IMG/VR virus record: IMGVR_UViG_3300025138_000169
Coordinates: 1-33,825 of that record
Length of the DNA: 33,825 bases
Strand: one strand, 5' to 3'
Origin: a virus
Part shown: positions 1 through 33,825 of the stretch, one piece after another
Layout of the letters: each line of letters opens with the position of its first letter
Position numbering within the stretch: the first letter of the stretch is position 1
Notes under the pieces: model-generated
What the model was told of the DNA's origin: nothing
The model's database searches: none
What the model saw: only the letters and a program-made list of their open reading frames with translations
Position numbers and translations under genes: made by a program

Positions 1-30
1 AAGAGTGCATTAAAAAAGGTAGGTAAATAA
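1..30 (+). CDS. 3' end of small Lys-rich conserved phage protein (full copy at 33544-33693)
   Basis: The first 30 bases encode KSALKKVGK and a TAA stop. This is the C-terminus of the 49-aa basic protein that is complete at the other end of the window. The stop shares its last A with the ATG of the next gene (TAATG). Confidence 0.75.
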   Translation, partial: KSALKKVGK

Positions 31-162
31 TGGCGGCAGAAAAAGGAACACACACAAGAAAAGATGGTAAGAAAGCCAAGAAAGGTTTGTATTACTATAT
101 TAATAAGAAAAAAAAAGCTGGTACATCCAAGAGTAAAAGTAAATCAACTATCTCTAAGTCAG
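1..162. repeat. Terminal redundancy, left copy (circular overlap)
   Basis: Bases 1-162 are repeated at 33664-33825 with one difference: G at 36 against A at 33699. The overlap shows that the contig closes on itself, either as a circular or circularly permuted molecule or as an assembly of terminally redundant DNA. It starts and stops inside small genes, so it is more likely assembly overlap than a physical end. A true short direct terminal repeat cannot be excluded. Confidence 0.9.
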
Positions 163-197
163 CTTATGACAACATGAAAAGTGGCTTTAAAAAATAA
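30..197 (+). CDS. Small Lys-rich conserved phage protein (55 aa)
   Basis: This 55-aa, strongly basic protein begins MAAEKGTHTRKDGKKAKKG, followed by YYYINKKKKAGTS and a Ser/Lys-rich stretch, and ends SAYDNMKSGFKK. No signal peptide or membrane segment is visible. The start overlaps the preceding stop by one base (TAATG), typical of translational coupling. I recognise the pattern (KKGLYYYINKRKKAG...STIS..AY.NMK.GF) as a small family common in marine and freshwater phages, with no function I can name. Nucleic-acid binding is only a guess from the charge. It is the third of three basic genes in a row between the small and large terminase genes. The truncated copy at 33693 differs by one base (Ala3 to Thr). 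Confidence 0.75.
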   Translation: MAAEKGTHTRKDGKKAKKGLYYYINKKKKAGTSKSKSKSTISKSAYDNMKSGFKK

Positions 198-231
198 TAT
201 ATATTTGGTAAAGTTATGGAAAAGCGGCGAG

Positions 232-342
232 ATGGAACTTGTTGAAGAACATAAATTAAGCGAAGAGGAATTTAAAATTTTTTTTTGCCCAACAGGTTTT
301 CGTGCAACATATGAGGATATAAAAGATGAAGAGAGTACCTAA
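232..342 (+). CDS. Possible small acidic protein (36 aa)
   Basis: An ATG at 232 opens a 36-aa frame, MELVEEHKLSEEEFKIFF, then CPTGFRATYEDIKDEEST and a TAA. It is acidic and has no recognised domain. It fills most of the space between the Lys-rich trio and the next gene, and its codons are as AT-rich as the genuine genes. The ribosome-binding site is weak. The call rests only on the open frame and the compactness of the genome. Confidence 0.4.
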   Translation: MELVEEHKLSEEEFKIFFCPTGFRATYEDIKDEEST

Positions 343-481
343 AACAACATACCCTGATGGAAGAAACAACACAAAGGAAAACTATGAAGAAGCTAGAAAA
401 ATCCGAACCAGAGAAGAACTCAATACTCCACAAGAATCAAATGAGAGCCAATCAGATGATGGAGAACGAGAAGAAAGCTAA
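326..481 (+). CDS. Small hydrophilic protein (51 aa), preferred frame in this stretch
   Basis: An ATG at 326 is preceded by GAGG about ten bases upstream and opens a 51-aa frame beginning MKRVPKTTYPDGRNNTKEN and ending SDDGEREES. A competing frame (357-599) covers the same DNA. The third codon positions of this frame are about 24% G+C, against about 44% for the competing frame over 357-455. In an AT-rich phage that favours this frame up to about 460. No domain is recognised, and the protein is highly charged and probably disordered. It overlaps the 232-342 frame by 17 nt. Confidence 0.45.
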   Translation: MKRVPKTTYPDGRNNTKENYEEARKIRTREELNTPQESNESQSDDGEREES

Positions 482-599
482 GGAAGAATACACAGCTAAA
501 AGAATAAAAGAATATGTAGAGTTTAAGATGTTAAAAGGTCATTCAGAAGAAGAAGCAACTAAGATGGCTAAAGAACAGATAATGAATCAAGCACCATGA
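456..599 (+). CDS. Small charged helical protein (about 48 aa; frame open from 357)
   Basis: The frame is open from ATG 357 (80 aa). I prefer the tandem ATGs at 456/459, because the upstream part competes with the better-looking 326-481 frame. The short form begins MMENEKKAKEEYTAKRIKE and ends EEEATKMAKEQIMNQAP. It is predicted helical, rich in Lys and Glu, with no known domain. It ends in an ATGA overlap with the next gene at 596, supporting a real co-translated gene. Its place just before the large terminase is one where some phages carry a small packaging factor, but the small terminase candidate here is at 32703. Confidence 0.55.
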   Translation: MMENEKKAKEEYTAKRIKEYVEFKMLKGHSEEEATKMAKEQIMNQAP

Positions 600-790
600 G
601 TATCTTCACTAAGGTTGCTATAAAAGATTTGCAGATACTTAGAAAGGTAGTTAGAACTCAACATATGAAACACTATCCATCATCTCATGTAAATGACACA
701 GAAGCAGATAGAATCATTGAATCTCTTTCAGATAATGCAAGAGAGAAACTAATTAAATTAGCGGTAGATTATGGGATCACTAAATTATAA
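596..790 (+). CDS. Conserved hypothetical protein upstream of large terminase (64 aa)
   Basis: This 64-aa protein begins MSIFTKVAIKDLQILRKVV. The sequence suggests two or three helices (KDLQILRKVVRTQHMKHYP, then EADRIIESLSDNAREKLIKLA). The start is in an ATGA overlap with the previous stop, and the last 20 nt overlap the start of the large terminase. No cysteines, signal or membrane segment are seen. Its position suggests co-expression with packaging genes, but I assign no function. Confidence 0.65.
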   Translation: MSIFTKVAIKDLQILRKVVRTQHMKHYPSSHVNDTEADRIIESLSDNAREKLIKLAVDYGITKL

Positions 791-2276
791 ACCTGATGGG
801 GAAACCCTTAAAAATTTTTTAAAAGACAGTAGCTTTCTTAGAGGACTGCGTGGTCCAGTAGGTAGCGGTAAATCTGTTGCTTGTTGTATAGAAGTTATTA
901 GAAGAGCATTAATGCAAGAACCATCTGAAGATGGCAAAAGAAAATCAAGATGGGCTGTCATAAGAAATACAAACCCACAATTAAAAACAACAACAATTAA
1001 AACTTGGCTTGATTGGTTTCCTGAAGAAGAGTGGGGAAGATTTGCATGGAGTGTTCCATATACTCATAATATTAAAAAAGGAGATATAGAACTTGAAGTT
1101 ATATTTTTAGCACTTGATAGACCTGAAGATGTAAAAAAATTATTATCATTAGAACTTACAGGTGTTTGGATTAATGAAGCAAGAGAAATACCTAAGTCTA
1201 TTGTAGATGCTTGTACAATGAGGGTAGGAAGATATCCATCTATGAGAGATGGTGGACCAAGTTGGTATGGTGTTATAGCAGATACTAACCCACCTGATAC
1301 AGATCATTGGTGGTCTATCATGGCAGGAGAAACAATTATTCCTGATTACATAACTAAACAAGAAGCTAAGATGTTAGTTAAACCTGATAACTGGTCTTTC
1401 TATAATCAACCACCTGCTATGTTAGAAGTTAAAAATAAAGAAAATGAAATAGAGGGATATGAAAATAATAAAGTTATGGAGAACCAAAACAATTTAACTC
1501 CAAATTATTATAGAAATATTATACGAGGTAAAACTAAATCTTGGATTGATGTTTATGTATTAAATAAATTAGGACAAATAGAAGATGGCAAACCAGTTTA
1601 CGAATCATTTAAAGAACAAGTCCATGTTGCTAAAGGAGAAATAGCTATAGCAGATGGTGTTCCTATATTTTGTGGAATAGATTTTGGATTAACACCTGCT
1701 TGTGTATTTGCACAACGAATAAGAAATAGATGGGTAGTGTTTGAAGAATTAGTTGCAGAAGATATGGGTATAGTAAAATTTTCTGATTTAATGAAACAAG
1801 TTATGGCACAATACTTACCAAGAGAATTTGTAATTTTTGGCGATCCAGCAGGGGATCATAGAGTACAAACAGATGAAAGTACACCCTTTCAAATCATGCG
1901 TGGTAAAGGATTATTTGCAAGACCAGCTCCATCTAATGATGTAACTCTTAGATTAGAATCAGTATCATCTGTATTAAATAGAATGGTAGATGGAGAATCA
2001 GGAATGATTATAGATCGTAAATGTAATAACTTAATTAAAGGTTTTACTGGTGGTTATCACTATAGAAGACTCCAAGTATCAGGAGAAAGATATGATGAAA
2101 AACCAAATAAGAATAGATTTTCTCATGTACATGATGCTTTGCAATATTTACTGTTAGGTGCAGGAGAGGGAAGAGCATTGACTATTGGTAATAAATCTAA
2201 TAAACCTGTAGTTGCGAAAAGGAATTTTAATGTATTTGATGTTAAACCAAAATCAGTTTATGAAAGGAGGAGATAG
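771..2276 (+). CDS. terL: Terminase large subunit (ATPase and nuclease)
   Basis: The 501-aa DNA-packaging motor protein pumps DNA into proheads using ATP and cuts concatemers. The N-terminal ATPase has a Walker A motif GPVGSGKS (residues 28-35) and a Walker B-like strand ending in GVWINEARE (131-139), where E136 is a plausible catalytic glutamate. The C-terminal RNase H-fold nuclease shows GIDFG (D304), FGDPAGDHR (D358) and HDALQY (D455), matching the acidic triad of phage terminase nucleases. The length is normal for T7/P22-class large terminases. The ATG at 771 overlaps the preceding gene by 20 nt, and no better start exists before the Walker A. The portal follows one small gene later, the usual packaging order. 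Confidence 0.95.
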   Translation: MGSLNYKPDGETLKNFLKDSSFLRGLRGPVGSGKSVACCIEVIRRALMQEPSEDGKRKSRWAVIRNTNPQLKTTTIKTWLDWFPEEEWGRFAWSVPYTHNIKKGDIELEVIFLALDRPEDVKKLLSLELTGVWINEAREIPKSIVDACTMRVGRYPSMRDGGPSWYGVIADTNPPDTDHWWSIMAGETIIPDYITKQEAKMLVKPDNWSFYNQPPAMLEVKNKENEIEGYENNKVMENQNNLTPNYYRNIIRGKTKSWIDVYVLNKLGQIEDGKPVYESFKEQVHVAKGEIAIADGVPIFCGIDFGLTPACVFAQRIRNRWVVFEELVAEDMGIVKFSDLMKQVMAQYLPREFVIFGDPAGDHRVQTDESTPFQIMRGKGLFARPAPSNDVTLRLESVSSVLNRMVDGESGMIIDRKCNNLIKGFTGGYHYRRLQVSGERYDEKPNKNRFSHVHDALQYLLLGAGEGRALTIGNKSNKPVVAKRNFNVFDVKPKSVYERRR

Positions 2277-2278
2277 TT

Positions 2279-2539
2279 ATGTGTGCAGGTCCATTTAAAC
2301 CATCTGCTCCGCCACCACCACCACCTCCAGTAGAAGAGGAAAGTGTAAAGCAACAACGAGCAAGAATGCGTAAGCAACAAGAAGCAGAAAGAACTGCTAA
2401 TAAGCAACAAGCATTCGAAGATAGAGTTGCGGCATACTCAGGTAGAAGAGGTCGAAGATCACTTTTATCAGGTAGAAGAGGCGGACAAGGTTTCGAAGTT
2501 TCACAAAATCTAATGTCTAAAGATACTTTAGGAGCATAG
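2279..2539 (+). CDS. Small Pro-rich/basic protein between terminase and portal (86 aa)
   Basis: This 86-aa protein has a Met-Cys N-terminus (MCAGPFKPSA), a run of seven prolines, a charged Gln/Arg-rich predicted coiled segment (residues 22-50), and a Gly/Arg-rich tail with the repeated motif SGRRGRRS/SGRRGGQG. A very strong Shine-Dalgarno (AAAGGAGG) ends about eight bases before the ATG. The stop abuts the portal ATG. The same Met-Cys start recurs in the gp14-like virion protein at 11189. Short Pro-rich genes occur at this position in related marine podoviruses as I remember them. A minor virion or connector role is possible but unproven. Confidence 0.7.
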   Translation: MCAGPFKPSAPPPPPPPVEEESVKQQRARMRKQQEAERTANKQQAFEDRVAAYSGRRGRRSLLSGRRGGQGFEVSQNLMSKDTLGA

Positions 2540-4123
2540 ATGGTAGTAGATGTAAAACCACAAAGAGTAGAGAACTATTCTGAGAGTGGTGTGAAACGAT
2601 TGATTACTCGTTACAACAACGCTAAGGCAGTCAAAGATATGTGGCTTCCTACTTTTGAAGAATGCTATGAATTTGCTTTACCACAAAGGGAAAGTTTTTA
2701 TAGTGAGTCAATAGGTAGAAGACGATCTGACAGAATCTTTGATGAAACTGCTGTAGTAGGTGTACAAGAATTTGCTAGTAGATTACAATCAGGTATTGTT
2801 CCTAACTATGCAAGATGGGCAGACTTTGTTGCTGGTTCAGAAATACCAAAGGATGAACAGAAAGATGTTAATTTAGAATTAGATCAAGTAACAGAATATG
2901 TTTTTGAAATATTACAGAACTCAAACTTCTCACAAGAAGTACATGAAACATTTTTAGATTGTGCTGTAGGTACAGGTGTACTTTTAGTAGAAGAGGGAGA
3001 TGCAGTACAGCCAGTTAAATTCAAAGCAATCCCATTACCACAAATAGTTTTAGATGCAGGACATGATGACAAAGTAGATCATGTATTTAGAAATAGAAAA
3101 ATTAAAATGAAAGATATTACTTATGCTTACCCACAAGCTGTCTTATCAGAAAAAATGCAAATGGATATGGACAAAGCTCCTGACATGGATTGTGATGTAT
3201 TAGAAATTGTTTATAAAAATTATGCTAATACAAAAGAAGATGAATATAAATTTTGTGTTATCTCTCAAATGTATGAACATAAATTATTTGAAGATACATA
3301 CAAAGGTTTAGGATCAAACCCTTATATTGTTTATAGATGGTCTAAAGTAGCAGGAGAAGTATATGGAAGAGGTCCATTACAATTAGCGTTACCTGCAATT
3401 AAAACTTCTAACTTAGTTATAGAATTAATTTTAGAAAATGCACAGATGTCTATATCAGGAATGTATCAAGTAGAAGATGATGGAGTTATTAATGTAGATA
3501 ACATTGCACTAATTCCTGGTACTATTATTCCTAAAGCGGCTGGATCATCAGGACTACAACCAATAGCACAAGCAGGAAACTTTAATGTAAGTGATTTAGT
3601 TTTAAGAGATATGAGAACTAATATTAAAAAAGCATTGTACAATGATATGTTAGGTACACCAAATGAAAAAACACCTATGACAGCTACAGAAGTTGCAGAA
3701 AGAATGGCTGACTTATCAAGACAAATAGGTGCGGCATTCGGAAGATTACAAGCTGAATTAGTTAATCCAGTATTACAAAGAGTAATTTATATTTTAAAGA
3801 AACAAGGTAGAATAAAAATACCAGTTGTTAATGGTAGAGAAATAAAAATTAAATCATCTTCTCCATTAGCACAAGCACAACAGCAACAAGATGTTGCCAC
3901 AATAGATAGATTTTTAGCTATGGTACAAAGTAGAGTTGGTCCACAGTTATTAAATGTTCTTGTTAAGCAAGACGAGGTAGCTAAATATGTTGCTAAAAAA
4001 TTAGGTGTTCCTGAACAATTAATAAGATCACAAGAAGAAATGCAGGAAGCCGCCCAACAAATGCAACAGATGATGCAACAACAACAAGGACAAGGACAGC
4101 CAACAGAAGAAGAAACTCAATAA
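2540..4123 (+). CDS. Portal (head-tail connector) protein, T7 gp8-like
   Basis: The 527-aa protein matches the length and pattern of T7-type connectors. It has an N-terminal segment around RYNNAKAVKDMWLPTFEECYEFALPQRESF, a long alpha/beta core, a predicted helical stretch around residues 370-420 (NEKTPMTATEVAERMADLSRQ), and a Gln/Met-rich C-terminus (QQMQQMMQQQQ). NEKTPMTATEVAERM is a very typical portal-family signature. Twelve copies would form the ring at one capsid vertex through which DNA passes and to which the gp11-like adaptor binds. AGGAG lies five bases before the ATG, and the start follows the previous stop directly. Confidence 0.93.
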   Translation: MVVDVKPQRVENYSESGVKRLITRYNNAKAVKDMWLPTFEECYEFALPQRESFYSESIGRRRSDRIFDETAVVGVQEFASRLQSGIVPNYARWADFVAGSEIPKDEQKDVNLELDQVTEYVFEILQNSNFSQEVHETFLDCAVGTGVLLVEEGDAVQPVKFKAIPLPQIVLDAGHDDKVDHVFRNRKIKMKDITYAYPQAVLSEKMQMDMDKAPDMDCDVLEIVYKNYANTKEDEYKFCVISQMYEHKLFEDTYKGLGSNPYIVYRWSKVAGEVYGRGPLQLALPAIKTSNLVIELILENAQMSISGMYQVEDDGVINVDNIALIPGTIIPKAAGSSGLQPIAQAGNFNVSDLVLRDMRTNIKKALYNDMLGTPNEKTPMTATEVAERMADLSRQIGAAFGRLQAELVNPVLQRVIYILKKQGRIKIPVVNGREIKIKSSSPLAQAQQQQDVATIDRFLAMVQSRVGPQLLNVLVKQDEVAKYVAKKLGVPEQLIRSQEEMQEAAQQMQQMMQQQQGQGQPTEEETQ

Positions 4124-4138
4124 CATGATAACTTCCAT

Positions 4139-4837
4139 ATGCATAAATCTGTTTTAGTAATTAGCGATCTCCATATACCTTATCATCACAAAGATGCTTT
4201 TGCTTTTCTAAAAGCTATTAAAAAAGAATTTAAACCTGATACTGTAATTAACATTGGAGATTTATTAGACTTCCATGCAATATCAATGCACGAACATAAT
4301 CCTGACTTACCAAGTGCAGGACAAGAATTAGATATATCAAAAGAATATATAAGAGAATTAGAGGGAATATTTCCTGAAGTAACTGAAGTAGATTCTAATC
4401 ATAGTAGTTTAGTTTATAGAAGAGCATTAAGATTTGGAATGTCAAAACAATTTCTAAAACCTTATGGAGATTTCTTAGGTACTAGAAAATGGAAGTGGGT
4501 AGATGACATGACATTAAAATTAAGTAATGGAAAAAAATGTTTCTTTACACATGGAAGATCAGCAGATGTTTTAAAAGTTTCACAAACAATGGGTATGAGT
4601 GCAGTACAAGGACACTATCATACAAAGTTTGTTATATCTTATTGGGCTAATCCTGATGATATATTCTTTGGTATGAATGTAGGTTGTTTAATTAATCAAA
4701 AGTCTATGGCATTCTCATATGCAAAAAACTTTAGAACAAGATTCATTATTGGATGTGGAGTAATACTAAATGGAATACCTAGATTACTTCCAATGGTGTT
4801 AGATAAAAATGGAAACTGGATAGGAGAGTTAGTATGA
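4139..4837 (+). CDS. Calcineurin-like metallophosphoesterase
   Basis: The 232-aa protein has the full two-metal phosphoesterase signature: SDLH (D10, H12), GDLLDFH (D41), an NH pair (N87-H88), H138 in FTHG, and GHYH (H159, H161). It should hydrolyse phosphoester bonds (DNA, RNA, nucleotide or protein phosphate), and the substrate cannot be told from sequence. It lies between portal and scaffold in the morphogenesis operon, 15 nt after the portal stop, and overlaps the next start by 4 nt (ATGA). Phages carry such enzymes as nucleases (SbcD/Mre11-like), phosphatases or cyclic-nucleotide phosphodiesterases. No extra domain helps choose. All metal ligands being intact argues that it is active. 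Confidence 0.88.
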   Translation: MHKSVLVISDLHIPYHHKDAFAFLKAIKKEFKPDTVINIGDLLDFHAISMHEHNPDLPSAGQELDISKEYIRELEGIFPEVTEVDSNHSSLVYRRALRFGMSKQFLKPYGDFLGTRKWKWVDDMTLKLSNGKKCFFTHGRSADVLKVSQTMGMSAVQGHYHTKFVISYWANPDDIFFGMNVGCLINQKSMAFSYAKNFRTRFIIGCGVILNGIPRLLPMVLDKNGNWIGELV

Positions 4838-5058
4838 GTGATGAACAAAAAATAAATCCTGATTATTATCAAGCAGGTAAATGTACTTGTGGTAAAATTT
4901 TACAAACATATGATTATGTAAGACACTTACCATATGCAGATGCAACAGCTATTAAATATATTACAAGGCATAGAGAAAAAGGCGGAGTAGTAGATATTAA
5001 AAAAGCTATATGGTTTTTGAAAGCGATATTAAAAGATGAGTACAAAGAAAGCGAGTAG
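4834..5058 (+). CDS. DUF3310-type protein (74 aa)
   Basis: This small protein matches the DUF3310 pattern: an N-terminal NPDYYQ, then the core AIKYITRHREKGGVVDIKKAI followed by WFLKAIL. DUF3310 proteins are widespread in phages, sometimes appended to nucleotide-metabolism enzymes, and their activity is unknown. Two cysteines (CTC, residues 17-19) sit between the two conserved parts. The start is an ATGA overlap with the phosphoesterase, and the end overlaps the next gene by 23 nt. The family resembles part of the MazG/HisE-like all-helical fold in my judgement, which is inference only. Confidence 0.8.
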   Translation: MSDEQKINPDYYQAGKCTCGKILQTYDYVRHLPYADATAIKYITRHREKGGVVDIKKAIWFLKAILKDEYKESE

Positions 5059-5317
5059 CCCAGTAAATATAGGTGGAGAAAAATACTATAAGTATTTAAT
5101 AGTTTGGAATGATATCGTAGGAGATAGTACAATCACAGATTTAAATGACTTTGAAAATATGAAAACAGCTATAATTAAAACAGAAGCATACATATTTAAA
5201 AAGACAAAAGCAGATATACATACCTTTAGTAGCTATCAAAATGAGGATGGAGAAATAGGATTTGGGGATAGAAATATTATCCCTAGAAGTGTTATACAAA
5301 GTATGATAAGGATTTAA
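5036..5317 (+). CDS. Conserved phage hypothetical protein (93 aa)
   Basis: The 93-aa soluble protein contains the motif KYLIVWNDIVGDSTITDLND, then IIKTEAYIFKKTKADIHTF and GFGDRNIIPRSVI. I recognise this combination from hypothetical proteins in T7-like and marine podoviruses, where it sits close to the portal and scaffold genes. It has no known catalytic residues, signal or membrane segment. The start lies inside the end of the DUF3310 gene (23-nt overlap), consistent with translational coupling. Function is not known. Confidence 0.7.
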   Translation: MSTKKASSPVNIGGEKYYKYLIVWNDIVGDSTITDLNDFENMKTAIIKTEAYIFKKTKADIHTFSSYQNEDGEIGFGDRNIIPRSVIQSMIRI

Positions 5318-5318
5318 T

Positions 5319-5603
5319 ATGTCAGAACATAATAAAGCCCTGATAGGTTTGGACAACTTTAAACGAGGTTCTGAAGAAGAAACCAAAATAAATGATGTGT
5401 TTAAAACATTGTTTAGTACCACTATAGGTGCTGAAGTTCTCCAATACCTTAAATCAATAACGATTGATTCAGTCGCTGGACCTGAAATATCAGACCATGC
5501 TCTAAGACATTTAGAGGGTCAAAGATATTTAGTAGGTTTAATACAGCGAAGAATTAATAAAGGTAAAAGTCAAAACATAATAAAGGAGAATCAAAATGGC
5601 TGA
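5319..5603 (+). CDS. Bbp19-like small virion-region protein (94 aa)
   Basis: This 94-aa protein has the pattern VFKTLFSTTIGAEVLQYLKS, then AGPEISDHALRHLEGQRYLV and GLIQRRI. It is characteristic of small proteins found just before scaffold and capsid genes in many podoviruses (Bbp19-like family, from memory). The conserved LRHLEGQR suggests a short helical protein that probably takes part in head assembly, although its exact role is not established. It starts one base after the previous stop and overlaps the scaffold start by 8 nt. Confidence 0.72.
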   Translation: MSEHNKALIGLDNFKRGSEEETKINDVFKTLFSTTIGAEVLQYLKSITIDSVAGPEISDHALRHLEGQRYLVGLIQRRINKGKSQNIIKENQNG

Positions 5604-6396
5604 AGAGCAAACACAACCAGTACAGGAGCAAACTCCAGTACAGGAAACACCAGTAGAGAATAATGTTTCACAAGAAACATCTGCACCTACTACAACAGAA
5701 CCAGCACCAAGACCTGAGTATATACCTGAGAAATTTTGGGATGCTGAAAAAGGAAAACTCAATGTAGAAGAGTTTGGTAAATCTTATACTAACTTAGAAA
5801 AATATGTAGGTGGTAAAAAAGAAGAACTAAGAGATGTTATCATTGATGAATTAAAACAAGAAGCTAATGCAGAAAGACCTGAAGCAATAGAGAAATATGA
5901 ATTACCTAAACTTCCTGAGAATGTAACAGAAGATATAGTTAATGCTAATCCTATGACAGAATGGTGGAAAAATTTTTGTTGGGAAAATTCATACGATCAA
6001 GAAGTATATCAAGAGGGTATTAATAAATATGTTGATGCTTATGTTGGACAACAACCTGATATAGAAGTTGAGAAATCTAAACTAGGAGAAAATGCAGAAG
6101 CAAGATTAGATGCTGTGAATAGTTGGGCATCTACATTTTTTAGTCCTGAACAATACGAAATAGTTTCTTCTACTATGGGTTCTAATGTTGATGGGATAGA
6201 AGCACTTGAAAAAGTTATGGAATCTCAAAAACAAAACATATCAAGAGCAGGGCAAGTTGCACAACCTGAAAGACCTCTAACAATAGAAGATGTTAGAACT
6301 ATGATGAAAGATAAAAGATACTATGATGGTAGAGAGCGTGATCCATCTTATGTAGCAAAAGTTGATGAAGCATTTAACAGACTCTATAGGGGTTAA
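5596..6396 (+). CDS. Capsid assembly scaffolding protein
   Basis: The 266-aa acidic protein lies immediately upstream of the capsid module. It has a Gln/Pro/Thr-rich, low-complexity N-terminus (EEQTQPVQEQTPVQETPVE), a central charged helical region, and a C-terminus with TIEDVRTMMKDKRYYDGRERDPSYVAKVDEAF. The R-Y-x-G-x-x-R-D-P-S-Y-V end is typical of scaffolds in T7-like marine phages. Scaffold directs coat assembly into the prohead and then leaves. AAGGAG lies about eight bases before the ATG. It is assigned from position, acidity and the C-terminal signature rather than from a catalytic motif. Confidence 0.85.
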   Translation: MAEEQTQPVQEQTPVQETPVENNVSQETSAPTTTEPAPRPEYIPEKFWDAEKGKLNVEEFGKSYTNLEKYVGGKKEELRDVIIDELKQEANAERPEAIEKYELPKLPENVTEDIVNANPMTEWWKNFCWENSYDQEVYQEGINKYVDAYVGQQPDIEVEKSKLGENAEARLDAVNSWASTFFSPEQYEIVSSTMGSNVDGIEALEKVMESQKQNISRAGQVAQPERPLTIEDVRTMMKDKRYYDGRERDPSYVAKVDEAFNRLYRG

Positions 6397-6926
6397 TGTT
6401 ATATGTTGAAAAGACTATACCTGAACATTGTTTTCTTTTAGCTCCTAACTTAAAGGCACTAGACAGGTATGAGATAGCTTTGTGGGGGCTTGATCCCCTA
6501 CAAGCATTACTACAACCATTTAGATACAGCAGACCAAATGTTAATTCTTTTACTATATTAACAAAAGATCACAAAGTTGCCGCAATCTTTGGTGCTGTAC
6601 CATCAAGAATGGATAATAAAATCGGCACAATATGGTTCTTATCCTCTAAAGAATTAGATAAAAACTATTTATATTTCCTTAAAAGAAACAAGAAATGGCT
6701 ACATTACTTAGAAGAACATTACATATATTTGTCCAATTACATAACAGAAGAACATACTAAATCTATTAGATGGTTAAAGTGGCAAGGATATAATTTTTCT
6801 AAACCTATGCTTGTAAAAAATGTAAAAGTGTTGTACTTCTATAAACGACTACATAATGTAGTCAAAAAGGGTACACAGCCCATATTAGAAGAGATCGGTC
6901 CTTTATGGACAACCGAATTAATTTAA
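6396..6926 (+). CDS. GNAT-like/DUF2833 internal virion protein, T7 gp13-like
   Basis: The 176-aa protein resembles the DUF2833/GNAT-fold family, which in T7-like phages occupies the gp13 slot. It begins MLYVEKTIPEHCFLLAPNLK, contains YEIALWGLDPLQALLQPF and AAIFGAVPS, and ends in the acetyltransferase-like segment YLSNYITEEHTKSIRWLKWQ followed by GY.F. Acetyl-CoA binding is not clearly conserved, so a structural or assembly role is more likely than catalysis. T7 gp13 is needed for infectivity. Unusually, the gene sits between scaffold and capsid rather than after the tail tube. The start shares a base with the scaffold stop (TAATG). Confidence 0.72.
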   Translation: MLYVEKTIPEHCFLLAPNLKALDRYEIALWGLDPLQALLQPFRYSRPNVNSFTILTKDHKVAAIFGAVPSRMDNKIGTIWFLSSKELDKNYLYFLKRNKKWLHYLEEHYIYLSNYITEEHTKSIRWLKWQGYNFSKPMLVKNVKVLYFYKRLHNVVKKGTQPILEEIGPLWTTELI

Positions 6927-6975
6927 TGCGGACAACTGTTTAATTAACAACAACGACTAACAAAGGAGTATAAAT

Positions 6976-7800
6976 ATGAGTACATCTATTTCAACTGCCT
7001 TTATTAAACAGTTCGAAGCTGAAGTCCACATGGCTTACCAAAGAATGGGATCAAAGCTAAGAAACACAATAAGGCAAGTAAATAATGTAAAGGGGAGTCA
7101 GGCGAGATTCCAAAAAGTAGGAACTGGTAGTGCTGTTTCAAAAAGCAGACACGCTCAAATTCCAACTATGGATATCACTCACTCAACTGTTGATGTTACT
7201 TTAGCGGATTTCTATGCGGCAGATTATGTCGATAGATTAGACGAGCTAAAAACTAACATTGACGAAAGACAAGTACTATCTCAATCTGCGGCGGCGGCAT
7301 TGGGGAGAAAAACAGACCAACTAATCATTGATGTATTAGACGCTGGTTCAAATTCAAGTAATGTTGTACATGGTTCTGCTGGATTAACTCTAGCAAAAGC
7401 ATTGACAGTTTACGAAACATTTGGAGCGGCTGATGTACCTGATGATGGGCAAAGATACTTTGTAGTATCTCCTGCAGGTTGGGCTGATCTACTTCAAATA
7501 GATCAATTCTCTCGTGCTGAATATGTAGGCGAAAGTGATTTACCATACGCTGGTGGATTAACTGCGAAGAGATGGCTTGGATTTATGTGGTTCACTCATT
7601 CTGGTTTATCAAAAGCTTCTACTACTAGAGATTGTCATGCTTATCACAAGTCTGCAATCGGAGTAGCTATGGGTTCTGATATTAGAACTGAGATCAACTA
7701 CATTCCTGAAAAAGTCAGTAACTTAATCACATCATACATGAGTCTTGGAGTAGTAGAGATTGATGGTAATGGTATGATTGAATGTCAAATAACAGAATAG
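6976..7800 (+). CDS. Major capsid protein
   Basis: The 274-aa protein follows the scaffold with a strong AAAGGAG ribosome-binding site (6961-6967) and a longer leader than most genes here, as expected for the most abundant product. It begins MSTSISTAFIKQFEAEVHMA and contains GSKLRNTIRQV, HAQIPTMDITHSTVDVTLAD, and YVDRLDELKTNIDERQVLSQ followed by SAAAALGRKTDQ. These are typical of the HK97-fold capsids of marine T7-like and phiKMV-like podoviruses. The C-terminal DVEIDGNGMIECQITE-like ending (here VVEIDGNGMIE) supports a full-length protein. The neighbouring 81-aa gene is likely a head decoration protein. Confidence 0.92.
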   Translation: MSTSISTAFIKQFEAEVHMAYQRMGSKLRNTIRQVNNVKGSQARFQKVGTGSAVSKSRHAQIPTMDITHSTVDVTLADFYAADYVDRLDELKTNIDERQVLSQSAAAALGRKTDQLIIDVLDAGSNSSNVVHGSAGLTLAKALTVYETFGAADVPDDGQRYFVVSPAGWADLLQIDQFSRAEYVGESDLPYAGGLTAKRWLGFMWFTHSGLSKASTTRDCHAYHKSAIGVAMGSDIRTEINYIPEKVSNLITSYMSLGVVEIDGNGMIECQITE

Positions 7801-7810
7801 GAGATATAAC

Positions 7811-8056
7811 ATGGCATACACATCAAGCAACTTAAAGAAAATTGCAGGTGGGTCTAATAGTGTTTTCCTATATGACTCTGCTGACGCAATAAGTGCAATC
7901 ATAGGTAGTGGCTACTTCAATACTGCTACTGCTGAACTTAAACAGAATGATGTTATCATAGCTGTAGGTTCAACAGGCGGTACTAGAACTGTAGATATGA
8001 TTGTAGTTTCATCTGCAACAGGTGCGGCTACAGTTACTACTATCAATGGTACATAA
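7811..8056 (+). CDS. Putative head decoration/fibre protein (81 aa)
   Basis: The 81-aa protein is rich in Ala, Gly, Ser, Thr and Val, with predicted beta strands (SVFLYDSADAI, DVIIAVGSTGGTRTVDMIVV). It starts MAYTSSNLKKIAGG, which I remember from small proteins after the capsid gene in many marine podoviruses. It has its own good ribosome-binding site (GGAG), suggesting high expression. A hairpin terminator candidate lies just after its stop. Capsid decoration is inferred from position, size and composition. No domain proves it. Confidence 0.65.
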   Translation: MAYTSSNLKKIAGGSNSVFLYDSADAISAIIGSGYFNTATAELKQNDVIIAVGSTGGTRTVDMIVVSSATGAATVTTINGT

Positions 8057-8065
8057 TAAATAGTT

Positions 8066-8093
8066 ATGTGGGGGGATTTACTTCCCCCTACAT
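8066..8093 (+). terminator. Terminator-like hairpin after the capsid genes
   Basis: The arms ATGTGGGGGG (8066-8075) and CCCCCTACAT (8084-8093) form a 10-bp stem with one G-U pair and an 8-base loop. Five G-C pairs in a row stand out in this AT-rich genome. Only a weak T run follows (TTTAAT). The position parallels the T7 terminator after gene 10, where partial termination raises capsid mRNA relative to downstream tail genes. A stabilising 3' structure for the capsid transcript is the alternative. Confidence 0.6.
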
Positions 8094-8111
8094 TTAATAT
8101 AGATATAAAAT

Positions 8112-8720
8112 ATGGCTGATAGTAAATTTGATATATGTAATAAAGCACTTGTCCTAGTAGGAGCAAATACAATCTCAAGTTTTACTCAGAATACTACTGA
8201 ATCAAAAGTAGCAAACCAATTATACGAATCAACTTTAGAAAATTTATTAACAAGATGTAGATGGAGATTTGCATCTAAACAAGCACAACTTAGTAAAAAT
8301 ACAGCTAATCCTGATGCTAGATATGATTCTTCATATGCATTACCAAATGATGCACACATTATACATACTGTTACTGTAGGAGATGATGTTATTAAATATG
8401 ACAGATATGGACAAAATTTATTTACAAACACTACATCTAGTGATACTGTAATAGCGGATTATACCTTTCAACCTAGTGAAAGCATTTTTCCTCCCTACTT
8501 CAAACAGACGCTAGTTTTCGAGCTAGCGTCTTTGTTTGCTGGTGCAATAGCAAGAAATGATCAACTATCTGAACTGTATCATAAAAGATCAATAGCCCAA
8601 CTTGCTATAGCTAAAGCAACTGACGCACAAGCACAAACAACAAGAAGATTAAATGTGGATAGGTTTAGAAATGTTAGAAACAGAACAGCACTAAATGATA
8701 TAACAGCAACCTCTCCATAA
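8112..8720 (+). CDS. Tail tubular protein A / adaptor, T7 gp11-like
   Basis: The 202-aa protein begins MADSKFDICNKALVLVGANT, followed by a helix with NQLYESTLENLLTRCRWRFA and then KQAQLSKN. This pattern is characteristic of the T7 gp11/gp4-type adaptor that binds the portal and forms the upper tail ring. The C-terminus is helical and basic (RRLNVDRFRNVRNRTAL). It is directly followed by the gp12-like gene, the standard order. A strong hairpin with atypical codons lies within the gene at 8506-8531. Confidence 0.88.
   Translation: MADSKFDICNKALVLVGANTISSFTQNTTESKVANQLYESTLENLLTRCRWRFASKQAQLSKNTANPDARYDSSYALPNDAHIIHTVTVGDDVIKYDRYGQNLFTNTTSSDTVIADYTFQPSESIFPPYFKQTLVFELASLFAGAIARNDQLSELYHKRSIAQLAIAKATDAQAQTTRRLNVDRFRNVRNRTALNDITATSP
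8506..8531 (+). other. Strong intragenic hairpin in the gp11-like gene
   Basis: AGACGCTAG (8506-8514) and CTAGCGTCT (8523-8531) are perfect inverted repeats of 9 bp with loop TTTTCGAG, followed by TTGTTTG. It lies inside an open reading frame (residues T-L-V-F-E-L-A-S). The codons used (ACG, TTC, GAG, GCG, TTG) are uncommon in the surrounding A/T-ending genes. This suggests selection for the structure rather than chance. Confidence 0.65.
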
Positions 8721-8732
8721 TAGAAATGAATT

Positions 8733-11189
8733 ATGGCAAGACAAAGAATACATCAGGGTAGTTTTTTAAGAGGGGAACTTGATCCTACTATTATATCTCG
8801 TGTTGATTTATCAGCATATGGTCAAGGATTAAAGAAAGCTAGAAATGTTATTCCTATTAACCAAGGTGGTATTGAACGAAGAGGTGGTTCAGTAGCAAGG
8901 GCAGACTTAGGTGGAGCAAGTAGATTAGAAGCATTTATCTTTAATCAAAATCAAGAATATGTATTTGCATTCCAAAACCAAACATTAAAAATTTATTCTA
9001 CTAATGGAACTTTAGTAGCAACATTATCATCTTGTCCTTGGATAACAGCAGATTTGTTTGAAATGGATATGACGCAATCAGGCGACACAATGATAATTAC
9101 ACACCAAGATTTTGTACCACAAGTAATACAAAGAATAGGATCAACATCATTTACAAGAACAGCTTTTGGTTTTGAAACAAGTGTCAATGGAGAAAAAACA
9201 TATCAACCCTATTTTAAATTTGCTGATGATGATATCACATTAGATATTAACAATACATCTAAAGGTACTACTGGTGTAACATTAACTACTAATACAGCAT
9301 ACTGGACATCAGCTTATGTTGGAATGATTGTAAGATATCATGGAACAGAAATACTTATAACAGGATATACTTCTTCTACAGTTATAACAGGAACACTATT
9401 AGCTGATGTTTCTATAGAACTAGATGATGATCCTTTTAAAACTACACAAGGTTCAGGAACAGTAGAAGTTACTATGGTAGCACATGGATTTACAAATGGA
9501 GCTTCTATTACTATATCAGGTGCAGAAGATATATTTGATACAGATGGTGGTGGTTTAGCTACTGCAAACTTAAATGGTACATTTACTATTACTGTTACAG
9601 ATGATAATCATTTTACTTATACTGCTGGTGCTTCTGATACTGCAACTGAATCTGTAGATGGTGGTGGTGTTAGAGTATTAATTACAGGTCATCCACCTAC
9701 TAGAAACTGGGATGAACAAGTATTTTCTTCTATCAATGGTTTTCCTAATACAGTTACATTCCATGAACAAAGATTATTCTTTGGTGGAGTAACAGCATTA
9801 CCTGATGGATTACAAGCTAGTATGGTAGCAGACTTCTTTAACTTTGATGTAGGAGATGGAGAAGATTCTGATTCAGTACAAATACAAATAGCATCAGATC
9901 AAGTAAATGAAATAAGACATTTAATATCAGGCAAAGTATTACAGATACTTACAAGTACAGGAGAGTTTTTTTTAAAACCACAGGTATCAAAACCTATTAC
10001 ACCAACTGATATAAGAATTATAAGTCAATCTAATCTAGGTTCTCAGTTAAAAGCTAAACCAAGAATCTTTGATAATGCTACAATCTTTATACAAAACAAT
10101 GGTAAAACAGTTAGAGAGTTTTTATTTAGTGCGGCGGCAGAAGAATTTTCTTCTAATAGTATATCTCTATTATCTAATCATTTAATATCTACACCAAGTG
10201 ATACAGCTAAATTAACTTCTATAGCTGATAGAACTGAACAGTTTTATTTTGTAGTTAATTCAGATGGTACTATAGGAATCTTTACTTCTCAAAGAAATGA
10301 AAAGATAGCAGGATGGATGCAATGGAATACAGATGGAGAATATGAATCTGTAGCTTGTACAACTAATAGTATATATACAGCAGTTAAAAGAACTATTAAT
10401 GGTTCTGCTTATTATAGTTTAGAACAACAAGCATCTACTTCATTTGATGTACCTACAGATTATACAATAACTAAAACAGTATCAGGAAGTTATCAACCAC
10501 ATGGTGTACCTAAAGTAAATGGTGCTATTTCTAGTACAACTACAATGATAGCAGATGGATTTACTAATGCTCCTAGTCAAGGAGAAACATTCCAATTTGG
10601 AGGATCAGGAACTATTTATACAATACAATCTGCAACTGCTACTGGTAATAGTGGAGAGTACACAATAGTAATTAATGCATCTGTTTCTCAATCAAATAAC
10701 ACAACATTACAATTTGTTACTAGCAAAGTATTCTCAGGATTAACTACTCATGTAGGTAAAACTGTATTTGCAACTGCTGGATCAACTGAGGGTGGTGCTA
10801 TTTATTATTATGGTAGCGGTGTAGTAGATGGAAGTGGAAATGTTATTATAGATACACCAACTACAGCTTGTGATATTGGATTAAATTATAGTATTACTTT
10901 AGAAACATTACCTATAGATGCAACTATCCAAGGTGGACAATTAACAGGATTACCAAGAAAAATAGGTAAGAGTGTTATAGAATTGTCTTCAACTTATAAT
11001 GTACAAATAAATTCAAATGATGTAGTTCTAACAGAAACAACATTGAATACATCAAGTGGATTAACAAGTTTTACAGGAAAGAAAGAAGTGTACACATTAG
11101 GATATAGTTTAGAACCAAACTTAACAATTACTCAATCAGCACCTTTGCCAGTTAGAATCTTAGGTATAACTTCGGAGATATATTACTAA
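8733..11189 (+). CDS. Tail tubular protein B / nozzle, T7 gp12-like
   Basis: This 818-aa tail nozzle protein follows the gp11-like adaptor. It begins MARQRIHQGSFLRGELDPTI, then RVDLSAYGQGLKKARNVIPI and NQGGIERRGGS. That opening is typical of gp12-like nozzle proteins of marine podoviruses. The middle contains VTFHEQRLFFGGVTALPDG, another family hallmark, and the protein is mostly beta with many Thr/Ser. An extra Ig-like or beta-sandwich segment (about residues 230-310, with HGFTNGASITISGA and DDNHFTYT) looks inserted into the core, and such insertions can bind surfaces. Six copies would form the tail tube and nozzle. It ends in TAATG overlap with the next gene. Confidence 0.88.
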   Translation: MARQRIHQGSFLRGELDPTIISRVDLSAYGQGLKKARNVIPINQGGIERRGGSVARADLGGASRLEAFIFNQNQEYVFAFQNQTLKIYSTNGTLVATLSSCPWITADLFEMDMTQSGDTMIITHQDFVPQVIQRIGSTSFTRTAFGFETSVNGEKTYQPYFKFADDDITLDINNTSKGTTGVTLTTNTAYWTSAYVGMIVRYHGTEILITGYTSSTVITGTLLADVSIELDDDPFKTTQGSGTVEVTMVAHGFTNGASITISGAEDIFDTDGGGLATANLNGTFTITVTDDNHFTYTAGASDTATESVDGGGVRVLITGHPPTRNWDEQVFSSINGFPNTVTFHEQRLFFGGVTALPDGLQASMVADFFNFDVGDGEDSDSVQIQIASDQVNEIRHLISGKVLQILTSTGEFFLKPQVSKPITPTDIRIISQSNLGSQLKAKPRIFDNATIFIQNNGKTVREFLFSAAAEEFSSNSISLLSNHLISTPSDTAKLTSIADRTEQFYFVVNSDGTIGIFTSQRNEKIAGWMQWNTDGEYESVACTTNSIYTAVKRTINGSAYYSLEQQASTSFDVPTDYTITKTVSGSYQPHGVPKVNGAISSTTTMIADGFTNAPSQGETFQFGGSGTIYTIQSATATGNSGEYTIVINASVSQSNNTTLQFVTSKVFSGLTTHVGKTVFATAGSTEGGAIYYYGSGVVDGSGNVIIDTPTTACDIGLNYSITLETLPIDATIQGGQLTGLPRKIGKSVIELSSTYNVQINSNDVVLTETTLNTSSGLTSFTGKKEVYTLGYSLEPNLTITQSAPLPVRILGITSEIYY

Positions 11190-11716
11190 TGTGTAGTCCA
11201 ACTATATTTGTAGCTATGGGAGCATCTGCTGGAACAGCATCTACATTAGCGGCTGTTTCTACAATAGGTTTAGTTGCTGGTGGTACTATGATGAGTATCA
11301 ATGCACAGAAACAAGCTATGAGATATCAACAACAACAAGCTGAGTTTCAAGCTAAACAATATAAAGCTAAAGCTGATGGAGAATATTTACAAACACAAAT
11401 GCAAGAAAACGAAAGAAAAAAGAAATATTATTCTCAACTATCTAGTAACAGGGCTATGTTAAGTACAATGAATATTACTACAGACTCAGCATCATCAAGA
11501 GCATTCTTTAAAGCAAACAAAGAAGTAGTTAAAAAAGATATAGAAAAAATAAAACTAATGGGTAATGAAAAAAGATTAGCCGCATTATATGGAGTACAAC
11601 AAGCAGAACTATCAGGAAGAGCGGCAGAAGCTAAATATCAATCAGGTAAAATAGCAACAATAGGTAGATCATTAATGTCAAGTTATCCAATAGCCCAAGA
11701 AAAAGGATGGGTATAA
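11189..11716 (+). CDS. Internal virion protein, T7 gp14-like
   Basis: The 175-aa protein has a Met-Cys start, an Ala/Gly/Ser-rich hydrophobic segment (about residues 8-38, ASAGTASTLAAVSTIGLVAG), and then a long charged coiled-coil-like helix with QAMRYQQQQAEFQAKQYKAK. This organisation matches T7 gp14, which leaves the virion and forms a pore in the host outer membrane during DNA ejection. It is the first of three consecutive internal-core genes (gp14-, gp15- and gp16-like), separated by 1-nt gaps. Assignment rests on architecture and order. Confidence 0.78.
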   Translation: MCSPTIFVAMGASAGTASTLAAVSTIGLVAGGTMMSINAQKQAMRYQQQQAEFQAKQYKAKADGEYLQTQMQENERKKKYYSQLSSNRAMLSTMNITTDSASSRAFFKANKEVVKKDIEKIKLMGNEKRLAALYGVQQAELSGRAAEAKYQSGKIATIGRSLMSSYPIAQEKGWV

Positions 11717-11717
11717 T

Positions 11718-14180
11718 ATGGCATTAAAAAAAGAAACACAACAAATTAGATATACAGAACAGATAGGTGTTAATAGAGGTAGTGGATTTTCTGCAATGGC
11801 TGATGCATCTATCACACAAGCTAATCAATTAAATAGTTTAGTTACTCAATTTGCTGATGTTGGATTAAAACAACTTAAATCATTTGGTAAAAAAGTAGGA
11901 GAAGATGCGGCACAAAATTATGAGTTTGGAGAAAAGAAAGTAACTTACACAGATAAAACAGGAGAAGTTAAAGAACAATTTGTACCTACTAAAGTAGATA
12001 TGCCTAAACATTTAAATACTGTTACAGGTAAAGCAACTTTTGAAAAAGAAATATACAATAGATATCGAGATGAAGTATTTACTAATATTAAAAATATTAT
12101 TTTAGAAGAAAGAACAACAGCAGAAGAGGGTTACGATACACAACAGAATTTTTCTACAGTAGTAGATGCTAGATTAGAACCATTACTAAATGAATTAGAA
12201 CCTAAATTTAAATTAATAGCACAAACATTTGCAGAAGAACAACATGGTATGCATGGTAGAATGGTTGCTACAAACTTTAGCAGACACAAGGAACAAGTAT
12301 TAGGTGTTCAATGGACTAACACAAAAAAAGTTTCTGTTGATTCTATTAACTCACATTTATTTACTAATGGAGATAATAAAAAATCTACAGAATTAATTAA
12401 AGAATTAGAAGAAAAAACATTAATAGCACAAGACAATAATATTGTAGATGCAGAAGCTACTGGTTCTCAGTTTATTAAAGATCAATATATTAAAACTAAT
12501 ACAATGAATTTATTTAAAGGTGTTCATATAGATGATTTAGATAATGCATCTTCTATGGATATTCAAAATGCTATTAGTAATTATACTAAGATAGCTTCTC
12601 TTATACAGATAAGTGGACCAAATAAGATTACACTTACAATGGCTAATGGAGAAAAAAAAGTAATTAACAAATCAGATTTACAATCAAAAACACAAAATAA
12701 CTTTGGTGTATTATCAGATATAAGAACAGCATTTAGTAATCAAGCTAATATGTTAAAGTCTATGCTTACACAAAAAACAAGCGATAATAATATAACTTCT
12801 TTATACGCACATAATAAAAATCAAACAGCTATTGGTATGAATGCTACTACAGGAAATATGTCAAAGAAAGAATTTTCAGGTCAATTATTTAAAGGTGTTA
12901 GTTATGAAAACATGGTTAATGATTATAATTCATCAGTAGATGAAATAGAAAGAGTAGATATAAAAAATGCATTAGGTAATACTAAGTTTTTAAAATGGTC
13001 TATATCTACACAGCATGTATTACCTGAATCTGTAATCAATAATATAGAAGCGGCATATGGAAACTTTAATCAAAACTCAATAGAACAATTAAGAAACTCA
13101 GGCATTATAACTTACATGAAAGATTATAGACATACATTTAAGATAGATGAGAATGTTTCTAATGTAGAGATGGATATATTTTCTACACTAGGTATAGATA
13201 GAAAAACTAGAAATAGAATAATAGCAGTAGAAAACGCATTAGCATTAAATCCTAATTTAGTAGATGCGTTAGCAGAAGTAACAAACTTTTATAATGACTA
13301 TGATAAACAATCTTTTCAAAGTGCATCACAAGCAATTCAATTTTCTTCAGGTGGTAGAGTTAAAGGTGTTAATGATTTAAATGCTTACATTGTAAAAGAA
13401 ACTGGTAAATTAATATCATCAATAGATGGTGCAGATGGTGTACCTGTTTTATCAGAAACATTAGTACAAGAAGTTATCAAACAAGTACACTTAGATATTG
13501 TAGAGGGAATGCCATTAAGAAATGTAAATGATACTAAACCTTTAATTAAAGATGCATTGCAATATGTTATGAATGGAGAAACTGGTTTTGGTTTTTCTAA
13601 GTTTGGTTATTCTAATTTTAGAAATATAAAACTAGATGAGGGAGAGTATCAAAATAAATCTCATTTTGTAAATAGTCCTCCTGAAAAGTTTTCTTTACCT
13701 GATGGAGATGGTAATATGAATATAGAATGGATGACACCAGCTATTAATTATTTAGTTAAAAACTCAGAAGATTATTCTGCTATAGATCAATTCAAACCTG
13801 AATTTGGTAAAAATATATTCTTACAAGCAACAGATATAAACAATGCAACACCAAAGTATTACTTAGTATTTGTTAATCAAAATGGAAAAGCTACTCCATT
13901 AATAGATAAAAATATGTTGCCTATAGTTTATGATCCTATTCCTGATTATAAACAAAATATGGAAAACCTTAATATGAATGCAGGTTATGAAAAAATGATT
14001 AATGATTATAGAAATAAAAGAATGAACTTCTTAGAAAATAGAGCAAACATACCTAAAGAATATTTATCACAAAGCATACCTTATAGTATGAAAAAAATAT
14101 ACAATTCTGAACAGTATAAAAAGAATGTAATGCAATTTGATAATGACCAGTTAATTAAAACAATACCATTAGGAGAATAG
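11718..14180 (+). CDS. Internal virion protein, T7 gp15-like
   Basis: The 820-aa hydrophilic, largely helical protein sits between the gp14- and gp16-like genes. It begins MALKKETQQIRYTEQIGVNR, then GSGFSAMADASITQANQLN and VTQFADVGLKQLKSFGKKVG. In T7 the equivalent protein forms the periplasmic tunnel for DNA entry with gp16. The size is slightly larger than T7 gp15 (747 aa). No enzyme motif is visible. Function comes from position, length and helical composition, so the call is family-level inference. Confidence 0.75.
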   Translation: MALKKETQQIRYTEQIGVNRGSGFSAMADASITQANQLNSLVTQFADVGLKQLKSFGKKVGEDAAQNYEFGEKKVTYTDKTGEVKEQFVPTKVDMPKHLNTVTGKATFEKEIYNRYRDEVFTNIKNIILEERTTAEEGYDTQQNFSTVVDARLEPLLNELEPKFKLIAQTFAEEQHGMHGRMVATNFSRHKEQVLGVQWTNTKKVSVDSINSHLFTNGDNKKSTELIKELEEKTLIAQDNNIVDAEATGSQFIKDQYIKTNTMNLFKGVHIDDLDNASSMDIQNAISNYTKIASLIQISGPNKITLTMANGEKKVINKSDLQSKTQNNFGVLSDIRTAFSNQANMLKSMLTQKTSDNNITSLYAHNKNQTAIGMNATTGNMSKKEFSGQLFKGVSYENMVNDYNSSVDEIERVDIKNALGNTKFLKWSISTQHVLPESVINNIEAAYGNFNQNSIEQLRNSGIITYMKDYRHTFKIDENVSNVEMDIFSTLGIDRKTRNRIIAVENALALNPNLVDALAEVTNFYNDYDKQSFQSASQAIQFSSGGRVKGVNDLNAYIVKETGKLISSIDGADGVPVLSETLVQEVIKQVHLDIVEGMPLRNVNDTKPLIKDALQYVMNGETGFGFSKFGYSNFRNIKLDEGEYQNKSHFVNSPPEKFSLPDGDGNMNIEWMTPAINYLVKNSEDYSAIDQFKPEFGKNIFLQATDINNATPKYYLVFVNQNGKATPLIDKNMLPIVYDPIPDYKQNMENLNMNAGYEKMINDYRNKRMNFLENRANIPKEYLSQSIPYSMKKIYNSEQYKKNVMQFDNDQLIKTIPLGE

Positions 14181-14181
14181 C

Positions 14182-17100
14182 ATGGCTAATCCAAATGATA
14201 AATCAGGAAACCAAACATATATTAATCAAGAACGAGAAGAAGATTTAACTGTATTTCAAAATATTAATGCACAGTACACACCATCTCCACATAATGTAGG
14301 AAGACAATTTGAATTTGATTCAGGGTTTTGGTCTGATGTATCTGATGAATGGAATCTATCTTGGGTAGGACAATTAAAAGATACTTATGTACATGACAAT
14401 GGTTATACAAGTGGTGGTATAGATAAAGACTATGATCCATTTAATCCTGATAACTTAGCAGGTTATGAACAATACGCAGGTAAGTTTGTTGATGTAATAA
14501 ACAAAGACCACCATGATTTTTTAAAACAAAAGATAGATAGAAACTTGATGAAAAGAGAAAGATTAGAATCAAGTGAAAGAGGAATTATGCCTGCTCTAGT
14601 TGCAGGATTAGGCGATCCTATTAATTTAATACCTATACCATTTGTAAAAGGAATATCATTTGGACACAAGTTTGTTAAAGGTGGATTGATGTCAGCAGGT
14701 TTAGTTGGTGCAACAGAACCAATTAGAAGAGCAAATGATCCTACTGCAAGTAATCAAGAAACAGCTATGTATATAGGTGGTGCATTTTTACTAGGAGGTT
14801 TATTTAGTGGTGCATTAGGTAAAACAATTACAAGAAAAACTATTACAGAAAAAGGTGGTATTAATAAAATAAGTGATAACTACTTTGAATCTCATGCTAA
14901 AACTGAGGGAAGAAATACTTGGGAAAATGGTTGGTCATACAAAGTAGGAGATGATGCATATAATACTGGAGTAGAAGTAAGTAATACAAATAGTTTTACA
15001 GGTAAGAAATATAACCCAGTTGTATTCCAAGGTGTTAAGTCAGGTAATAAACTTGTTGTTGATGAAACATATTTAAGAAATTTATATACACAAGGTAAGC
15101 ATTTAGTATCAGATATTGCAGGAGCAAATCCTTTACCTAGAAAAATGTTTAGAACACCTGATGATTATATTAATTTTAGAATGAAGAAAGAAATCTTTAG
15201 TAGATTATATACTAAAAGAAACAAAGGAGAAAAGTTAATAGATTATGAAAATAGATTAAATGATGATGTACTAAATGACATTATAAAAATTAATTCTGCA
15301 CCAAGAACAACAGATACAAATAAATTATTAGAGTTTGTAGAGGGTTGGACAAATTATGGAACAGTAATGAAAGCATTTAAAGACCCACACTATGCAAGAA
15401 AAATGCAAGAGTTAGGTGGAGATTTTGCTACAGCTATGAGAGGTAACAAAGAGGGAGTACCTACAGCTAACTCAGTTATAATGGATTCATTTACAAAATG
15501 GTACTCAGGTTTAAGAACTACTTTACAATCTATAGATGATGAGTTTGTTGCACATAGAGTAGGCAATGGTAACAGTAGAAAAATACTGGATATGAATTTA
15601 CAGAAAGGTGGCATAAGAGCAAAAGATGCCATGAATAATTTTACTAGAAAATTTGTTAATGGTCGTAATCAAGAAGTTGATCCTAATGCATTATCAATGC
15701 AACAGTTTTATAACAAAGTATCAGAAGCTATAGTAGATGATAAAGTATTTGATGATGTAGGTTTAAATCCACAAGTTAAAATAGCGGCAACAAAAGCTAG
15801 AAAGTTTTTTGCTGAGTATGAAGCTGAAGCTACTAAGTTACATATGTTTGCATCACAAGGTTCTTATAAAAGAATGATGGAAATTAAAGCAGGTTCTATA
15901 TCACAGATAGATGAATTGTTATCTAATAAGGCATTAAATACATTCCAAATTACAAGATTAAATAAATTAAAATCAAGATTACAAAATGAATACAGAACTC
16001 TCAAAGGAGAATTTGATGAAATGGCAGAATCAATATCTCCACCATATGAACAAGGCAGAAACTTTATGCCTAGATATTGGATGAGAGATAAAATTATGGC
16101 TAATCAAGAAGCGTTTAAAAAAATACTTAGAAGACATTTTGTTGCTAATCCTATTATTAGAAAAAAAGGAAAAGAAGTAGAACTATCTACAAATCCTGAA
16201 GCTATAGATAAAAGAGTAGATGATGCATTTGATAAGATAATGGACAACGAAGCAAATCATATGGATGGAGAGGGTATTGCAGGTTGGGGTTTTGATAAGA
16301 ATAGAAAACAATGGAGAGCAGGAACTAAATCTTTAATGTCAAGAACATTAGATATTCCTAATAGAGATGTAATAGAATTTATTGAAACAGATATTAATTT
16401 TATTATGCGTCAATACACTACTAAGATGAGTCATGCTATAGAACTTACTAGACAATTTGGAGATAGACACTTAGATGATTTTTTAACTCAAACAGAAGTA
16501 AGATTAATTACTAAAGAACTTAGAAAAGAAAAAGACAATCTTAAAATAGATAAGGTATTAAATGCATTTGAAGATGAAAAAGATAAAATATTAGGAACAC
16601 TTAATACAGAAGACCCTGCATCTTTTAATAAAAGAACTGCGGCATTCCTAAGGGATTGGGCAAGTTTAGCATTTATGGGTAAAGTAATTTTTTCTGCATT
16701 AGTAGATGCGGCAAGACCTGTAATGGTAAATGGTTTTAGTAAAACATTTAAACCTATTATAGGAGATTTTACTACTAATTTAGGAGCTTATTCTAAAGCA
16801 TTAGAGCAAGTTAAATATTTTGCACCAGCTATGGAAGTAACTTTAGGTTCATCAAGAAAAAGATTTATAGAAGATGGTGGTCAAGTAGGTTTAGGTAAAG
16901 GATGGTTAAGTAAAAAGTTTGATAGATTTTTAGGACAACCATTAAACAAAGCACAAGGTCCATTTTATTTTGCTAACTTACTTACTCCTTGGACACAAAT
17001 GTGGAAACAATATCAAGGTGTAATATCTTCTCATAGATTAATAGAAGACAGTTTAAAAATAGCTAAAGGTTCTTTTAAAGATAAAAAAGAAGCTGACTTT

Positions 17101-17961
17101 ATAATAACTAGATTAGCTAGTTATGGTATAGATCAAAAGACTGCAAGGTTAATTGCTGATATGCCATATGAAGAATTAGATGGTTTATTAATGCCAAATG
17201 CTAATCAATGGATTAGTAAAAATGGTGGACAACAAGCATCAAGAAAATTTAGACAAGCTTTATATGCAGATGTAAATAGAACTATTATTACTCCTACACC
17301 TACAGATCAATTAAATTTAATGCATGGTGTATTTAGAGTTAATGATGAAGCATATGCAAAACTATATGATAATAGTATGGGTAGATTTTTTGGATTTCAA
17401 AAAACTACAAGAGGTGGAAAGTTTAGTAATTCATTTATGGGATTACCATTTCAATTCTTTTCTTGGGCTATTGCCGCAAATAGAAAATTATTAATATCAG
17501 GATTACAAGGTAGAGAATTACAAGTTATGGGTGGTGTTGCCGCTATGATTAGTATGGGTATGATGGGAGATTACTTTAAGAATCCTAGATACTGGGTACA
17601 AAAACCATTAGAAGAAAAAATTATTAGAGGTGTAGAACTATCAGGTATTGCAGGTATATTTACTGATGCAAACTTTATGTTAGAAACTGTATCAGGTGGT
17701 ATGTTTGATGAAGCTGTTGGTATAAGACCTATGCTTGGACAAGATTTAAGATTTGGCGATCCTAATGTAGCCAATGCTGTTGGAGAATTTATTGGAGCTG
17801 GTCCATCTATACCTGCTGATTTATTATATGCGTTTATGACAGATCAAGATTATGATGAGAAAGCCGCAACTATAAGGAGAATAATTCCCTTGAACACTTT
17901 ATGGATATGGGATAGAAAGTTTAAAGACATTTACAACTGGGGCGTTGAAAAAATAAGATAA
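14182..17961 (+). CDS. Internal virion protein, T7 gp16-like
   Basis: At 1259 aa this is the largest product and the last of the internal-core set. Two small-residue-rich hydrophobic stretches stand out: GIMPALVAGLGDPINLIPIP at about 133-152 and AMYIGGAFLLGGLFSGALG at about 194-212. They may insert in the inner membrane when the ejection tunnel forms. Later parts are helical and charged, ending PLNTLWIWDRKFKDIYNWGV. T7 gp16 carries an N-terminal lytic transglycosylase. I see no SLT-type motif here, so cell-wall opening may rely on another protein. The length is close to T7 gp16 (1318 aa). Confidence 0.8.
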   Translation: MANPNDKSGNQTYINQEREEDLTVFQNINAQYTPSPHNVGRQFEFDSGFWSDVSDEWNLSWVGQLKDTYVHDNGYTSGGIDKDYDPFNPDNLAGYEQYAGKFVDVINKDHHDFLKQKIDRNLMKRERLESSERGIMPALVAGLGDPINLIPIPFVKGISFGHKFVKGGLMSAGLVGATEPIRRANDPTASNQETAMYIGGAFLLGGLFSGALGKTITRKTITEKGGINKISDNYFESHAKTEGRNTWENGWSYKVGDDAYNTGVEVSNTNSFTGKKYNPVVFQGVKSGNKLVVDETYLRNLYTQGKHLVSDIAGANPLPRKMFRTPDDYINFRMKKEIFSRLYTKRNKGEKLIDYENRLNDDVLNDIIKINSAPRTTDTNKLLEFVEGWTNYGTVMKAFKDPHYARKMQELGGDFATAMRGNKEGVPTANSVIMDSFTKWYSGLRTTLQSIDDEFVAHRVGNGNSRKILDMNLQKGGIRAKDAMNNFTRKFVNGRNQEVDPNALSMQQFYNKVSEAIVDDKVFDDVGLNPQVKIAATKARKFFAEYEAEATKLHMFASQGSYKRMMEIKAGSISQIDELLSNKALNTFQITRLNKLKSRLQNEYRTLKGEFDEMAESISPPYEQGRNFMPRYWMRDKIMANQEAFKKILRRHFVANPIIRKKGKEVELSTNPEAIDKRVDDAFDKIMDNEANHMDGEGIAGWGFDKNRKQWRAGTKSLMSRTLDIPNRDVIEFIETDINFIMRQYTTKMSHAIELTRQFGDRHLDDFLTQTEVRLITKELRKEKDNLKIDKVLNAFEDEKDKILGTLNTEDPASFNKRTAAFLRDWASLAFMGKVIFSALVDAARPVMVNGFSKTFKPIIGDFTTNLGAYSKALEQVKYFAPAMEVTLGSSRKRFIEDGGQVGLGKGWLSKKFDRFLGQPLNKAQGPFYFANLLTPWTQMWKQYQGVISSHRLIEDSLKIAKGSFKDKKEADFIITRLASYGIDQKTARLIADMPYEELDGLLMPNANQWISKNGGQQASRKFRQALYADVNRTIITPTPTDQLNLMHGVFRVNDEAYAKLYDNSMGRFFGFQKTTRGGKFSNSFMGLPFQFFSWAIAANRKLLISGLQGRELQVMGGVAAMISMGMMGDYFKNPRYWVQKPLEEKIIRGVELSGIAGIFTDANFMLETVSGGMFDEAVGIRPMLGQDLRFGDPNVANAVGEFIGAGPSIPADLLYAFMTDQDYDEKAATIRRIIPLNTLWIWDRKFKDIYNWGVEKIR

Positions 17962-17965
17962 GAAT

Positions 17966-19882
17966 ATGACAATAGTAAGTAACAAAAATACACCTAGAAA
18001 TACATATACAGCTAGTGCAAATCAAACTAGCTTTGCTATTAGTTTTGAATTTTACCAAATAGCAGATGTTAAAGTCTATAAGAATGGTACATTATTAACT
18101 TATAATGCTACTCCATCAGGAGCATCACAATATAGTATTACAGGTACAGCTTCAGCTTCAGATAATGCATATGAATTTGGATCAGGTGGATCAATTACAC
18201 TTGGAGCAGGTGCTTCAGTTAATGACATTATAGTTATTATTAGAGATATATCTGTAGAAAGAACAACAGACTTTCCTAACTCAGGTGCATTTGATATTAC
18301 AAGTTTAAATACACAACTAGATACATTAACTTCTATTGTTGCAGATGTTAAAACACAAACAGATAGATCAGTTAAATTATTAGATACTGATACTGTTTCT
18401 GCTACAGTTACATTACCAGCTAAGGCAACTAGACAATCTAAATTAATGGGATTTGATGCTAATGGTAATATTGAAACTACAGTATCATCTGCTGGATTAA
18501 CAACTATTGCAGGACTATCTACAGAAATACAAGCCCTTGGTGCAATATCTAGTAATATTACAAGTGTTGCTGGAAATGCTAGTAATATAAATACTGTTGC
18601 TGGATTAAATTCACAAATTACAAGTTTAAGTGCTATATCATCTGATATTTCAACTCTTGCTGGTTTTAATAGTTCTGATATTTCTACAGTAGCAGGAGAT
18701 ATTGCTAAGGTAGTAACTGCCGCAAATGATTTAAATGAATCTACTTCTGAAATAGAAGTAGTAGCAGGTGCAATTACTAATATAGATGCAATAGGTGGTG
18801 CAATTACTAATATTAATAACATTGGTCCAAATATTGCTAGTGTAAATACTGTTGCATCAAATATTGCAGGAGTTAATTCTTTTGGAGAAAGATATAGAGT
18901 TCAAGCAGGAGTTCCAAGTAGTTCATTAAATGTTGGCGACTTGAATTTTGATACGACAGCTAATGAATTAAAAGTTTATAAATCTTCAGGATGGGCGGCG
19001 GCTGGTTCTACAGTTAATGGTACATCCCAACGATATGTTTATAATATTACAGGCACACCAACAACTTTAACAGGTGCATCAGGTACAGGTTATGCAGAAG
19101 CATCAAGTCAAGTTCTTGCTTATGATGCTGGATTTGTAGATGTTTATCTTAATGGTGTTAAACAAATTTTAGGAACAGATGTAACTGCTACTTCAGGTAC
19201 TTCTTTAGTATTTGCAAGTGCTTTAGCAAATGGAGATGTAGTAGATGTTGTAGGTTTTGGTACATTCCAACTAGCTAATATATCTATAAAAGATTTAACA
19301 GATACACCTAATAGTTTTGGTACAGCAGGACAAGCCCTTGTTATGAACAATTCAGCAAATGGCTTAGTATTTTCAAATGCAAGTTCAGCAGAAGTATATG
19401 GATTTAAAAAATCATTTACAGCTTCAACTCTTAATAGAACAGTTACAGTAGCATCTGTAGGTGGTTCAAATAAATATTTTATAGATGGAGTACAACAAGA
19501 TACTTTAGAATTGTTAGAGGGTAATACATATATATTTGCTTATCCATCAGGACATCCATTTAAGTTTTCTACAACTTCTGATGGTACTCATGGTAGTGGA
19601 TCAGAATATACTACAGGAGTTACACATAATTCATCTACACAAGTTACTATAATAGTAGCAACAAACGCACCTACTTTATACTATTATTGCTCATCTCACT
19701 CAGGAATGGGTGGACAAGCAAATACACCAGTACCATCTAATAATACATTACAAGTACAAACAACAAATACAGGGGCAGATAATATAAGTGAATCAGATTA
19801 TGCTGGATTTAATGATGTTCTTTTTGCGGCATCAGGATTTAGCTGGTCTATAAGTAGTGGTAAATTAATAGCTACAATTTAG
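17966..19882 (+). CDS. Tail fibre protein with T7-type N-terminus and C-terminal cupredoxin-like domain
   Basis: The 638-aa protein starts with a T7 gp17-like anchoring domain (about 1-140: NTYTASANQTSFAISFEFYQ, DVKVYKNGTLLTY, ERTTDFPNSGAFD, LNTQLDTLTSIVADVKTQTD). A repetitive Ser/Asn/Ile-rich region follows (about 180-310, repeated ISSxISTVAG/NINTVAG units), probably a coiled-coil stalk. Then come beta domains with DVYLNGVKQ and a domain at about 490-595 that resembles a blue-copper fold: NKYFIDGVQ, EGNTYIFAYPSGHPFKFS and YYYCSSHSGMGG. H530, C575, H578 and M581 match type-1 copper ligands, with the amicyanin-like spacing C-x2-H-x2-M. It presumably recognises the host surface, and copper binding is unproven. 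Confidence 0.85.
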   Translation: MTIVSNKNTPRNTYTASANQTSFAISFEFYQIADVKVYKNGTLLTYNATPSGASQYSITGTASASDNAYEFGSGGSITLGAGASVNDIIVIIRDISVERTTDFPNSGAFDITSLNTQLDTLTSIVADVKTQTDRSVKLLDTDTVSATVTLPAKATRQSKLMGFDANGNIETTVSSAGLTTIAGLSTEIQALGAISSNITSVAGNASNINTVAGLNSQITSLSAISSDISTLAGFNSSDISTVAGDIAKVVTAANDLNESTSEIEVVAGAITNIDAIGGAITNINNIGPNIASVNTVASNIAGVNSFGERYRVQAGVPSSSLNVGDLNFDTTANELKVYKSSGWAAAGSTVNGTSQRYVYNITGTPTTLTGASGTGYAEASSQVLAYDAGFVDVYLNGVKQILGTDVTATSGTSLVFASALANGDVVDVVGFGTFQLANISIKDLTDTPNSFGTAGQALVMNNSANGLVFSNASSAEVYGFKKSFTASTLNRTVTVASVGGSNKYFIDGVQQDTLELLEGNTYIFAYPSGHPFKFSTTSDGTHGSGSEYTTGVTHNSSTQVTIIVATNAPTLYYYCSSHSGMGGQANTPVPSNNTLQVQTTNTGADNISESDYAGFNDVLFAASGFSWSISSGKLIATI

Positions 19883-19919
19883 GATTGCAAAATATAAAAA
19901 AGAAAGGTAAAAACAAATC

Positions 19920-20669
19920 ATGGCTACAGTAAATATTGGAAACATAAAATTTAATTGGAAAGGACCATGGTCTAATTCTACTACTTATGCAGTAGATGAT
20001 GTTGTAAGTCTTTCAGGATCAAGTTACATTTCTATACAAGCTGGTTCTAATCAGAACCCAGCATCAGCTTCAGCGTATTGGCAACAAATGAGTTCAGCAG
20101 GTACTAATGGTACTAATGGAGATACTTTTGGTCTAGCAAATAAAGAAATTGCATTTAAAACAAACGCAGGTGCTTTAGATGGTATAGCAATCGGTACAGC
20201 AGGACAGGCATTAAAAGTTAATTCTGGTGCAACTGGTTATGAGTTTGGTGCAGTAGCAGGTGGAAAAGTTTTACAAGTAGTGACTGCTTCAACTGAAACT
20301 AATGTAAGTACAACTTCAACATCTTATGTTCACTTAACAAATATTCCAACATTTAATATTACACCATCAGCAACTTCAAGTAAGATTTTACTTTTAGCAA
20401 ATTTTGGTGCTACAGAAATATCTGGCAATAATGGATATGTTTCAATTTTTAGAGGTAGTAATAATTTAGGAAATAGTACGGCAGGATTTGTACAAGTTCA
20501 ACATTCTTCTTCACATAGATTGCCTTTAGGTGGAGCAGTATATTTAGATAGTCCAAGTACAGCATCTCAAATTACTTATGATATTAGAATAAAAACCAGT
20601 AATGGAGATGGTTTTAATTTTGGAGAAGGTTGTTCAGTTAATTTAGTAGCAATGGAAATAGGAGCATAA
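19920..20669 (+). CDS. Fibre-associated protein with CBM5/12-like N-terminal module
   Basis: The 249-aa protein has an N-terminal module (about 13-60: WKGPWSNSTTYAVDDVVSLS, SYISIQAG, NPASASAYW) with the aromatic W..Y..D.V...Y...YW pattern of chitin-binding CBM5/12 domains. A short collagen-like GTNGTNGD segment follows. The C-terminal beta-rich domain (HLTNIPTFNITPSATSSKIL, then LLANFG) is of a kind frequent at fibre tips of marine phages. It follows the main fibre with an AAAGG ribosome-binding site. Its likely role is an accessory receptor-binding appendage recognising polysaccharide. Attachment to the virion is inferred from operon position. Confidence 0.72.
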   Translation: MATVNIGNIKFNWKGPWSNSTTYAVDDVVSLSGSSYISIQAGSNQNPASASAYWQQMSSAGTNGTNGDTFGLANKEIAFKTNAGALDGIAIGTAGQALKVNSGATGYEFGAVAGGKVLQVVTASTETNVSTTSTSYVHLTNIPTFNITPSATSSKILLLANFGATEISGNNGYVSIFRGSNNLGNSTAGFVQVQHSSSHRLPLGGAVYLDSPSTASQITYDIRIKTSNGDGFNFGEGCSVNLVAMEIGA

Positions 20670-20670
20670 T

Positions 20671-20952
20671 ATGGCAACAGCACAACAAATAACAACTGCT
20701 ATTTTAGCAATTAAATCTGATGCTCAATGTAGTGTTATAGGTAATGAAAGTGATAACATTGATAATATTATTTGGCATGATGATAACCCAACTAACATTT
20801 CTAAATCAGATATAGAAACTAAAATGGCTGAAATACAGACTGCTGAAGATAATGAAGTTCAAGCTAAAACAGATTTAAAAGCTAGTGCTAAAGCAAAGTT
20901 AATTGCAGGAGAAGCATTAACTGAAGATGAAGCTAACACAATAGTATTGTAA
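20671..20952 (+). CDS. Small fibre-region protein (93 aa), possible fibre assembly factor
   Basis: The 93-aa acidic helical protein begins MATAQQITTAILAIKSDAQC, contains IIWHDDNPTNISKSDIETKM, and ends AKAKLIAGEALTEDEANTIV followed by L. Small proteins of this type sit directly after fibre genes in marine phages and resemble fibre-assembly chaperones in size and position. It is separated by one base from the preceding stop. No catalytic motif is seen. Chaperone function is an inference from location only. Confidence 0.6.
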   Translation: MATAQQITTAILAIKSDAQCSVIGNESDNIDNIIWHDDNPTNISKSDIETKMAEIQTAEDNEVQAKTDLKASAKAKLIAGEALTEDEANTIVL

Positions 20953-20969
20953 ATGGATGGTTATGCAAT

Positions 20970-22241
20970 ATGACAAAAGCAAGGGATTTAGCTAATATAA
21001 TTACAGGTGGTTTTACAGCAGATGATATTCCAAATATTCCTGCAAGTAAAATAACTTCTGGTCAATTTGCAGATGCAAGAATAGCAGACTTATCAGCAAC
21101 TAAATTAACAGGTTCTATAGCAGACGCAAGAATACCTGCTAGTGCAGTATCACAACACGCAACATCTTTTGATGACAATAAAATTGTTAATGATATTTCT
21201 ACTTTAGCTATTAGACAAGCATCTAACGAAAACAAAGGTGCTTACAATACTAACTCAATGTTTGTTGATGTATTCCAAGACAGTTCTGGGATTGCTTCAC
21301 ACACTACTTCAGCAAGAAATGCAGATGAATATGTTTCTAGTATTTCTGGCTCACAATATACAAGACAAAATATAACTGGATTATCATCAGGCGGTGGAAA
21401 TATTGGTGGTTTAGTTAGTTCAAATAATTCTGAAGCAATAACAAAAACAAGAGATGAAGTTGCAGGTGGTACTACATCATCATCTGCCGCTAGTGCTTTC
21501 ATGTATACAACAGGTAGTTCTATTTCTGGATATGCAATCGCTGATTTAGGAGCAAGTTATTCTATCTCACAATTAATTATAGGTAAAAATAGAGGTCATG
21601 GAGATGCCAGAAGTATTAAATTTAACTATAGTACATCAGCATCTAATCCTTATTCAAGTGGTTCAAATGTTGATTTTACAAATGCAGTATCGTCTGTTTA
21701 TTCTTACAAAAATACTGCTGCAAATTTATCAAATTTTTCATCTTCAGGAACAGCAGACTGGGCGGCATTAGCTACAAATGGCGATGCTTCTGTTGTTAAA
21801 ATAAATGGCTTCACACCTTTTACTGCAAGATACATTTCTTATAAATTTGGAAGTGCAGATTTCCATGATGCTAATGCAGGTTGGTCGGAATTTGATATTT
21901 ATAAAAGTACGCTTGTTTCAAATGCAACTGGAAACTTTATATCCAATGTAATTACAGCTTCATCAAGTACATCTAAAATGGGTGCAATAATTACTTATGA
22001 AAACAATGCTGGAACTAACACTTTAAATACAGATATAGTTTTACAATTATCAGCAGACAATGGTTCTAATTTTACAACAGCTACACTAACTGCTATGCCA
22101 GACTTTGCTACTGGAATTAAGATGGCTAAAGTAAATGACTTAGCTGTTACAGCAGGAACACAATTAAAATATAAAATATCTTTTGCCAATCAATCTGGTT
22201 CTAAAGTAGCAAGGATAAGAGGAGTTAGTTTACAATACTAA
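20970..22241 (+). CDS. Second tail-fibre/appendage protein with discoidin-like domain
   Basis: The 423-aa protein begins MTKARDLANIITGGFTADDI. Short repeats of the type ASKITSGQFADARIADLSAT follow (about 24-60), as in phage tail-fibre repeat regions. A middle domain (about 180-310) shows YAIADLGASYSISQLIIGKN, followed by FTARYISYKFG and GWSEFDIYKS. That is the pattern of F5/8-type (discoidin) carbohydrate-binding folds. The C-terminus is a beta-rich tip (QLSADNGSNFTTATLTAMPD). It probably binds host surface glycans. It is the third adhesin-like gene in a row. Virion location is inferred. Confidence 0.72.
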   Translation: MTKARDLANIITGGFTADDIPNIPASKITSGQFADARIADLSATKLTGSIADARIPASAVSQHATSFDDNKIVNDISTLAIRQASNENKGAYNTNSMFVDVFQDSSGIASHTTSARNADEYVSSISGSQYTRQNITGLSSGGGNIGGLVSSNNSEAITKTRDEVAGGTTSSSAASAFMYTTGSSISGYAIADLGASYSISQLIIGKNRGHGDARSIKFNYSTSASNPYSSGSNVDFTNAVSSVYSYKNTAANLSNFSSSGTADWAALATNGDASVVKINGFTPFTARYISYKFGSADFHDANAGWSEFDIYKSTLVSNATGNFISNVITASSSTSKMGAIITYENNAGTNTLNTDIVLQLSADNGSNFTTATLTAMPDFATGIKMAKVNDLAVTAGTQLKYKISFANQSGSKVARIRGVSLQY

Positions 22242-22250
22242 TATTATGTT

Positions 22251-22478
22251 ATGGCAAGAGTTACAAAAAAAAGAACTACTGTCGAAAGCATAACACTTAA
22301 ACTTATTTCACAAAAGATAGATCATCTACATAAAGATGTAGAAACAAATCATAAAGATATAATAGCCCTTAAAGAACAAGTAGCTATGGGTAAAGGTGGA
22401 CTCAAAGTTATTTTTTGGCTAGGTGCTGTAGTAGGTGGAATACTAACAACATTAAAAATAACAAAAGATTATCTATGA
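22251..22478 (+). CDS. Small membrane protein, XhlA/holin-like (75 aa)
   Basis: The 75-aa protein has a basic N-terminus, a predicted coiled coil (residues 15-45, KLISQKIDHLHKDVETNHKD) and one C-terminal membrane segment (about 51-67, LKVIFWLGAVVGGILTT). This is the layout of XhlA-type proteins that help holins. It opens the lysis region, directly after the fibre genes. The stop overlaps the next ATG (ATGA). A role in lysis is inferred from topology and neighbours, and it could instead be a virion-associated membrane peptide. Confidence 0.62.
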   Translation: MARVTKKRTTVESITLKLISQKIDHLHKDVETNHKDIIALKEQVAMGKGGLKVIFWLGAVVGGILTTLKITKDYL

Positions 22479-22651
22479 GTGATTATGCATTACCATTTAC
22501 ATTCAAAATACAAGAATTAGATAATGGTTACTATGAAGTAACTGTAGTATGTACTGGTTTTCAAACTCCTAATGAAGCAGAAAATTATATTAATACATGG
22601 AATAATTTAGTTACTTTATTTCCATGGGAAGATACCCCAACAGTACACTAA
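22475..22651 (+). CDS. Small hypothetical protein in the lysis region (58 aa)
   Basis: The ATG at 22475 forms an ATGA overlap with the preceding stop and gives MSDYALPFTFKIQELDNGYY, then EVTVVCTGF and an acidic/aromatic tail. The frame is open further upstream (22415), but that extension would lie wholly within the previous gene and its sequence looks artificial. No membrane segment or known domain is visible. It is probably a compact soluble beta/alpha protein of unknown function. Confidence 0.6.
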   Translation: MSDYALPFTFKIQELDNGYYEVTVVCTGFQTPNEAENYINTWNNLVTLFPWEDTPTVH

Positions 22652-23028
22652 TGAAAGAACAACCAATAGCAATATCAGATAAAACAAAATTGAGTATGCC
22701 TATTGCTAATCTTATAGGTTTGGTAATGATAGTAGCTAGTGTTGTCTTTATGTACAGCTCAATAACACAGAAGATAACTTCTTTAGAAACATCAAGGCAT
22801 TTGTTTGAAAATGATCTATTAAAAAAATCATCACAGTTACCTACAGATCAAGAACAATATATGTTACTTGAACATTTAGCTACACAAGTAGAGTCAATAC
22901 AAGAAGAACTTGCTGAGAATAGGAATAATAATGTAAACCTAAATCGAGCAATGAAAGATATCGAAAAGATGCAAGTTGTGATAGAAGAAATGAAAGATAA
23001 AATTAGAAACAATGGGAATGGACACTAA
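22651..23028 (+). CDS. Single-pass membrane protein with coiled coil, spanin (Rz)-like
   Basis: I choose the ATG at 22651, which shares a base with the previous stop (TAATG), over 22624. The 125-aa product has one N-terminal membrane segment (about 16-37, MPIANLIGLVMIVASVVFMY) and then a long charged helical domain (SLETSRHLFENDLLKKSSQL, VESIQEELAENRNNN, MKDIEKMQVVIEEMKDKIRN). An N-in inner-membrane anchor with a periplasmic coiled coil is the topology of Rz-type i-spanins. The next genes are a small amphipathic protein and a short secreted candidate. Spanin function is inferred from topology, since spanins share little sequence. Confidence 0.6.
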   Translation: MKEQPIAISDKTKLSMPIANLIGLVMIVASVVFMYSSITQKITSLETSRHLFENDLLKKSSQLPTDQEQYMLLEHLATQVESIQEELAENRNNNVNLNRAMKDIEKMQVVIEEMKDKIRNNGNGH

Positions 23029-23150
23029 TGATAGACAGATGGATTAGTAATTTTTTTGGATGGCTTGATAATGTAATACAAAAGATTGATGATGTTTATA
23101 CATTTGATGTAGGTCAAGAACTTAAAAAAAAGAAAAAGAAAAAGAGATGA
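23028..23150 (+). CDS. Tiny amphipathic protein with poly-Lys tail (40 aa)
   Basis: A 40-aa frame starts in TAATG overlap with the previous stop and ends in ATGA overlap with the next gene, strong evidence that it is translated. It reads MIDRWISNFFGWLDNVIQKI, then DDVYTFDVGQEL, and ends with seven lysines and an arginine. The N-terminal 20 residues form an amphipathic Trp/Phe-rich helix and the tail is strongly cationic, a combination suited to membrane binding. A role in lysis is possible, and I know no family name. Confidence 0.6.
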   Translation: MIDRWISNFFGWLDNVIQKIDDVYTFDVGQELKKKKKKKR

Positions 23151-23374
23151 AAGTAGCAATAGTATTTGCTCTATTGATGTTTACACCAGCAGATTTAGAA
23201 AATCCAATGGAGTTTATGATAACTGATGGATTATCTAAATGCCTTAAACTAAAGCGTGAGGCAGTAAGAAATACAAATCCTGATAGAATCAAGTGGGTGT
23301 GTAAAGAAGTTAAAGCAGAAATAGAAATTGATTCAACAGGTAAATTACATATTAACAAACTAATAAAGGAGTAA
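23147..23374 (+). CDS. Small putative secreted protein in lysis cassette (75 aa)
   Basis: The 75-aa protein begins with a short hydrophobic segment (MKVAIVFALLMFTPADLENP), consistent with a weak signal peptide. A Lys/Glu-rich domain with two cysteines (C32, C52) follows, which could form a disulfide in the periplasm. It starts in ATGA overlap and ends four bases before the lysozyme start codon, with GGAG just upstream for that gene. No lipobox is evident, so an o-spanin identity is not supported. Function is unknown. Confidence 0.6.
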   Translation: MKVAIVFALLMFTPADLENPMEFMITDGLSKCLKLKREAVRNTNPDRIKWVCKEVKAEIEIDSTGKLHINKLIKE

Positions 23375-23378
23375 CAAT

Positions 23379-23801
23379 ATGTCTGATGCTTTAAAAGAAA
23401 GAATTAAAAAACATGAGGGATTTGTAAATGAAGTATATAAAGATTCCCTTGGAAAAAGAACAGTAGGATATGGACACCTATGTGTTGAAGATCATTGGGA
23501 AGATGGTAAAAAATATTCTGAAGAATTTTTAAGTGGTATCTTTAGTGAAGACTTCGCTAATGCTAATGGTTTAGCTTTAAAATTAATAGGAGATATTCCA
23601 TTAAAACAATCTGCTAAAGAAGTAATAACTGAAATGTGTTTTCAATTAGGATTTAAAGTTTCTCGTTTTACAAAAATGTGGGATGCTCTTAAAAAAGATG
23701 ACTATGCTACTGCCTCACTTGAAATGTTAGATTCAAACTGGTATAAACAAACACCTAAGAGATGTGAATCCTTAGCTAAAATAATGAAAGAGAGTTATTA
23801 A
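23379..23801 (+). CDS. Endolysin, T4-type lysozyme (glycoside hydrolase 24)
   Basis: The 140-aa protein is a muramidase cleaving the MurNAc-GlcNAc bond of peptidoglycan. Residues E13 (KKHEGF), D22 (VYKDS) and T28 (RTVGYGH) have the same spacing as the T4 lysozyme triad E11-D20-T26, and the GYGH motif is intact. The later motif FQLGFKVSRFTKMWDALK matches the family's helical lobe. No signal peptide is present, so holin-mediated release is expected, consistent with the 3TM-holin-like gene that follows directly. The length is slightly short for the family (T4 has 164 aa) but complete. AAAGGAG precedes the ATG. Confidence 0.93.
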   Translation: MSDALKERIKKHEGFVNEVYKDSLGKRTVGYGHLCVEDHWEDGKKYSEEFLSGIFSEDFANANGLALKLIGDIPLKQSAKEVITEMCFQLGFKVSRFTKMWDALKKDDYATASLEMLDSNWYKQTPKRCESLAKIMKESY

Positions 23802-24179
23802 ATGTGGTTTAGTGCAATCAAGTTAGCTTTAAATGCTGGTACTCATATCTATAAAAATAGACAAAAAACTAAAATGCTAATGTCTGATGCTCAAATGAAC
23901 CACGCAGAAAAAATGAGTTCAGGTCAATTAGAATACTCAGGCAAATTATTAGAAGCAAGACAAGCAGATTGGAAAGACGAATTTATTTTAATTTTACTGT
24001 CAATGCCAATCTTAATGTTAGGATTTTCTGTATGGTCAGATGATCCAACTCATATGGAAAAGATGAAATTATTTTTTGAGTATTTTTCTGATCTTCCATT
24101 TTGGTATCAATCAATTTTCGTGGGAGTAATTGCAAGTGTTTATGGTCTTAAAGCTACAGACTTGATTAAAAGGAAATAA
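23802..24179 (+). CDS. Holin, GTA/3TM-holin-like (125 aa)
   Basis: The 125-aa protein starts on the base after the lysozyme stop. It has an N-terminal amphipathic segment (MWFSAIKLALNAGTHIY), a charged linker, the motif DWKDEFILILLSMPILMLGF (membrane segment about 60-80), and a C-terminal segment WYQSIFVGVIASVYGLKATD. The WKDEF-hydrophobic-W pattern and C-terminal GVIASVYGLK are typical of the family called holin of 3TMs for gene-transfer-agent release. It would form inner-membrane lesions that release the endolysin. Two membrane segments are clear and the third is marginal. Confidence 0.82.
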   Translation: MWFSAIKLALNAGTHIYKNRQKTKMLMSDAQMNHAEKMSSGQLEYSGKLLEARQADWKDEFILILLSMPILMLGFSVWSDDPTHMEKMKLFFEYFSDLPFWYQSIFVGVIASVYGLKATDLIKRK

Positions 24180-24196
24180 TAATATAGGTACAAATT

Positions 24197-24370
24197 ATGG
24201 ACAAGATTAATATGATATTAGATGACATGAAAAGACACATCAAGAACGCATTTAAAGGGGGCTGGATTCACAATCATAACCTTAAATGTACATTGTGTTG
24301 GAAAAATTTAAAGCCCTCTGTATGGCTTTGTATCGTCTTCCTAGCGTTAATTCTAGGTTTGTTCCTATGA
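24197..24370 (+). CDS. Small C-terminally anchored membrane protein (57 aa)
   Basis: A 57-aa frame begins MDKINMILDDMKRHIKNAFK, has a middle with C31-x2-C34 and nearby histidines (HNHNLKCTLCW), and ends in a hydrophobic segment (SVWLCIVFLALILGLFL, 41-57). The stop is in ATGA overlap with the following gene, supporting translation. The topology is a tail anchor. A Cys/His cluster that could bind metal is visible but too short to name. It is probably part of the lysis or host-membrane set. Confidence 0.58.
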   Translation: MDKINMILDDMKRHIKNAFKGGWIHNHNLKCTLCWKNLKPSVWLCIVFLALILGLFL

Positions 24371-24603
24371 AATATATCCTGATATTGTATATGTGTAGTA
24401 TCAATACAGGAAAATGCCCATCAAATTCTATATCAGGTTATCAATTTGATACTTATTATGATTGTGTTAATAGCGGATATGCTATTGCTCAACAAACTTT
24501 TAGAACACTACCTACACTAGAAGAGTATGATATAGAAATTATTAATAAAAATAAATTAGTTATTAAGTTTGAGTGTAGAGGTATTAAATCTGAGAATATC
24601 TAA
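24367..24603 (+). CDS. Small Cys-containing putative secreted protein (78 aa)
   Basis: The ATG at 24367 overlaps the previous stop (ATGA) and is preferred to upstream ATG 24286, which lies inside the preceding gene. The product begins with a hydrophobic stretch (MKYILILYMCSINTGKC), followed by SGYQFDTYYDCVNSGYAI and a C-terminal IKFECRGIK. Four cysteines (10, 17, 32 and one near the end) suggest export and disulfides. I recall similar short proteins, with FDTYxDC and FxC motifs, in marine phages, without known function. It is the last rightward gene, and its stop overlaps the converging leftward gene by 4 nt. Confidence 0.62.
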   Translation: MKYILILYMCSINTGKCPSNSISGYQFDTYYDCVNSGYAIAQQTFRTLPTLEEYDIEIINKNKLVIKFECRGIKSENI

Positions 24604-24737
24604 CGACCTTGACCACGATATTTTTTCCATGATCTGCGTTTAGATTTATTCATTTTACATTTACTTGGATTCCTACCTATTGAAGTCTTATGTAAGATAG
24701 GTTCATGTTCAAGATGATCTTTAAATTTTCTAGCCAT
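24600..24737 (-). CDS. Small basic conserved phage protein (45 aa)
   Basis: The 45-aa protein begins MARKFKDHLEHEPILHKTSI and ends KRRSWKKYRGQGR. The SKRRSWKKYRGQGR ending is one I recognise from small basic proteins found in many phages, so despite its size it is likely real. No function is established, and nucleic-acid binding is suggested by charge only. It is the final leftward gene, overlaps the previous leftward gene by 8 nt, and converges with the last rightward gene. Confidence 0.72.
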   Translation of the reverse strand: MARKFKDHLEHEPILHKTSIGRNPSKCKMNKSKRRSWKKYRGQGR

Positions 24738-24993
24738 ACCAATTATATACTCCCCACATACCTAATAGTACATAAAGAATTTCCATTATGAAACGACCAT
24801 ACCCCTCTTGCTTCGTACTGTTCCACCCCCAGTATGCCCACATGGTAGAAGAAATCACTGCAAGACACCATCCTATTACTTGATAACTAGCTAACTTAAA
24901 TGTTGTTAGCAAGAAAGCACTTAGTACAGATATAGTTAATGCAATGTACCTAGCTATCTTTGTTTCTAAGTTTTTCCTTAACTTCCAAATCAT
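24730..24993 (-). CDS. Small multi-pass membrane protein (87 aa)
   Basis: The 87-aa protein has three predicted membrane segments: about 15-33 (YIALTISVLSAFLLTTF), 37-56 (YQVIGWCLAVISSTMWAYWG) and 68-85 (FIMEILYVLLGMWGVYNWYG). The last segment, with GxxNW-like aromatics, reminds me of short PnuC-like (nicotinamide riboside transporter) fragments in marine phages, but the protein is too small to be a full transporter. It overlaps the upstream nuclease gene by 44 nt. It is the only multi-spanning protein in the leftward operon. Confidence 0.68.
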   Translation of the reverse strand: MIWKLRKNLETKIARYIALTISVLSAFLLTTFKLASYQVIGWCLAVISSTMWAYWGWNSTKQEGYGRFIMEILYVLLGMWGVYNWYG

Positions 24994-25315
24994 ATGGCAA
25001 TTTATACTCGCTATGGTTTAGAAGTAAATCCACAAAATAACTAAGCTTTACTGCCACTAATGAGTCAGCATTATCTTCATGCATTACTAATGCATCAGCA
25101 CTACCCATCCAATTTTTTAATGTTTTAAATCCTGCACCATTCTTTCTAGCTTTAACTTCAATGATAAGATCAGGGTTTTTAATTTGTATATCGTGAGGAA
25201 AGTCAATCAAAGCCCCACTAAGAGGTTGTCGTTTTGCTGACAAACCTTTCTTGTTAAAATATTTAACCAAGTTATATTCGGTTCTATATCCTTTTTGTTT
25301 AGATTTTCTACTCAC
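24950..25315 (-). CDS. Holliday-junction-resolvase-like PD-(D/E)XK endonuclease
   Basis: The 121-aa protein has the compact Hjc/PDDEXK layout. KGYRTEYNLVKYFNKKG carries E13. A basic turn with AKRQPLSGA is followed by acidic D38/D42 (DFPHDIQIK), then the ExK motif IIEVKARK (E53, K55). The arrangement, size and KGxRxE start are those of archaeal-type Holliday junction resolvases used by several phages. It would cut branched DNA made by recombination or replication before packaging. Neighbouring genes encode SSB, an annealing protein and an exonuclease, which fits. Another small structure-specific nuclease is the alternative. Confidence 0.8.
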   Translation of the reverse strand: MSRKSKQKGYRTEYNLVKYFNKKGLSAKRQPLSGALIDFPHDIQIKNPDLIIEVKARKNGAGFKTLKNWMGSADALVMHEDNADSLVAVKLSYFVDLLLNHSEYKLPYDLEVKEKLRNKDS

Positions 25316-25499
25316 AAGGATTCTCCATTTCTTCAGGTTGCTTTAATATCTCTTGAATATTTTGCAATCTAAGAATCGGAAAAGCATCCCATGACTTTTG
25401 TATATAGAAAGCTAACTGATCTCTTACTGCATAAGGATTCTCCTTTGCAATTTTGTCAGCCATCATATATGCTTCGCCATTAATGTTTTGCTTTAGCAA
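25308..25499 (-). CDS. Small hypothetical protein, TTG start (63 aa)
   Basis: The likely start is TTG at 25499. A strong AAAGGAGG lies about nine bases upstream, inside the end of the preceding gene, whereas the in-frame ATGs at 25466/25463 lack such a site. The product reads LKQNINGEAYMMADKIAKEN, then YAVRDQLAFYIQKSWDAFPI and a Gln/Glu-rich end. It is soluble and helical with no recognised domain. It overlaps its neighbours on both sides (20 and 8 nt), as is typical for this operon. Confidence 0.6.
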   Translation of the reverse strand: MLKQNINGEAYMMADKIAKENPYAVRDQLAFYIQKSWDAFPILRLQNIQEILKQPEEMENPCE

Positions 25500-25731
25500 T
25501 TTTCACACCTCCTTTCTCGTAATCTCTATTGATTATAATGCGTCTAGCATCTCCAAACTTACCTATCTTTTTTAGGTATTCTTTTTTAATCAAAGCATCT
25601 ACTACTTTGTAAATCTGCGACTTAGATTTGTATCTAGTACCTTGTAAAATATCATCATAACTAGGAGATATTTTTTCTTGAGTAATATACTGTTTGATAA
25701 AAGTATAAATTGTGTATTGAGTTCTTGTCAT
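25480..25731 (-). CDS. LexA-like winged-helix DNA-binding protein (83 aa)
   Basis: The 83-aa protein resembles the N-terminal DNA-binding domain of LexA. It begins MTRTQYTIYTFIKQYITQEK, followed by SPSYDDIL, a recognition region KSKSQIYKVVDALIKKEYLK and a wing with GDARRIII. The C-terminal peptidase of LexA is absent, so it would not be self-cleaved after DNA damage. It is probably a phage regulator acting on its own promoters. The start is in ATGA overlap with the upstream 52-aa gene. Operator sequences cannot be assigned to it with certainty. Confidence 0.78.
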   Translation of the reverse strand: MTRTQYTIYTFIKQYITQEKISPSYDDILQGTRYKSKSQIYKVVDALIKKEYLKKIGKFGDARRIIINRDYEKGGVKIAKAKH

Positions 25732-25886
25732 TTCTTTTGTTCCATTTCTAGTATCTGTACATACTCATTCAATCTGTCTATTTCTTTTGCTTGTATAAGA
25801 TTATCTCGTTTGTAATCTTTTAATAGAGCGGCACATTTATTTAACCGCTCCATTAATTTACTTATATCGTTTGATTCGTTATCCAT
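25728..25886 (-). CDS. Short coiled-coil protein (52 aa)
   Basis: The 52-aa frame reads MDNESNDISKLMERLNKCAA, then LLKDYKRDNLIQAKEIDRLN and a further helical turn ending MEQKK. It shows heptad-like Leu/Ile spacing over its whole length, suggesting a coiled coil. It fills exactly the space between SSB (TAATG overlap) and the LexA-like gene (ATGA overlap), which is good evidence that it is real. Function is unknown. It might be a small partner of SSB or of the regulator. Confidence 0.62.
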   Translation of the reverse strand: MDNESNDISKLMERLNKCAALLKDYKRDNLIQAKEIDRLNEYVQILEMEQKK

Positions 25887-26296
25887 TAGAAAGGTACATC
25901 TTCGTTTGTTTCATTCTCATAGGTCTTATCGCTACCAAAATCATCCATCTCATTCTGAGATGATTTTGATTCGCTCTTAGAGTCTAACATTTCCATCTTA
26001 CTTTCAAACCGATCAAGATGCACTTCAGCTTGTTTCATTTGTATGCCCTCTTTCTCCCATGTTTTATATGTCAATCTTCCTTGCAATAATACTTTGCTTC
26101 CTTTCCTAGTATATTTCTGTAGTACTTCTGCAATCTTCTCATCCCATACAACAACCTTATGCCACTCAGTAAGTTTCTCTCCTTTGATTTTCTTATGTGT
26201 CGCAATACTAAGGAGAGCATAATTGCCCCCCTTAGAAGTTTGTTTAATATCAGGATCAGCACCAAGATTTCCTATTAGTGTGATACTATTGTACAT
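25886..26296 (-). CDS. ssb: Single-stranded DNA-binding protein
   Basis: The 136-aa OB-fold protein has SITLIGNLGADPDIK, YALLSIATHKKI, TEWHKVVVWDEKIAEVLQKY, and KGSKVLLQGRLTYKTWEKEG, and ends with an acidic tail finishing DVPF. That tail is the SSB protein-interaction tip. It coats ssDNA in replication and annealing. I choose the ATG at 26296, which sits five to eight bases after GGAGGAG. An ATG 15 bases further upstream overlaps this ribosome-binding site and is less likely. It overlaps the end of the annealing-protein candidate by 11 nt, coupling the two. Confidence 0.93.
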   Translation of the reverse strand: MYNSITLIGNLGADPDIKQTSKGGNYALLSIATHKKIKGEKLTEWHKVVVWDEKIAEVLQKYTRKGSKVLLQGRLTYKTWEKEGIQMKQAEVHLDRFESKMEMLDSKSESKSSQNEMDDFGSDKTYENETNEDVPF

Positions 26297-26906
26297 TCTT
26301 CTCTCCTCCATTAGTTAGTTCATGTAGTCTTGTTTCATATAAAGTTTTTGTTTGTAGATAAACTGCAGGACTTGTCTGCTTTGCTTTACCCATATGTACT
26401 TTATACATTTGTCCATATGCTTTTAACTCTTTAAGATTCTTGCTAGAGTTAATCTCTCCTTGGAATGTTTCTAACTTTGTATCATCACTAGCACCTACAT
26501 TATTTGTTGGTCTAGTATTAGAAGATAAATCCATTTCATCTTCTGAATATACAAAGCCATGCATACCAAGTAGTTTTAAGATTGCTCTATCAACTGCTCT
26601 TTTCTCAGCCATAGCATAAGGATAGGAATTTTTATTATTCTTAGGACTTGCTTCTCCATAGGTAATAACTTTTTCCTCACTCCCATTTACTCCGATTGAT
26701 GCTCTACATTTAATACAAACTATTCCATCTCTTGAATTAGTTTCTATCTCCTCTAGGTCATATCGTATTTTATTTTTTGCACCAGCGATCTCAATAAATC
26801 TATGATACATTACCCAAGTTCCATGACAATCCCATAAGCACTGCTTAGGATCAAAGCCAAGTTTCTTTAGGATTTGTTTTACTCTTTCGTCTAGTGGTTT
26901 AGCCAT
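26286..26906 (-). CDS. Probable single-strand annealing/recombination protein (206 aa)
   Basis: The 206-aa protein contains the conserved segment FGEA-like YGEASPKNNKNSYPYAMAEK, then RAVDRAILKLLGMHGF and VYSEDEMD. I recognise this from phage proteins grouped near ERF/Rad52-type annealing proteins. The context is strong: it lies between a YqaJ-type exonuclease and SSB, the usual exonuclease-annealase-SSB set. It would pair complementary single strands for recombination-dependent replication or concatemer formation. Cysteines at C19, C25 and a C-x2-C pair (IVCIKC) are also visible. The family assignment is inference, and a replication accessory protein is the alternative. Confidence 0.68.
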   Translation of the reverse strand: MAKPLDERVKQILKKLGFDPKQCLWDCHGTWVMYHRFIEIAGAKNKIRYDLEEIETNSRDGIVCIKCRASIGVNGSEEKVITYGEASPKNNKNSYPYAMAEKRAVDRAILKLLGMHGFVYSEDEMDLSSNTRPTNNVGASDDTKLETFQGEINSSKNLKELKAYGQMYKVHMGKAKQTSPAVYLQTKTLYETRLHELTNGGEKNVQ

Positions 26907-26907
26907 C

Positions 26908-27753
26908 TTACATACCTCCTTTGGTTTTTTCTTTGATGGTTAAGTAACCAGCTTTTGTTCTGCTGATTACAACTCCTCCTCCAACTGCTTTCCTACAGTT
27001 ATCAGGAATCTTTGCTTTCAAGACTTTGCCCAATGCAGTATTCTCATTTGCAATCTGCTTTGTTTCAACCCATCTTGTAGCATTTGATAAGAATTGATTA
27101 TCTTTATTCTCATCAAAATTTAGTGATATCATGTCATTGATCTTGATAGCACCTGCAAGTTTAGGTAACTCTTTAGTGTCTATCTTCTCAGGTTCTTTGT
27201 TGTCTTTAACATAGGACCAAAAAGATTTCTCAATGTCATAAAGTTTCTTTTGATAATTTTTATCAGCATCAATCTTGCAATGTTCATGTCTTTGATTGCC
27301 GAAGATTACAGATAGCCAAGCATGATTACATTCACTAACCATAAGGTAGTGTTGTATCTGTGGCATATAAGTACTGATGCAATTATCTAAAGTGTTATTA
27401 GAATTAGTATGCTTGTATTCTACTATTGCATTATCCGACTTAGAATAATCATCATAGTGTGCAAACATAAATTCTTTTTCTGTTTTTAAATTAGCATGAT
27501 GAACAGACAATTCACTTATATCTAATTCAGATGCGTAGTTTAGGAACATTCTATTTACAGGTTCGGTATGAATACCTAGTTGAACTGCAAGAACTTTTGA
27601 TAAATCATCAGGTTCTTTTCTGTTGGTTTTTTCTAACCAAAGATCATGCCAATCTCCTCGCATAATTCTTGTGGCATCACTACCACCAAGACCACGATTA
27701 CGATTGATCTTTACATCTTCAACTGGAGTCTTGATAACTTCTTTTGTTTTCAT
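26908..27753 (-). CDS. YqaJ/lambda-exonuclease-like recombinase exonuclease
   Basis: The 281-aa protein has the YqaJ signature: GLGGSDATRIM (21-31), E64 in HTEPVNR, D101-D102, the catalytic E112-Y-K114 (AIVEYKH), and Q132/Q134 in the helix YMPQIQHYLMVS. Enzymes of this family degrade one strand of duplex DNA to give 3' tails for the annealing protein, whose candidate gene follows one base later. I start at 27753, where AAAGGAG stands seven bases before the ATG. The frame is open upstream to 27804, but that extension runs into the preceding gene. The length is normal for the family. Confidence 0.9.
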   Translation of the reverse strand: MKTKEVIKTPVEDVKINRNRGLGGSDATRIMRGDWHDLWLEKTNRKEPDDLSKVLAVQLGIHTEPVNRMFLNYASELDISELSVHHANLKTEKEFMFAHYDDYSKSDNAIVEYKHTNSNNTLDNCISTYMPQIQHYLMVSECNHAWLSVIFGNQRHEHCKIDADKNYQKKLYDIEKSFWSYVKDNKEPEKIDTKELPKLAGAIKINDMISLNFDENKDNQFLSNATRWVETKQIANENTALGKVLKAKIPDNCRKAVGGGVVISRTKAGYLTIKEKTKGGM

Positions 27754-27769
27754 TATATTCTCCTTTTGT

Positions 27770-28159
27770 TTATTTGTTATACTCTTTTTGTTTCCATTGT
27801 TCAAGCTTATAAAATGTATGTGTTATTTTTCTAAGCCATCCTAAATGGTATTCGTATGGTGCATCTAGTCTATCGGTAAATTCTACTGGTAGTGGTAATC
27901 TTGCATACTTATATTTAATTAATATATCTTCCATACAATCTTTAAGTAAGGATGCAGGGTACTTCTGAAGTATTCTAAAGTATTGTTCTAACCCTGTTTC
28001 ATTTGGTATATTAATTGAAAAGGTACTAGCAATAGTTTCTAATACAACTGCAATATCTTTTCTAGTACATGGTTGAATACAGTTAGCCATGCGATTAATA
28101 ATATTAGGTGCATCACTATCTATCGTACTTGATGGTACGAATGTTTTGTCTTTGCCCAT
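27770..28159 (-). CDS. Probable replication protein, helicase-loader-like (129 aa)
   Basis: The frame is open to 28372, but the upstream part lies inside another gene. The ATG at 28159, after AAGG, gives a 129-aa protein with a 44-nt overlap. It contains IINRMANCIQPCTRKDIAVV, then LEQYFRILQKYPASLLKDCM and KYARLPLPVEFTDRLD. The KYPAxxLKDCMEDILIKYKY...LPxxxEF pattern occurs in phage replication proteins that act like lambda P or replisome organisers, as I remember them. The O-like gene next to it supports a pair recruiting the host DnaB helicase, since no phage helicase is encoded. This is inference from pattern and context. Confidence 0.6.
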   Translation of the reverse strand: MGKDKTFVPSSTIDSDAPNIINRMANCIQPCTRKDIAVVLETIASTFSINIPNETGLEQYFRILQKYPASLLKDCMEDILIKYKYARLPLPVEFTDRLDAPYEYHLGWLRKITHTFYKLEQWKQKEYNK

Positions 28160-28655
28160 CAGATACCTTATCTCCCATACTCGCAACATCACTGATTCTT
28201 TTGCGTCTTTCTTGAACAGCATTGGAATCATATGGACTGTTGAATGTTTTAGTTTGTCTTCTAGTGTTTGCAAACTGGATTGATCTTCTAATCCAGTTTC
28301 TAAAACAAGCATCCCAGTCTGCTTTAACATCTCCATTTGCTTTGTAATGATCTGTGAATTTTTCTTTTTCATAGTTTATATCTACCTCACTTCCATGATT
28401 GTTAATGATATAGTCAATACATTGTGGACTTGGTTCGTATTCTCCAACCATTGACTTGTGTTCTAGTAATGCAACATTCATATCTAATGCATTACACCAA
28501 TTCAAAAAGTTAGATGCATTTGGTATTTGCTTTAGACTCTCCCACTTATTAATGAGAGAGTCAGCAACACCAACTTTTTCTGCAAGTGCAGTAGCATCTA
28601 TCCTAAGATATTGTCTGCGTAACTTCAGATGATTGATGATCTGATTGTACAACAT
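28116..28655 (-). CDS. HTH protein with DnaT/O-like C-terminus, candidate replication initiator
   Basis: The 179-aa protein has an N-terminal helix-turn-helix (about 18-66: IDATALAEKVGVADSLINKW, then IPNASNFLNWCNALDMN). Its C-terminal half includes FTDHYKANGDVKADWDACFR followed by NWIRR (100-124), the DWxxxxRNWxRR motif seen in primosomal DnaT-like and phage O-like replication proteins. The ATG at 28655 has a very good GGAGGA four bases upstream. A DNA-binding head joined to a replisome-recruiting tail suggests an origin-binding initiator, by analogy with lambda O. It overlaps both neighbours (53 and 44 nt). I found no convincing iteron set. Confidence 0.68.
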   Translation of the reverse strand: MLYNQIINHLKLRRQYLRIDATALAEKVGVADSLINKWESLKQIPNASNFLNWCNALDMNVALLEHKSMVGEYEPSPQCIDYIINNHGSEVDINYEKEKFTDHYKANGDVKADWDACFRNWIRRSIQFANTRRQTKTFNSPYDSNAVQERRKRISDVASMGDKVSDGQRQNIRTIKYDR

Positions 28656-28971
28656 AGCTCCTCCAATCTATTTGATCTGCATAACTACCTCTCTTCTGAA
28701 AGAAGTTATTATATTTAGGATGTTCTGCCATAAACATACGACTATAGAATGGTTTATAATCATTGTTTATTTTATATGGGTCATGTGAAAATGTAACTAC
28801 ATTTGTTTCCCATCTTATTCTATTGATAACCATCTCACTTGATAGTTTAGTATGACCTCTGTTGATTGCTTGTAATGTAAATTGTACAAACATCTTATAC
28901 ACTTCAGGATTCTTTTGATGAAAAGTTTTAAACTCCTCAACTAAATCCTTAAAGTTCTTTTGGTTCAGCAT
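28603..28971 (-). CDS. Conserved phage hypothetical protein (122 aa)
   Basis: The 122-aa protein carries VYKMFVQFTLQAINRGHTKL, INRIRWETNVVTF, and YKINNDYKPFYSRMFMAEHP. The motif set (F.FTLQAI..GH...S...V..RIRWE, then YKINN...PFYSR.FM..HP.Y..FF..R) is one I recognise as a conserved hypothetical family in phage replication regions, possibly DNA-modifying or DNA-binding, without proof. It overlaps the upstream HTH gene by 23 nt and the downstream initiator candidate by 53 nt. Confidence 0.7.
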   Translation of the reverse strand: MLNQKNFKDLVEEFKTFHQKNPEVYKMFVQFTLQAINRGHTKLSSEMVINRIRWETNVVTFSHDPYKINNDYKPFYSRMFMAEHPKYNNFFQKRGSYADQIDWRSYVVQSDHQSSEVTQTIS

Positions 28972-29254
28972 GATCTATCTCCTGTGTAATAGGTACACCT
29001 TTATCATCTGCATTATCTGTATCATAAGATAATGTATCTAATATAAAAGGTACACGATTAAGATTGCATTGCAAAAATTTCATAGCTAATAAAAACTTTT
29101 GTAATGACATTCCATTTACACCAGTTTCATACTTTTGTACTTGCTGAAATGTTACACTAAGTTCTTTAGCTAACATTGATTGTGTCATTCTTGGATTCTT
29201 ACTAAGTCTTTGTTGCTTAATAAATTCTCCAACAACTTGATTGAAGTTACTCAT
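28949..29254 (-). CDS. Cro/CI-type HTH regulator (101 aa)
   Basis: The 101-aa protein has an XRE-family helix-turn-helix over about residues 8-62: VGEFIKQQRLSKNPRMTQSM, LAKELSVTFQQVQKYETGVN and GMSLQKFLLAMKFL. The recognition helix is FQQVQKYETG, typical of Cro/CI proteins. An acidic tail follows (YDTDNADDKG). No dimerisation/peptidase domain is present. Without an integrase or other lysogeny genes it is more likely an early-to-late switch regulator than a prophage repressor. Possible targets are the palindromes near 32602 and 32628. Confidence 0.82.
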   Translation of the reverse strand: MSNFNQVVGEFIKQQRLSKNPRMTQSMLAKELSVTFQQVQKYETGVNGMSLQKFLLAMKFLQCNLNRVPFILDTLSYDTDNADDKGVPITQEIDHAEPKEL

Positions 29255-29693
29255 TTGGATTATCCTTTCTTGTTATTGTTTCTCCCTTATCATTAATCAT
29301 AATCAAGTTATGAGTATGAATTATGTAATGACCATTATCAGAATTATCTCCATCATTAGGTTCTTTACCTAAATAAATGCTATGAGATATATCTGTATTA
29401 TGTACAATAGGTTTATTCATATCAGATTCTCCATCTGTTTTTTCAAAACCTTTACATTCTCTCAACTGTTTATGTTGTCTAAGTTCTCCAATGAATTGAA
29501 CCATTAAATTTCTTGATTCCATTCTACTTGTTGGATCACTTATTCTTCCTTTTTCTTTTTTTATTCTTGCATGGAAATCTGTCATCCAATGCAAAGCAAC
29601 TTGTGGAAACCAAGTGCCACCCCAATGATGAAATATACTTGGACTTTCATCTCCATCTTTATCTTTAAAAGATATACTTACTCTATCTCCCAT
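29247..29693 (-). CDS. Conserved hypothetical protein (148 aa)
   Basis: The 148-aa soluble protein begins MGDRVSISFKDKDGDESPSI, followed by FHHWGGTWFPQVALHWMTDF. The HHWGG segment and several histidines stand out, and the start (GDRxSISF...ES..LF.HWGG) is one I have seen in phage hypothetical proteins of early regions. The C-terminal half is acidic and Asn/Asp-rich (EPNDGDNSDNGHYIIHTHN). There is no known domain. It overlaps both neighbours by 8-11 nt. Metal binding by the His cluster is speculation. Confidence 0.65.
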   Translation of the reverse strand: MGDRVSISFKDKDGDESPSIFHHWGGTWFPQVALHWMTDFHARIKKEKGRISDPTSRMESRNLMVQFIGELRQHKQLRECKGFEKTDGESDMNKPIVHNTDISHSIYLGKEPNDGDNSDNGHYIIHTHNLIMINDKGETITRKDNPNE

Positions 29694-29871
29694 CTTTTAC
29701 CTCCATTTCTTTTGTTAATATTAATGGTTCTTGTTCTTTACAGTACTCAGTTAAAAAACTATCAACAGATGAAGCTGTGTCATCATCTATTTCTAAAATA
29801 GTATCTGTGTACCAAGTACCATTTGGTCTTTCTACTGTTGCAACTATTGCCCAACTTACTATTTTTCTCAT
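29683..29871 (-). CDS. Small hypothetical protein (62 aa)
   Basis: The 62-aa protein reads MRKIVSWAIVATVERPNGTW, then YTDTILEIDDDTASSVDSFL and TEYCKEQEPLIL. It is a probable small alpha/beta protein, acidic, with no signal (the N-terminal hydrophobic stretch is a short strand). A GGAGG ribosome-binding site precedes the ATG. It overlaps the next gene by 11 nt. No function is assigned. Confidence 0.6.
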   Translation of the reverse strand: MRKIVSWAIVATVERPNGTWYTDTILEIDDDTASSVDSFLTEYCKEQEPLILTKEMEVKDGR

Positions 29872-29879
29872 ACTTCCTC

Positions 29880-30074
29880 CTAACTTATTTTGATAATGAG
29901 TTTAGCATTATCGTTTTTCTCTTTGGGAAATTCTATTGAGATAGATTCTAAACTTCTATAGGTTCTATCTTTAGCATCATCCCAATGATTACCACTAAAT
30001 TCGACATCAGCTTTACTATCAATTCTGTTTAGAGTTTGTAGTATAAACTTGAAGTCATCACTATTTACTTTCAT
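29880..30074 (-). CDS. Small hypothetical protein (64 aa)
   Basis: The 64-aa protein reads MKVNSDDFKFILQTLNRIDS, then KADVEFSGNHWDDAKDRTYR and a C-terminal strand SISIEFPKEKNDNAKLIIKI. It is charged and soluble, with no known motif. The ATG is in TAATG overlap with the end of the ArdC-like gene, and the AGGTTG-like ribosome-binding site is weak, so it is probably translated by coupling to that gene. A functional link to ArdC is possible but unsupported. Confidence 0.58.
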   Translation of the reverse strand: MKVNSDDFKFILQTLNRIDSKADVEFSGNHWDDAKDRTYRSLESISIEFPKEKNDNAKLIIKIS

Positions 30075-30955
30075 TACGCAACCTCCTTGATTACATTTGT
30101 TGTTGATTGTAAATTCTTACAGAAGTCTAATGACTTACTTGCAAGACTTGATGCTTTCCAAATAGCATCTTCGTTTTCTTCTAAACACTTGATCCAGTTA
30201 TTAAGATACATAGCATGGTCTTCTCTTGGAGAAGAAGTTATGTTTAGATGACTAGCAATAAAACATGATCCAAGTTCTGCAACTAATTCTTCGAATGCAT
30301 ATCCACTTGAACCAAACTTTGTTGATAGTTTTCTATCGCATCTATCCTTATGACCTGTCCAATGGGTCAGCTCATGAAACATAGTGCAATAGTAGTTTTC
30401 TGTAGCGGTACTGTGTTGTGTATTGATAAAAGATTCTTTGCTTGGCATACGAATCTCATCAATGCTTGGTATATAACAAGCTTTACCACTACGAGAAATC
30501 TTTGCTCCTGTATTATTTATAAATACATCAGCAGTATTATTGTCATTGACTTTGTTTTCGAATGTATCAAAGCCGACAAACTTTTCTGTATTACCCTCTA
30601 CTTGTTCTATATTAAATACATCAAAGGTTCTAAACAACTGAAACATTTGTTCTTTTGTTTCTCCTTTTCTTTCTACTTCTTTAATGTATTTCTTTATGAA
30701 CAATAACTTTGTAGATGATTCTCCTTTCTTAACTTGACATCCATGTCTAGTCCATTGCTTGTATGTACCCCAAACATATCTGTCATATGGTTCAAATGCT
30801 AACTGCATAATGTTACCGCCAGTATATTTGTAACCATCTACTGAAGTGAATAGTTTATTAGCCCAAGGTTTAGTCCATTGACTACCTTGTTCTTTCATTA
30901 ACTTCAGTATGTTTTTTGTAATGCTATGGACTACATCTTTTGCTTTGCCTTGCAT
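30074..30955 (-). CDS. ArdC-like antirestriction protein with zincin domain
   Basis: The 293-aa protein matches ArdC. The N-terminal ssDNA-binding domain (about 1-130) has ITKNILKLMKEQGSQWTKPW, NIMQLAF, RYVWGTYKQW and VKKGESSTKLLF. The C-terminal zinc metallopeptidase-like domain has H194-E-L-T-H198 in MFHELTHWTGH and a downstream glutamate (FEELVAELGS, 221-230). ArdC proteins protect incoming DNA from restriction in plasmids and occur in many phages. The zinc site is intact, so protein cleavage is possible. It lies early in the leftward operon, where a first-minutes defence gene would be expected. Confidence 0.9.
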   Translation of the reverse strand: MQGKAKDVVHSITKNILKLMKEQGSQWTKPWANKLFTSVDGYKYTGGNIMQLAFEPYDRYVWGTYKQWTRHGCQVKKGESSTKLLFIKKYIKEVERKGETKEQMFQLFRTFDVFNIEQVEGNTEKFVGFDTFENKVNDNNTADVFINNTGAKISRSGKACYIPSIDEIRMPSKESFINTQHSTATENYYCTMFHELTHWTGHKDRCDRKLSTKFGSSGYAFEELVAELGSCFIASHLNITSSPREDHAMYLNNWIKCLEENEDAIWKASSLASKSLDFCKNLQSTTNVIKEVA

Positions 30956-31143
30956 TTATCCTCCTTAGGTTTATTGAACTTATGATTTGGATTTAAGTCT
31001 GAATTTAATTCACACAATTTTCCAAACAAATAAAAAGCTATGCCCATATCTATTGGACCTTGGATTTTTATTTTAACTTGTGGAAAATCAGAATGCCAAT
31101 GCTCTTCCCATCCATCTTCTTGTTGTTTATATACTGCACTCAT
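30931..31143 (-). CDS. Small hypothetical protein (70 aa)
   Basis: The ATG at 31143 follows AGGAGGTGT with ideal spacing and is preferred to an upstream ATG at 31206 that would add an Asn-rich leader. The 70-aa product reads MSAVYKQQEDGWEEHWHSDF, then PQVKIKIQGPIDMGIAFYLF and GKLCELN, with a Lys-rich tail. The WEEHWHSDFP segment has three aromatic/His residues close together. It is soluble, with no family recognised. Its end overlaps the ArdC-like start by 25 nt. Confidence 0.6.
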   Translation of the reverse strand: MSAVYKQQEDGWEEHWHSDFPQVKIKIQGPIDMGIAFYLFGKLCELNSDLNPNHKFNKPKEDKCKAKQKM

Positions 31144-31154
31144 ACACCTCCTAG

Positions 31155-31226
31155 TTATATTGTTATTATCATTATAATCATTGTAAAAAGAAACAGAACA
31201 CAACAATAGAAATCAACACTACTCAT
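31155..31226 (-). CDS. Possible 23-aa membrane peptide
   Basis: An ATG in ATGA overlap with the stop of the 82-aa gene, with GGAGG four bases upstream, opens a 23-codon frame: MSSVDFYCCVLFLFTMIIMI followed by TI. It is almost entirely hydrophobic with two adjacent cysteines. It fills a gap that would otherwise be empty. Such peptides are common in early phage operons, but a frame this short could arise by chance. Confidence 0.38.
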   Translation of the reverse strand: MSSVDFYCCVLFLFTMIIMIITI

Positions 31227-31471
31227 AAAACCTCCTTGATTTTTTTGTATTGATCTCGTATTGCATTCGCTTCTTGGTACAATTTTCTCCACTTCTCTTT
31301 GTCAGGATTCTTAGGATATAATTTAATATAATTGTAAGCACCCTTGCAGATATCATCCATGCAGTTTTCTAATTTACTTGCACGATACACTGCTTGGGCT
31401 TCATCCTTTGCTGACTCGCTGACTTGTTCATCCCATTCATCCCAAGATAAACCTGTTTTAATTTTCCCCAT
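31223..31471 (-). CDS. Small hypothetical protein (82 aa)
   Basis: The 82-aa helical protein reads MGKIKTGLSWDEWDEQVSES, then AKDEAQAVYRASKLENCMDD and YNYIKLYPKNPDKEKWRKLY. It is charged and soluble. Its start overlaps the end of the preceding gene by 14 nt. The ribosome-binding site is unremarkable. I recognise no domain and give no function. Confidence 0.58.
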   Translation of the reverse strand: MGKIKTGLSWDEWDEQVSESAKDEAQAVYRASKLENCMDDICKGAYNYIKLYPKNPDKEKWRKLYQEANAIRDQYKKIKEVL

Positions 31472-31703
31472 ATTTTTTCTCCAATATATTTATTTGATTA
31501 CAAATTGTATTGACTATCTCTTGGTCTAATGCATGACATTCAATACAAATCTTGTAAGCCCTACGCAATTCAGTTAATTCTTTTAATGAATCTGCTGACT
31601 TAACTCTATTCATTAAGCGTAATGTCATCTTAGAAAACATACGCTCTAAGTCAGCTTTTTGTTTGCTTACAATATCTACGATTTCTTTTTCTGTATGATG
31701 CAT
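31458..31703 (-). CDS. Small helical hypothetical protein (81 aa)
   Basis: The 81-aa protein is all helical by appearance: MHHTEKEIVDIVSKQKADLE, then RMFSKMTLRLMNRVKSADSL and a second half with ICIECHALDQEIVNTICNQI. Three cysteines lie in the second half (IC.EC and TIC). It overlaps the upstream 51-aa frame by 28 nt and the downstream gene by 14 nt. A regulatory or structural early role is possible. No family is recognised. Confidence 0.6.
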   Translation of the reverse strand: MHHTEKEIVDIVSKQKADLERMFSKMTLRLMNRVKSADSLKELTELRRAYKICIECHALDQEIVNTICNQINILEKKYGEN

Positions 31704-31831
31704 TGATTTACCTTTTCTATTAATTCGTGTAACAAAATATTCTTGTGTACAATCACACCTGATTTTTTTGCTAACGATTTTTTAATGCCATCAAGACTGT
31801 AGTCTTTGGCTTTGCCTTTGTATAAGATCAT
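31676..31831 (-). CDS. Small hypothetical protein (51 aa), first gene after the internal terminator/promoter
   Basis: A strong AAAGGAGG stands directly before ATG 31831 and opens a 51-aa frame: MILYKGKAKDYSLDGIKKSL, then AKKSGVIVHKNILLHELIEK and a Lys-rich end. It overlaps the next gene by 28 nt. The good ribosome-binding site and its position just after the hairpin and promoter candidate (31853-31926) support it. It is basic and probably alpha/beta. Function is unknown. Confidence 0.58.
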   Translation of the reverse strand: MILYKGKAKDYSLDGIKKSLAKKSGVIVHKNILLHELIEKVNQCIIQKKKS

Positions 31832-31852
31832 TGATCCTCCTTTTCTACTTCA

Positions 31853-31886
31853 AGTATATATTTACATTTTGTTCTACTAATGTCAA
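31853..31886 (-). promoter_or_regulatory. Promoter candidate within the leftward operon
   Basis: On the minus strand a perfect TTGACA (31886-31881) is followed by an AT-rich stretch with several possible -10 boxes: AAATAT at 17 bp, AATATA at 18 bp, and the better-matching TATACT only at 22 bp. It follows the hairpin at 31891-31926 and precedes the 51-aa gene. This terminator-promoter order would make most early genes an independent unit. The unclear -10 limits confidence. Confidence 0.45.
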
Positions 31887-31890
31887 TACA

Positions 31891-31926
31891 ATAAACCCCT
31901 AGTAGAATGAACTACTAGGAGTTTAT
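31891..31926 (-). terminator. Hairpin terminator after the first leftward gene
   Basis: The plus-strand arms ATAAACCCCTAGTAG (31891-31905) and CTACTAGGAGTTTAT (31912-31926) pair over 14 of 15 positions with loop AATGAA and one C-A mismatch. Read leftward, the stem ends in GGGGUUUAUUG, a modest U run. It lies 12 bases after the stop of the 144-aa gene. The symmetry would let it act in both directions. Confidence 0.68.
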
Positions 31927-31938
31927 ATAAGCTGAAGT

Positions 31939-32373
31939 TTAAGCTATCTTTTTCAATAACTCTTCAGCTTCATTAACAGCAGATGTCTTCTTAACATCCT
32001 CAGGGTTTGGCTTTCTTACACTTGGTGTGTAAGCCATACCAAATCTGTTCTTGTAGAATTCTTTAGCTGTATCTAAGAAATTCTCAGTAATAGCTACCTG
32101 TTCTTGGAGCTGTCTTACTGCAAATGTATCTTTCTGAATAGCTACATCTTCTATCTCAGAACCTGAGAATTGTCTTACTCTACCTTTTAATCTTGCACCT
32201 ATTTCGTGCTGTAGATTCAAGGCAGATTTACAAGCTATTTCAGAACCTCTTATGATATTCTGTACCGATCCTTTTTCTGCGGTATAACTCTCAGCTTGTG
32301 GTGTTTCCGACAACTCTAACCCTTTGAAGTGGTCAGCTATGATGCCGAATGCTTTTTCTAGTTTGTTACTCAT
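31939..32373 (-). CDS. First leftward (early) gene, unknown protein (144 aa)
   Basis: The 144-aa protein begins MSNKLEKAFGIIADHFKGLE, with SVQNIIRGSEIACKSALNLQ, ARLKGRVRQFSGSEIEDVAI and ENFLDTAKEFYKNRFGMAYT, and ends EELLKKIA. It appears fully helical with a single cysteine and no known domain. AAAGGAG sits well before the ATG. It is the gene closest to the control region and is bracketed by the structured element upstream (32411-32530) and a hairpin terminator downstream. It may therefore be made first and separately from the rest. Candidates for such a role include a host-takeover factor or a virion-core protein, and neither is supported by sequence. Confidence 0.7.
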   Translation of the reverse strand: MSNKLEKAFGIIADHFKGLELSETPQAESYTAEKGSVQNIIRGSEIACKSALNLQHEIGARLKGRVRQFSGSEIEDVAIQKDTFAVRQLQEQVAITENFLDTAKEFYKNRFGMAYTPSVRKPNPEDVKKTSAVNEAEELLKKIA

Positions 32374-32410
32374 GGTCTTCTCCTTTTGTTGTTAGTTTAA
32401 CTCCAAGATG

Positions 32411-32530
32411 ACAAAAAACCTCCAGCAAATGGAAGTCCACTGTTAAATTGGGGGGAACCTACTTCAGGGGGAACCGATTTAATAGTTGACAGCACCTTTA
32501 GGTGCGATTCCATTTCTGAGAGGTTTTATC
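32411..32530 (-). ncRNA. Predicted structured RNA / attenuator in the control region
   Basis: The minus-strand transcript would fold into one long interrupted stem. Outer pairs are 32415-32422 with 32520-32527, 32423-32425 with 32516-32518, and a perfect 8-bp AAATGGAA/TTCCATTT (32427-32434 with 32508-32515). A further 14-position stem (32435-32448 with 32477-32490, two non-Watson-Crick positions) and a side hairpin (32492-32496 with 32501-32505, loop of four) create a three-way junction. The apical loop contains GGGGGAACC twice (32451, 32467). A promoter ends just upstream (32564-32536), and the closing stem is followed by six U. Read leftward this is either a self-contained RNA of about 115-120 nt or an attenuator in front of the first early gene. 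One stem pairs slightly better as plus-strand RNA (G-U), so orientation is not certain. No known RNA family is asserted. Confidence 0.55.
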
Positions 32531-32535
32531 TTGGG

Positions 32536-32564
32536 AGTATAAACTACACAAAAGGAGGGGTCAT
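32536..32564 (-). promoter_or_regulatory. Leftward sigma70-like promoter for the structured RNA/early operon
   Basis: On the minus strand, ATGACC (32564-32559, 4/6 to TTGACA) and TATACT (32541-32536, 5/6 to TATAAT) are 17 bp apart. The predicted start is A at about 32529, exactly at the 5' arm of the structured RNA. The weak -35 may need an activator. Confidence 0.55.
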
Positions 32565-32601
32565 AGAGTAACTAGAACAAAGCAGTTCGTTACATCATGC
32601 G

Positions 32602-32619
32602 ACCACTACATGTTGTGGT
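32602..32619. promoter_or_regulatory. Palindromic operator candidate
   Basis: ACCACTACATGTTGTGGT is an 18-bp near-perfect palindrome (only positions 6 and 13 break it) lying 13 bases upstream of the -35 box of the rightward promoter. The size and symmetry suit a dimeric HTH protein. The phage encodes an XRE-type regulator (28949-29254), a LexA-like one (25480-25731) and an HTH initiator candidate (28116-28655). Which protein binds here is unknown. Confidence 0.5.
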
Positions 32620-32632
32620 TGATGTTGGTGTC

Positions 32633-32662
32633 TTGACACAAGCTGGTGTTATACGCTATACT
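32633..32662 (+). promoter_or_regulatory. Rightward sigma70-like promoter for the late operon
   Basis: A perfect TTGACA (32633-32638) is followed after 18 bp by TATACT (32657-32662, 5/6). The start should be near 32669, giving a leader of about 34 nt before the small terminase ATG. The -35 box is part of an inverted repeat GTGTC-TT-GACAC (32628-32639), a likely repressor site. This is the best promoter seen in the window and fits use of host RNA polymerase. Confidence 0.7.
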
Positions 32663-32702
32663 ACCGATAGGTACCAACCAATACCATAAGAGGTAAATAG
32701 CT

Positions 32703-33104
32703 ATGTCAAAGATACTTGAAAGATACCAGCCAAAGGGCAATCCGAAAGCTGATATCTCAGCCAAAGCTAAGAAGCTTGTAGATACTCTAGTAGCCACAGG
32801 ATGTACCATTACAGAAGCATCAAAACTCGCTGGTTACAAGGGTAATTCATCTCGTGTTAGTGCTAGTAAGATGCTACGAAAACCTGAGGTACAGGCATAC
32901 ATGATGTCTGAGATTCAGCGAAGTTTCGGATTGTCTTCAGCCAAAGCATCAGCACGACTCCTATCCCTTTCTCAGGGGGCTAAGAGTGAGTATGTACAGC
33001 TTGAAGCTAGTAAAGACATACTCGATAGGGCTGGGTTCAAAGCCCCTGAGAAACACCAACACCTTGTCGGTGGTAACTTCTCCATTAACATAGACTTATC
33101 GTAG
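32703..33104 (+). CDS. terS: Probable terminase small subunit
   Basis: The 133-aa protein has an N-terminal helix-turn-helix (about 23-50: KKLVDTLVATGCTITEASKL, AGYKGNSSRVSASKML), then KPEVQAYMMSEIQRSFG. A predicted oligomerisation helix with YVQLEASKDILDRAGFKAPE completes it. This combination of HTH, LEA-K-ILDRAG and a C-terminal tail is common in phage small terminases, which bind the packaging site and load the large subunit. AGAGG precedes the ATG. It is the first gene of the rightward operon and lies before terL on the circular map. The gene is visibly richer in G+C (about 42-52% in sampled lines) than the rest of the genome. Confidence 0.75.
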   Translation: MSKILERYQPKGNPKADISAKAKKLVDTLVATGCTITEASKLAGYKGNSSRVSASKMLRKPEVQAYMMSEIQRSFGLSSAKASARLLSLSQGAKSEYVQLEASKDILDRAGFKAPEKHQHLVGGNFSINIDLS

Positions 33105-33119
33105 AATTTACAGGGATAG

Positions 33120-33176
33120 TGTCGTGTGATGGTTACCCTACCCCCAAAAACTAGGCAACGACAAGTGAGGGGGGTA
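33120..33176. other. Pseudoknot-ordered inverted repeats, packaging-site or leader candidate
   Basis: TGTCGT (33120-33125) pairs with ACGACA (33158-33163), and TACCCCC (33139-33145) pairs with GGGGGTA (33170-33176). The arms are interleaved A-B-A'-B', the order of an H-type pseudoknot. The stretch is near 55% G+C in a genome near one third and lies in a 128-nt gap between the small terminase gene and the next gene. It could be a cos/pac recognition region or a structured mRNA leader. Confidence 0.45.
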
Positions 33177-33232
33177 CTGCCCACACAATATAGTTCTTCA
33201 AGGTTCGATCATCATGTGTTATAGATTTAGTT

Positions 33233-33544
33233 ATGGCTTATAAAACTCCAGCATGGCAAAGAAAGGCAGGAAAGAATCCTAAGGGTGGACTCAATGCTAA
33301 AGGTCGTGCATCTTATAAAGGCGGTACATTGAAAGCTCCTGTTAAGTCAGGCGACAATCCTAGAAGATCAGCGTTCCTTGCAAGAATGGGAAACATGAAA
33401 GGACCAGAATATAAGAAAGGTAAGCCAACAAGATTACTACTATCGCTTAAAGCTTGGGGTGCATCATCAAAAGCTGATGCTAGAAAGAAAGCTAAGGCAA
33501 TGGCAGTTAGATTAAAAAACAGAAAGAAGAAAGGTAAAGCGTAA
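33233..33544 (+). CDS. DUF6321-like basic protein (103 aa)
   Basis: The 103-aa, strongly basic protein reads MAYKTPAWQRKAGKNPKGGL, then NAKGRASYKGGTLKAPVKSG, RRSAFLARMGNMKGPEYKKG and TRLLLSLKAWGASSKADARK. The NPKGGLNAKGRASY start with a C-terminal RLxLSLxAWGASSKADARKKA is a pattern I recall from cyanophage and marine phage proteins (DUF6321, from memory, not checked). Its function is unknown, and association with DNA or virion is plausible from the charge. It is the first of three basic genes coupled by TAATG overlaps. Confidence 0.75.
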   Translation: MAYKTPAWQRKAGKNPKGGLNAKGRASYKGGTLKAPVKSGDNPRRSAFLARMGNMKGPEYKKGKPTRLLLSLKAWGASSKADARKKAKAMAVRLKNRKKKGKA

Positions 33545-33693
33545 TGGCATTAACAACAAAACAAAAAGCAACTTTAAAAAAACATAGCGTACATCATACT
33601 GCAAAACATATGAAAGAAATGAAAGTATCTATGGCTAAAGGTGTAAGTTTTACAAAAGCACATAAGAGTGCATTAAAAAAGGTAGGTAAATAA
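33544..33693 (+). CDS. Small Lys/His-rich conserved phage protein (49 aa)
   Basis: The 49-aa protein reads MALTTKQKATLKKHSVHHTA, then KHMKEMKVSMAKGVSFTKAH and KSALKKVGK. This helical Lys/His-rich pattern (KQKxTLKKHSxHHTxKHMxxM...GxSFxxAHxxAxKKVGK) is familiar from small proteins of marine phages. The start overlaps the previous stop and the stop overlaps the next start (TAATG both sides), making a tightly coupled trio. No function is known. Confidence 0.75.
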   Translation: MALTTKQKATLKKHSVHHTAKHMKEMKVSMAKGVSFTKAHKSALKKVGK

Positions 33694-33825
33694 TGGCGAC
33701 AGAAAAAGGAACACACACAAGAAAAGATGGTAAGAAAGCCAAGAAAGGTTTGTATTACTATATTAATAAGAAAAAAAAAGCTGGTACATCCAAGAGTAAA
33801 AGTAAATCAACTATCTCTAAGTCAG
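33664..33825. repeat. Terminal redundancy, right copy (circular overlap)
   Basis: This is the second copy of bases 1-162, identical except A at 33699 for G at 36. The mismatch changes codon 3 of the 55-aa protein (Thr here, Ala at the left end). It suggests either population variation joined by the assembler or a sequencing error. Confidence 0.9.
33693..33825 (+). CDS. 5' part of the 55-aa Lys-rich protein (complete copy at 30-197)
   Basis: The frame starts MATEKGTHTRKDGKKAKKG and runs off the window end. It is the same gene as the one at 30-197, cut by the linearisation point, with Thr instead of Ala at position 3. It is not a separate gene. Confidence 0.75.
   Translation, partial: MATEKGTHTRKDGKKAKKGLYYYINKKKKAGTSKSKSKSTISKS

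What the first reader, a model, noticed from the sequence alone, without database searches (positions are those of the whole stretch)
19430..19750. Cupredoxin-like domain with a complete copper-ligand set in the tail fibre
Seen: residues about 490-595 of the T7-type fibre contain GHPFKFS (H530) and YYYCSSHSGMGG (C575, H578, M581). Known: type-1 copper proteins use His, Cys, His and Met, with C-x2-H-x2-M in amicyanin. All four ligands and their order are present. Inference: the fibre tip may carry a blue-copper fold that either binds copper for stability or surface recognition or is a copper-free derivative used for beta-sandwich adhesion. A metal-dependent adhesin in a marine phage would be notable. 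I recall similar YYYC.SHSGMGG segments in other marine phage proteins, so it may be widespread.
Basis: partly seen in the sequence, partly recalled or inferred. Interest (0 to 1): 0.72.

Follow-up and report, generated by a model that had tools for sequence, protein, structure and literature searches.

The report
Copper-protein domain in phage tails
The tail fibre of this marine phage carries a small domain that folds like a blue copper protein and keeps the whole metal-binding site, and the same domain turns up, site intact, in many unrelated tail proteins of ocean phages, which raises the testable idea that these viruses carry a metal at the end that meets the host cell.

Summary
Fibre residues 486-591 (window 19421-19738) hold H530, C575, H578 and M581; C575 is the only Cys in 638 residues. 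AlphaFold2 gives a confident cupredoxin (pLDDT 94.2, pTM 0.87), and a family profile retrieves almost only copper proteins from the PDB. Of 482 domain hits, 458 (322 distinct sequences) keep all four ligands. Loss was seen in two lineages, of three or of all four ligands; no copy read in full lacks just one or two. An unbiased scan with the ligand-free N-terminal half gave 72 of 72 readable copies intact. The domain is an optional, mobile insert. Two contigs have the fibre C-terminus without it; in the closest cultured relative (SAR11 phage Hodr) it sits in another tail protein, at a site empty in the window, while Hodr's fibre lacks it. It recurs in T7-like fibres, T4-like cyanophage baseplate connectors and other virion proteins (335 isolate records matched one probe). 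Ten paper searches found no description. Most likely it is a metal-loaded (probably copper) accessory module on the host-facing end of the virion; metal identity and a role in adsorption are inferred. New variant of a known kind (cupredoxin).

The parts
17966..19882 (+). tail fibre gene, 638 aa
   Evidence: ORF; PHROG 21412 tail fiber protein 3.4e-30 over residues 99-440, PHROG 1640 tail protein over residues 1-125
19421..19738 (+). cupredoxin domain, residues 486-591, an optional insert in the fibre
   Evidence: AF2 pLDDT 94.2 / pTM 0.87; Foldseek and VIA-align to type-1 copper proteins; profile search of PDB sequences; fibre C-terminus without the insert in L455 and L456
19553..19555 (+). 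H530, N-terminal His ligand
   Evidence: 211 of 212 unique full-length copies
19688..19690 (+). C575, Cys ligand, the only Cys of the protein
   Evidence: 211 of 212
19697..19699 (+). H578, second His ligand
   Evidence: 211 of 212
19706..19708 (+). M581, Met ligand (amicyanin-type spacing C-x2-H-x2-M)
   Evidence: 212 of 212
19388..19408 (+). left flank AEVYGFK, shared with fibres that lack the domain
19742..19882 (+). conserved fibre C-terminus after the domain (about 47 aa), also present without the domain in L455/L456
8733..11189 (+). tail protein of PHROG 376 (taken as T7 gp12/nozzle type from gene order, recalled); its residues 594-605 (nt 10512-10547) mark the empty insertion site that is occupied by the same domain in phage Hodr and in L022
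   Evidence: PHROG 376 3.9e-117; blastp of the Hodr and L022 proteins

Best explanation
The segment is a true cupredoxin (plastocyanin/amicyanin-like) domain with an intact type-1 metal site, inserted as an optional module near the C-terminus of a SAR11-type podovirus tail fibre. Shown by computation: fold, ligand set, loss of ligands in blocks, and modular movement between unrelated tail proteins. Inferred: the Cys thiolate, two His and Met bind copper (as Cu(I) in the cell or Cu(II) after release), the bound metal rigidifies the small beta-sandwich, and the metal-loaded domain serves on the host-facing end of the virion as a stabilising and/or surface-contact module in adsorption. Its placement in whichever tail protein will accept it (fibre in this phage, nozzle-type protein in Hodr, baseplate connector in cyanomyophages) suggests that selection acts on having the domain on the tail, not on the fibre itself.
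For: Model pLDDT 94.2. PDB Foldseek: 12 hits at E<=0.001, 10 of them type-1 copper proteins (nitrite reductase, pseudoazurin with engineered amicyanin loop, rusticyanin), the other 2 SO1698. VIA Z 9.9, rmsd 2.6 over 93 residues to the 2dv6_A cupredoxin domain. Profile A1 against PDB sequences: of the best 60 shown (72 in all) 59 are copper proteins; in plastocyanin 1kdi all four ligand columns coincide, and 9cck/6hbe copper nitrite reductases have the same C-x2-H-x2-M spacing. A P-SSM2 copy hits Pfam Cupredoxin_1 2.8e-4 and Copper-bind 4.8e-4, below the curated cut-offs. Ligands: 458 of 482 hits HCHM, no point loss of one or two; N-half scan 72 of 72 readable; 103 of 104 copies under 45% identity to the window; synonymous codon variation at H530, C575 and H578 in 98 distinct DNA segments. 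Mobility: L455/L456 without the insert; Hodr/window reciprocal sites; 42 carrier clusters with PHROG tail/baseplate families.
Against: No metal was measured and no coordinates were available to measure ligand distances. Foldseek TM-scores to PDB chains are moderate (0.44-0.65 by query length), so the domain is a distant cupredoxin. The residue after the first His is Pro, not the Asn usual in plastocyanin and amicyanin (recalled). Two lineages keep the fold without the ligands, so metal is not obligatory for the fold. Zinc is not excluded. Open-ocean free copper is very low (recalled), so loading is uncertain. Many relatives show no detectable copy: 26 Pelagibacter records have a related portal, while only 3 Pelagibacter records matched the domain probe.
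Confidence: 0.75

Rival explanations
1. Same fold and same site, but the metal is zinc (or mixed) and purely structural; copper chemistry plays no part.
For: Assembly takes place in the reducing cytoplasm, and recombinant cupredoxins often pick up zinc (recalled). A metal would stabilise a small exposed beta-sandwich. A metal in a phage fibre has a precedent in the HxH iron of T4 gp37 (passages of PMC11705849).
Against: The axial Met is the most constant ligand (212 of 212); Met is a typical copper and a poor zinc ligand (recalled). The loop spacing is that of two copper nitrite reductases and of amicyanin (recalled).
Confidence: 0.2
2. The domain is a copper-free adhesin: the beta-sandwich is used for binding and the ligands are kept for folding or packing.
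For: Two lineages keep the fold with the ligands gone: L166 (N, A, Q, M) and the group L445-L449 plus L285 (E or D, then S and no His/Met).
Against: If the residues mattered individually for packing, single replacements should be seen; among copies read in full there is none beside 322 distinct HCHM sequences. His542 and His554, which are not ligands, vary freely.
Confidence: 0.08
3. The metal is the point: a copper-loaded tail docks on a host copper-handling or redox surface protein (a copper counterpart of the Ferrojan-horse proposal for iron), or copper redox triggers irreversible adsorption.
For: Near all-or-none retention of the site; every carrier with a functional PHROG name is a virion protein, mostly of the tail; related domains with intact sites occur in lipoprotein-like ORFs of SAR86 and marine archaea; the iron proposal is in print (passages of PMC12753301 and PMC11705849).
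Against: No receptor, no partner and no measurement. The domain is carried by phages of unrelated hosts (SAR11, Synechococcus, Prochlorococcus), which argues against one protein receptor.
Confidence: 0.1
4. Chance motif in a non-cupredoxin beta-rich fibre domain.
For: No Pfam or NCBIfam family reaches its cut-off for the window copy; the single-sequence PDB search finds nothing relevant.
Against: Shuffles, conservation rank (all 4 ligands among the 8 most constant of 104 columns, about 1.5e-5 by draw), model and fold match, profile match.
Confidence: 0.01

Closest known systems
Amicyanin / plastocyanin / pseudoazurin (Pfam Copper-bind PF00127)
   Same: Cupredoxin fold, His ... Cys-x2-His-x2-Met ligand order; profile hits to all three; amicyanin-type loop length (recalled)
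   Different: Those are soluble electron-transfer proteins; here the domain is an insert in a phage tail protein, with His-Pro instead of His-Asn (the latter recalled), and sequence identity to PDB chains of about 10-21%
Cupredoxin domains of copper nitrite reductases (2dv6, 6tfo, 9cck, 6hbe)
   Same: Best fold match (2dv6 Z 9.9, rmsd 2.6, 93 residues) and the same C-x2-H-x2-M loop in 9cck and 6hbe
   Different: Enzyme domains, no relation to virions
Pfam Cupredoxin_1 (PF13473)
   Same: P-SSM2 copy scores 21.3 bits, E 2.8e-4
   Different: Below the curated cut-off of 27; the window copy itself does not hit
Iron-binding HxH motifs of phage tail fibres (T4 gp37, alterophage R22Y; Ferrojan/Trojan horse hypothesis)
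   Same: Metal site in a receptor-proximal tail protein, proposed also for a marine phage (passages of PMC11705849)
   Different: His-only iron sites, described there as octahedral; here a Cys/His/His/Met site in a globular domain
Ig-like accessory domains of phage virion proteins (recalled)
   Same: Promiscuous beta-sandwich inserted into unrelated head and tail proteins
   Different: No such metal site; different fold family

Membership tests
Cupredoxin fold superfamily | Greek-key beta-sandwich of about 8 strands | tested here: met
   AF2 model with 8 strands of 3 or more residues, pLDDT 94.2; Foldseek/VIA best matches are cupredoxins
Cupredoxin fold superfamily | Sequence-profile similarity to known cupredoxins | tested here: met
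   72 PDB sequences at E<=10, best 1.8e-4, 59 of the 60 shown are copper proteins; window sequence alone not significant
Type-1 (blue) copper protein | His, Cys, His, Met ligand set in order and spacing | tested here: met
Type-1 (blue) copper protein | Four ligands converge on one point | tested here: inconclusive
   Model coordinates not available; inferred from alignment of the ligand columns with plastocyanin 1kdi and, for Cys/His/Met, nitrite reductase 9cck
Type-1 (blue) copper protein | Binds copper; intense ~600 nm band, small EPR hyperfine splitting | not testable with these tools
   needs purified protein
Pfam PF00127 Copper-bind / PF13473 Cupredoxin_1 | Score at or above the curated cut-off | tested here: not met
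   window copy: no hit; best relative 20.9 against 21.2 and 21.3 against 27 bits
Phage HxH iron-binding tail fibre | HxH motifs | tested here: not met
   the four His of the fibre are at 530, 542, 554 and 578, no HxH

The most novel reading that the evidence does not exclude
Abundant marine phages (SAR11 podoviruses, T4-like and T7-like cyanophages) carry a mobile, copper-loaded blue-copper domain on the tail, and the copper, not merely the fold, works in adsorption: either by docking on a host surface protein that handles copper or electrons, or as a redox or apo/holo switch that commits the virion after contact.
Probability: 0.13. Interest if true: 0.92.

Novelty: new variant of a known kind. 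Interest (0 to 1): 0.74.

Why it matters
Phage tails were known to hold iron, but a complete type-1 copper ligand set, retained across very divergent copies, lost only in blocks and shuffled between fibre, nozzle-type and baseplate proteins, has not turned up in our searches of the open literature. Because T4-like cyanophages in the isolate collections carry it widely (335 records matched one probe) and cultured SAR11 phages carry it too, metal content and its role in infection can be tested directly. It would add copper to the virus-metal story of the ocean, and it gives a name to a stretch now annotated only as hypothetical, virion structural, tail fibre, or part of 'baseplate wedge tail fiber connector'.

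Tried and rejected
Chance motif: rejected by shuffles and conservation. Direct Pfam/NCBIfam/PDB matches with the window sequence alone gave nothing (PDB with the whole fibre, only weak unrelated hits), so the family profile was needed. An alignment of all 86 members was too diverse for a genome scan; a narrower one of 23 was used. That genome scan is biased, since one of its two peptide patterns spans the Cys/His/Met ligands, so its 87 of 87 intact domains are weak evidence. The first viral scans also used patterns with ligands, hence the separate N-half scan. A fold hit to SO1698, called an aspartic peptidase in the PDB titles (ranks 8 and 10), was not followed. The model of the fibre C-terminus is poor outside the domain (block means of pLDDT 60-69 over its last 44 residues) and says little about the tip; a trimer was not modelled. 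Papers: all ten searches gave no description of a cupredoxin domain in a virion; most subscription journals and preprints are not held. Only passages of PMC11705849, PMC12753301, PMC10792529 and PMC8115048 were read; the last describes viral NirK, a different thing. Everything else is search listing only.

Rows dropped or not counted: 87 representatives were listed for A1 and 86 used, L255 being left out for a long internal stretch; its ligand loop reads C-x2-H-x3-M. Of the 482 hits, 24 are not HCHM: 2 are NAQM (L166 and L444, the same contig); 12 are the paired halves of the ligand-free group (6 at the first-His position, E or D; 6 at the Cys position, S; L285 and L445-L449); 7 show H only, 2 show CHM only and 1 shows none. 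Of these last ten, seven are cut by a contig or record end (L291, L301, L302, L303, L316, L356 and L087) and one is a further L285 hit, which runs into the end of its contig. The other two are in L264: in its second copy the C-terminal strands are replaced by unrelated sequence that looks like a subtilisin-type peptidase (by eye), with no Cys-x2-His-x2-Met in any forward frame nearby, and its first copy has an atypical N-terminal half. L264 is therefore a truncation, told here as a result against a strict all-or-none rule. Hits include contigs fetched more than once, so the 322 distinct sequences are the better count. In one search, 16 of 19 isolate rows are HCHM by pattern; one of the other three is cut at the record start (Hodr, read whole), and two are overlapping halves of one ACG-2014d copy with a longer His-Cys spacing.

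Full report
OBSERVATION. The fibre gene is 17966-19882 (+), 638 aa. C575 is the only cysteine of the protein and all four histidines lie in this domain. Shuffling the fibre gave C-x2-H-x2-M in 7 of 200,000 cases and never with a His 30-60 residues upstream.

FOLD. With an alignment of 86 phage copies (A1; 86 of the 87 representatives) AlphaFold2 gave pLDDT 94.2 and pTM 0.87, with eight strands. Foldseek against the PDB gave 12 matches at E<=0.001: 10 type-1 copper proteins (three-domain nitrite reductase, pseudoazurin with an engineered amicyanin loop, pseudoazurin, rusticyanin) and two entries of SO1698. VIA-align puts the cupredoxin domain of 2dv6_A first with Z 9.9, rmsd 2.6 over 93 residues; two-domain laccases and rusticyanin follow at Z about 9. 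This Z is only moderately above the 7-8 that the tool warns may be a common arrangement, so the sequence evidence counts as well: the profile of A1 retrieved 72 PDB sequences, and 59 of the 60 shown are copper proteins. In plastocyanin 1kdi the His, Cys, His and Met columns all fall on the corresponding residues, and 9cck and 6hbe nitrite reductases have exactly C-x2-H-x2-M. A second copy in Prochlorococcus phage P-SSM2, found with the window-family profile at 2.6e-7, matches Pfam Cupredoxin_1 (2.8e-4) and Copper-bind (4.8e-4), under the curated cut-offs, and PDB cupredoxins directly (best 8.2e-4).

LIGANDS. In 65 distinct close relatives all four ligands are invariant, while His542 is present in 56 of 65 and His554 in 37 of 65. 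In 212 distinct full-length copies: 211, 211, 211 and 212. Among 104 columns at 60% clustering (24 representatives), the four ligands are among the eight most constant. Of 104 copies under 45% identity to the window, 103 keep all four. Over all material then held, 458 of 482 hits (322 distinct) are HCHM. The rest are one lineage with N, A, Q, M (L166); one group, L445-L449 and L285, with E or D for the first His, S for Cys and no His/Met; and truncated hits including L264. No copy read in full has lost just one or two ligands. A scan with only residues 480-528, which contain no ligand, returned 80 loci; 72 are long enough to read and all 72 have the full set, 8 are cut by contig ends. In 98 distinct DNA segments the codons of H530, C575 and H578 vary synonymously. 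Of 212 distinct copies 207 have exactly one Cys, 4 have three and 1 has none, so a disulfide is not the reason for its retention.

ANATOMY AND MOBILITY. The domain lies between AEVYGFK and a conserved C-terminus of about 47 residues. Of seven loci related to that C-terminus, five have the domain and two (L455, L456) run from AEVYGFK straight into it. A further scan from L455 found only L456 and the same contig again. The closest cultured phage by portal-type protein is EXVC031P Hodr, host SAR11 HTCC1062 (84.9%). There the domain is inserted in the PHROG-376 tail protein (gp60, 918 aa; the window homologue has 818 aa and is 73-74% identical on both sides), at a site empty in the window, and the Hodr fibre homologue (gp56, 349 aa) has no copy. 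The two domains are 70% identical. IMG/VR contig L022 has the same insertion. Viral carriers of at least 200 aa number 361 ORFs in 42 clusters after masking the domain (contigs fetched twice are included). PHROG names for the 27 carriers scanned include tail fibre, tail protein, baseplate wedge, gp9-type connector (the last 110 or so positions of phrog_677 are this domain), central fibre J, collagen-like tail and virion structural protein; one of the 27 had no family and a few had only families of unknown function. Of 38 records searched whole, 31 have one match; Hodr shows two that are halves of one copy at the record ends, and six cyanophages have two to four matches, where two S-RIM2 rows may be one copy. 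Isolate records with a match: 16 with the window probe, 335 with a cyanophage-type probe and 260 with a third; 329 of the 335 are Synechococcus, Prochlorococcus or cyanophage by name.

CELLULAR RELATIVES. In the scan of 84,980 species genomes the best 80 loci (of 95 confirmed) include 14 Pelagibacteraceae contigs with fibre-like ORFs, probably phage DNA in single-cell genomes; SAR86 and Woeseiaceae lipoprotein-like ORFs with a Cys-Gly-rich start and the domain at the C-terminus; and marine archaeal lipoprotein-like ORFs, two of them with collagen repeats. All 87 domains there keep the four ligands, with the pattern bias told under Tried and rejected.

MECHANISM. Shown: fold, intact site, loss in blocks, modular insertion into proteins of the virion tail. 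Inferred: the site binds metal, most likely copper, because the axial Met is the most constant ligand and the loop is that of copper nitrite reductases and amicyanin; loading occurs late or outside the cell; the domain stabilises the tail or contacts the host side. Its presence in phages of SAR11, Synechococcus and Prochlorococcus argues against a single protein receptor and for a general role, such as stability, a common surface feature, or a copper-dependent contact. The ligand-free lineages show that the sandwich alone can be useful.

COMPARISON AND NOVELTY. It is a cupredoxin by fold and ligands; copper binding itself is untested. It is not a Pfam member by score. It is unlike the HxH iron sites reported for phage fibres (passages of PMC11705849). 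Ten literature searches found no virion cupredoxin; Foldseek against viral models gave 61 hits at E<=0.001, none of the 50 shown being named a copper protein.

Noticed in passing
OQ414635.1 and OQ414636.1 (L087, L088, L465, L466): Locus tags look swapped between the two records: Hodr's genes are tagged EXVC032PBaldr and Baldr's EXVC031PHodr.
   Followed up: no
PHROG phrog_677, profile positions about 300-409: The C-terminal 110 or so positions of the 'baseplate wedge tail fiber protein connector' family are this cupredoxin domain; an annotation gap that could spread the connector name to unrelated carriers.
   Followed up: partly
L445-L449 and L285: A group of large virion ORFs (about 1650 aa) has a ligand-free version of the domain with an insertion between its two halves: the fold reused without metal.
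   Followed up: partly
L255:3812-4297: Loop variant C-x2-H-x3-M: the ligand set is kept while the loop length changes, as among known cupredoxins (recalled).
   Followed up: no
L264, L463 (S-H9-1), ACG-2014e/h proteins: The domain occurs in virion proteins with subtilisin-like (S8) peptidase annotation in cyanophages.
   Followed up: no
L428, L416 (marine archaea): Predicted lipoprotein-like ORFs with collagen repeats and a C-terminal copy of the domain.
   Followed up: partly
L393-L395, L417, L419, L431-L441 (SAR86 and other bacteria): Lipoprotein-like ORFs with a poly-Gly stretch after the Cys and a copy of the domain, mostly C-terminal; a possible family of marine surface cupredoxins.
   Followed up: partly
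BFVD A0A481Z6J5, A0A481Z7Q7, A0A481YVH3: Small 'beta-sandwich proteins' of Pithovirus and Marseillevirus relatives match the fold (E 2.2e-7 to 1.3e-6).
   Followed up: no
window 17966-19882, residues about 181-312: The fibre shaft has a run of short repeats rich in I(A/N)xVA and IN; a PHROG tail-fibre profile matches it.
   Followed up: no

Follow-up and report, generated by a model that had tools for sequence, protein, structure and literature searches.

The long hairpin situated upstream of the small terminase subunit gene (terS) in a marine (SAR11-type) tailed phage is best explained as an Frpo-like single-stranded DNA (ssDNA) promoter of the phage early operon and possibly also as a primer site. 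This assignment is made by analogy, and we regard it as moderately probable. In conjugative plasmids Frpo is an ssDNA hairpin which rebuilds −35 and −10 boxes before the genes of SSB, ArdA, and other anti-defence proteins (PMC11541004, PMC9849209; Masai & Arai 1997 cited there). For the phage the conclusion is drawn from the presence of the same apical motif before leftward ArdA genes in bacteria, the anatomy and strand polarity shared with an IncF plasmid region, the outward-reading −35/−10 pairs of the stems, and the leftward gene block with ArdC and SSB. The wider statement is that in a widespread marine family of double-stranded DNA phages early gene expression starts from folded ssDNA, as in conjugative plasmids, by means of a hairpin promoter that has grown to a quasi-palindrome of 0.5–1.1 kb with co-evolving arms in two unrelated coding regions; it is put forward tentatively, at somewhat less than an even chance.

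The window, i.e., the whole stretch of 33,825 nucleotides that was analysed, is a 33.8-kb virus record. Its genome carries virion genes in addition to terS and terL and is that of a tailed phage. The nearest cultured relative found was Pelagibacter phage EXVC031P Hodr, with identities to the window of 80% for terS and 87% for terL.

The core hairpin

The hairpin at positions 32352–32584 is real and far exceeds chance expectation. When folded as DNA, this interval reached −54.3 kcal/mol (z −11.3) on the plus strand, which serves as template for the leftward gene, and −50.5 kcal/mol (z −10.2) on the minus strand. When positions 32390–32570 were folded as RNA, the values were −56.3 kcal/mol (z −5.6) for the minus strand and −67.4 kcal/mol (z −6.25) for the plus strand, with no shuffled sequence equalling either. 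Folding better than that of shuffled sequence, a check named in an earlier sequence-only reading, was thus found for both strands in both types of folding, and the parts described there, namely, nested repeats, a side hairpin, the repeated GGGGGAACC, a minus-strand −10 box with a 17-nt spacer, and a run of six U, are all present in the sequence.

In the DNA fold the plus strand forms a long bulged stem with a three-way junction and an apical loop. The AAATGGAA/TTCCATTT inverted repeat is present in the sequence. The apex is occupied by the conserved motif TTGGGGGGAACC-TACTTC-AGGGGGAACCGA (32448–32477, plus), which is common to phage relatives and 14 bacterial loci and includes two copies of GGGGGAACC (32451–32459 and 32467–32475, plus). 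On the right (non-template) arm the outward-reading TTGACA (32486–32491, plus) is a candidate −35 box of the hairpin promoter, predicted from the sequence. Directly behind it the side hairpin GCACC-TTTA-GGTGC (32492–32505, plus) is inserted on the right arm only, and 18 nt past the side hairpin TTTTAT (32524–32529, plus) is a weak candidate for the −10 box. The left (template) arm contains a 5-nt bulge of the DNA fold near the candidate −10 (32410–32414, plus) and, on the minus strand, a T6 run at about 32412–32417. The Shine-Dalgarno sequence AAGGAG of the left gene (32380–32388, minus) is also enclosed in the palindrome, and arm alignment places its mirror copy AAAAGGAGGGG, followed by a mirror of the start region, at 32550–32560 (plus).

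Hairpins of related phages

A hairpin with z < −4 was found at the same place upstream of terS in 87 of 106 non-redundant relative loci, and nearly all of the inspected loci have it flanked by terS on one side and by a divergent leftward gene on the other. The sequences of the hairpins at this place are mostly unrelated; for example, in loci L008 and L014 the left gene shares 92% identity with that of the window, while the core is swapped for another sequence, which folds again. The apical motif is present in some phages only, most cores having other apices, and blastn searches of the locus against phages and plasmids, as well as of the apex motif, returned nothing useful. Across the loci bulges of 4–9 nt are distributed unequally between the arms (45 on the left and 22 on the right), and at 40–75 nt from the apex they were found in 23 and 9 loci, respectively. 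The DNA mini-hairpin GCGAAGC was observed in the relatives' cores 15 times on the plus strand against once on the minus strand, with 1.4 occurrences in shuffles, and the census of UUCG, GNRA, and GNA loops in the cores was too small to tell RNA from DNA.

The apical motif in bacteria

Hairpins tipped by the window's apical motif (TTGGGGGGAACC..AGGGGGAACCGA) were also found in bacteria, at 14 loci, each with a different stem. The motif search with two mismatches allowed gave nine further copies in 988 genomes or records, the five starting genomes included, and a reversed control pattern gave no copies in every genome searched. Copies are located in L266 (714–738), L268 (3488–3512), L269 (5815–5839), L270 (6071–6095), and L281–L289, their hosts range from Planctomycetota to Rhodobacteraceae, and five copies belong to one Gemmataceae genome. 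The recurring form of the bacterial cap is TTGGGGG-N-R-ACC-TTYA-GGGGGA-R-CC. These loci are on MAG contigs, whose conjugative nature would be an assumption.

In all 14 bacterial loci a Shine-Dalgarno-led gene runs leftward from the hairpin. The distance from the gene start to the apex is 82–130 nt in 13 of the 14 loci and 116–130 nt in 10 of them, which may be compared with a median of 110 nt in phages and 95 nt in the window. ArdA is encoded at no fewer than five of these loci (Pfam, above the curated cut-off), and the L288 gene resembles by eye that of L287, a sixth ArdA-like gene; three other loci encode a related long protein, by eye of methylase/helicase type, and one has a VbhA antitoxin-like gene before a Fic gene, also by eye. 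ArdA anti-restriction genes are typical of the leading regions of conjugative plasmids. ArdA of L269 is followed by a ParB_N gene, just as ssb of the IncF plasmid is followed by a ParB gene. The template strand is the more stable one in 13 of the 14 loci, and an extended palindrome was found in two of them, reaching to about 410 and 370 nt in L266 and to about 290 nt in L268. The bacterial relatives of the apex suggest a DNA-level promoter element that is read leftward.

The leftward early operon and its promoters

The left gene (31939–32373, minus), the first of the leftward early operon, encodes a 144-aa helical protein. In the window this protein had no Pfam or PHROG match, and its counterparts in relatives gave insignificant PHROG matches only; its AlphaFold model (mean pLDDT 86) has a helical fold for which no PDB match was found. 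The leftward gene block includes SSB and an ArdC-type anti-restriction protein (30074–30955, minus; PF08401 ArdcN 72.7 bits, PF18818 145.4 bits, phrog_7245); the gene at 25886–26311 (minus) was assigned to phrog_44 with E 4e-31. An HTH protein at 28116–28655 (minus) showed a weak match to the DnaT DNA-binding domain (22.3 bits, the Pfam cut-off being 25), and by this similarity it is a possible replication-loader protein. On the other side terS (32703–33104, plus; phrog_51, phrog_2538) has its 5′ end at the outer edge of the palindrome's right arm.

The only conserved consensus promoter of the region is the rightward sigma-70 promoter of terS, TTGACA-18-TATACT (32633–32662, plus; 11/12 match), which lies downstream of the hairpin and is kept in the relatives and in Hodr. 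In positions 32100–32800 three promoter-like sites were observed, compared with 1.2 in shuffles. No leftward −10 box was conserved upstream of the left gene among 78 loci, and the early operon is therefore one with no recognisable ordinary promoter. Outward −35/−10 pairs are modestly enriched in the family stems relative to shuffles (p 0.006–0.008), while inward pairs of the right arm are not (p 0.57). Good examples of outward pairs are TTGTTA-16-TATATT in Hodr and TTGACA-16-TAAATT in L058; the pair of the window is poor, consisting of TTGACA, the side hairpin, and a weak −10.

According to the proposed mechanism the plus strand, when single-stranded, would fold into the long hairpin, the duplex stem of which would act as a promoter directed away from the apex, its non-template strand being the right arm. 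Host RNA polymerase would then enter the early operon in the leftward direction and transcribe the left gene, ArdC, and SSB. Like Frpo, the hairpin may in addition serve to prime synthesis of the complementary strand. We infer ssDNA to be the template and, likewise, the exact −35/−10 boxes and the start site. The plus strand is also presumed to become single-stranded early, for instance, during replication or by 5′ resection of an end lying rightward of it, the latter of which would expose exactly this strand. Since tailed phages inject double-stranded DNA, the single-stranded stage is an assumption.

The extended quasi-palindrome

The core hairpin is the tip of a quasi-palindrome of about 500 bp (about 32215–32720, both arms) with the apex near 32468. 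It begins in the left gene, of which it takes in the 5′ third, and continues through the hairpin and the promoter of terS to the start of that gene. The further pairing outside the stem noticed in the sequence-only reading proved to be real, being only the beginning of arms which reach about 253 nt on each side. The arms extend 34–253 nt to the left and 39–252 nt to the right of the apex with a score of 121.5 against 25 for a distal control, and the palindrome is unique in the genome (arm score 62 against the next best 29 among 1,345 positions scanned). The pairing passes through the Shine-Dalgarno sequence and the start codon of the left gene, with the mirror AAAAGGAGGGGTCATAGAGTAAC on the opposite arm. 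The palindrome of Hodr is longer than 1 kb (575 nt on one side and 512 nt on the other), in L032 it measures about 390 nt on each side, and in the outgroup phages MEP301, BcepC6B, and Ss1 it is absent.

The arms match their own partners with scores of 70–160, compared with about 20–45 against the partner arm of a distant or unrelated phage, and because of this excess they are concluded to co-evolve within each phage. The match is composed of short blocks, mostly of 4–10 nt, between bulges of 1–3 nt. Column-wise covariation of the outer arms in close pairs is near to a few-fold above chance, from which it follows that the co-evolution is slow or proceeds via shifting registers; the conservation of paired synonymous sites is little above the null. 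The co-evolving arms lie in the coding sequences of two unrelated genes in different reading frames, as observed in the window at 32215–32720, in L254 around 12300, and in L020, L021, L028, and L032. The codons of the invariant YT of the left protein (YT.EKG, near residues 30–35, alignment A1) face the −10 region of the promoter of terS, so that the terS −10 box and a motif of the left protein share sequence in the palindrome. A palindrome of 0.5–1.1 kb exceeds what a promoter needs, and the Frpo-like reading leaves the extension of 250–570 nt into coding sequence unaccounted for.

Alternative explanations

Another DNA-level role, that of an origin, a primosome-assembly site, or a pac-type signal by terS instead of a promoter, is rather unlikely. 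It would agree with the fixed place of the element beside terS between divergent operons and with the early proteins, which include the weak DnaT-like domain, SSB, and recombination genes, while no DNA polymerase was identified among the scanned genes. However, in one search no terS was found at the bacterial loci with the same apex, where the element instead precedes ArdA and similar genes at the promoter-like spacing of 82–130 nt, and no iteron arrays were found near the phage element.

A structured RNA was the proposal of the sequence-only reading, in which the element was described as a leftward RNA of 115–120 nt, possibly an attenuator, having a promoter of its own and an intrinsic terminator or, alternatively, as a plus-strand RNA; as a leftward RNA, attenuator, or terminator of this kind, or as a plus-strand small RNA, it is now improbable. 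The strong folding of both strands, the minus-strand TATACT/ATGACC with the U6 tract, and the position of the Shine-Dalgarno sequence in the stem speak for such an RNA. Nevertheless, the minus-strand promoter is weak (TATACT and ATGACC 17 nt apart, 9/12 match), and its −10 and −35 boxes are confined to the close relatives of the window. The U-run of the supposed terminator is present in the window, but relatives including Hodr and L032 lack it, as judged by eye. The search of Rfam, including the IMES families named earlier, by covariance models at gathering and permissive thresholds gave no relevant match for the hairpin.

The strand polarity opposes a minus-strand RNA as well. In the inner stem the wobble pairs that are G-U on the plus strand outnumber those that are A-C on it by about 30:6 in the window-like set and by 93:46 in all loci, and a leftward RNA is disfavoured for this reason. 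The plus strand is the more stable one in 78% of phage loci compared with 61% of background windows; after correction for composition the family-wide polarity is weak (45 of 87 loci have the lower z on the plus strand), and it is therefore considered as support rather than proof. A plus-strand RNA comes closer to these data than the leftward one, but no conserved rightward promoter was found to the left of the hairpin in the relatives compared, and the bacterial apices point to a DNA-level element. What stands of the earlier proposal is a conserved structured element with compensatory replacement of the stem in relatives, which probably controls the leftward early operon.

Similarly low is the probability that the palindrome is mainly a mutational product, in which the hairpin stalls replication, template switches homogenise the arms, and the palindrome spreads with no function. 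That template switching creates and preserves hairpins is established (PMC8794818), as is its homogenising effect on the arms of inverted repeats in coding genes (PMC8604942), and both the co-evolution of the arms within each phage and the lack of strand preference of wobble pairs in the outer arms (252:211) are consistent with it. On the other hand, among 465 multi-base mutation clusters between relatives only one distinct cluster matched the opposite arm, which had itself also changed, and the recurrence of unrelated cores at one place, together with the bacterial ArdA loci, is left unaccounted for. Template switching could account for the outer arms. It is very improbable that the element insulates the divergent operons from each other or terminates transcription in both directions, as the A- and T-tracts on both sides of the window stem are lost by eye in relatives such as Hodr, L032, and L028, the element is far larger than a terminator, and no termination is needed at the site since the flanking operons diverge.

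Significance and comparison with known systems

If the Frpo-like promoter reading is right, this would be the first hairpin ssDNA promoter in a double-stranded DNA phage, the single-strand promoters described so far being those of conjugative plasmids. Part of a tailed-phage genome would then be read while single-stranded, and phage early expression would be linked to the anti-defence strategy of plasmid leading regions. The apical motif found across phages and bacteria can be used as a search handle for anti-defence or leading-region genes. The giant quasi-palindrome with co-evolving arms is an unusual genome constraint, and how selection and replication errors interact in it can be tested directly in the cultured Hodr.

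The closest counterparts are Frpo1 and Frpo2 (ssi) of F and related plasmids. Deletion of Frpo leads to the loss of early expression, and Frpo2 was reported upstream of ssb on an IncF plasmid (PMC9849209). The plasmid comparison consisted of one IncF locus, used as a positive control (L274), where the region upstream of ssb contains a quasi-palindrome that is unique in the stretch (score 42 against the next 25) and folds more stably on the template strand (−127.5 against −107.1 kcal/mol); the window shares this anatomy and strand polarity. Like Frpo, the phage element has a long bulged template-strand stem before early genes, and the stems of the family hold outward −35/−10-like pairs, which are good in Hodr and L058. 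Frpo drives SSB and anti-restriction genes, and the phage leftward block holds ArdC and SSB, but its first gene has no Pfam match. Unlike Frpo, the element of the window belongs to a tailed double-stranded DNA phage and lies beside terS rather than oriT, an oriT-adjacent leading-region location not being expected in such a genome; its palindrome is also much longer and enters two coding regions, and the window has a three-way junction. The phage core gave no blastn match among 72,556 plasmid records, and in the literature searched no paper on Frpo in phages was found. As sequence similarity to plasmid Frpo was thus not found, we do not file the element as a member of Frpo, and its function is proposed by analogy.

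The bacterial MAG hairpins (L266–L270, L281–L289) share with the window the apical motif TTGGGGG..AACC..AGGGGGA.CC, the orientation to the leftward gene, and a similar distance to it, but differ in stem sequences and in the genes driven. The promoters of the phage N4 virion RNA polymerase are small ssDNA hairpins of 5–7 bp served by its own injected polymerase. The promoter proposed here would likewise be formed from folded ssDNA in a phage, whereas its hairpin is not small and no such injected polymerase was seen in the window phage. Long inverted repeats overlapping coding sequence are also found in the mitochondria of Nematomorpha, where the coding palindromes are perfect repeats inside single genes (PMC6649704), while those of the phages are imperfect, extend across two divergent genes, and occupy one site. 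Finally, the marine IMES RNAs resemble the element in their stable hairpin and marine origin, but besides the lack of an Rfam match the evidence from strand, promoter, and neighbouring genes favours an element acting at the DNA level.
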